From positions 1 to 36,617 of the forward strand of contig CALLWO010000170.1 in assembly GCA_938016355.1 (NCBI GenBank): 36,617 bases of DNA. The letters run 5' to 3'. The DNA comes from an uncultured Boseongicola sp. (GTDB lineage: Bacteria; Pseudomonadota; Alphaproteobacteria; Rhodobacterales; Rhodobacteraceae). A program made the position numbers and the translations under genes. Shown here in pieces: positions 1-36,617 of the stretch (its first letter is position 1; each line of letters starts with the position of its first letter). The notes under the pieces were generated by a model. The model was not told the DNA's origin, ran no database searches, and saw only the letters and a list, made by a program, of their open reading frames with translations.

Positions 1-59
1 GTTGGACATGTCTTAGGCAACGCAGCTTTTGGATGCAATTATGAGTGCGCTAACGCGGG

Positions 60-1241
60 CTAATTCTTTTCAAGCGCGGCCACGCCGGGCAGAGTTTTCC
101 CTTCCATCCATTCAAGGAAAGCACCGCCCGCTGAAGAGACATAGGTGAAGTCTTGCGCGACGCCCGCCTGGTTCAAGGCGGCGACAGTATCCCCGCCACC
201 GGCCACAGAAACGAAGTTGCCGCTCTTTGTGAGTTGGGCGGCGTGTTTCGCCGCGGCGTTGGTTGCGGCGTCGAAGGGCGCTATTTCGAAGGCGCCGAGC
301 GGGCCATTCCAGATCAGGGTTTCGGCCGCGGCAAATGTGGCCCCGATTTTTGCGACAGCTTTGGGTCCAGCATCGAGGATCATCCGGTCGGTCGGGCACG
401 CATCCGCGGCAACGGTTATGTTGTCGGCTCCCTCTGAAAACTCTGTGGCGCATACGATATCTGCGGGAAGCAATATTTCGCAGGCGGCTTCTTCTGCCTT
501 TGCCATGATGTCGCTCGCGGTTGCGGTCATATCGTGTTCGGCGAGCGACGTGCCTATCTCATGACCTTGGGCGGCCAGAAACGTATTTGCCATACCGCCA
601 CCGATAACCAGAATGTCGACTTTGCGAACGAGATTGCCGAGCAGTTCCAGTTTGGTCGACACTTTTGCCCCGCCAACAACTGCAACCACGGGGCGTTTTG
701 GTTGACCAAGCGCGGCTTCGAGAGCGGACAATTCCGCCTGCATCAGCCGTCCTGCGCACGCAGGGAGCAAATGCGCGACGCCTTCGGTAGACGCATGAGC
801 GCGATGCGCAGCAGAGAAAGCATCGTTGCAATAGATGTCTCCTAGAGAAGCCAGAAACCCTGCCATGCGAGGATCATTGTCTTCTTCCATCGACGAAAAC
901 CGCGTGTTCTCGATCAAAATGACCGCATCGGACGGAAGGGCATCGATGCTTGCACGGTCGGGCCTTTCGATGAAGTGAACCTCCTTTCCCAATGCTTCTT
1001 GCAGGGCCGGAACGACAATGCGCAGGCTCATTTCCGGGTTTGGCTGCCCTTTTGGACGACCGAAATGCGCCAACATCACTGGCTTGCCACCACCTGTGAT
1101 GATGTCGCTGAGCGTCGGGATGATCCGTTCAATACGCGTGGCATCTGTCACCTGTCCGTTCTCGGTGGGAACGTTCAGGTCGACCCGCGTCAAAACGACC
1201 TTTCCTGCAAGGTCCATGTCATCAAGTGTCTTCCAGGCCAT
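60..1241 (-). CDS. pgk: Phosphoglycerate kinase
   Basis: Transfers phosphate from 1,3-bisphosphoglycerate to ADP in lower glycolysis, or the reverse in gluconeogenesis; cytoplasmic. The 393-aa product has the usual family length. The N-terminal substrate signature is [16 protein letters not shown] follows, and the C-terminal nucleotide site shows NGPLGAFE and GGGDTVAAL. The ORF track extends this frame to 1898, but that part runs antisense through ppiB and has no PGK homology. I chose the ATG giving [10 protein letters not shown] because GGAG lies about seven bases upstream and the product then begins where PGKs normally begin. It is divergent from the cyclophilin genes across about 138 bp. 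No clear terminator is visible downstream. Confidence 0.97.
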
Positions 1242-1379
1242 TTTGATCTCCGAATTAAATGTTGCCCCCTGAGTAGCGTTCCGAGGCGTCTGGTCAACAG
1301 GCGGTTCTTTGCCTTTCGGCTTTTCCTTGCTCGGCAGGCGCACTAGGGTCGCGCCCGAACCGAGACAAAGGAGTGCCTG

Positions 1380-1886
1380 ATGGCCGATTACAAAGACCCC
1401 GAGAACACGATCCTGCTGGAATTGAAAGACGGCACCGTCGTCATCGAACTTTTGCCGGACGTTGCCCCCCAGCATTGTGAGCGGATGAAGGATCTGGCGC
1501 GCGCCGGTGAATACGACAATGTCGTGTTTCATCGTGTGATTGACGGCTTCATGGCCCAGACAGGCGACGTGGAGCACGGGGATTTTGAGGATAACTTCAA
1601 CCTGCGCCGTGCGGGCACTGGCGGCTCGGATCGCCCCGATGTTCCTGCAGAGTTCAGCAAATTGCCGCATGATCGCGGCACGATTGGCGCCGCACGTTCG
1701 CAAAACCCGAACTCGGCAAACAGCCAGTTTTTCATCAACTTTTCGGACAACGCGTTTTTGAACGGTCAGTATACGGTCTATGGCCGCGTCATCGAAGGCA
1801 TGGAACACGTCGATGCTATTCAACGGGGTGAGCCGCCGATGAACCCGGATCGAATGATGAGCGTCAAGGTGGCGGCAGATGCGTAA
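1380..1886 (+). CDS. ppiB: Cytoplasmic peptidyl-prolyl cis-trans isomerase (cyclophilin type)
   Basis: Cyclophilin that speeds proline cis-trans isomerisation during protein folding. The 168-aa product has no signal peptide, so it should be cytoplasmic. Family core motifs are clear: [16 protein letters not shown] near the middle, then [11 protein letters not shown] and [15 protein letters not shown]. The start ATG is preceded by AAGGAG at good spacing. Its 3' end overlaps the next cyclophilin by 8 bases in another frame, so the two are almost certainly co-transcribed and translationally coupled. The pair probably arose by duplication, with the second copy gaining an export signal. Confidence 0.95.
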
Positions 1887-2442
1887 GGTTCTTGCCATTG
1901 CGCTCGCGCTCGTTGCGAGCCCCGTGTTGGCCCAAGATGGGCCGGGTCCAAACCTGGTGATTGAAGTGGCAGGCGAATCCAGCGGTCAGATTGTGATTGA
2001 TCTGCTTCCGGACGTTGCGCCGCAACATGTCGCGCAGATTGTCGCTTTGGCGCAAGAGGGTGCCTATGACAACGTCGTCTTCCACCGTGTAATCGATGGA
2101 TTCATGGCGCAGACCGGCGATGTCGAATTCGGCAAAGTCGGTGGCGATATGCGGATGGCGGGTCGCGGTGGATCAGAGCGTAGCGATATTCCGGCTGAAT
2201 TCAGCGATGTTCCGTTTGATCGCGGTGTCGTTGGCATGGCGCGATCGCAAAGTCCGAATTCTGCGAACAGCCAGTTTTTCATCATGTTTGATGCCGGGCA
2301 TTTTTTGAACGGTCAGTACACGGTCTTTGGCCGCGTCATCGAAGGGATGGAAGTCGTTGACGCGATCAAGCGCGGTACCGGCGCGAATGGTGCGGTGATT
2401 GGTGCGCCAGACATCATGCAAAGCGTTTCCGTCGTCGAGTGA
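1879..2442 (+). CDS. ppiA: Exported peptidyl-prolyl cis-trans isomerase (cyclophilin type)
   Basis: Second cyclophilin, 187 aa, with an N-terminal signal peptide ([19 protein letters not shown], likely cut after residue 18), so it acts in the periplasm. The catalytic core has [16 protein letters not shown] and [11 protein letters not shown], closely matching the upstream ppiB product. The ATG overlaps the ppiB stop by 8 bases, which indicates an operon. The symbol is assigned by periplasmic location; proteobacterial naming of these paralogues varies. A GC-rich hairpin follows the stop codon. Confidence 0.93.
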
Positions 2443-2457
2443 CGTCGCAAACCAGTG

Positions 2458-2481
2458 GATCGGGCAGAGGGCGGCCCGATC
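2458..2481 (+). terminator. Hairpin after the cyclophilin operon, possible terminator
   Basis: Perfect 8-bp inverted repeat GATCGGGC / GCCCGATC with an 8-base loop, starting 15 bases after the ppiA stop. There is no T-run behind it, so it may be a weak or Rho-assisted terminator, or a 3'-end stabilising hairpin. Confidence 0.4.
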
Positions 2482-2589
2482 ACAACTCCATCTCATGAAA
2501 TGCCTTGTGATCAACCTCGTGTGAGCGGGGGTATCGGTCGTGCGTGCGCTCTGCCACACTCCGGAAATTAGTTTCGGAGGAGATGAGGT

Positions 2590-3567
2590 ATGCGATTTGC
2601 AAAACTTGCGGCAGCGGCTGTTGCGCTTGGGATGACGGTTTCAGCGGCGAACGCGGACCCATCATTTTGGAAACACGAATGGCCCGATACAGATTTTGCT
2701 GTGACAAATATCGAAAACTGGGTCGAGATAATGTCAGGGGGTCCACCCAAAGATGGTATTCCGGCGCTCGACGAAGTGAGCTTCATAGCGGTTGATGATG
2801 AGACGCGTTTGGCGGACCCGGAACCGGTGATTACTGTTGAAATCGAGGGATCAGAACCGCGCGCCTATCCCATTCGCTATTTGACGTGGCACGAGATCGT
2901 AAATGATACGATTGGCGACGTCCCGGTTGCGGTCACATTCTGCCCGCTTTGCAATTCGGGCATAACGTTTGATCGGCGTGTAGATGGGAAAACGTTGAGT
3001 TTTGGCGTATCCGGGAAACTCAGAAATTCCGATATGGTCATGTATGACCGGCAAACCGAAAGCTGGTGGCAACAGGCGATCGGGACCGGAATCGTGGGTC
3101 ATTTCACGAATACGGAGTTGACGCAGTTACCCACGTGGATGGAGAGCTGGCGCGAATTTAAAGAGCGTAATCCAGACGGGTTGGTGATGGATACGCCGCC
3201 TTGGCCGCGCCAATACGGTCGCAATCCTTATGTCGGCTATGATAGTTCCAAGAAGCCGTTTCTATATAATGGCGAGATGCCCCCCCATGGCATTCCCGCG
3301 CTGATGCGGGTGGTGCGAGTCGGGGATCGCGCATGGACATTTGAGCGTTTGCGCAACGAAGCGACGATCAACGAAGAGGGTATTTCGCTGAGTTGGACCA
3401 GTGGGCAGGCCTCGGCACTTGATCAGTACACTGTTGCGGAAGGCAAAGACGTGGGGACGGTTCGGGTGCGCGACGCGTCGGGCAACGATCTGCCGCACGA
3501 CGTTATGTTTGCTTTCGCCTTTCAGGCGTTTTTCCCGGACGGGTCTTGGATGTTGGCTGACGGTTAA
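2590..3567 (+). CDS. Exported DUF3179 domain protein
   Basis: Product of 325 aa with a clear Sec signal peptide (cleavage likely after ANA, about residue 22), so periplasmic or secreted. The body matches the DUF3179 family: YPIRYLTWHEIVND, then VTFCPLCNSGITFDR, then FGVSGKLRNSDMVMYDRQT and ESWWQQ. The CPLC cysteine pair and the conserved aromatic/Asp residues suggest a metal or redox site, but the family function is not established to my knowledge. The start is supported by GGAGG/GAGG just upstream. It is a single-gene unit ending in a strong terminator that separates it from the convergent tyrS. Confidence 0.9.
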   Translation: MRFAKLAAAAVALGMTVSAANADPSFWKHEWPDTDFAVTNIENWVEIMSGGPPKDGIPALDEVSFIAVDDETRLADPEPVITVEIEGSEPRAYPIRYLTWHEIVNDTIGDVPVAVTFCPLCNSGITFDRRVDGKTLSFGVSGKLRNSDMVMYDRQTESWWQQAIGTGIVGHFTNTELTQLPTWMESWREFKERNPDGLVMDTPPWPRQYGRNPYVGYDSSKKPFLYNGEMPPHGIPALMRVVRVGDRAWTFERLRNEATINEEGISLSWTSGQASALDQYTVAEGKDVGTVRVRDASGNDLPHDVMFAFAFQAFFPDGSWMLADG

Positions 3568-3573
3568 GAAGGT

Positions 3574-3603
3574 TCGGGGCGCGCTTAAACGCGTCCCGAT
3601 TTT
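3574..3603 (+). terminator. Intrinsic terminator of the DUF3179 gene
   Basis: Ten-pair stem TCGGGGCGCG / CGCGTCCCGA with one G-U pair, a 6-base loop, then TTTT. It sits 6 bases after the DUF3179 stop codon and directly against the tyrS stop on the other strand. The T-run favours plus-strand termination. Confidence 0.8.
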
Positions 3604-4857
3604 CTATTCCGCCAAGGTCACCAAAGCGTGCCGCTTCTTCCCAGCCGACAATTTGATCGGAGATGACAGGTCGGCGAGCGTGACCATAAGCCCGGCCTCG
3701 GTCAGCGGTGCATCATCCATACGCGCGCCATTTTCAGCAATCAGTCGCTTCGCTTCTTTCCCGGACTTCGCCAGGCCCGATTTCACGATGAGCTGTACGA
3801 TGGAAATGCCGTCCCCAATATCACCTGCTGCCAGTGCGAGGGTGGGAAGGTCGCCGCCGACGCCGCCTTTTTCAAACACTTCACGCGCGGTTGCCTCAGC
3901 AGCCGCAGCCGCATCGGGGCCGTGAAGCAAAGAGGTAACCTCATTGGCCAGTTTGATTTTGGCCGCGTTGATTTCGGAACCTTCAAGCGCGCCAAGCCGG
4001 TCGCATTCGTCGACGGGCAGCTCGGTGTAGAGCTTCAGGAAGCGACCGACATCCGCGTCCGTTGTGTTCCGCCAGAATTGCCAGAATTCATAAGGGCTTA
4101 GCATGTCCGCCGACAGCCAGATTGCGCCGCCTTGAGACTTGCCCATTTTCCGGCCATCAGATGTTGTCAGCAAGGGGGTTGTCAGGCCAAAAATCTCGCT
4201 TTCAAGGACGCGCCGCGTCAGGTCGATCCCGTTGACAATGTTTCCCCATTGATCTGAGCCGCCCATCTGCAACAGGCAGCCATAACGGCGGTTCAATTCG
4301 AGAAAATCGTAGGCTTGAAGGATCATATAGTTGAATTCGAGAAAGCTGAGCGATTGCTCGCGGTCCAGTCGGGATTTCACGGATTCAAACGAAAGCATCC
4401 GGTTCACGCTGAAATGCCGTCCGATATCACGCAGGAAATCGAGGTAGTTCAGATGGTCCAGCCATTCTGCGTTGTTCAGCATTAACGCACCCGTTGCGCT
4501 GTCGCCATAGTCGAGGTAGCGCTCAAAAACGACCTGCATACCGGCAATGTTTGTGTCGATTTCATCGGGCGTCAGCAATGGACGTTCGTCTGCTCGAAAG
4601 GAAGGATCACCGACTTTCGTGGTGCCTCCGCCCATCAGCGTGATCGGTTTCCCGCCATATTTCTGAAACCACCGCAAGAGCATGATGTTCAGCAGGTGCC
4701 CGACGTGCAACGATTTGGCCGTCGCGTCATAGCCGATATAGGCTGGCACAACGCCTGCTATCAAAGCGTCATCCAGGCTTTGCAAATCGGTGCAATCAGC
4801 AAGGAAACCGCGTTCAATGATCGTTGACAAAAAGTCGGATTTTGGGTGGTAGGTCAT
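3604..4857 (-). CDS. tyrS: Tyrosyl-tRNA synthetase
   Basis: Class I aminoacyl-tRNA synthetase that charges tRNA-Tyr in the cytoplasm. The 417-aa product has the HIGH-type motif HVGHL at residues 51-55, [11 protein letters not shown] around 196-206, and the KMSKS-type loop as KMGKS at 236-240. A C-terminal S4-like RNA-binding domain ends with [11 protein letters not shown]. The ORF track gives 627 aa by reading through about 200 N-terminal residues antisense to anmK; those are low-complexity and not synthetase-like. I therefore start at MTYHPKSDF. The Shine-Dalgarno is weak. It is divergent from anmK across about 80 bp. Confidence 0.96.
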
Positions 4858-4937
4858 GATCCATCGTCTATGCTTTGTGCCGGGTCCATCCCGACGACGT
4901 AGCCTTCTATACTTGGGCCAATAGGCAAGGGAAAGCC

Positions 4938-6059
4938 ATGACGAAATCAAAGCCAATCTGGAGCCTTGGGGCGATGTCTGGCACGTCGCTGGATGGTGTC
5001 GATGCGGCGATGATTTTGACGGACGGTCACGAGGTCTTCGAGTTTGGAGAGACTGCGTATCGCAGCTATTCAAAGGAGGAACGCTCGGTTTTGCGCGCAG
5101 CGCTTGGGAAGTGGGCGGGGCCCGAAACGGTCGCGGCAGCCGAGATTGTTGAAACCGCGCACGCAGAGTTGTTGAGCAAGTTTGATAAAGCCGAGCTGGT
5201 TGGGTTTCATGGGCAAACGACTTCGCATCGACCCAAAGAGCAAGCGACCTGTCAGCTCGGTGATGGGGCCGTGTTGGCCGAAGTGCTTGGTCGAAATGTC
5301 GTATGGGATTTTCGGACCACCGATATGGAGTTGGGCGGGCAGGGCGCGCCGCTTGCCCCGTTCTATCATTTTGCTTTGGCGAAGTATTTGGGATGCGTAG
5401 AGCCTGTCGTGTTTCTAAACATTGGCGGCGTTGCCAACCTGACGTGGGTCGATCCCTCAAAGAGCAGGGCTGATGCGCCGGGTGCATGTCTTGCGTTCGA
5501 TACAGGGCCGGGGAACGCGAAAATTGATGATCTGGTTCAGCAAAGGCTTGGGGTGCAAATGGATCTCAACGGTGCGCTTGCGGCCATCGGCAACGTCGAT
5601 GAGAAAATTCTTGAGCGACTTTTAAAATCTGATCCTTACTTCACGAAGATGCCTCCTAAATCGTTGGACCGTGATGATTTTGCGCATTGGTCCGACGAAG
5701 TGGCGGGCCTCGACGATGCGGACGCTGTTGCGACTTTGGTGGCGGGAACGGTCGGCGCAATTGCACGAGGTGTGAAGGATTGCCCGCGCGAGCCCGCGCG
5801 AGTGTTGGTCTGCGGCGGTGGCAGAAAGAACCCAAGTCTCATGGATATGTTGGCGGCAGTTCTCGATTGCGCGGTGGTCCCGGTCGAAGACGAAGGGCTT
5901 GATGGGGACATGTTAGAGGCTCAGGCGTTCGCCTATTTGGCCGTGCGGGTTCTCAATGGCTTGCCGACATCTGCACCGGGAACGACCGGCGTTGCAGCTC
6001 CTGTCGGCGGGGGCAGGATCAGCCGGCCCGGGGACTTAACTGCGATCAAACTTGGTTAA
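4938..6059 (+). CDS. anmK: Anhydro-N-acetylmuramic acid kinase
   Basis: Opens and phosphorylates 1,6-anhydro-MurNAc to MurNAc-6-phosphate during recycling of cell-wall fragments in the cytoplasm. The 373-aa product begins [18 protein letters not shown], the family's phosphate-binding signature. Further motifs are [26 protein letters not shown] and [10 protein letters not shown], typical of the actin-like kinase fold. The ORF track starts 21 codons earlier; I prefer the ATG at MTKSKPIW because AAGGGAAA precedes it and the family begins here. The stop codon overlaps the convergent cupin stop by 4 bases (TTAA shared by both). Confidence 0.95.
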
Positions 6060-6484
6060 TTTGTGTTGCTTGGGATTTCAAAGTTGGCGTCTGCAAGCGT
6101 GAAACCCTCGAACTGAAATCCAGGGCAAACTGTGCAACTGACCAGCGTCCAATCCCCGGTTGTAGCAGCGGATTGCCACCAATATTCCGGAACGATGACT
6201 TGGGGTCTTTCGCTTTTTGAAAGATCAGGCCCAAGGGTAACCTTGGTTGCCGGACCATCGTCAGATTCCGATAACCGCAATTCAATTGGTGCACCTGCGT
6301 GATAGAGCCAGATCTCTGTTGCATCGACTTTGTGCCAATGGCTTTTTTCGTTCGCTTTCAGCAGGAAATAGATCGCGGTGCCGGTTGGGCGGCCTTTGTT
6401 TTCAGCGACCCACGTTTGGCGGTAATACCCGCCTTCGGGGTGCGGGATGAGGTCCAATGTCGAAATAATCTCGTCGGCGTTCAT
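6056..6484 (-). CDS. DUF985 (Cupin_5) family protein
   Basis: Small single-domain cupin of 142 aa. Family features are [11 protein letters not shown] near the N terminus, [28 protein letters not shown] in the cupin barrel, [11 protein letters not shown], and a C-terminal [14 protein letters not shown]. The histidines and glutamate of the SHWHK...E segment could bind a metal, but no activity is firmly assigned to this family. Its ATG overlaps the stop of the upstream hydrolase-LuxR gene (ATGA), so the two are translationally coupled and may share a regulatory or metabolic task. Confidence 0.9.
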
Positions 6485-7584
6485 TTGTTTCGCTTTTGCA
6501 TTTCGAGAATGGCTTCTTGCCGCGAACTCACGCCGAGTTTAGCGAAGATATGTGTTGCATGATTCCGTACGGTTTTTTCGCTGACGTCGAGAAGCCGCGC
6601 GATTTCTTTGTTGCTCTTAGCTTCGCAAATGGCCTCGAGGATCGTATTCTCGCGTGACGTCAGATCATCCAAAGTCTTCTTCGGAAGGTTGTTGGTGAAC
6701 TCAAGCACGGCGCGGCAAAAGGCACCCCACGCAGATTCATCGACCTGCAGAATGTGGTTGCGGCTGTTGAGAATGCTGAGTTGGGCGTCTTTGATGCGTT
6801 GCGCCATAAAACGCCCCTCGGAAACCGGGACGACCTCGTCACCTTCTGCATGCATGATGAGAGTGGGGGTCACGACGGATTTCAGAATATGTGAAGCGTC
6901 CAGATCGGCGCGGGCTTTGAGGAGTTGTGCGCCAACCTCAGGCGTCGTCGTCCGTTGGCATAATTCGTTGAACCATTCGACTTTTTGCGGCGACCCATCC
7001 GGCAGGAACCGGCGGGTAAACACCTCTCGGAATGCCGTATTTGGGTCGTCAAAACCAATGCTAAAAATCTTGATGATGGCGTCGTAAAATTCGGAGGCGA
7101 CGGGATCATCACGATGATAGACACCGCGCGAATAGCCCCCCAAAAGCACGATCTGCGATACGTCTTCAGGGTACTGGGCGGCATAAGATAGCGCAGCGAA
7201 AGTGCCTTGCGACATCGCGAAAATCACAAACGGCTTTGGCAGGTTTGCGGCTTGGACCACGCGTCTGAGATCATCTGTCCAGGCTTCGATGTCCAATCGG
7301 CCGGGATCGCGATCAGACATGCCACAACCGCGCTCGTCATATCGGACATAGTCGAAATTCGATTCCAGAAACGAGACGTAGTTTGACCATACCGGGCTTT
7401 CGTCATCGTATTCCAGATGCGTAAGCCACGCGCCCGCCTTGACCAATGGAGGTCCAGCCCCGGAACGCGTCCAGGCGATTGATCGGCCATCCAGAGTTTC
7501 AACATATCGTACTGGGCGCATTTCAGGGTCTTTCGGGACATCTGTCCCATCAGAAATTTCCGGTTTCGGGCGGAACCGGGACAT
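6481..7584 (-). CDS. Alpha/beta hydrolase fused to a C-terminal LuxR-type helix-turn-helix
   Basis: Two-domain protein of 367 aa. Residues about 25-295 form an alpha/beta hydrolase with the oxyanion-side DERG, nucleophile elbow AMSQG (Ser125), acid in HAEGDEVVP (Asp249) and catalytic histidine in NSRNHILQ (His277), so the triad looks intact. Residues about 305-365 are a LuxR/GerE helix-turn-helix: LTSRENTILEAICEAKSNKEIA followed by VSEKTVRNHATHIFAKLGV. I infer a transcription factor that senses, or hydrolyses, a small ester, lactone or amide ligand; the ligand is unknown. It is coupled to the DUF985 cupin by ATGA. No autoinducer synthase is visible nearby. The ATG begins MSRFRPKPE; homologous sequence clearly starts by residue 23. 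Confidence 0.9.
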   Translation of the reverse strand: MSRFRPKPEISDGTDVPKDPEMRPVRYVETLDGRSIAWTRSGAGPPLVKAGAWLTHLEYDDESPVWSNYVSFLESNFDYVRYDERGCGMSDRDPGRLDIEAWTDDLRRVVQAANLPKPFVIFAMSQGTFAALSYAAQYPEDVSQIVLLGGYSRGVYHRDDPVASEFYDAIIKIFSIGFDDPNTAFREVFTRRFLPDGSPQKVEWFNELCQRTTTPEVGAQLLKARADLDASHILKSVVTPTLIMHAEGDEVVPVSEGRFMAQRIKDAQLSILNSRNHILQVDESAWGAFCRAVLEFTNNLPKKTLDDLTSRENTILEAICEAKSNKEIARLLDVSEKTVRNHATHIFAKLGVSSRQEAILEMQKRNK

Positions 7585-7667
7585 ATGCCCGATATCGCGC
7601 CCGCGTCGAATTCTTCATCTTCAATGACATCGCAATATGCAACAAATCAAGAAGAACGAGGCCAGCC

Positions 7668-7823
7668 ATGACACGGATCGCATACAAAATTCTCGGAATT
7701 CAGCCGCGCACATCAGGGGCGACAGCGCACTCCGGAAAAAGAATTTCGTTGCAAGAGACCACTGCGGAAACGCGCCGGCGCGCTGAAATCAGAGCATTGA
7801 ACCGGACACGCTCCTGGCTCTAA
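7668..7823 (+). CDS. Possible small basic protein, 51 aa
   Basis: ORF MTRIAYKILGIQPRT... to ...LNRTRSWL. The ATG follows CGAGG at workable spacing. The ORF lies alone between two minus-strand genes and its stop codon is immediately followed by an 8-bp inverted repeat. The product is rich in Arg and Thr, with no signal peptide or membrane segment. I do not recognise a family. The ORF track shows a longer 125-aa version, whose N-terminal part is antisense to the hydrolase gene and is unlikely. It could be chance. Confidence 0.3.
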   Translation: MTRIAYKILGIQPRTSGATAHSGKRISLQETTAETRRRAEIRALNRTRSWL

Positions 7824-7848
7824 TTTTCCGGCCCGCAAGTCCGGAAAA
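7824..7848. repeat. Inverted repeat TTTTCCGG/CCGGAAAA
   Basis: Perfect 8-bp arms with a 9-base loop, directly after the stop of the small ORF and 2 bases from the eno terminator hairpin. It could end transcription of the small ORF or back up eno termination. It lacks a separate T-run. Confidence 0.5.
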
Positions 7849-7850
7849 GA

Positions 7851-7890
7851 GGTGGGGCCTAGTTCTAACCCATTCAAACCAGGCCCCACC
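7851..7890 (-). terminator. Intrinsic terminator of eno
   Basis: Perfect 10-bp inverted repeat GGTGGGGCCT / AGGCCCCACC with a 20-base loop, 7 bases beyond the eno stop. Read on the minus strand, the stem is followed by TCTTTTCC, a short T-rich tract. Confidence 0.75.
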
Positions 7891-7897
7891 GAATTCA

Positions 7898-9193
<1,296 letters not shown>

Positions 9194-9265
9194 TCATGGC
9201 GCTGTTTCGCGCTCTATAGCAGCGCAATCCAATTAGGCAAACGCGGCAAATGTGATCGCTAACAT

Positions 9266-10141
9266 TTAGGCGGCAGATCTTTGCTGCTGTTCCCGCCAGA
9301 AAGCGTATATTCCCGAACCAATGATTAGCGTCGTGCCAGCCCAAGTCATGAGGTCGGGGCGTTCACCGAGAAACGCAATTGCGATGATCAGTGCGAATAC
9401 CATGCGAGTATAACGGAAAGGGGCGATTGCCGAAACTTCCCCCAATCTAAGGGCCGCCGTGATCAGAAAGAACGCGGATGTAAATGCAACCGTGACGCCA
9501 GCGAGCCAAATCCATTCGATGGGACCAACAGGCGCCCAGGCGTTTCCATTGGCCATGATCAAGAGACCCAGCAAACTCAAAAGCGCAACGGCCCAGGCAG
9601 AGACAAATGACGTTGAAATTTTCGGTGGGAGAAGTCTTGTTCCGATGTCGCGCGCCACAAGCCCCGTAATGCCCATAAGCGTCCACAAAACGTTTGGGTC
9701 AAAGGCATCGGCTCCGGGACGGATGATCATTAAGACGCCAACGAAACCCAATGCCACCGCAAGCCATCGGCGGGGGCCGACTTTTTCACCAAGAAATAGC
9801 ACAGCTGCAAAAGTGAGAGCCAAAGGTTGGGCCTGCAGCATAGCCGAAGCGGTTGCCAAGGGCACAAGCGTCAATGCCATGACATAGCCAACTGAGCCGA
9901 ACACTTCGCCCGCGGTGCGTAGAAGAACTGCCTTGTTTAGAATGTCCCGCGACCAAAATCGTTCGTTTGACCGTCTCAAAACGGTGAGGAAAAAGAGCAG
10001 GCTCAAGAGACAAGTGATCGCCAGTATCTGGCCGGTTGGGAGCGTTCTGGAGGCAAGATTGATGAACGCATCGCTTATTGCAAAAGCCGCCATAGCGGCC
10101 GTCATGAGTAGGATTGCGCGTGTGTTTGCCAACAAGGTCAC
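9266..10141 (-). CDS. EamA/DMT-family inner-membrane transporter
   Basis: Product of 291 aa, strongly hydrophobic throughout. It shows the two-fold EamA repeat (about residues 6-140 and 150-285) and roughly ten membrane segments, the standard drug/metabolite transporter architecture. Typical features are AMAAFAISDAFI in the first helix, LGEKVGPRRWLAVALGFVGVLMIIRPG at the end of the first half and FLGERPDLMTWAGTTLIIGSGIY at the end of the second. The substrate cannot be inferred. The start is GTG directly after an in-frame TGA with no good Shine-Dalgarno; an ATG 13 codons later would cut into the first helix, so GTG is preferred. It is divergent from mutL. Confidence 0.9.
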   Translation of the reverse strand: MTLLANTRAILLMTAAMAAFAISDAFINLASRTLPTGQILAITCLLSLLFFLTVLRRSNERFWSRDILNKAVLLRTAGEVFGSVGYVMALTLVPLATASAMLQAQPLALTFAAVLFLGEKVGPRRWLAVALGFVGVLMIIRPGADAFDPNVLWTLMGITGLVARDIGTRLLPPKISTSFVSAWAVALLSLLGLLIMANGNAWAPVGPIEWIWLAGVTVAFTSAFFLITAALRLGEVSAIAPFRYTRMVFALIIAIAFLGERPDLMTWAGTTLIIGSGIYAFWREQQQRSAA

Positions 10142-10239
10142 CGATGCGTTTCAGACGCCACGTATCAGCTTGCAGAGATGATTGAAATCGTCGCTTTTGC
10201 GCGTGGACCTGCAATCGGTTGAGTGCTATCCCTAGTAGC

Positions 10240-12057
10240 ATGCATGCCGCCGACCCCAAAATAAGCCCCGCATCGCCGATCATTCGCCAATTGGACGAGT
10301 CGGCGGTTAATAGGATTGCCGCTGGCGAGGTTGTTGAACGGCCTGCGTCCGCCGTGAAGGAGCTTGTTGAAAACGCAATAGATGCCGGCGCGACGAGGAT
10401 TGACATTGAGGTCGCTGAAGGTGGCAAGCGGCTTATCCGTGTGGAAGACGACGGTTGCGGAATGGGCCCGGATCAATTGCCGCTCGCATTGCAAAGGCAT
10501 GCAACGTCAAAAATCGACGGCAGCGATCTTTTGGATATTCATACGTTCGGGTTTCGCGGCGAGGCGTTGCCCTCGCTTGGATCGGTTGCGCGGTTGCAGA
10601 TCACGTCCAAAACGCGGGACGGTGATGCGCACCAGATCAAGGTCGAGGCGGGGGTGGTTGGATCGGTCAGGCCAGTGGCGGGGCGCAATGGAACAGTCGT
10701 CGAATTACGAGATCTGTTTTTTGCGACACCTGCACGTTTGAAGTTTTTGCGGACAGACCGGGCCGAGATGCAGGCGATCACGGATGTCGTCCGTCGGCTG
10801 GCAATGGCAGAGCCTTATGTTCGTTTCACGCTGACAGACAAAACTGAAAAGCTTCGGAAAATCGTCGAGTACGAACCTTCGACGGGCACCCCGGTTGAGT
10901 CACTCCAGAACCGGTTACGTCAGATTTTGGGGCGCGATTTTTCGGAGAACGCGCTCGCGATTGATGCGGAACGGGAAGGATTGCATCTGACCGGATTTGC
11001 AGCACTGCCTACTTATTCGCGCGGTTCGGCTGTTCAGCAGTACCTTTTCGTCAACGGACGGCCTGTTCGGGATAAGTTGCTGATAGGCGCTCTTCGTGCG
11101 GCTTACATGGATTTCTTAAGCCGTGACCGGCATCCGGCGGCGGTCTTGTTTATCGATTGTGACCCGCATCTTGTTGATGTGAATGTGCATCCCGCAAAAT
11201 CGGAAGTGCGGTTTCGCGAGCCTGGAATCGCGCGCGGTTTGATCGTTTCAGGTTTGCGCCATGCGCTCGCGGAGGCGGGGCATCGCGCGTCCACAACTGT
11301 TGGACGTGAGACTTTGGGTGCATTTTCCGCCCCACAATCAGAGCCACGCGTTTATCAGATGGAGCGAGCGCCTTTTGGGCCTCGCCCGGCGCCAACTCAA
11401 GGTGGCTTTGCGGAGGCAAACGCAGAATTCGCATCAATGACAGCACGTGTGGAACAGGTGGAGATGCCTGCTGCTGCCGATTTGCCGCTTGGAGCCGCGC
11501 GCGGACAAGTGCATGAGAATTACATTATTGCGCAGACCAAGGACGGCATGGTCATTGTGGACCAACACGCGGCGCATGAGCGTTTGGTCTATGAAAAGCT
11601 AAAGCGTCAATACGCCGAAAACGTGATCAAAACACAAGCGCTGCTGGTTCCTCAAATCATTGAGCTTGGCAGCGACGCCTCAAGGGTATTGGAGATTACA
11701 GCTGAGCTGGGAAACATCGGTCTCGTCATCGAGCCTTTTGGAAATGGCGCTGTCGCAGTTCGCGAAACACCAGCCCTGCTTGGGCAGATCGATTGCGATG
11801 CGCTTTTGCGGGATATCCTTGACGAGCTTGACGATCTTGGCTCGTCAACACGCCTTCAAAGTAAGCTGGATGCAATTTTGAGCCGCATCGCATGTCATGG
11901 CTCGATCAGGTCAGGCCGCCAGATGCGCGGCGAAGAAATGAACGCGCTTTTGCGAGAGATGGAAGCGACCCCGCATTCGGGGCAATGCAATCATGGTCGC
12001 CCAACATATGTTGAATTGAAGCTCGCAGATATTGAAAAACTCTTCGGCAGACGATGA
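10240..12057 (+). CDS. mutL: DNA mismatch repair protein MutL
   Basis: Links mismatch recognition by MutS to strand incision. The N-terminal GHKL ATPase has [17 protein letters not shown] and FGFRGEAL. The C-terminal dimerisation/endonuclease region begins near [10 protein letters not shown]. It contains [12 protein letters not shown] (from residue about 441), which fits the DQHA(X)2E(X)4E nuclease motif, plus ACHGSIRSG and CNHGRP. This MutL therefore probably nicks DNA itself, as expected where MutH is absent. The length is 605 aa from the ATG MHAADPK. The ORF track uses a TTG seven codons upstream, and neither start has a strong Shine-Dalgarno. It overlaps rmuC by 4 bases. Confidence 0.96.
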
Positions 12058-13223
12058 TTAGCATTGGAAATACCCAGTTCGATCTGAATGATCCGGCAAC
12101 GCTGCTTGTGCTTGTCGGTGCGCTTTTTCTGGTTCTGATTGTAATTCTTTTGGTCGTTGTGACACGCCGAACCGGGCGCGCGGCTGAAATGATCATGCCT
12201 CTCAGCCGCGACGTTTTAGGCTTGAGCGATCGCGTTCAAAGCCTCTCGGACGGCCAGCACCAATTGGCTGGGGGGCTAACGCACGTCAGCGAGGCGCAAG
12301 CTGCAAGCCAGGCCAATATGCTCAAGCTGATGGAGCAGCGCCTTGCCGAAGTGTCGTCGCGAATGACGGAAAACTTGCAAGGGTCTTCGACGAAAACGGC
12401 GCGTTCGCTTGGAGAATTGCAACAAAGATTAGCAACCATCGACAAGGCGCAAGAAAACATCGAAAAGCTCTCGGGCGATGTGTTGTCGTTGCAGGACATT
12501 CTGTCAAACAAACAGACGCGCGGCGCATTCGGCGAAATTCAATTGAATGATATCGTGTCAAAGGCCTTGCCAAGAGACAGCTACAATCTTCAGGCAACCC
12601 TATCCAACGGCAAGCGTGCGGATTGCCTGATCAGCCTTCCAAATCCGCCAGGACCCATTGTCATTGACTCGAAGTTTCCGTTGGAAGCCTATGAAATGCT
12701 TCGAAACTCGAAGACCGAACAGGATGTGCGAGAAGCGTCCCGAGCGATGAAAATCGCTGTTCGCGCGCATATCAAAGCGATTTCAGAACGATATATTATC
12801 GAAGGCGAAACCGCCGATGGAGCTCTGATGTTCCTGCCATCCGAGGCGGTATACGCGGAACTTCATGCAAACTTCCCGGAGCTTGTCCGTGAAGGCTTTT
12901 CAGCGCGGGTTTGGATCGTTTCACCGACGACGTGTATGGCAACCCTCAATACGATGCGCGCGATTTTGAAAGACGCACGCATGCGGGAACAGGCCGGTGC
13001 GATCCGAAAAGCGCTGCGGATGTTGCATCGCGATGTCGAGTTGGTCGTCGAGCGGGTCCAAAAGCTGGACACGCATTTCAATCAAGCACGTTCCGACCTT
13101 GATGGGATTGGGACTGCGGCGGAGCGCGCAGGGAAACGCGCGGCGAAACTAGATAATTTTGACTTTGAAGAACTCGCGAACGAGCAAACTGCGGACGTTG
13201 TTCGGCTTCAGCCGAAGGAATAG
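12054..13223 (+). CDS. rmuC: DNA recombination protein RmuC
   Basis: Product of 389 aa with one N-terminal membrane helix (about residues 17-37), then a long Gln/Ala/Glu-rich coiled coil (about 45-150) and the RmuC nuclease-like domain. Family landmarks are [68 protein letters not shown] and [19 protein letters not shown]. RmuC restrains inversion or recombination at repeats in E. coli; the mechanism is not well defined. The ATGA overlap with mutL suggests a two-gene DNA-repair operon. Confidence 0.94.
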
Positions 13224-13270
13224 GGCGCGTTTGACTATCAGCGAAAATTGGCCGATCTGGCGCTTGCCTT

Positions 13271-13328
13271 AATTCGGACGAATTTATCCCAACTTTTCGA
13301 AATATCCGATCATTAACCGAAATTCGGT
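13271..13328. promoter_or_regulatory. Two palindromes upstream of the lipoprotein gene
   Basis: AATTCG-GA-CGAATT at 13271-13284 and ACCGAAATTCGGT at 13316-13328 are both perfect dyads in the 126-bp gap between rmuC and the lipoprotein gene. They share TTCG/CGAA arms and could be operator half-sites for one regulator. Neither resembles a terminator, because there is no GC-rich stem followed by a T-run. Confidence 0.35.
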
Positions 13329-13349
13329 AGAGGATCCGAAGGGGCAAAT

Positions 13350-14309
13350 ATGGCCGGCCGGCTAACAATTATTGGTGCTTCGTTGGCACTATTAAGTGGG
13401 TGCGGAGGCACATTGACGGGGTCAAGCCGTGCGGCTGATCCGATGTATTTTATTGGCGCACTAACATCTGATGAATCTGGGAACGGCCTTGAATTTGCCG
13501 GTGATGAATCACTGGTTGCCGACGCGGAGAATGTTGAGCTTCAGGTAAAATTGGCGCGATTTGTCCGCGATACGGCCAGCAATGAGATACAGCTGATTGT
13601 CTCCGACGAGTCAGTCACGGTTCCAGATACTTTTACCACTTTCGTGGACCGCGATATCTCAATCACGATTGAAGGGGACACCCTGACTTTTGTGGATGGA
13701 CGCACAACGCTCGCGAGTGGTCAACCGGTTTGGAGCTATTACAACTACGGCCTTGAATATTCAGGGACGGGCGGGATTTACACCTACGGCCGTTTTGCCG
13801 AAGACTTCGAGAATCCGATCGACATGGAGGGCTTCTATGCGATCGGTTTTGAGACCGACCCTTCAGAACTTGAGGCACTTGGAGGTCGGGTGACCTATCT
13901 GGGTTCTTACTTTGGATATGGGCAAACCACCGATCTTGCTGGCAACCTTTTGAACGACGACGTTCAGAATTTTGGAGCTGTTGTTCTTGAGGCGAATTTT
14001 GGTGCTGGGCATGTGAACGGTCGGCTTGATGGTCGACTTGATCCAACTGGTGAAGACTACGAATACGAGCTCGTGTTTTTACGCGCGCCGATTGTCGGAA
14101 ACGGATTTGTCGGTGCCGCTGATATGGCCTGCCCCTCTGGTTCAACCTGCCAATCGGGGTCGTTTGTCGGGGGGGCATTCTTCGGCCCTGATGGTGCCGA
14201 GGTCAGCGGTGTGATCGGGTTTGACGAACTGATTGAGGGCCTAGGTGACGATGGGCAGCGGCGGTTTATTGGGACAGCAGGGTTCTCATCTGCTCAGGAT
14301 GTTGACTAG
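13350..14309 (+). CDS. Putative lipoprotein with a TbpB-like beta-barrel C-terminal domain
   Basis: Product of 319 aa with a lipoprotein signal peptide: lipobox LLSGC with the lipidated cysteine at residue 18, so membrane-anchored. The rest is rich in Gly, Asp, Phe and Tyr with alternating beta-strand character. The C-terminal part (NGRLDGRLDP, GSFVGGAFFGPDGAEVSGVIGF) resembles the beta-barrel repeat of transferrin-binding-protein-like lipoproteins, which many Rhodobacterales carry without an obvious transferrin ligand. A cysteine pair (MACPSGSTC) may form a disulfide. AAGGGG precedes the ATG. Its stop overlaps the convergent membrane protein gene by 4 bases (CTAG). Function is unknown; surface binding is inferred from fold only. 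Confidence 0.75.
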   Translation: MAGRLTIIGASLALLSGCGGTLTGSSRAADPMYFIGALTSDESGNGLEFAGDESLVADAENVELQVKLARFVRDTASNEIQLIVSDESVTVPDTFTTFVDRDISITIEGDTLTFVDGRTTLASGQPVWSYYNYGLEYSGTGGIYTYGRFAEDFENPIDMEGFYAIGFETDPSELEALGGRVTYLGSYFGYGQTTDLAGNLLNDDVQNFGAVVLEANFGAGHVNGRLDGRLDPTGEDYEYELVFLRAPIVGNGFVGAADMACPSGSTCQSGSFVGGAFFGPDGAEVSGVIGFDELIEGLGDDGQRRFIGTAGFSSAQDVD

Positions 14310-15073
14310 TCTTCATTTGGCTCGTTCGAGTTTGGTTCGTTTCGCGTCCATTGAGCACGTATAACCGCCCACCTTAGAGAAAAAGTGTCTTTGCGCTCTT
14401 GTAGCTGGCGAAGGGTGAGACGCCTTCTGCGGACAACCATTCGAGCAACGCGAAAATCCAGACGACGTTTTCGTTCGTGATAACCTTCTGGCAGACGATT
14501 GCGAATAATGCGCCAGAGCCAACCAAGTTGAAAAAAAGCAATCGCTTTGAAAGCCATTTTTCGAATTGTCAGCCACGTCATTTGCAGTGTTGAGCTAAAC
14601 GCGGCCACAAGCCAGAACGGGAGTTTGACCGAGAATAGGATCAACCAAAGTCCAAGCGAGGTTACCGATAGGCCGAGCGTGGCAAACAACACTATGAGTG
14701 CCGCGACGATTTTGACGTGCCATTCAAGCCCGCGATACCATGCGATCAGACTCATGTAGTTCTGTCGAATTGCATTTCGATACCGCGAAAGAAATGCCTC
14801 AAACTTTCGCAAAAGTGCGTTGCCGACCAGCAATGGAAGCGCTGTCGTCATCGCCCATTTTTTTATAAGCTCAATTCGAAAAAACAGTGCGGTTTCATGC
14901 TTGAGCCAAGCGAGGACCGAGGGCAGCTCTACAGAGACCAACTTCTTCGCCACGATCTTCAGCTGAACCAGTAAGAGCCCCAACGCAACCAAGACGTCTT
15001 GGCCGAAAAACATTGTCAATCCAACCGATATTGATCCGACAACGAACAAAATGGCGAGCGCGCGAAGAAACAT
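14306..15073 (-). CDS. Unknown membrane protein with a basic C-terminal tail
   Basis: Product of 255 aa with no family that I recognise. The N terminus is a hydrophobic segment (residues about 4-37, ALAILFVVGSISVGLTMFF onward). There is a short hydrophobic stretch near residue 75, and strong hydrophobic segments at about 118-160, including IVAALIVLFATLGL and LWLILFSVKLPFWLVAAF. The last 70 residues are highly basic (RKRRLDFRVARMVVRRRRL) and should be cytoplasmic, perhaps touching nucleic acid or phospholipid. The extreme end repeats EPNSNEPNED. The ATG start has only weak TAAGG upstream. It is convergent with the TbpB-like lipoprotein, with a 4-base stop overlap. Both the ORF length and the coherent membrane topology support a real gene. 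Confidence 0.7.
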   Translation of the reverse strand: MFLRALAILFVVGSISVGLTMFFGQDVLVALGLLLVQLKIVAKKLVSVELPSVLAWLKHETALFFRIELIKKWAMTTALPLLVGNALLRKFEAFLSRYRNAIRQNYMSLIAWYRGLEWHVKIVAALIVLFATLGLSVTSLGLWLILFSVKLPFWLVAAFSSTLQMTWLTIRKMAFKAIAFFQLGWLWRIIRNRLPEGYHERKRRLDFRVARMVVRRRRLTLRQLQERKDTFSLRWAVIRAQWTRNEPNSNEPNED

Positions 15074-15136
15074 GCCTTACAGAATGCGCAATTCGATTGT
15101 CGCCCGCCAGTGATTGGAACCCAAGTCAACTGGTGC

Positions 15137-15163
15137 TGTCGCGTCTGTGTGCGGGACGCGACA
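15137..15163 (-). terminator. Hairpin downstream of icd
   Basis: Perfect 9-bp inverted repeat TGTCGCGTC / GACGCGACA with a 9-base loop, 10 bases beyond the icd stop. There is no clear T-run on either strand, so it is a probable but weak or factor-dependent terminator. Confidence 0.5.
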
Positions 15164-15172
15164 CTTCATTCA

Positions 15173-16384
15173 TCAGGAAAGCGCTGCTTGCAGGTTCTCG
15201 TCGATTTTCTCAAGGAAGCCAGTCGTCGTGAGCCAGCGTTGATCTGGACCGACCAAAAGTGCGAGGTCCTTGGTCATATCTCCGGCCTCGACCGTGTCGA
15301 TAATGACCTTTTCGAGCGTCGTCGCAAATTCCATCAAGCTTTCATTTCCGTCGAGTTTTGCGCGGTGCTTAAGGCCGCCGGTCCAGGCGTAAATAGACGC
15401 GATGGAATTCGTGGATGTTTGCTCACCCTTTTGGTGTTGGCGATAATGCCGGGTGACTGTTCCATGGGCGGCTTCGGCCTCAACAATTTTCCCGTCCGGA
15501 GTCATCAGCTGGCTGGTCATGAGACCCAATGACCCAAAGCCCTGCGCAACGGTGTCTGACTGGACATCGCCGTCATAGTTTTTGCAAGCCCACACGTAAC
15601 CACCGGACCATTTCAGACTTGATGCGACCATGTCGTCGATAAGCCGGTGTTCGTACCAGATGTCTTTTTCTTTAAACGCGTCTTCAAACTCGGCTTCAAA
15701 GACTTCCTGGAAGATGTCTTTGAAGCGTCCGTCATAGGCTTTGAGGATTGTATTTTTGGTCGACAGATAAACGGGCCAACCAAGATTTAAACCGTAGTTG
15801 AGCGACGCGCGCGCAAAATCATAGATCGACGCGTCGAGGTTATACATGCCCATCGCCACACCGGCAGCCGGCGCATCAAAAACTTCGTGTTCAATCTCTG
15901 TGCCGTCTTCTCCGACAAACTTCATGGTTAGCTTGCCGGCGCCCGGGAACTGGAAGTCGGTCGCGCGATATTGATCGCCAAACGCATGGCGTCCGACCAC
16001 AATCGGCTGTGTCCATCCGGGCACAAGCCGTGGGACGTTCTGGCAGATGATCGGCTGACGGAAGATGACGCCGCCCAAGATGTTTCGGATTGTTCCATTG
16101 GGCGAGCGATACATGCGCTTCAAGCCAAATTCTTCAACCCGCGCTTCGTCTGGCGTGATGGTCGCGCACTTCACCGCGACGCCGACTTCCTTTGTTTTTT
16201 CGGCGGCGTCGACAGTGATCTGGTCGTCGGTACGGTCGCGTTCTTCGATCCCCAGATCATAGTAGAGTAGATCGATATCCAAGTAGGGAAGAATGAGTTT
16301 GTCTTTGATGAACTGCCACATAATGCGTGTCATTTCATCGCCATCCATTTCGACGATTGGATTCTCAACTTTGATTTTTGCCAT
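15173..16384 (-). CDS. icd: NADP-dependent isocitrate dehydrogenase
   Basis: Oxidatively decarboxylates isocitrate to 2-oxoglutarate in the TCA cycle, giving NADPH. The 403-aa product matches the eukaryote-like NADP-IDH subfamily (type II) rather than the E. coli enzyme. It starts [23 protein letters not shown], has the substrate loop [12 protein letters not shown], then [12 protein letters not shown], the metal-site region YDGDVQSD and the cofactor segment [22 protein letters not shown] lies about 10 bases before the ATG. A GTATAC inverted repeat lies about 70 bp upstream and may be an operator. Confidence 0.97.
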
Positions 16385-16451
16385 GAAACTTAGGCTCCTG
16401 GGAACTTGCTTTGGCGATCATGTACTGGAGTGTGCATCAGAAGTACAGACG

Positions 16452-16467
16452 GTATACGATTGTATAC
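16452..16467. promoter_or_regulatory. GTATAC-GATT-GTATAC inverted repeat upstream of icd
   Basis: Two identical palindromic GTATAC hexamers separated by 4 bases, lying 68-83 bases upstream of the icd ATG. TTGTATACA-type sites are common for GntR-family repressors, so this may be an operator for icd. The regulator is not identified. Confidence 0.4.
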
Positions 16468-16565
16468 AGAAAAAATCGGCGCGGGTTATTTCAATTCGCA
16501 CTGCAACGACAAACGTGCCGCATGTTGGGTTCGACACGTTCTGTTCTATGATTGCCGACCGATGA

Positions 16566-17219
16566 TTAACGCGTGGTTTCGGTCAAGCGACGTTCAACGT
16601 ATGTCGAAACATCCCCAATCATATGCTCCATATGTGGGTCTTCAAAGAAGTGCCCGGCGCCTTCGATCTCTGTATGAGTGATCGTGATGCCCTTTTGCTC
16701 ATGAAGCTTTTCAACCAGCGTGTGCGTATCGCGTGGCGGAGCCACGCGGTCGGCTGTGCCGTTAATAATGAGGCCGGAAGACGGGCAGGGCGCGAGAAAC
16801 GAAAAGTCGTACATGTTTGCAGGAGGAGAGACGCTGATAAAGCCCGTGATCTCAGGGCGGCGCATCAGCAACTGCATTCCGATCCACGCACCGAACGAGA
16901 AACCGGCGACCCAGCAATGTTTGGCATTCTGGTTCATTGATTGGAGGTAATCTAGCGCTGAAGCTGCGTCGCTCAGCTCGCCAACGCCTTGATCGTATTC
17001 ACCCTGACTACGGCCCACACCCCGGAAATTGAACCGAAGAACGGTGAAACCCATATTGTGAAACGCATAGTGCAGATTGTAGACGACGCGGTTGTTCATC
17101 GTTCCACCAAATTGGGGGTGGGGATGCAAAATGATCGCAATCGGTGCGTCTTTTGATTTTTGGGGGTGATACCGACCTTCCAGTCGCCCTTCGGGACCGG
17201 GAAAAATTACCTCAGGCAT
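16566..17219 (-). CDS. Alpha/beta hydrolase (COG2945-like)
   Basis: Product of 217 aa starting MPEVIFPGPEGRLEGRYHP. Visible motifs are IILHPHPQFGGTMNN (oxyanion region), LRFNFRGVGRSQGEYDQG, nucleophile elbow GFSFGAW (Ser), acid region INGTADRVAPP and a late histidine in EGAGHFFE, so a full Ser-Asp-His triad is likely. The substrate is unknown. The ORF track extends it by 90 codons, but that extension reads through the Irr-like palindrome and the iscR promoter region. I therefore start at MPEV, where AAGGA lies about 12 bases upstream. An in-frame ATG four codons earlier cannot be excluded. It is divergent from iscR. Confidence 0.88.
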   Translation of the reverse strand: MPEVIFPGPEGRLEGRYHPQKSKDAPIAIILHPHPQFGGTMNNRVVYNLHYAFHNMGFTVLRFNFRGVGRSQGEYDQGVGELSDAASALDYLQSMNQNAKHCWVAGFSFGAWIGMQLLMRRPEITGFISVSPPANMYDFSFLAPCPSSGLIINGTADRVAPPRDTHTLVEKLHEQKGITITHTEIEGAGHFFEDPHMEHMIGDVSTYVERRLTETTR

Positions 17220-17281
17220 TGCTTGCCACATTCCTTCTTTTGCCGTTTCCGCCAAATTCTTGACGGATTTGGTCAGAGTCT

Positions 17282-17296
17282 TTAGAAGCATTCTAA
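17282..17296. promoter_or_regulatory. Irr/ICE-like box upstream of the isc-suf operon
   Basis: Perfect dyad TTAGAA-GCA-TTCTAA. This fits the iron-control element recognised by the alphaproteobacterial haem-dependent regulator Irr (TTAGAA-N3-TTCTAA core). It sits about 85 bp upstream of iscR, between the divergent hydrolase and the Fe-S operon. It would repress Fe-S assembly genes when iron is low; this follows from known Irr biology and was not measured. Confidence 0.75.
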
Positions 17297-17326
17297 TTCG
17301 AGGGGAGTCGCCCCGAACGGACTGAG

Positions 17327-17357
17327 TTGACCTAAGCCGGACTGCTTGAAAGGTCAA
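17327..17357 (+). promoter_or_regulatory. iscR promoter region with a TTGACCT...AGGTCAA dyad
   Basis: Seven-base arms TTGACCT and AGGTCAA with a 17-base spacer, 23 bases upstream of the iscR ATG. TTGACC is also a good -35 hexamer, which would put the right arm over the -10 region. An autoregulatory IscR operator overlapping the promoter is a reasonable guess. Confidence 0.45.
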
Positions 17358-17379
17358 TGATTTAAGGAAGGGCACGGCG

Positions 17380-17841
17380 ATGAAGCTTAGCACCAAAGGC
17401 CGATATGCTATGGTTGCTTTGACAGATCTTGCCACTGTTTCTGACGGACGGCTCCTATCGCTCGCCGAAATCTCCAAACGACAGGACATTTCGCTGCCAT
17501 ATCTCGAGCAATTGTTTGTAAAACTTCGCCGCGCTGGGCTTGTCGAATCTGTTCGTGGGCCGGGTGGCGGCTATCGTTTGGCGAAATCGCCGTCCGACAT
17601 TCGCGCAAGCGAAATCTTGGGAGCTGTGGATGAGACCGTTTCTGCATTGCATACCGGAGCGGGTGCATCTGGTGGGTCTTCGGGGTCAAAGGCACAATCG
17701 TTGAACAACCGCCTTTGGGAAAGCTTGTCCGCGCATGTCTATGTTTTCCTACATCAGACGCGTTTGAGCGACATTGTCGGAAACGACCTTGCACCGTGTC
17801 CGGCTGTGCCTGCGCTGTTCACGATCGTGGACGAGCCTTGA
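17380..17841 (+). CDS. iscR: Rrf2-family Fe-S regulator IscR, without the usual cysteine ligands
   Basis: Transcription factor of 153 aa heading the Fe-S assembly operon. The winged-helix N-terminal half is typical: MKLSTKGRYAMVALTDLA, ISLPYLEQLFVKLRRAGLV, and the wing SVRGPGGGYRLA. In E. coli IscR three cysteines near residues 92-104 bind a [2Fe-2S] cluster. Here that loop reads ALHTGAGASGGSSGSKAQSL and has no cysteine. The only cysteine is Cys140 near the C terminus (DLAPCPAVP). This matches the unusual ligation reported for Rhodobacter IscR, so it probably still senses Fe-S status or iron. AAGGAAGG precedes the ATG. Its TGA overlaps the next ATG (TGATG). Confidence 0.93.
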   Translation: MKLSTKGRYAMVALTDLATVSDGRLLSLAEISKRQDISLPYLEQLFVKLRRAGLVESVRGPGGGYRLAKSPSDIRASEILGAVDETVSALHTGAGASGGSSGSKAQSLNNRLWESLSAHVYVFLHQTRLSDIVGNDLAPCPAVPALFTIVDEP

Positions 17842-18926
17842 TGCCAAAGGCGAATGCAATGCGCACTTATCTAGATTGGAACGCCACCGCGCCCCTTCGT
17901 GAGTCAGCGCAAGCTGCCATGATCGAAGCATTGGCAATCGTTGGCAATCCATCCTCAGTTCATGCGGAAGGTCGTGCTGCGCGTAGTATTGTCGAGCGCG
18001 CCCGTGGTTCGGTGGCGGAGCTGGTCGGATGCAAGGCGTCAGAAGTCGTGTTCACGTCCGGTGCGACCGAAAGCGCTTCAATATTGCGGGCTCTACCGAT
18101 TGCTTCCGATGTAATTGTTGATCAGACCGCCCACGATTGTCTTTGGGCGCATGCCAGATCTGCCAACGACAACACTGAGTCGATGTCCAGCACATTGGCG
18201 ATGGGTCTGGCAAACTCGGAGACCGGCGTCATATCGGCACCAGAAAGAGACGATGCTGGGTGGATCTACGGCGATACACGCAGCAAGTGGCTTCTTCTCG
18301 ATGTGGTCCAGGCCATTGGACGGGTCCCTTTCAGCTTTCATTGGTCGAACGCAGATTTCGCAATCATTTCCGCGCATAAGCTTGGGGGGCCAAAAGGTGC
18401 CGGAGCTTTGATCGTTCGAGAAGGTGTTGATATTGAACCAGTTTTGGCCGGTGGAGGCCAAGAGTTGGGACGCCGATCTGGCACCGAAAATGTAGCTGGT
18501 ATCGCCGGATTCGGAGCGGCATGTTCAGCGACGTTGCAAGACTTGAATGCAGGAAGATGGTCCGAAGTCGAAAAACTTAGAAATATTCTAGAAAGTGCAC
18601 TGGCGGCTGGCGAAAAAGAGACTATTTTTGTCGGGAAAGATTCTGAACGGCTGCCGAACACTTCTTGTTTCGTATTGCCCGGTTGGAAGGGCGAAACGCA
18701 AGTGATGCAAATGGACTTGTCTGGGTTTGCGGTTTCCAGCGGGTCAGCGTGTTCGAGCGGCAAGGTCAAAGTCCCGCGTGTTTTGCGAGCGATGGGTTTG
18801 GATGATCGAGAGGCAGAGTGCGCGCTTCGTGTGTCTTTGGGACCCTCGACGAGTGAAGATGATGTGCTGCGTTTCGCAGAAACGTGGCTTGAAAAAAGTA
18901 AAAAGGCCCGCGTACGCGCGGCGTGA
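17841..18926 (+). CDS. iscS: Cysteine desulfurase, IscS/NifS type
   Basis: PLP enzyme that takes sulfur from cysteine and passes it as persulfide to Fe-S scaffolds. The 361-aa product (shorter than E. coli IscS, 404 aa) begins [17 protein letters not shown]. It has FTSGATES, the PLP lysine in [13 protein letters not shown] (Lys180), [14 protein letters not shown], and the active-site cysteine in [11 protein letters not shown] (Cys304). It starts at the ATG overlapping the iscR stop. The longer ORF in the track overlaps iscR by 42 codons and is not family-like there. This is one of two desulfurases in the operon; the other is sufS. Confidence 0.94.
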
Positions 18927-18940
18927 AAGGAAGCACCGAA

Positions 18941-20464
18941 ATGGCAGCTTTGGACAACTCACAAGCCAAAGAAGGCGTTGATCAAGAGACGGTCGACGCG
19001 GTCCGTTCACTTTCCGGCAAGTATAAATATGGCTGGGAAACCGAAATCGAGATGGACTACGCGCCTAAAGGGCTGTCCGAAGACATAGTGCGCTTGATCT
19101 CCGAGAAAAATGGTGAGCCGGAGTGGATGCTGAATTGGCGTTTAGAAGCGTTTGAGCGTTGGTTGCAAATGGAAGAACCCGAATGGGCGATGGTTGATTA
19201 TCCGAAAATCGACTATCAGGAGCAATATTACTACGCCAAGCCAAAAAGTATGGAGACAAAGCCGAAGTCACTTGATGAAGTTGACCCTAAGCTTTTGGAA
19301 ACATATGCGAAACTCGGCATTCCTTTGAAAGAACAGATGATCCTTGCCGGCGTAGAAGGGGCAGAGGACGCCCCGGCGGAAGGGCGCAAAGTTGCTGTCG
19401 ACGCGGTCTTTGATTCGGTTTCAGTGGGAACAACGTTTCAGGCGGAGTTGCAAAAGGCAGGTGTAATTTTCTGCTCGATTTCAGAAGCTATCAAAGAGCA
19501 TCCGGAGTTGGTCAAAAAGTATCTTGGATCGGTTGTGCCGCAGTCCGATAACTATTTTGCGACACTGAATTCAGCGGTGTTTTCGGACGGTTCATTTGTA
19601 TATGTGCCGCCTGGCGTGCGCTGCCCGATGGAGCTGTCTACCTATTTTCGGATCAACGCTGAAAACACCGGCCAATTCGAGCGCACGCTCATTATCTGCG
19701 ATAATGACGCTTACGTTTCGTATCTGGAAGGTTGTACCGCTCCACAACGGGATACACACCAACTTCATGCCGCGGTTGTTGAGCTTGTGGTTATGGACGA
19801 TGCCGAGATTAAATACTCGACTGTCCAGAATTGGTATCCAGGCGACGAAAACGGCAAAGGTGGTATCTACAATTTCGTAACAAAGCGTGCCGATTGTCGC
19901 GGCGATCGATCTAAGGTGATGTGGACGCAGGTGGAAACCGGCTCAGCAGTCACTTGGAAATACCCGTCCTGCATTCTTCGTGGCGACAACAGCCAAGGCG
20001 AGTTTTATTCAATCGCCATTACCAACAATATGCAGCAAGCCGATACTGGCACCAAAATGGTGCATTTGGGCAAGAATACAAAGTCGCGGATCGTCTCGAA
20101 GGGTATCTCTGCCGGGAAAGCTCAGAACACCTATCGCGGCCTGGTCTCAATGCATCCTCGGGCCAAAAACAGCCGGAACTACACGCAATGCGATAGTCTT
20201 CTGATTGGGGATAAATGCGGGGCACATACGGTTCCCTATATTGAGGTGAAAAATAACTCCAGTCGCGTCGAACATGAGGCGACGACATCCAAAGTGGATG
20301 ATGACCAGCTCTTTTACTGCCGCCAGCGCGGCATGGATGAAGAAGAAGCCGTTGCGCTTGTTGTAAATGGCTTCTGCAAAGAAGTGCTTCAGGCGCTCCC
20401 AATGGAGTTTGCGATGGAAGCTCAACAGCTTGTGGCGATTTCACTTGAAGGTTCTGTGGGCTGA
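18941..20464 (+). CDS. sufB: Fe-S cluster assembly scaffold SufB
   Basis: Core of the SufBCD scaffold on which Fe-S clusters are built. The 507-aa product has family length. Landmarks are [20 protein letters not shown] near the N terminus, [19 protein letters not shown], and the beta-helix region with [23 protein letters not shown]. The C-terminal functional segment is [20 protein letters not shown], whose cysteine corresponds to the essential SufB cysteine. I start at ATG (MAALDNSQ) with AAAGGAA upstream; a GTG six codons earlier overlapping the iscS stop is possible. Confidence 0.96.
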
Positions 20465-20466
20465 AC

Positions 20467-20655
20467 ATGCTGCGCTCTGTACTAATGACAGCTGCGATGA
20501 CCGGTCTCTTTTGCTCAGGGTTCGCGGTGTTTATCGACTGGGCAACAGATATGCTTGAGAGAAACCAAGTTGTTCTTGTTAGCTTTGCCTCTGGATTCTT
20601 TGGTAGCCTGATCGCTCAACTCGTCATGGCGAAATGGCGTGGAGGGGCAAGTTAA
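20467..20655 (+). CDS. Small two-helix membrane protein in the suf operon
   Basis: Product of 62 aa starting [19 protein letters not shown]. Two hydrophobic segments (about residues 5-25 and 35-55) predict a hairpin inner-membrane protein. The ATG is 2 bases after the sufB stop, and the stop shares a base with the next ATG (TAATG), so it is clearly part of the operon. I recognise no family; its role in Fe-S assembly is unknown. Confidence 0.75.
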
Positions 20656-20987
20656 TGCCTTGGAAGACCGGAGAAATGGTTATCACGACGACGCCGTCTG
20701 TCGAGGGCAGGGCAATTCGTGAATACAAGGGGATCGTGGTTGGGGAAGCCATATTGGGCGCGAACGTGTTTCGAGATGTTTTCGCTCAGATCACAGATAT
20801 CGTGGGTGGCCGATCAGGCGCCTATGAGAAATCACTCATGGAAGCACGCGAAACTGCGCTGCGTGAACTTGAGGAGCGCGCATCGGAAGTTGGTGGAAAT
20901 GCGGTTGTTGGCGTCGACCTCGACTATGAAGTCATTAACAACATGTTGATGGTTTCGGCCAGCGGAACCGCAGTGGTGCTTTCGTAA
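20655..20987 (+). CDS. YbjQ/UPF0145 (DUF74) family protein
   Basis: Product of 110 aa. The family pattern is complete: [32 protein letters not shown], then [43 protein letters not shown] and a hydrophobic end [13 protein letters not shown]. YbjQ proteins form small oligomers and are often labelled heavy-metal-binding, but their function is not established. The ATG at MPWKTGE has GGAGGGG upstream; the ORF track start seven codons earlier is inside the previous gene. Its placement in a Fe-S operon hints at metal handling, which is inference. Confidence 0.9.
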
Positions 20988-21052
20988 TATGCAAAAAGGC
21001 ATTGAAATAAATAAGAAAAACGATCGACTTGACTGGTTTGATTGGAAGTTTT

Positions 21053-21070
21053 TTGAGCCACTTGGATCAA
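21053..21070. promoter_or_regulatory. 18-bp dyad TTGAnCCAnnTGGnTCAA inside the suf operon
   Basis: Symmetric sequence with paired mismatches only at mirror positions, in the 182-bp gap between the ybjQ-like gene and the next ORF. This is the largest gap in the operon. It may be an operator for an internal promoter that would drive the downstream genes, including sufC and sufD. Confidence 0.35.
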
Positions 21071-21169
21071 ATAACTGTTCCAATGGTTCTATTTTCTCCC
21101 AATCCTTGCCCTTCTTTCGTCATGAACCCCTGATTGTTTCCACTCAACGTGGATTAAGGGATGGCAGGC

Positions 21170-21709
21170 ATGTCCGTCGGAAAAGAACAGAAAAACTCTT
21201 TCGAAGATCGCTTGAAGCGCATCAACAAGGGGGCGCCCAATACTATGGGCGAAGTGCATATTGGCCCTCGAGACGAGGAGCGATCGCGCAAGGGCAAGGC
21301 GAACAACACAGTTCGTATGAAAAGCCGGAAAAAGAAGAACGTTCGCGTCGGCGAGGGATCGAATTGGGTTTTGGTCCCGGTCGCGATCATGATTGGCGGG
21401 CTTTCGGTCTTTGCAGGCCGAGCGGCGTCGTTTCACTTCTTCGGCGACGGCGGCTTGATGCCAATCGAGATGCCCGTCGAGGCATTGGTGCCGTATCTGC
21501 CTTACGCTTATCTGATGATCGCAGGTGTACTTGCGCTGCTCTTCACCTGGACGTTTGCATTGAACGGGATGTTCCGCAAACTGGCCGTGGCCGCCGGTTT
21601 TGCAGGGATGCTGTTCGGCGAGGCGCAGGTCATCGAACAATTTCCGGACACATATGCGAACTTCTTTTCGAAAGACTATGTGGCCGACGTGCTGAAAAGC
21701 GCTGCTTAA
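21170..21709 (+). CDS. Unknown membrane protein in the suf operon
   Basis: Product of 179 aa. The first 60 residues are charged and soluble (KNSFEDRLKRINKG, then basic MKSRKKKNVRVG). Three hydrophobic segments follow: about 66-90 (WVLVPVAIMIGGLSVFAG), about 113-135 (YLMIAGVLALLFTWTFAL) and a weaker one at about 140-155. I recognise no family. I take the ATG at MSVGKEQ because AAGGG is 9 bases upstream; the ATG three codons earlier sits right on that site. It lies between the ybjQ-like gene and sufC, and is presumably co-expressed. Confidence 0.75.
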   Translation: MSVGKEQKNSFEDRLKRINKGAPNTMGEVHIGPRDEERSRKGKANNTVRMKSRKKKNVRVGEGSNWVLVPVAIMIGGLSVFAGRAASFHFFGDGGLMPIEMPVEALVPYLPYAYLMIAGVLALLFTWTFALNGMFRKLAVAAGFAGMLFGEAQVIEQFPDTYANFFSKDYVADVLKSAA

Positions 21710-21786
21710 ACACTAATCAAATTACAATTGCCAGCGTAGAGGCTCGCCATTTAGGCGATGCCTCTTTTGGCGTTTGAGAGGGAAAA

Positions 21787-22542
21787 ATGCTTAATATCAA
21801 CAATCTGCACGTCAAACTTGAAGAAGAAGAAAAGCAGATCCTGAAAGGCGTTAACTTGGATGTTCCCGCAGGTCAGGTCCACGCGATCATGGGTCCCAAC
21901 GGATCAGGCAAATCCACGTTGTCTTACGTGCTCTCTGGCCGAGATGGGTATGAGGTCACAGATGGTAGTGCTACGCTAGAAGGCGAAGACCTTTTGGAGA
22001 TGGAACCAGAGGAGCGGGCATCTGCTGGGCTTTTCCTCGCTTTTCAGTACCCTGTTGAAATCCCTGGCGTGGGCAACATGACGTTTCTGCGGACCGCGAC
22101 GAATGCTCAGCGAAAAGCGCGTGGCGAGGAAGAACTAAGTGCCGCTGACTTTTTGAAGCAGATCCGCGAAAAAGCGAAATCTCTGAAGATCGATGCGGAT
22201 ATGCTGAAGCGTCCGGTCAACGTTGGGTTTTCGGGAGGAGAAAAGAAGCGCAACGAAATCCTTCAGATGGCAATGCTCGAGCCCAAGATGTGCATTCTTG
22301 ACGAAACAGATTCCGGGCTTGACGTTGATGCGATGAAGCTTGTGGCCGAAGGTGTGAATGCCCTTCGAAGCGAAGGCCGGTCGTTTCTTGTCATAACGCA
22401 TTACCAAAGGCTGCTTGATCACATTAAGCCAGATGTCGTGCACATCATGGCCGACGGAAAAATTGTGAAAACCGGAGGTCCTGAACTCGCTCTCGAAGTC
22501 GAAAACAACGGATACGCGGATTTGCTATCGGAGGTTGCTTGA
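21787..22542 (+). CDS. sufC: Fe-S cluster assembly ATPase SufC
   Basis: ABC-type ATPase of 251 aa that drives conformational change in the SufBCD scaffold; cytoplasmic, not a transporter. Walker A is GPNGSGKST, the ABC signature reads FSGGEKKRNEIL, and Walker B is MCILDETDSGLDVD, with the SufC-specific DSGLD. FLAFQYPVEIPGV is the Q-loop region. AGAGGGAAAA precedes the ATG. Its TGA overlaps the sufD ATG. Confidence 0.97.
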   Translation: MLNINNLHVKLEEEEKQILKGVNLDVPAGQVHAIMGPNGSGKSTLSYVLSGRDGYEVTDGSATLEGEDLLEMEPEERASAGLFLAFQYPVEIPGVGNMTFLRTATNAQRKARGEEELSAADFLKQIREKAKSLKIDADMLKRPVNVGFSGGEKKRNEILQMAMLEPKMCILDETDSGLDVDAMKLVAEGVNALRSEGRSFLVITHYQRLLDHIKPDVVHIMADGKIVKTGGPELALEVENNGYADLLSEVA

Positions 22543-23831
22543 TGGCTTTGCCACAATCAAAGGTCGACGAGACGACTGCTCGTATTGAGGGCCTGACGCT
22601 ACCCGACGGGGCTGTTTGGGCTAATGCCGCGCGGACATCTGCTTTGGGTCGGCTGCAAGAAATGGGATTGCCCGGCAGGCGCGACGAGTATTGGCGTTTC
22701 ACACGTCCAGAAGGTTTGAATGCCGTCGAGGCCGCTCCCGCGGCGATCTTGAAATCGGACGAACCTCCTATGTTTGATGGGATTGACCGGCTTAAGATCG
22801 TGTTCCGTGATGGCGAATTTGACGCAGAAGCCTCCGACGAATTGGCTCTGGAAGGTTTGGAAATCGAACGGCTCGTTGATGCAACCTCGACAGATATTCA
22901 TTGGGCAAAAGAGATATTTGGCGCGCTGGAAGCGCGTGGCCAGACGCCCGTAGCGAGACCTTTTGCAGCTTTGAACACAGCGTTTGCAAGCGAAGGCATT
23001 GTCATTCGCGCGACCAAGAAAGTCAGCAAACCCATTTCGCTGATCTATTTGCATGAAAGCGAAGTCAGCGACGCGATGTTGCACTTTGTGATCCGTGTAG
23101 AAACAGGGGCAGATCTTACGGTTCTCGAAAACGGCCCCGCTGCTGCGCGGTTCAATAAATGCATGGAAGTCGAAATCGCAGACGGCGGCGCATTTCACCA
23201 CGTGCGCGCTCAAGGCCGGGATCACGAGCGTCAAGCGGTCACCCATATATTTGCGAAGCTGGGGGCCGAAAGCGTCTTCAAGTCGTTCACGTTGACTGTG
23301 AACGGGAGGCTGACGCGGAATGAGGCGGTTATCGAAATGACAGGTGACGACGGCGTCGCACATATAGCGGGAGCGGCGCTTGGCGACGGGGACTTCCACC
23401 ATGACGATACAGTTTTCGTCACCCATGATGCACTCAACGGCGAAAGCCGGCAGGTGTTCAAGAAGGTTCTCAGAAACGGCGCAGTCGGTGCGTTTCAAGG
23501 CAAAATTCTTGTAAAAGAAGGTGCGCAAAAAACCGACGGATACCAGATTTCTCAATCGCTGCTGCTCGATGAGGATGCTCAGTTTCTCGCCAAGCCCGAG
23601 CTTGAAATATATGCGGACGATGTAGCTTGCTCGCACGGTTCAACCAGCGGGGCTATCGATGATGGCGCGCTATTCTATCTCCGGGCGCGAGGGATCCCAA
23701 AAGGGATTGCACAGGATTTGCTGACGCTGTCGTTCCTGGCCGAAGCGATAGACGAGATTGAAGACGAAGCCATTGCAGCCGACATTTTGGGACGTCTTGA
23801 AGGCTGGCTTTCACGCCGTCGCGATGGCTAG
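22542..23831 (+). CDS. sufD: Fe-S cluster assembly protein SufD
   Basis: SufB paralogue and partner in the SufBC2D complex, 429 aa. The N-terminal part shows LPGRRDEYWRFTRPEGLN. The middle is the beta-helix with GAFHHVRAQGRDHERQAVTHIFAKLGA. The C-terminal segment is LEIYADDVACSHGSTSGAIDDGALFYLRARGIP, including the conserved histidine after Cys-Ser. The ATG overlaps the sufC stop as TGATG; the TTG one codon earlier in the track is unlikely. Confidence 0.96.
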   Translation: MALPQSKVDETTARIEGLTLPDGAVWANAARTSALGRLQEMGLPGRRDEYWRFTRPEGLNAVEAAPAAILKSDEPPMFDGIDRLKIVFRDGEFDAEASDELALEGLEIERLVDATSTDIHWAKEIFGALEARGQTPVARPFAALNTAFASEGIVIRATKKVSKPISLIYLHESEVSDAMLHFVIRVETGADLTVLENGPAAARFNKCMEVEIADGGAFHHVRAQGRDHERQAVTHIFAKLGAESVFKSFTLTVNGRLTRNEAVIEMTGDDGVAHIAGAALGDGDFHHDDTVFVTHDALNGESRQVFKKVLRNGAVGAFQGKILVKEGAQKTDGYQISQSLLLDEDAQFLAKPELEIYADDVACSHGSTSGAIDDGALFYLRARGIPKGIAQDLLTLSFLAEAIDEIEDEAIAADILGRLEGWLSRRRDG

Positions 23832-23840
23832 CCGAGCATT

Positions 23841-24341
23841 ATGAGTGTCGCCTTGGATATCATTCGGTCCTATCGCACGCCTCGCGAGGTGGTGCGCCGC
23901 CGTATCGGCATTGCCGTGCGGGAAGACCGTGCCTTGGCTATTTTGATGGGGGCTTGCGCGTTGATATTTGTCGCGCAATGGCCGCGACTGGCGCGCGAAA
24001 CCTTTTTTGATGACTCCATCGCGTTGGACGCACGCATGGCAGGGGCTTTGTTTGGGTGGGTGTTGATCGCGCCCCTAGCGTTTTATGTCTTTGCGTACCT
24101 CATTTACGCTGTGCAGCGGGTGATTGGGGGCGGCGGAACGGCTTATGAAGCGCGCATGGCCGTGTTTTGGTCCTTACTTGCGGCATCACCGCTTTGGTTG
24201 CTCTCGGGCTTGATGTCGGGCTTAGTGGGCCCTTCGACGGGGACCAGCCTTGTGGCGGCCATCGCACTTGGTGCATTCGTCTTTTTCGTGGTCGCTGGCA
24301 CGCGCGAAATTTTCCACGGTCGACAAGCAGGAGCGATGTAG
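23841..24341 (+). CDS. Yip1-family membrane protein, first copy
   Basis: Product of 166 aa with about four membrane segments, after an N-terminal basic amphipathic stretch (IIRSYRTPREVVRRRI). A central GGGGTAYEARMAVFWSLLAASPLWLL is typical of bacterial Yip1-domain proteins. It starts 9 bases after sufD and ends 2 bases before the second Yip1-like gene, so both belong to the operon. The function of bacterial Yip1 proteins is unknown; the two copies may form a heteromer. Confidence 0.8.
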   Translation: MSVALDIIRSYRTPREVVRRRIGIAVREDRALAILMGACALIFVAQWPRLARETFFDDSIALDARMAGALFGWVLIAPLAFYVFAYLIYAVQRVIGGGGTAYEARMAVFWSLLAASPLWLLSGLMSGLVGPSTGTSLVAAIALGAFVFFVVAGTREIFHGRQAGAM

Positions 24342-24343
24342 AC

Positions 24344-24919
24344 GTGTTGAACCAGTTCGGACCCATAGCTGTTCAGGCTCTGAAGGAACCCCGTGAAGCC
24401 GCGACGACAATGTTGTCAATGGGGGTTCCGCGTCAGGCGCTTTGGCCTGCATTTTTGCTTCTTGTTGTTCTTTCAGTGATCCTGATGTCTGTCAGCAATG
24501 CGACCTCAGGGCCGACGGGTGCCGCGATATTTTCGCCATTTGCGCTTGTGGGCATGTCTGCAATCGCTGGGGCGGCTTCGGTCTTTGCGGTTTTCAGAGT
24601 CGGGCAGCTCATGGGTGGAACCGGCAGCTTTGAAGAAGCATTGCTGTTGACCGTATTTTTGCAGGGCATCATTTTCGTTGGTCAAGTCATTGAAGTATTT
24701 CTATTTTTTACTTTGACGCCGATTTCCAGCTTGTTTTCCATCGTTTTGCTGGTTCTGACTTTTTGGCTGAATCTTAACTTCATAGCGACGCTTCATGGTT
24801 TCAGTAGTTTGGGTCGGGCATTTGTTGTTCTGCTCTTGGCGTCACTGGCCGTTGCAGTGGTTTTGGGAATAGCTATGCAGATGGCTGGCGTGGAGTTGGT
24901 GGGACTGAGCAATGTATGA
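24344..24919 (+). CDS. Yip1-family membrane protein, second copy
   Basis: Product of 191 aa with about five membrane segments. The N terminus LNQFGPIAVQALKEPREAATTMLSMGVPRQALWPAF parallels the first copy, and GGTGSFEEALLLTVFLQGIIFVGQVIEVF matches the Yip1 core. The start is GTG at 24344, with AGGAG ten bases upstream. The track's longer frame overlaps the previous gene. Its last 8 bases overlap the sufS start, which indicates coupling. Confidence 0.8.
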   Translation: MLNQFGPIAVQALKEPREAATTMLSMGVPRQALWPAFLLLVVLSVILMSVSNATSGPTGAAIFSPFALVGMSAIAGAASVFAVFRVGQLMGGTGSFEEALLLTVFLQGIIFVGQVIEVFLFFTLTPISSLFSIVLLVLTFWLNLNFIATLHGFSSLGRAFVVLLLASLAVAVVLGIAMQMAGVELVGLSNV

Positions 24920-26132
24920 TGTTGAGGCAATCCGCGCTGACTTTCCCATTCTCTCTCGAACGGTGAATGATAAGCCTCTGGTCTATCTGGATAATGGCGC
25001 TTCTGCACAGAAACCACAGGTCGTAATAGACGCGATCACAGAAGCTTATTCGCACGAATATGCCAACGTTCATCGAGGTCTCCATTACCTCTCAAATTTG
25101 GCGACCGACAAATATGAAGCTGTGCGTCATACGATCGCAAAATTCCTAAATGCGGGTTCCGCAGATGAAGTAATCATGAATTCGGGAACGACCGAAGGCA
25201 TCAATATGGTTGCCTATGCGTGGGCCATGCCTCGATTTGAGGCGGGGGACGAAATTGTCCTTTCGGTTATGGAGCACCACGCGAATATCGTGCCATGGCA
25301 TTTTCTCCGAGAGCGCCAGGGCGTGGTCCTTAAGTGGGTGGACGTTGATGAGACCGGTGCACTCGATGCGCAAAAGGTCATTGACGCGATCACCCCCAAA
25401 ACGAGACTCGTTGCAATCACTCAAGTTTCAAACGTTTTGGGGACTGTCGTTGATGTTAAAACCATAACCGAAGGAGCGCACTCAAAAGGCGTTCCGGTGC
25501 TGGTTGATGGCAGCCAAAGCGCTGTTCATATGCCGATCGACGTCCAGGATATCGGATGTGATTTTTTCGCGATGACCGGGCACAAGCTCTATGGACCGTC
25601 TGGTTCAGGCGCCATTTACATCCGCAAAGAACGGCTTGACGAAATGCGACCCTTTCTTGGGGGCGGCGATATGATCCGAGAAGTTCACAAAGACAATATT
25701 ACGTGGAACGCGGCTCCTATGAAGTTTGAGGCCGGCACGCCTGGGATCGTTCAACAGATCGGTCTTGGGGTTGCGCTTGAGTATATGATGTCCGTTGGAA
25801 TGGAGAACATTGCTGTCCATGAGAAGGACATTCGAGACTATGCTCGAGCTCAATTCGATGGTTTGAATTGGCTGAATGTTCAAGGCAACGCGACAGACAA
25901 GGCTGCGATTTTTTCATTTACACTTAATGGCGCTGCGCATGCCCACGATATCTCGACAATCTTGGACAAAAGAGGTGTCGCCGTTCGCGCCGGGCATCAT
26001 TGCGCGGGGCCACTCATGGACCATCTGGGAGTGACCGCGACCTGTCGCGCAAGTTTCGGTATGTACAACACAAAAAGCGAAGTCGACACTTTGGTTGACG
26101 CGCTCAAGCTGGCAGATGAGTTTTTCGGTTAG
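24912..26132 (+). CDS. sufS: Cysteine desulfurase SufS
   Basis: Group II cysteine desulfurase of 406 aa that feeds sulfur to the SufBCD scaffold, usually with a SufE or SufU partner that is not in this window. It has LVYLDNGASAQKP, the PLP lysine in FFAMTGHKLYGPSG (Lys225), FLGGGDMI, FEAGTPGI, and the active-site Cys364 in VRAGHHCAGPLM. The ATG overlaps the previous gene by 8 bases. It is the last visible gene of the operon. The DUF59 and A-type carrier genes often found after sufS in related bacteria are not here. Confidence 0.96.
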   Translation: MYDVEAIRADFPILSRTVNDKPLVYLDNGASAQKPQVVIDAITEAYSHEYANVHRGLHYLSNLATDKYEAVRHTIAKFLNAGSADEVIMNSGTTEGINMVAYAWAMPRFEAGDEIVLSVMEHHANIVPWHFLRERQGVVLKWVDVDETGALDAQKVIDAITPKTRLVAITQVSNVLGTVVDVKTITEGAHSKGVPVLVDGSQSAVHMPIDVQDIGCDFFAMTGHKLYGPSGSGAIYIRKERLDEMRPFLGGGDMIREVHKDNITWNAAPMKFEAGTPGIVQQIGLGVALEYMMSVGMENIAVHEKDIRDYARAQFDGLNWLNVQGNATDKAAIFSFTLNGAAHAHDISTILDKRGVAVRAGHHCAGPLMDHLGVTATCRASFGMYNTKSEVDTLVDALKLADEFFG

Positions 26133-26253
26133 AGAGTTGTTCGAATTGTCTAGATCAGGCACAAATGGTTCAAGATATTCAGAATTTTCGTTGTTCGTCG
26201 AAGCCAATCAACGTGGCCGCTCTGCCGTGTAGATCATTTCGCTAATATGCTGA

Positions 26254-26282
26254 TTGTGTCCCTGATTGGTGAGCGATATAGA
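26254..26282 (+). promoter_or_regulatory. Possible promoter of tRNA-Arg
   Basis: TTGTGT, a 17-base spacer and TATAGA end 9 bases before the tRNA. This would give a very short leader, as is common for tRNA genes. The hexamers match consensus only partly. Confidence 0.35.
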
Positions 26283-26291
26283 GCCATCTAG

Positions 26292-26368
<77 letters not shown>

Positions 26369-26426
26369 CTACCTCACTGCCAAAAACCCATCGAAAACTG
26401 CTGTCTGCCGCACCAAGTGTGAGCGT

Positions 26427-27998
26427 TTAGCGGAATCCCAGCGCCTCTTTGAGCACACCATCGCAATCATTCGTTGTTCGGCCACACCAGGCAACAAAGC
26501 CGTCTGGTCGAATTAGGATTGCCGAGCTTTTGTAGGCGTCGACGTCAATTGTCGACAACGAACCAGTGGTAAGATCCATTCCATTGTCATTTGCTGTATC
26601 CCGAAATCGCGACACCAGGTCGGTGTCTTCGGCAAGCAGAGTGAATTTGCCCAATAGGTTTGGGTTTGCGATACTCGTACGCGAACCCGACGGCGAAAAG
26701 TGATGACCTGCACGTGCTTGGACAAGATGCTTACCTTTTGCGGATGGATTTCCTTTGCCAGAAACAATCGAAGACCCCGCGTAGTTTGGCTCATACATAT
26801 CGATTTCACCGCCTTCCAAGTTTCGCGCGTTCCATGCCGCTTGGAACAATGCGCGGTCTTTTTGCGGCGAATAATCACGAAGGAAATTTTTGTCCTCTTC
26901 TATGTAATTCTCGATGAAGTCTTTTGCTGTCGATTGAAAAACCTGACGACGCTCTTCCGTGTAGCTGTTCAAAAGATGAGGCCCCGCAGTGCCTTGAAGC
27001 GTTGCAGCTAGTTTCCAGCCAAGGTTTCGTGCGTCTTCAAAACCAGTGTTGATCCCATACCCACCGTAAGGTGGGTGGCTATGGGCTGCGTCACCGGCGA
27101 TGAAGAACCGTCCGTTTTGATAAGTGTCAGCCGTAGCGATCCTTAAATCCCAAAGACCGATATGGTCCAATTCAAGATCGAAACTTTGCCCAACTGCCGA
27201 ATGCAGCATTGCTTTAAAATCGAAGTTATCCTTGGTTGTTCCAAGCGGCACAGGTGCGTGAAAAAACCAGGAATGGCCATGATCCACGCGACCAAAAAAC
27301 TTCCAGTATCCTTCAAGTTTGGGGTCGAGGACGTTGTAGAATGCCTTGCCGGGATATTTGGAAAGGAGTCGATCAAGTTCGGTTGAGCGAAAAACCAATA
27401 ACGACATCAGGCGGTTATGTTCTGAGCGGTTTTCGGAAATTCCTGCACACGAGCGGACCATAGATTGGCTTCCGTCGCAGCCGACCAAAAAACGTCCGGT
27501 TAATTCGTCCGACTGCGTGTCGTCGGTGCTGCGTATTTTCAGTGTTACGCCGCAGTCGTCTTGTGACGCGGCCACACCTGTCCATCCGAGGATTACGTCG
27601 ATGCAATCGATTTCCGCAGCGCGCGCGCGAAGCACTTGCTCTGTAGCATATTGGGGGAGGCGCGCGTTTTTCGCGAAGTAGTATTTGCCTACATGGGCGC
27701 GGTTGAACCAATCGTAGTGATAGTCTGAAAGCAGTGTCCCATACGTTGTGATGCCGCCGATCCCGGCACCTTCTGGAATGGGGTGAGCGGTGCGTAGTCG
27801 TTCTTCACAATGCCATGCCTGAAAGTGCTCGCCGCTCCTTTGGGTCAAGTTTTGCCCCTTGGGAATAGGTTGCGGCTCTAGGTGACGTTCGACGACGCAG
27901 GTCTTGATGCCACGTTGCCCGAGTTCAATAGCCAGTCCCATCCCGACGGGCCCGCCACCATTGATCAAGACGTCGTATTGATCTGCATGTTTAGTCAT
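26427..27998 (-). CDS. FAD-dependent aromatic-ring monooxygenase
   Basis: Flavoprotein monooxygenase of 523 aa (PheA/TfdB/MhpA-like FAD_binding_3 family) that would hydroxylate a phenolic substrate using NAD(P)H and oxygen. It has the Rossmann motif INGGGPVGMGLA near the N terminus, the DG motif FLVGCDGSQSMVR, and the GD motif FIAGDAAHSHPPYGGYGINTGFEDARNLGWKLA. A C-terminal thioredoxin-like region (VDAYKSSAILIRPDGFVAWCG) is typical of the group. The substrate is not predictable, and no ring-cleavage genes are nearby. The start is either ATG at MTKHADQY (used here, GGTGG upstream) or six codons earlier. Confidence 0.88.
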   Translation of the reverse strand: MTKHADQYDVLINGGGPVGMGLAIELGQRGIKTCVVERHLEPQPIPKGQNLTQRSGEHFQAWHCEERLRTAHPIPEGAGIGGITTYGTLLSDYHYDWFNRAHVGKYYFAKNARLPQYATEQVLRARAAEIDCIDVILGWTGVAASQDDCGVTLKIRSTDDTQSDELTGRFLVGCDGSQSMVRSCAGISENRSEHNRLMSLLVFRSTELDRLLSKYPGKAFYNVLDPKLEGYWKFFGRVDHGHSWFFHAPVPLGTTKDNFDFKAMLHSAVGQSFDLELDHIGLWDLRIATADTYQNGRFFIAGDAAHSHPPYGGYGINTGFEDARNLGWKLAATLQGTAGPHLLNSYTEERRQVFQSTAKDFIENYIEEDKNFLRDYSPQKDRALFQAAWNARNLEGGEIDMYEPNYAGSSIVSGKGNPSAKGKHLVQARAGHHFSPSGSRTSIANPNLLGKFTLLAEDTDLVSRFRDTANDNGMDLTTGSLSTIDVDAYKSSAILIRPDGFVAWCGRTTNDCDGVLKEALGFR

Positions 27999-28233
27999 GT
28001 GAAGTCTATCCACCATTATTTGTGGTTTAGGTTCTATGCATCTCTGGGGACCATAGCAGTTCGTCCGTTAGTTCAATGCTCATTTCTTGATGCGATTAAC
28101 CGCGACTATCAGGCAACGGGCGTAATGCAACAAGCCGTTTGATGTCAGGGTATTGGCGGTCTTTGGATGCTTCGCCGTTGGTCAGAAGGAGCAATATATT
28201 TGCAAAGGCCGGTTGTCCGTGAAAAAAAACCGC

Positions 28234-29241
28234 ATGGATGATTGGTCACCTTTTGAAGCGCGATCCGCACGCTTTTCCGTCGCCCCGATGATGGATTGGA
28301 CGGATCGTCATTGCCGATTTTTTCATCGGTTAATGAGCAGAGAGACCTTGCTTTACACCGAAATGATCACGTCGGCTGCGTTGGTCAAAGGCGACGCAAC
28401 ACATCTTCTTCGCTTTGATCCAAAAGAGCAGCCACTGGCGTTGCAGTTGGGCGGATCGGATCCAGATGAACTAGCCCTTGCGGCAGAAATTGGCGAAACG
28501 CATGGTTATCGGGAGATCAATCTCAACGTTGGATGTCCTTCCGACCGTGTACAGTCTGGAGCATTTGGTGCTGTTCTCATGAAGTCGCCTGCGCTGGTGG
28601 CAGATTGTATAGAAGCAATGTCTGCGCGTGTCCAAATTCCGATTACTGTGAAATGTCGGATTGGTGTGGACGAACAAATCGAAGAAGAAACGCTTCCCGA
28701 TTTTATTGAGCGCGTATCAGCTGCCGGCATCAATCGGATGACAATCCACGCGCGCAAGGCTTGGCTTAAGGGCTTGAGCCCCAAGGAAAACCGCGAAATT
28801 CCGCCTTTGAATTATGATCTTGTTCAGGAAATGAAATCTTTGTTCCCGCGCATGCACATTTCGGTCAATGGGGGTGTTCAGTCTCTGTCGGACGCAAATG
28901 GGCTTTTGGATCAAGGCTTTGATGGCGTGATGATCGGAAGAGCGGCTTACCACAACCCTTGGGATTTACTGGGCAGGGTGGATTCGCTTATTTTTGGATC
29001 TGTCGATCCGTTTGAAACGCCGCATGAGGTCGTGGAAGCGATGGTGCCTTACATTGATGCACATGTTGCAGACGGCGGACGCCTGCATTCCATTTCCCGG
29101 CACATGCTTGGTTTGTTTTCTGGCATTCCTGGTGCTCGCTCGTGGCGCCGGGCGCTTTCCGAGAACGCGCATAACAACGGTGCAACATCGCGGGTTTTGC
29201 TCGATGCGATGGAGCATGTCTCGGTAGCCAAAGTCGCATAG
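28234..29241 (+). CDS. dusA: tRNA-dihydrouridine synthase A
   Basis: Flavin enzyme that reduces uridines in the D-loop of tRNA. The product is about 335 aa. It has the N-terminal FSVAPMMDWTDRHCR, YTEMITSAALVKGD, the catalytic cysteine in NLNVGCPSDRVQSGAFGA, KCRIGVD, and the DusA-specific IHARKAWLKGLSPKENREIPPL. The FMN phosphate site is SVNGGVQS...GVMIGRAAYHNPW. The true start is uncertain: ATG at MDDWSPFE is used, while GTG five codons upstream has a better Shine-Dalgarno (AAAGG). The track's longer frame has no family match. It ends in a bidirectional terminator shared with glnA. Confidence 0.95.
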   Translation: MDDWSPFEARSARFSVAPMMDWTDRHCRFFHRLMSRETLLYTEMITSAALVKGDATHLLRFDPKEQPLALQLGGSDPDELALAAEIGETHGYREINLNVGCPSDRVQSGAFGAVLMKSPALVADCIEAMSARVQIPITVKCRIGVDEQIEEETLPDFIERVSAAGINRMTIHARKAWLKGLSPKENREIPPLNYDLVQEMKSLFPRMHISVNGGVQSLSDANGLLDQGFDGVMIGRAAYHNPWDLLGRVDSLIFGSVDPFETPHEVVEAMVPYIDAHVADGGRLHSISRHMLGLFSGIPGARSWRRALSENAHNNGATSRVLLDAMEHVSVAKVA

Positions 29242-29268
29242 CACTTTCAAAAGGTATTTATCGCAAAG

Positions 29269-29297
29269 AAAAGGGGCGCTGCGAGGCGCCCCTTTTT
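29269..29297. terminator. Bidirectional intrinsic terminator between dusA and glnA
   Basis: Eleven-bp perfect stem AAAAGGGGCGC / GCGCCCCTTTT with a 6-base loop and TTTTT on the plus side. The A-run on the left gives a T-run on the minus side, so it can end both convergent transcripts. Confidence 0.92.
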
Positions 29298-29312
29298 GTG
29301 ATATTTTGCCAA

Positions 29313-30719
29313 TTAGCAGCTGTAGTACATCTTGAATTCCATCGGATGCGGTGTGTGCTCGTAGGCGTAGATTTCTTCCCACTTGAGGTCCATGTAGCCT
29401 TCAACCTGGTCGCGTGTGAACACATCGCCTTGAAGAAGGAAGTCCATGTCTGCTTCCAGTTCATCCATTGCTTCGCGCAAGCTTGCGCAAACTGTTGGGA
29501 TGCCTTCCAACTCTTCCGGCGGAAGATCGTAAAGGTCTTTGTCCATAGCTTCGCCGGGATCAATCTTGTTTTTGATACCGTCAAGGCCGGCCATAAGCAG
29601 TGCGGAGAAGCACAAGTATGGGTTTGCCGATGGATCGGGGAAGCGCGCTTCGACACGTTTGGCTTTCGGACTTTCGGTCCATGGGATACGAACACAACCC
29701 GAGCGGTTCCGAGCGGAGTAGGCGCGCAATACAGGTGCCTCAAATCCGGGGATCAGGCGCTTGTAGCTGTTTGTTGATGGGTTTGTGAACGCGTTCAGCG
29801 CTTTGGCGTGCTTGAGGATACCACCAATGTAATAGAGAGCTTCTTGCGAAAGGTCTGCGTATTTGTCGCCTGCGAACAGCGGTTTGCCGTCTTTCCAGAT
29901 CGACATGTTGCAGTGCATTCCCGTTCCGTTGTCACCGGCGATCGGCTTGGGCATGAATGTCGCGGATTTTCCGTAAGCATGTGCAACCTGATGGATGACA
30001 TACTTATACTTCTGCAGGTGATCCGCTTGCTCGGTGAGGGACCCGAAGATCAGGCCAAGCTCGTGCTGACATGATGCAACCTCGTGGTGATGCTTGTCGA
30101 CTTTCATCCCCATACGCTTCATTGTTGAAAGCATCTCGGAACGAATGTCCTGTCCATCGTCAATGGGCGGAACAGGGAAGTAGCCGCCTTTGACGCCCGG
30201 ACGGTGGCCCATATTGCCCATCTCATAGTCTGTGTCTGTATTCCAAGACGCGTCAATGGCATCAACTTCGTAAGATACTTTATTGATCTCAGTCGAATAT
30301 TTGACGTCATCAAACAAGAAGAACTCGGCCTCGGGGCCCCAGTAAGAGACGTCACCGATGCCGCTAGATTTCAAATAGGCTTCTGCTTTTTCGGCTGTGG
30401 AGCGAGGATCGCGCTCATATGCTTCGCCCGTGTCGGGCTCGACGACCGAACAATGTACGGCCATGGTTTTTTCAGCAAAGAACGGGTCCATATAGACGCT
30501 GTTGGTGTCGAGCATCAGTTTCATGTCGGATTGATCGATGGATTTCCAACCGGCGATGGATGACCCGTCGAACATAAAGCCTTCGTCAATGAAGTCTTCG
30601 TCAACTTGATCGGACATCAGCGTAACGTGCTGGAGTTTGCCGCGTGGATCGGTAAAGCGGACGTCGACGTATTCCACGTCCTCATCCTTGATCGTCTTCA
30701 AGACGTCTTTAATGCTCAT
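29313..30719 (-). CDS. glnA: Glutamine synthetase type I
   Basis: Makes glutamine from glutamate, ammonia and ATP; dodecameric cytoplasmic enzyme at the head of nitrogen assimilation. The 468-aa product has EGFMFDGSSIAGW, WGPEAEFFLFD, KVDKHHHEVA, the ATP-site KPIAGDNGTGMH and NRSGCVRIPW. The adenylylation tyrosine is Tyr397 in AMDKDLYDLP, so activity should be tuned by GlnE as in other GSI-beta enzymes. The start is MSIKDVLK with AAGGG upstream; the track's 22 extra codons cover the glnB-glnA gap. It lies 40 bp downstream of glnB in one operon. Confidence 0.98.
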   Translation of the reverse strand: MSIKDVLKTIKDEDVEYVDVRFTDPRGKLQHVTLMSDQVDEDFIDEGFMFDGSSIAGWKSIDQSDMKLMLDTNSVYMDPFFAEKTMAVHCSVVEPDTGEAYERDPRSTAEKAEAYLKSSGIGDVSYWGPEAEFFLFDDVKYSTEINKVSYEVDAIDASWNTDTDYEMGNMGHRPGVKGGYFPVPPIDDGQDIRSEMLSTMKRMGMKVDKHHHEVASCQHELGLIFGSLTEQADHLQKYKYVIHQVAHAYGKSATFMPKPIAGDNGTGMHCNMSIWKDGKPLFAGDKYADLSQEALYYIGGILKHAKALNAFTNPSTNSYKRLIPGFEAPVLRAYSARNRSGCVRIPWTESPKAKRVEARFPDPSANPYLCFSALLMAGLDGIKNKIDPGEAMDKDLYDLPPEELEGIPTVCASLREAMDELEADMDFLLQGDVFTRDQVEGYMDLKWEEIYAYEHTPHPMEFKMYYSC

Positions 30720-30759
30720 GAAAGGACCCTTTTCCCTTGGATTGCATAGATTACTTGGA

Positions 30760-31149
<390 letters not shown>

Positions 31150-31337
31150 TCAAGCAGCAATCGCGACGCGGAAAGCTTGCACATCCCTGCGGTGTGGAAA
31201 AGGTAAATCGCCTAAATTTTGGGCAACTCGACTGAATCCTAATCGAAAAATGAATCAGTTCTGTCTGATGCAAATCTTCAGTAGAAATGGCCTTTGATGG
31301 AATTGGATTGCGGGAGCGCGGCGAATTGGAGGTAACG

Positions 31338-32180
31338 ATGGGCTTAGATACGAAGGCCATTTTGGACAAAGCGCAGGCTGCGAACAAGTTCAGTCACGGC
31401 CATGTCCTCGTTCTTAGTGGAGGCGTTGGGAAAACCGGTGCGGCCCGATTGGCTGCGCGCGGGGCGCTTCGCATCGGCGCTGGATTGGTCACGATCGGCT
31501 GCCCGAGAAATGCATTGAGCGAAATTGCCAGTCAGGTCACTTCAATCATGTGTATTCCGCTTGATGGTGCGCCGGGCCTCGTCGAATTTCTGACAGACCC
31601 AAGGATAAACGCATTGTGTTTAGGACCGGGGCTTGGGCTTGGGGCTGATACGCAAGCGTTGGTATTGGCGGCGTTGGAGTCTAAGCGAAAAACCGTTCTT
31701 GATGCCGACGCATTGTCACGATTTGAGCGTTTTCCGGACGTCCTGTTTGGTGCAGCGCACAAAGACGTTGTCATCACGCCCCATGCTGGTGAGTTTCAAC
31801 GACTGTTTCCTGATTTGGCCGAAAAGCTGAACGAAAACAGCGACTATTCTAAGTTGAATGCGACGCGCGATGCGGCAGCTAGGGCGGGGTGCACTGTTTT
31901 GTTCAAAGGAGCTAGCACGACGATTTCGGATGCCTCGGGTGCCACAAGGTTGGTCGAGGGCGCAAAGGTGAAACATAGCGCGTGGCTGGCAACGGCGGGA
32001 TCGGGCGATGTGTTGGCAGGCTTCATTGCCGGCTTGTTGGGGCGAGGTTTGCCCGGTGCCGATGCGGCTGAGTTGGGTGCGATATTGCACTTAAAATGCG
32101 CAAATTCCTTTGGTCCTGGCCTCATTGCGGAAGACCTTCCTGAAGAACTGCCAAAAGTTATTAGCGCCATGGGACTTTAG
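31338..32180 (+). CDS. nnrD: ADP-dependent NAD(P)HX dehydratase, stand-alone domain
   Basis: Repairs hydrated NADH/NADPH. The 280-aa product covers only the ribokinase-like YjeF C-terminal domain: HGHVLVLSGGVGKTGAARLAARGALRIGAGLVT, CLGPGLGLG, DADALSRF, VITPHAGEF, FKGASTTI and the catalytic-Asp motif TAGSGDVLAGFIAGLLG. Most bacteria fuse this to an N-terminal epimerase domain (YjeF_N, about 210 aa). Here there is no room for it between glnB and this ORF. GGAGG stands at ideal spacing before the ATG at MGLDTKAI, so the short form is the translated one. An epimerase is expected elsewhere in the genome. Confidence 0.93.
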   Translation: MGLDTKAILDKAQAANKFSHGHVLVLSGGVGKTGAARLAARGALRIGAGLVTIGCPRNALSEIASQVTSIMCIPLDGAPGLVEFLTDPRINALCLGPGLGLGADTQALVLAALESKRKTVLDADALSRFERFPDVLFGAAHKDVVITPHAGEFQRLFPDLAEKLNENSDYSKLNATRDAAARAGCTVLFKGASTTISDASGATRLVEGAKVKHSAWLATAGSGDVLAGFIAGLLGRGLPGADAAELGAILHLKCANSFGPGLIAEDLPEELPKVISAMGL

Positions 32181-32286
32181 GTAAATTGTTCTAATTTGCC
32201 TCCCCGACCCGATTAACCTTAGGAAAAGGTTGATGAATGATTAGAGTGCGTTACTTTTAGGGCATCGCCGCTGGGGAGTGAGGGAT

Positions 32287-33501
32287 ATGACGCCACTGAC
32301 GACAACCGAAGGGCAGAAAAATCTGCCGCGCTATTTTGCGTCGACGTTCGCGTTGGCTCAGAAAATGCAACACGGTATGATGGATTTCCATCTTCCCGAT
32401 GGCCGGGTGTTCCGCGTTGACGGACCCAAACCCGGCCCCGTCGCAGAAATACATATTCACAACCCTGATGTTTTTTCCAGGCTGATCCGCGAGGGGGATT
32501 TGGGGTTTTCTGACGCTTATCTGGAGGGATGGTGGTCTACGCCAGACCTGCAGGCCTTTATGGATGTCGTGCACGCGGACAATGACGAAATGTATGAGGC
32601 GTTTCCGGGAATGGGGCTTGTGCGCGCCTATGAACGGATGCGGCATTGGCTGAATTCAAACTCAAAATCTCAGGCGAAGAAGAACATTTCGTACCACTAC
32701 GATCTTGGCAACGACTTCTATGCTTTGTGGCTTGACGAGACGATGACCTATTCATCGGCTATTTTTGAAACGGGCCAAGAAAGCCTCGAACGGGCACAAA
32801 CGCTGAAATATCAAAGCATGGTCGATCAGATGGGCGCAAAGCCGGGGGATCATGTGCTTGAGATCGGCTGCGGTTGGGGTGGGTTTGCGGAATATGCCGC
32901 AAAAGAACGGGGTTTGCAGGTCACGTGTCTGACCATCAGCAAAGAACAATATGATTTTGCGGTTGCTCGTATGGAGCGCGAAGGATTGAGCGACAAAGTC
33001 GAGATCAAGCTACAGGATTACAGAGACGAAAATGGACTGTATGACGGTGTGGCTTCGATTGAGATGTTTGAGGCTGTCGGTGAGAAGTACTGGCCGACTT
33101 ATTTCCGCGCCGTTCGCGACCGCCTGAAACCTGGAAGAAACGCGACACTTCAGATCATCACGGTTGAAGATCATCGCTTTGAAACTTATCGGGAAAGCGT
33201 TGATTTTATTCAGAAATACATATTTCCCGGGGGTATGCTTCCTTCGCCAAGTATTCTAAAGCGCGAGGTCGAGAAATCTGGCCTGAGTTTTCTGAAATCT
33301 ATCGAATTCGGAGAGAGCTATAGCCAGACCCTGAGACGCTGGCATGAGGTGTTCAATGCCAGGTGGGACGAAGTGGTATCGTTGCGCGGATTCGACGATC
33401 GATTCAGAAGAATGTGGAACTTTTATCTTACCTCTTGCGCTGCGGGCTTTCAGGCCGGAAGTATTGACGTAACACAGATTACGGTCACAAAACCGGGATA
33501 A
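32287..33501 (+). CDS. cfa: Cyclopropane-fatty-acid-phospholipid synthase family
   Basis: SAM-dependent methyltransferase of 404 aa that adds methylene across double bonds of membrane lipid acyl chains. SAM motif I is VLEIGCGWGGFAEYA (from about residue 190). Other family marks are KKNISYHYDLGNDFYALWLDETMTYSSAIF, SIEMFEAVGEKYWPTYF and FIQKYIFPGGMLPS. The ATG at MTPLTTTE has AGGG and GGGGAG upstream; a GTG three codons earlier is possible. It lies 6 bp before trgA, so it is likely part of the trgAB unit. Some homologues make other modified lipids (for example furan fatty acids), so the exact product is not certain. Confidence 0.93.
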   Translation: MTPLTTTEGQKNLPRYFASTFALAQKMQHGMMDFHLPDGRVFRVDGPKPGPVAEIHIHNPDVFSRLIREGDLGFSDAYLEGWWSTPDLQAFMDVVHADNDEMYEAFPGMGLVRAYERMRHWLNSNSKSQAKKNISYHYDLGNDFYALWLDETMTYSSAIFETGQESLERAQTLKYQSMVDQMGAKPGDHVLEIGCGWGGFAEYAAKERGLQVTCLTISKEQYDFAVARMEREGLSDKVEIKLQDYRDENGLYDGVASIEMFEAVGEKYWPTYFRAVRDRLKPGRNATLQIITVEDHRFETYRESVDFIQKYIFPGGMLPSPSILKREVEKSGLSFLKSIEFGESYSQTLRRWHEVFNARWDEVVSLRGFDDRFRRMWNFYLTSCAAGFQAGSIDVTQITVTKPG

Positions 33502-33507
33502 AAGCCA

Positions 33508-33948
33508 ATGCCCACGGGCGGAAAACTTGTCGCAGGAATTGTCTTTGCGGCGCTTGCATATTGGATTAGCGATCTTATCAAACCTCTTCTTCCGGAGGGG
33601 TCGCGGGTGGGAATGTTCTCACAAATCAATGCGTTGATCGGGCTGATCGTCGGCTGGTCGTTGATGGGCAAGGGGGCTGGAAAGACTTATCGCCAGTCAT
33701 TCGGCTATGGCATGACGACGCTGGCGGCCACGGTGTTCTGGTGCCTGCTGGCATGGTCGGGCTATGAGATGATCCGGCGCTCGATGCGGATGTATTATGA
33801 CGGTCCGGTTGAGGCACTTCAGGAAATGGCGCAATTGTTTCTGGAATACGGGAAGCTCGCGGCGCAACAGGAAGTGATTGTGCCAGCCATCATCGGAACG
33901 ATTTTCGTGTCTTGGCTGACTGAGTTTTTTGCGCGCCGCTGGTCGTGA
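33508..33948 (+). CDS. trgA: TrgA-family membrane protein
   Basis: Product of 146 aa with about four membrane helices: residues 5-25, 38-53, 68-92 and 122-142. It matches TrgA, first found in Rhodobacter sphaeroides as a tellurite-resistance locus with trgB and a neighbouring cysK. The same trgA-trgB-cysK order here supports the call. The molecular function is unknown. It starts 6 bp after cfa, and its TGA overlaps the GTG start of trgB. Confidence 0.88.
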   Translation: MPTGGKLVAGIVFAALAYWISDLIKPLLPEGSRVGMFSQINALIGLIVGWSLMGKGAGKTYRQSFGYGMTTLAATVFWCLLAWSGYEMIRRSMRMYYDGPVEALQEMAQLFLEYGKLAAQQEVIVPAIIGTIFVSWLTEFFARRWS

Positions 33949-35066
33949 CGTCTGACGCAAGCGTTTTCCTTTTCGGCACGCTTTGTGACCCGGAGCTTTT
34001 AGAGATTGTCGCGGGCGAAGCCGTTCAAGTAGAGCGCGCCACGTTGCGTGGATACAAAGCGTTTTGGGTTCAAGGCGGGTCTTATCCCAAGCTTGTTGAG
34101 ACAGAAGGCGGGGAAGCCGATGGGCGACTCGCGATTATGTCGCATTCTGCGAAGGCGCGGCTGGATTTTTATGAATTCGGATTTGGCTACGATCTTCGAG
34201 CGATTGAAGTCCAAACATCTTACGGCCCCGTTCAATCCGAAGGGTATTTCTCAACCCTTGCCGAAGCTTCGGGGGAAGCTTGGTCTCTTGTGCATTGGCA
34301 AAACGAGTTCGGTGAACTCAGTCGCGAAGCGGCAGTTGAGTATATGCGGTTGGCGAAGCGGTTTGAGCCGAGCGATGCTGCGAAGCTTTTCCCGCAGGTG
34401 CGAAGCCGTGCCGCGAGCCGCTTGCGTGCCATGCGCGCGAACGGCGTGACGGCTACGGGAAAGCTGATGGCTGACGCGGTGCAGGTTAAGGAAACCAGCC
34501 AACCCTATACCGACTTCTTTGCGGTGCGCGAAGACGTCCTTCAGTTCCCTAAGTTTGATGGGGAGCTCAGCACCACGGTCAAACGCGCGAGTTTTCTCGG
34601 CGGGGATGCGGTTACAGTTTTGCCTTACGATCCCGTGACGCAGAACGTGCTTGTCGTGCGTCAGTTTCGCCATGGAGCGTTTGTGCGCGGCGATCCTTAT
34701 CCTTGGTGCATTGAGCCGCCTGCGGGTCGCATAGATGTCGGCGAAAACGCGGAAGAGGCCGCATTCAGGGAATTGCGCGAAGAGACCGGGCTATCGGCGA
34801 AATCGATGTGCAAGATCGCGTCTTACTATCCAACACCTGGGGCCTTTAGCGAACATATCACCAGCTTTGTCGCGGTTTGTAATCTGGCGGATGTGGATGG
34901 ACATGTCGGCGGCGTTGCGGGCGAGGCGGAAGATATTTTGTCGGAAGTTATTCCTTTGGAGAAATTGCTGGCGATGGTTCAGGACGGATCGGCAAACACC
35001 GGGCCGCTGGTAATGTCAGCGCTCTGGCTTCAGCAAAATCGAGAAACCCTTTCCAAATATCGATAG
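33945..35066 (+). CDS. trgB: TrgB: GGCT-like domain fused to a Nudix hydrolase
   Basis: Two-domain protein of 373 aa. The N-terminal part (FLFGTLCDPELLEIV, then LRGYKAFWVQGGSYPKLV) resembles the gamma-glutamylcyclotransferase-like fold. The C-terminal part is a Nudix hydrolase of the ADP-ribose pyrophosphatase type with a perfect Nudix box, GRIDVGENAEEAAFRELREETGL (about residues 261-283), preceded by LVVRQFRHGAF. It probably hydrolyses ADP-ribose or a related nucleotide sugar; the N-terminal substrate is unknown. It starts at GTG overlapping the trgA stop (GTGA). In R. sphaeroides the family is tied to tellurite resistance. Confidence 0.92.
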   Translation: MTSDASVFLFGTLCDPELLEIVAGEAVQVERATLRGYKAFWVQGGSYPKLVETEGGEADGRLAIMSHSAKARLDFYEFGFGYDLRAIEVQTSYGPVQSEGYFSTLAEASGEAWSLVHWQNEFGELSREAAVEYMRLAKRFEPSDAAKLFPQVRSRAASRLRAMRANGVTATGKLMADAVQVKETSQPYTDFFAVREDVLQFPKFDGELSTTVKRASFLGGDAVTVLPYDPVTQNVLVVRQFRHGAFVRGDPYPWCIEPPAGRIDVGENAEEAAFRELREETGLSAKSMCKIASYYPTPGAFSEHITSFVAVCNLADVDGHVGGVAGEAEDILSEVIPLEKLLAMVQDGSANTGPLVMSALWLQQNRETLSKYR

Positions 35067-35157
35067 CTTGCCATCATTTTGTTTCGATTACGTTAACACG
35101 CATTGAAACAGGGCCGGGCGGTGCTTAGGACAGAGCAAAGGAAAAAGGACAGAGATA

Positions 35158-36189
35158 ATGGACGTTCGCTCAGACCTTGCGGATAGTGTTGGCAACACGC
35201 CTTTGATCAAGCTTCGCGGGCCGTCTGCGGCGACCGGCTGCGATATCCTGGGTAAGGCTGAATTTCTGAACCCCGGCCAGTCTGTCAAGGATCGCGCCGC
35301 CTTATTCATTATCAAGGAAGCCGTGGCGTCCGGAAAGTTGCGCCCAGGCGGGACAATCGTTGAAGGAACGGCCGGAAACACGGGCATTGGGTTGGCTCTT
35401 GTCGGCGCCTCGATGGGGTTTCGCACGGTGATCGTGATCCCCGAGACTCAAAGCCAGGAAAAGAAGGATATGATCCAACTTTGCGGAGCTGAGTTGGTTC
35501 AGGTCCCGGCGGTGCCTTACAAGAACCCCAATAATTACGTGCGGTATTCCGAACGCCTTGCGCAGAAGCTTGCTGAAACCGAGCCAAATGGCGCGATCTG
35601 GGCCAACCAGTTCGACAACGTCGCGAACCGCCAGGCGCATGTTGAAACGACGGGCCCGGAGATTTGGGAGCAAACGGATGGCAAGGTCGATGGGTTCGTT
35701 TGTTCGGTTGGCTCGGGAGGAACGATTGCAGGCGTTGCACAGGTCTTGCAGCCCAAAGGCGTCAAGATTGCGCTTGCTGATCCGGACGGGTCCGGCCTTT
35801 ATAAAATCTATACAGATCAGGAGCCTGCGCCGGGAAATTCAATCACCGAAGGCATCGGACAGGGCAGGGTGACCGAGAACCTTTCAGGGTTTGTGCCGGA
35901 CAGTGTTTACAAGATCCCGGATGCTGAGGCGTTCCCGCTTGTGTACGATCTTTTGCAGGACGAGGGGCTTTGTTTGGGCGGATCGTCGGGGATCAATGTT
36001 GCGGGGGCAATTCGTCTCGCGAAAGAGCTTGGCCCCGGGCACACGATTGTGACGGTGCTTTGCGATTTCGGGAACCGCTATCAATCGAAGTTGTTCAACC
36101 CGTCGTTCTTGCGCAGTAAGAACCTTCCGGTGCCGAGTTGGTTGGAAGGCGAAGGGCGCATTCTACCGGCTGTGTTCAGCGACGCGTAA
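35158..36189 (+). CDS. cysK: Cysteine synthase A
   Basis: PLP enzyme making cysteine from O-acetylserine and sulfide, 343 aa. It has SVGNTPLIKL, the PLP lysine in NPGQSVKDRAA (Lys44), the substrate loop EGTAGNTGIGLA, the phosphate-binding GSGGTIAGV, and ITEGIGQGRV. The C-terminal extension beyond residue 310 (NPSFLRSKNLPVPSW) fits the longer alphaproteobacterial form. The ATG is preceded by AAGGACAGAG. It lies 91 bp downstream of trgB. Cysteine supply and tellurite tolerance are linked in Rhodobacter, which fits this grouping. Confidence 0.96.
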   Translation: MDVRSDLADSVGNTPLIKLRGPSAATGCDILGKAEFLNPGQSVKDRAALFIIKEAVASGKLRPGGTIVEGTAGNTGIGLALVGASMGFRTVIVIPETQSQEKKDMIQLCGAELVQVPAVPYKNPNNYVRYSERLAQKLAETEPNGAIWANQFDNVANRQAHVETTGPEIWEQTDGKVDGFVCSVGSGGTIAGVAQVLQPKGVKIALADPDGSGLYKIYTDQEPAPGNSITEGIGQGRVTENLSGFVPDSVYKIPDAEAFPLVYDLLQDEGLCLGGSSGINVAGAIRLAKELGPGHTIVTVLCDFGNRYQSKLFNPSFLRSKNLPVPSWLEGEGRILPAVFSDA

Positions 36190-36617
36190 GTCATTGACGG
36201 CGGTGATATAACGATCGCATGAGCTTGCTTTTGGGCCGTCTGCATCCTCGGTTCGCCGGCGGAGTTTGCGTTGCGCAAAAGCGCGCGTGCGCCGTGTCTA
36301 AATTGGCCGCTTTCGTCCCGTTTGACGCAGAACGGTGATTGGCGATGAAGGCAACGGGCGTTCTTTGACCGAATGTGTGAGGCGGCTTGAAAACAAGGGA
36401 AAATGCGATCGGTACGGGATCGGTATTACGTCGGTATCACGTCGGTATCACGTAGGTGCATTGTCAGCGCGCGGTACGTGTGGACTTTGTTAAGAGATAA
36501 CCACATTGCGCCCGATTTCGCCGTGCGGATATGTGCTGGCGAATTGGAATTATCGGCGCGCTTGCGACGTCAGGCGCGCGCGGCTTTTCGGTGCCTTGAA
36601 ATTTCAGCGCATGGCAC
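36190..36617. other. Non-coding end of window, no convincing gene
   Basis: This 428-base stretch has only short ORFs (the best is 39 codons, without a Shine-Dalgarno). It contains an 11-bp tandem repeat but no tRNA-like fold and no clear terminator for cysK. It may include the promoter of a gene beyond the window. Confidence 0.6.
36410..36453. repeat. Short tandem repeat with an 11-bp period
   Basis: Four head-to-tail units: CGGTACGGGAT, CGGTATTACGT, CGGTATCACGT, CGGTATCACGT. A degraded fifth unit (AGGTGCATTGT) follows, and a further CGGTACGTG occurs at 36472. The last two full units are identical. Confidence 0.85.

What the first reader, a model, noticed from the sequence alone, without database searches (positions are those of the whole stretch)
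17282..17357. Two different dyads in front of the Fe-S operon: an Irr-like box and a TTGACCT/AGGTCAA promoter dyad
TTAGAA-GCA-TTCTAA is a perfect match to the core of the Irr iron-control element. The second dyad has 7-base arms spaced so that they would cover -35 and -10. Together they suggest dual control of the operon by iron/haem (Irr) and by IscR itself.
Basis: partly seen in the sequence, partly recalled or inferred. Interest (0 to 1): 0.6.

Follow-up and report, generated by a model that had tools for sequence, protein, structure and literature searches.

The report
Irr and IscR sites at isc-suf
The DNA in front of this iron-sulphur gene cluster does carry a conserved iron-control (Irr) site, overlapping a promoter that also holds an IscR-like site; the second "dyad" is the promoter of the neighbouring gene on the other strand, and a second conserved Irr site lies hidden inside the coding sequence of iscS.

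Summary
Irr box (17282-17296, TTAGAAGCATTCTAA): real and conserved. Only two exact copies exist in the 2.66-Mb draft genome; the other precedes mbfA, a known Irr target. It recurs (at least 10/12) upstream of iscR in 81 of 115 family loci, with TTGAC exactly 22 bp upstream in 79 of 81. That gives a -35 (TTGACG 17260-17265), a 17-bp spacer and a -10 (TAGAAG 17283-17288) inside the box.

Second dyad (17327-17357): misread. The exact dyad occurs in only 2 loci. What is conserved (101 of 115) is a minus-strand promoter, TTGACS-N17-TAnnT, for the divergent hydrolase (P5 in R. sphaeroides).

Also missed: an Irr box inside iscS (18577-18591) and an IscR-like site (18620-18634), matching the P3 sites bound in R. 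sphaeroides gel shifts. In 66 of 91 iscS genes the box is kept by rare codons (AGA 66/66, CTA 66/66; about 2% elsewhere) although neighbouring amino acids vary.

Boxes occur in 52 of 60 loci from genomes with Irr, 0 of 10 without. Caveats: R. sphaeroides Irr did not bind P2 in vitro; Irr was not found in this 80%-complete draft.

The parts
17260..17278 (+). likely IscR box of promoter P2 (TTGACGGATTTGGTCAGAG), holding the -35 TTGACG at 17260-17265
   Evidence: TTGAC exactly 22 bp upstream of the Irr box in 79 of 81 loci; same relative position as the IscR box of R. sphaeroides P2
17282..17296 (+). Irr box TTAGAAGCATTCTAA, holding the P2 -10 TAGAAG at 17283-17288; start site expected near 17296
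   Evidence: exact dyad; at least 10/12 in 81 of 115 loci, no 11/12 match in 545,606 b of flanking sequence
   Evidence: TTGAC-N18-TAnnY on the minus strand in 101 of 115 loci, 0.0013 expected per locus; absent in the two loci without the hydrolase
16566..17219 (-). divergent alpha/beta-hydrolase-like gene (RSP_0444 position)
   Evidence: found divergent in 114 of 116 loci; family scan
17380..17841 (+). iscR, single-cysteine type with PCPAV
17841..18926 (+). iscS-type cysteine desulfurase
18577..18591 (+). Irr box TTAGAAATATTCTAG inside iscS (P3 Irr site)
   Evidence: identical to the R. sphaeroides P3 site bound by Irr; codons AGA and CTA fixed in 66 of 66 genes with the box
18620..18634 (+). 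IscR-like site GACTATTTTTGTCGG inside iscS (P3)
   Evidence: one base from the site in the R. sphaeroides fragment bound by IscR; Thr codon ACT 50 of 51 against 7.5% elsewhere
18923..20464 (+). sufB, first whole gene downstream of P3

Best explanation
This is the family-standard regulatory region of the Rhodobacteraceae isc-suf operon. Promoter P2 has an IscR box over its -35 and spacer and an Irr box over its -10 and start site, so either protein, when bound, would block RNA polymerase. Holo-IscR would repress when Fe-S clusters are plentiful; Irr, which in related bacteria acts when iron or haem is scarce, would brake the operon at low iron. A second promoter, P3, inside iscS carries the same two kinds of site in the opposite order and feeds the suf genes. 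Shown here by sequence: the sites, their geometry, their conservation, codon-level selection on the P3 sites, and absence of the boxes where Irr is absent. Inferred: which proteins bind, the start sites, and the direction of control in this organism.
For: Irr box rarity and company: 4 sites with at most 1 mismatch in 2.66 Mb, all at iron or Fe-S genes. Conservation upstream of iscR 81/115 with fixed 22-bp geometry 79/81, the same layout as the mapped R. sphaeroides P2. Intragenic box 66/91 with codons AGA 66/66 and CTA 66/66 against about 2% background, plus IscR-like site at fixed distance. Boxes in 52/60 loci with Irr and 0/10 without. Minus-strand promoter 101/115. In R. sphaeroides IscR binds and represses P2, and Irr and IscR bind P3.
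Against: Irr did not bind the iscR upstream region of R. sphaeroides in gel shifts, so Irr at P2 may be weak or indirect. Irr was not found in this draft genome, although the draft is only about 80% complete. Eight loci from genomes with Irr have neither box. Relatedness inflates the co-occurrence statistic; the tree-aware test has too few pairs.
Confidence: 0.82

Rival explanations
1. One reading: the iscR promoter lies in the TTGACCT/AGGTCAA dyad, which is an IscR operator, with the Irr box upstream of it.
For: The dyad is present with 7-base perfect arms.
Against: Literal dyad in 2 of 115 loci; the right arm is the conserved -35 and the left arm overlaps the -10 of a minus-strand promoter that follows the hydrolase gene; 4% of shuffles give such a repeat.
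Confidence: 0.04
2. The P2 TTAGAA...TTCTAA sequence is kept mainly as core promoter (-10 and start region), and Irr acts on the operon only at P3 inside iscS.
For: The -10 lies inside the box; R. sphaeroides Irr bound P3 but not P2.
Against: The right half TTCTAA, downstream of the -10, is as conserved as the left half among loci selected for the box (the selection biases this), and genomes without Irr lose the P2 box too.
Confidence: 0.12
3. The box inside iscS is a by-product of protein constraint, not a DNA site.
For: Arg is invariant at that position in all 91 genes.
Against: 66/66 AGA and 66/66 CTA where the box is kept against about 2% elsewhere; amino acids vary wherever the box allows (L/I/V/F; N/I/K/T/A/D; I/V/F/T/S); all 25 genes without the box keep Arg, 19 as CGC.
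Confidence: 0.01

Closest known systems
isc-suf operon of Rhodobacter sphaeroides, promoters P1-P5 (PMC6956336, PMC4618611; IscR and Irr boxes predicted by Rodionov et al. 2006, known here only through these papers)
   Same: Same gene order, single-Cys IscR, IscR box then Irr box at P2, Irr and IscR-like sites at P3 inside iscS, divergent P5 promoter
   Different: The P2 Irr dyad is perfect here; no start site or binding has been measured in this organism; conservation across the family and codon evidence are added here
Irr boxes (iron control elements) of mbfA and ccpA in R. sphaeroides (PMC3413700)
   Same: Same kind of box; the mbfA start lies within its box as expected for P2, and the ccpA start lies about 40 nt downstream of its box, similar to P3
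   Different: Those sites were shown to bind Irr; the R. sphaeroides iscR upstream region was not bound

Membership tests
Irr box (iron control element), 17282-17296 | TTAGAANNNTTCTAA-type palindrome | tested here: met
   12 of 12 specified bases
Irr box (iron control element), 17282-17296 | Placed at promoters of iron, haem or Fe-S genes and conserved at orthologues | tested here: met
   iscR 81/115 loci; same genome's mbfA and nfuA-like genes
Irr box (iron control element), 17282-17296 | Occurs together with an Irr protein across genomes | tested here: met
   52/60 with Irr, 0/10 without; about 4 independent changes of Irr presence only
Irr box (iron control element), 17282-17296 | An Irr protein in this genome | tested here: inconclusive
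   Not found in a draft about 80% complete
Irr box (iron control element), 17282-17296 | Binds Irr | not testable with these tools
   Needs a gel shift or footprint
Irr box inside iscS (R. sphaeroides P3 type), 18577-18591 | Identity with the bound R. sphaeroides site and conservation as DNA | tested here: met
   TTAGAAATATTCTAGA identical; codon test
IscR box of P2, 17260-17278 | Position -36 to -19, directly upstream of the Irr box | tested here: met
   79/81 loci with TTGAC 22 bp upstream of the box; R. sphaeroides layout
   2 of 115 loci
Single-cysteine IscR of Rhodobacteraceae | One Cys within a PCPAV motif | tested here: met
   R. sphaeroides Pro141-Cys-Pro-Ala-Val145; scores below the classical IscR model's cut-off

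The most novel reading that the evidence does not exclude
Across the Rhodobacteraceae iscS is a dual-use gene: its codons are held to encode both the protein and a two-site Irr/IscR operator of an internal promoter, kept or lost as the Irr wiring changes, while P2 and the divergent P5 form a conserved face-to-face promoter pair that may interfere with each other.
Probability: 0.6. Interest if true: 0.5.

Novelty: new member of a known kind. Interest (0 to 1): 0.42.

Why it matters
It settles which of the two dyads is regulatory, moves the IscR box to its likely place and explains the second dyad as a neighbour's promoter. The Irr and IscR-like sites inside iscS are an unusually clear case of transcription-factor sites held in a bacterial coding sequence through rare codons, seen in dozens of loci. 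They predict that Irr control of suf through P3, measured so far in R. sphaeroides, is widespread in the family, and that Irr control of P2 should be retested in a species with a perfect box.

Tried and rejected
An apparent second gene order (iscS divergent from iscR, Irr box before sufB) was an artefact: genome-search loci with minus-strand matches are not reoriented (seen, corrected). The R. sphaeroides genome was sought through its P1 motif TAGACGACCTTGTTGTT, which matched 88 of 397 family genomes because it lies in hydrolase coding sequence, and through GACTATTTCTGTCGG in the genus of the most similar locus found (0 of 2 genomes); so the exact R. sphaeroides P2 sequence was not seen. Rodionov 2006 is not held in the library. 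Six iscR-iscS loci of other alphaproteobacterial families show no box of at least 10/12, four of them from genomes with an above-cut-off Irr, so these boxes look specific to this family. A test of whether losses of the P2 and P3 boxes depend on each other was uninformative.

Full report
What is there. The window lies on a 36.6-kb contig of a Rhodobacteraceae-like draft genome (2.66 Mb, 255 contigs, about 80% complete). It carries iscR-iscS-sufB-(two ORFs)-sufC-sufD-(ORF)-sufS on the plus strand and a divergent alpha/beta-hydrolase-like gene starting at 17219 on the minus strand. IscR is the single-cysteine type with the PCPAV motif described in R. sphaeroides.

Irr box. TTAGAAGCATTCTAA is at 17282-17296. 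With at most one mismatch the pattern is expected 0.03 times in the window and occurs twice. In the whole draft it occurs four times, all at iron or Fe-S genes: mbfA (exact), iscR (exact), inside iscS, and about 60 bases before an nfuA-like scaffold gene. Among relatives it is present upstream of iscR in 81 of 115 loci, while 545,606 bases of the rest of the same loci hold no match at 11/12 or better.

The real plus-strand promoter. In 79 of 81 loci TTGAC lies exactly 22 bases before the box. This yields TTGACG, a 17-base spacer and TAGAAn, with the -10 inside the left half of the Irr box. In R. [quoted passage not shown] the geometry here is the same. Its core shares 10 of 15 bases with the IscR-like site of P3 (counted by eye on the two sequences).

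The second dyad. TTGACCT-N17-AGGTCAA occurs in this locus and in L055 only. Read on the minus strand, the same place holds TTGAC(C/G)-N17-TAnnT in 77 of 81 loci with the Irr box and 24 of 34 without it, against 0.0013 expected per locus. Both loci that lack the divergent hydrolase (L091, L116) lack it. In R. sphaeroides P5, on the opposite strand upstream of iscR, drives the corresponding gene RSP_0444. Here the -10 happens to be TAGGTC, whose complement GACCTA makes most of the dyad's left arm. P2 and P5 face each other, with start sites an estimated 19-46 bp apart across the family (26 bp here; start sites inferred, not mapped).

The hidden sites in iscS. TTAGAAATATTCTAGA at 18577 is identical to the R. 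sphaeroides P3 site; Irr bound that region in a gel shift. GACTATTTTTGTCGG at 18620 differs by one base from the P3 IscR-like site there, and IscR bound that fragment. In a codon alignment of 91 iscS genes, 66 keep the box. All 66 use AGA for an Arg and CTA for a Leu, codons used 2.0% and 1.6% of the time elsewhere in the same genes, while amino acids vary wherever the box tolerates it. The 25 genes without the box all keep the Arg, 19 of them as CGC. The four best columns for synonymous conservation in the gene are three of the box and one of the IscR-like site. At the latter, Thr is ACT in 50 of 51 against 7.5% elsewhere, and the site lies at the same distance from the box in all 55 genes that score at least 11/13.

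Link to Irr. With the NCBIfam Irr model (NF045678, curated cut-off), 52 of 60 loci from genomes with Irr have at least one box and 0 of 10 from genomes without it do, five of these being Paracoccus (Fisher 1.1e-7). Relatedness inflates that figure: Irr presence changes about 4 times on the IscR tree, and a tree-aware sign test has too few pairs to reach significance, although in no pairing did the boxes go the other way. The nfuA box behaves likewise: present (at least 10/12) in 13 of 15 other family genomes with Irr and in none of 3 without.

Mechanism. Most likely holo-IscR blocks P2 at the -35 and Irr blocks it at the -10, and P3 offers a second entry to the suf genes under the same two regulators with the sites in reverse order. 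In R. sphaeroides P2 is strongly controlled by IscR, and Irr has a repressing effect on P3-containing fusions under iron depletion, which fits Irr as a low-iron brake. Irr did not bind R. sphaeroides P2 in vitro, so direct Irr control of P2 remains inferred; the perfect dyad here is a better candidate. Irr itself was not found in this draft, which holds a Fur/Mur-like and a Zur-like protein. A missing contig is the likely reason, because nearly all close relatives have it, but this is not shown.

Novelty. The P2 arrangement and the P3 sites are known in R. sphaeroides, so this is a new member of a known kind. What I did not find in the papers held is the family-wide conservation of the sites inside iscS, the codon evidence, their absence where Irr is absent, and the conserved nfuA box. 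The library is incomplete, so this is not proof of novelty.

Noticed in passing
L033:1501-1515 (own genome C135:5332-5346); L140-L158: An Irr box (TTAGAANNNTTCCAA type) lies about 60 bases before an nfuA/NifU-like Fe-S scaffold gene, directly upstream of a TTGAC -35, in this genome and in 13 of 15 other family genomes with Irr, and in none of 3 without.
   Followed up: partly
whole draft genome G000: No Irr protein was found by the Fur-family or Irr models, although four good Irr boxes are present; the draft is about 80% complete.
   Followed up: partly
L043, L051, L063, L066, L085, L098, L116 (and L049, cut short): Loci from genomes with Irr that have neither the P2 nor the iscS box; in most of them iscS was not recognised next to iscR.
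   Followed up: no
window about 17040-17098: The R. sphaeroides P1 sites (Irr-like TAGAAGGCATAGTGC, IscR-like TAGACGACCTTGTTGTT) fall in hydrolase coding sequence; the second is exact in 88 of 397 family genomes, so its conservation is not independent evidence of an IscR site.
   Followed up: partly
window 17282-17357: P2 and the divergent P5 promoter face each other with start sites an estimated 19-46 bp apart across the family, so the two transcripts should overlap as antisense at their 5' ends.
   Followed up: partly
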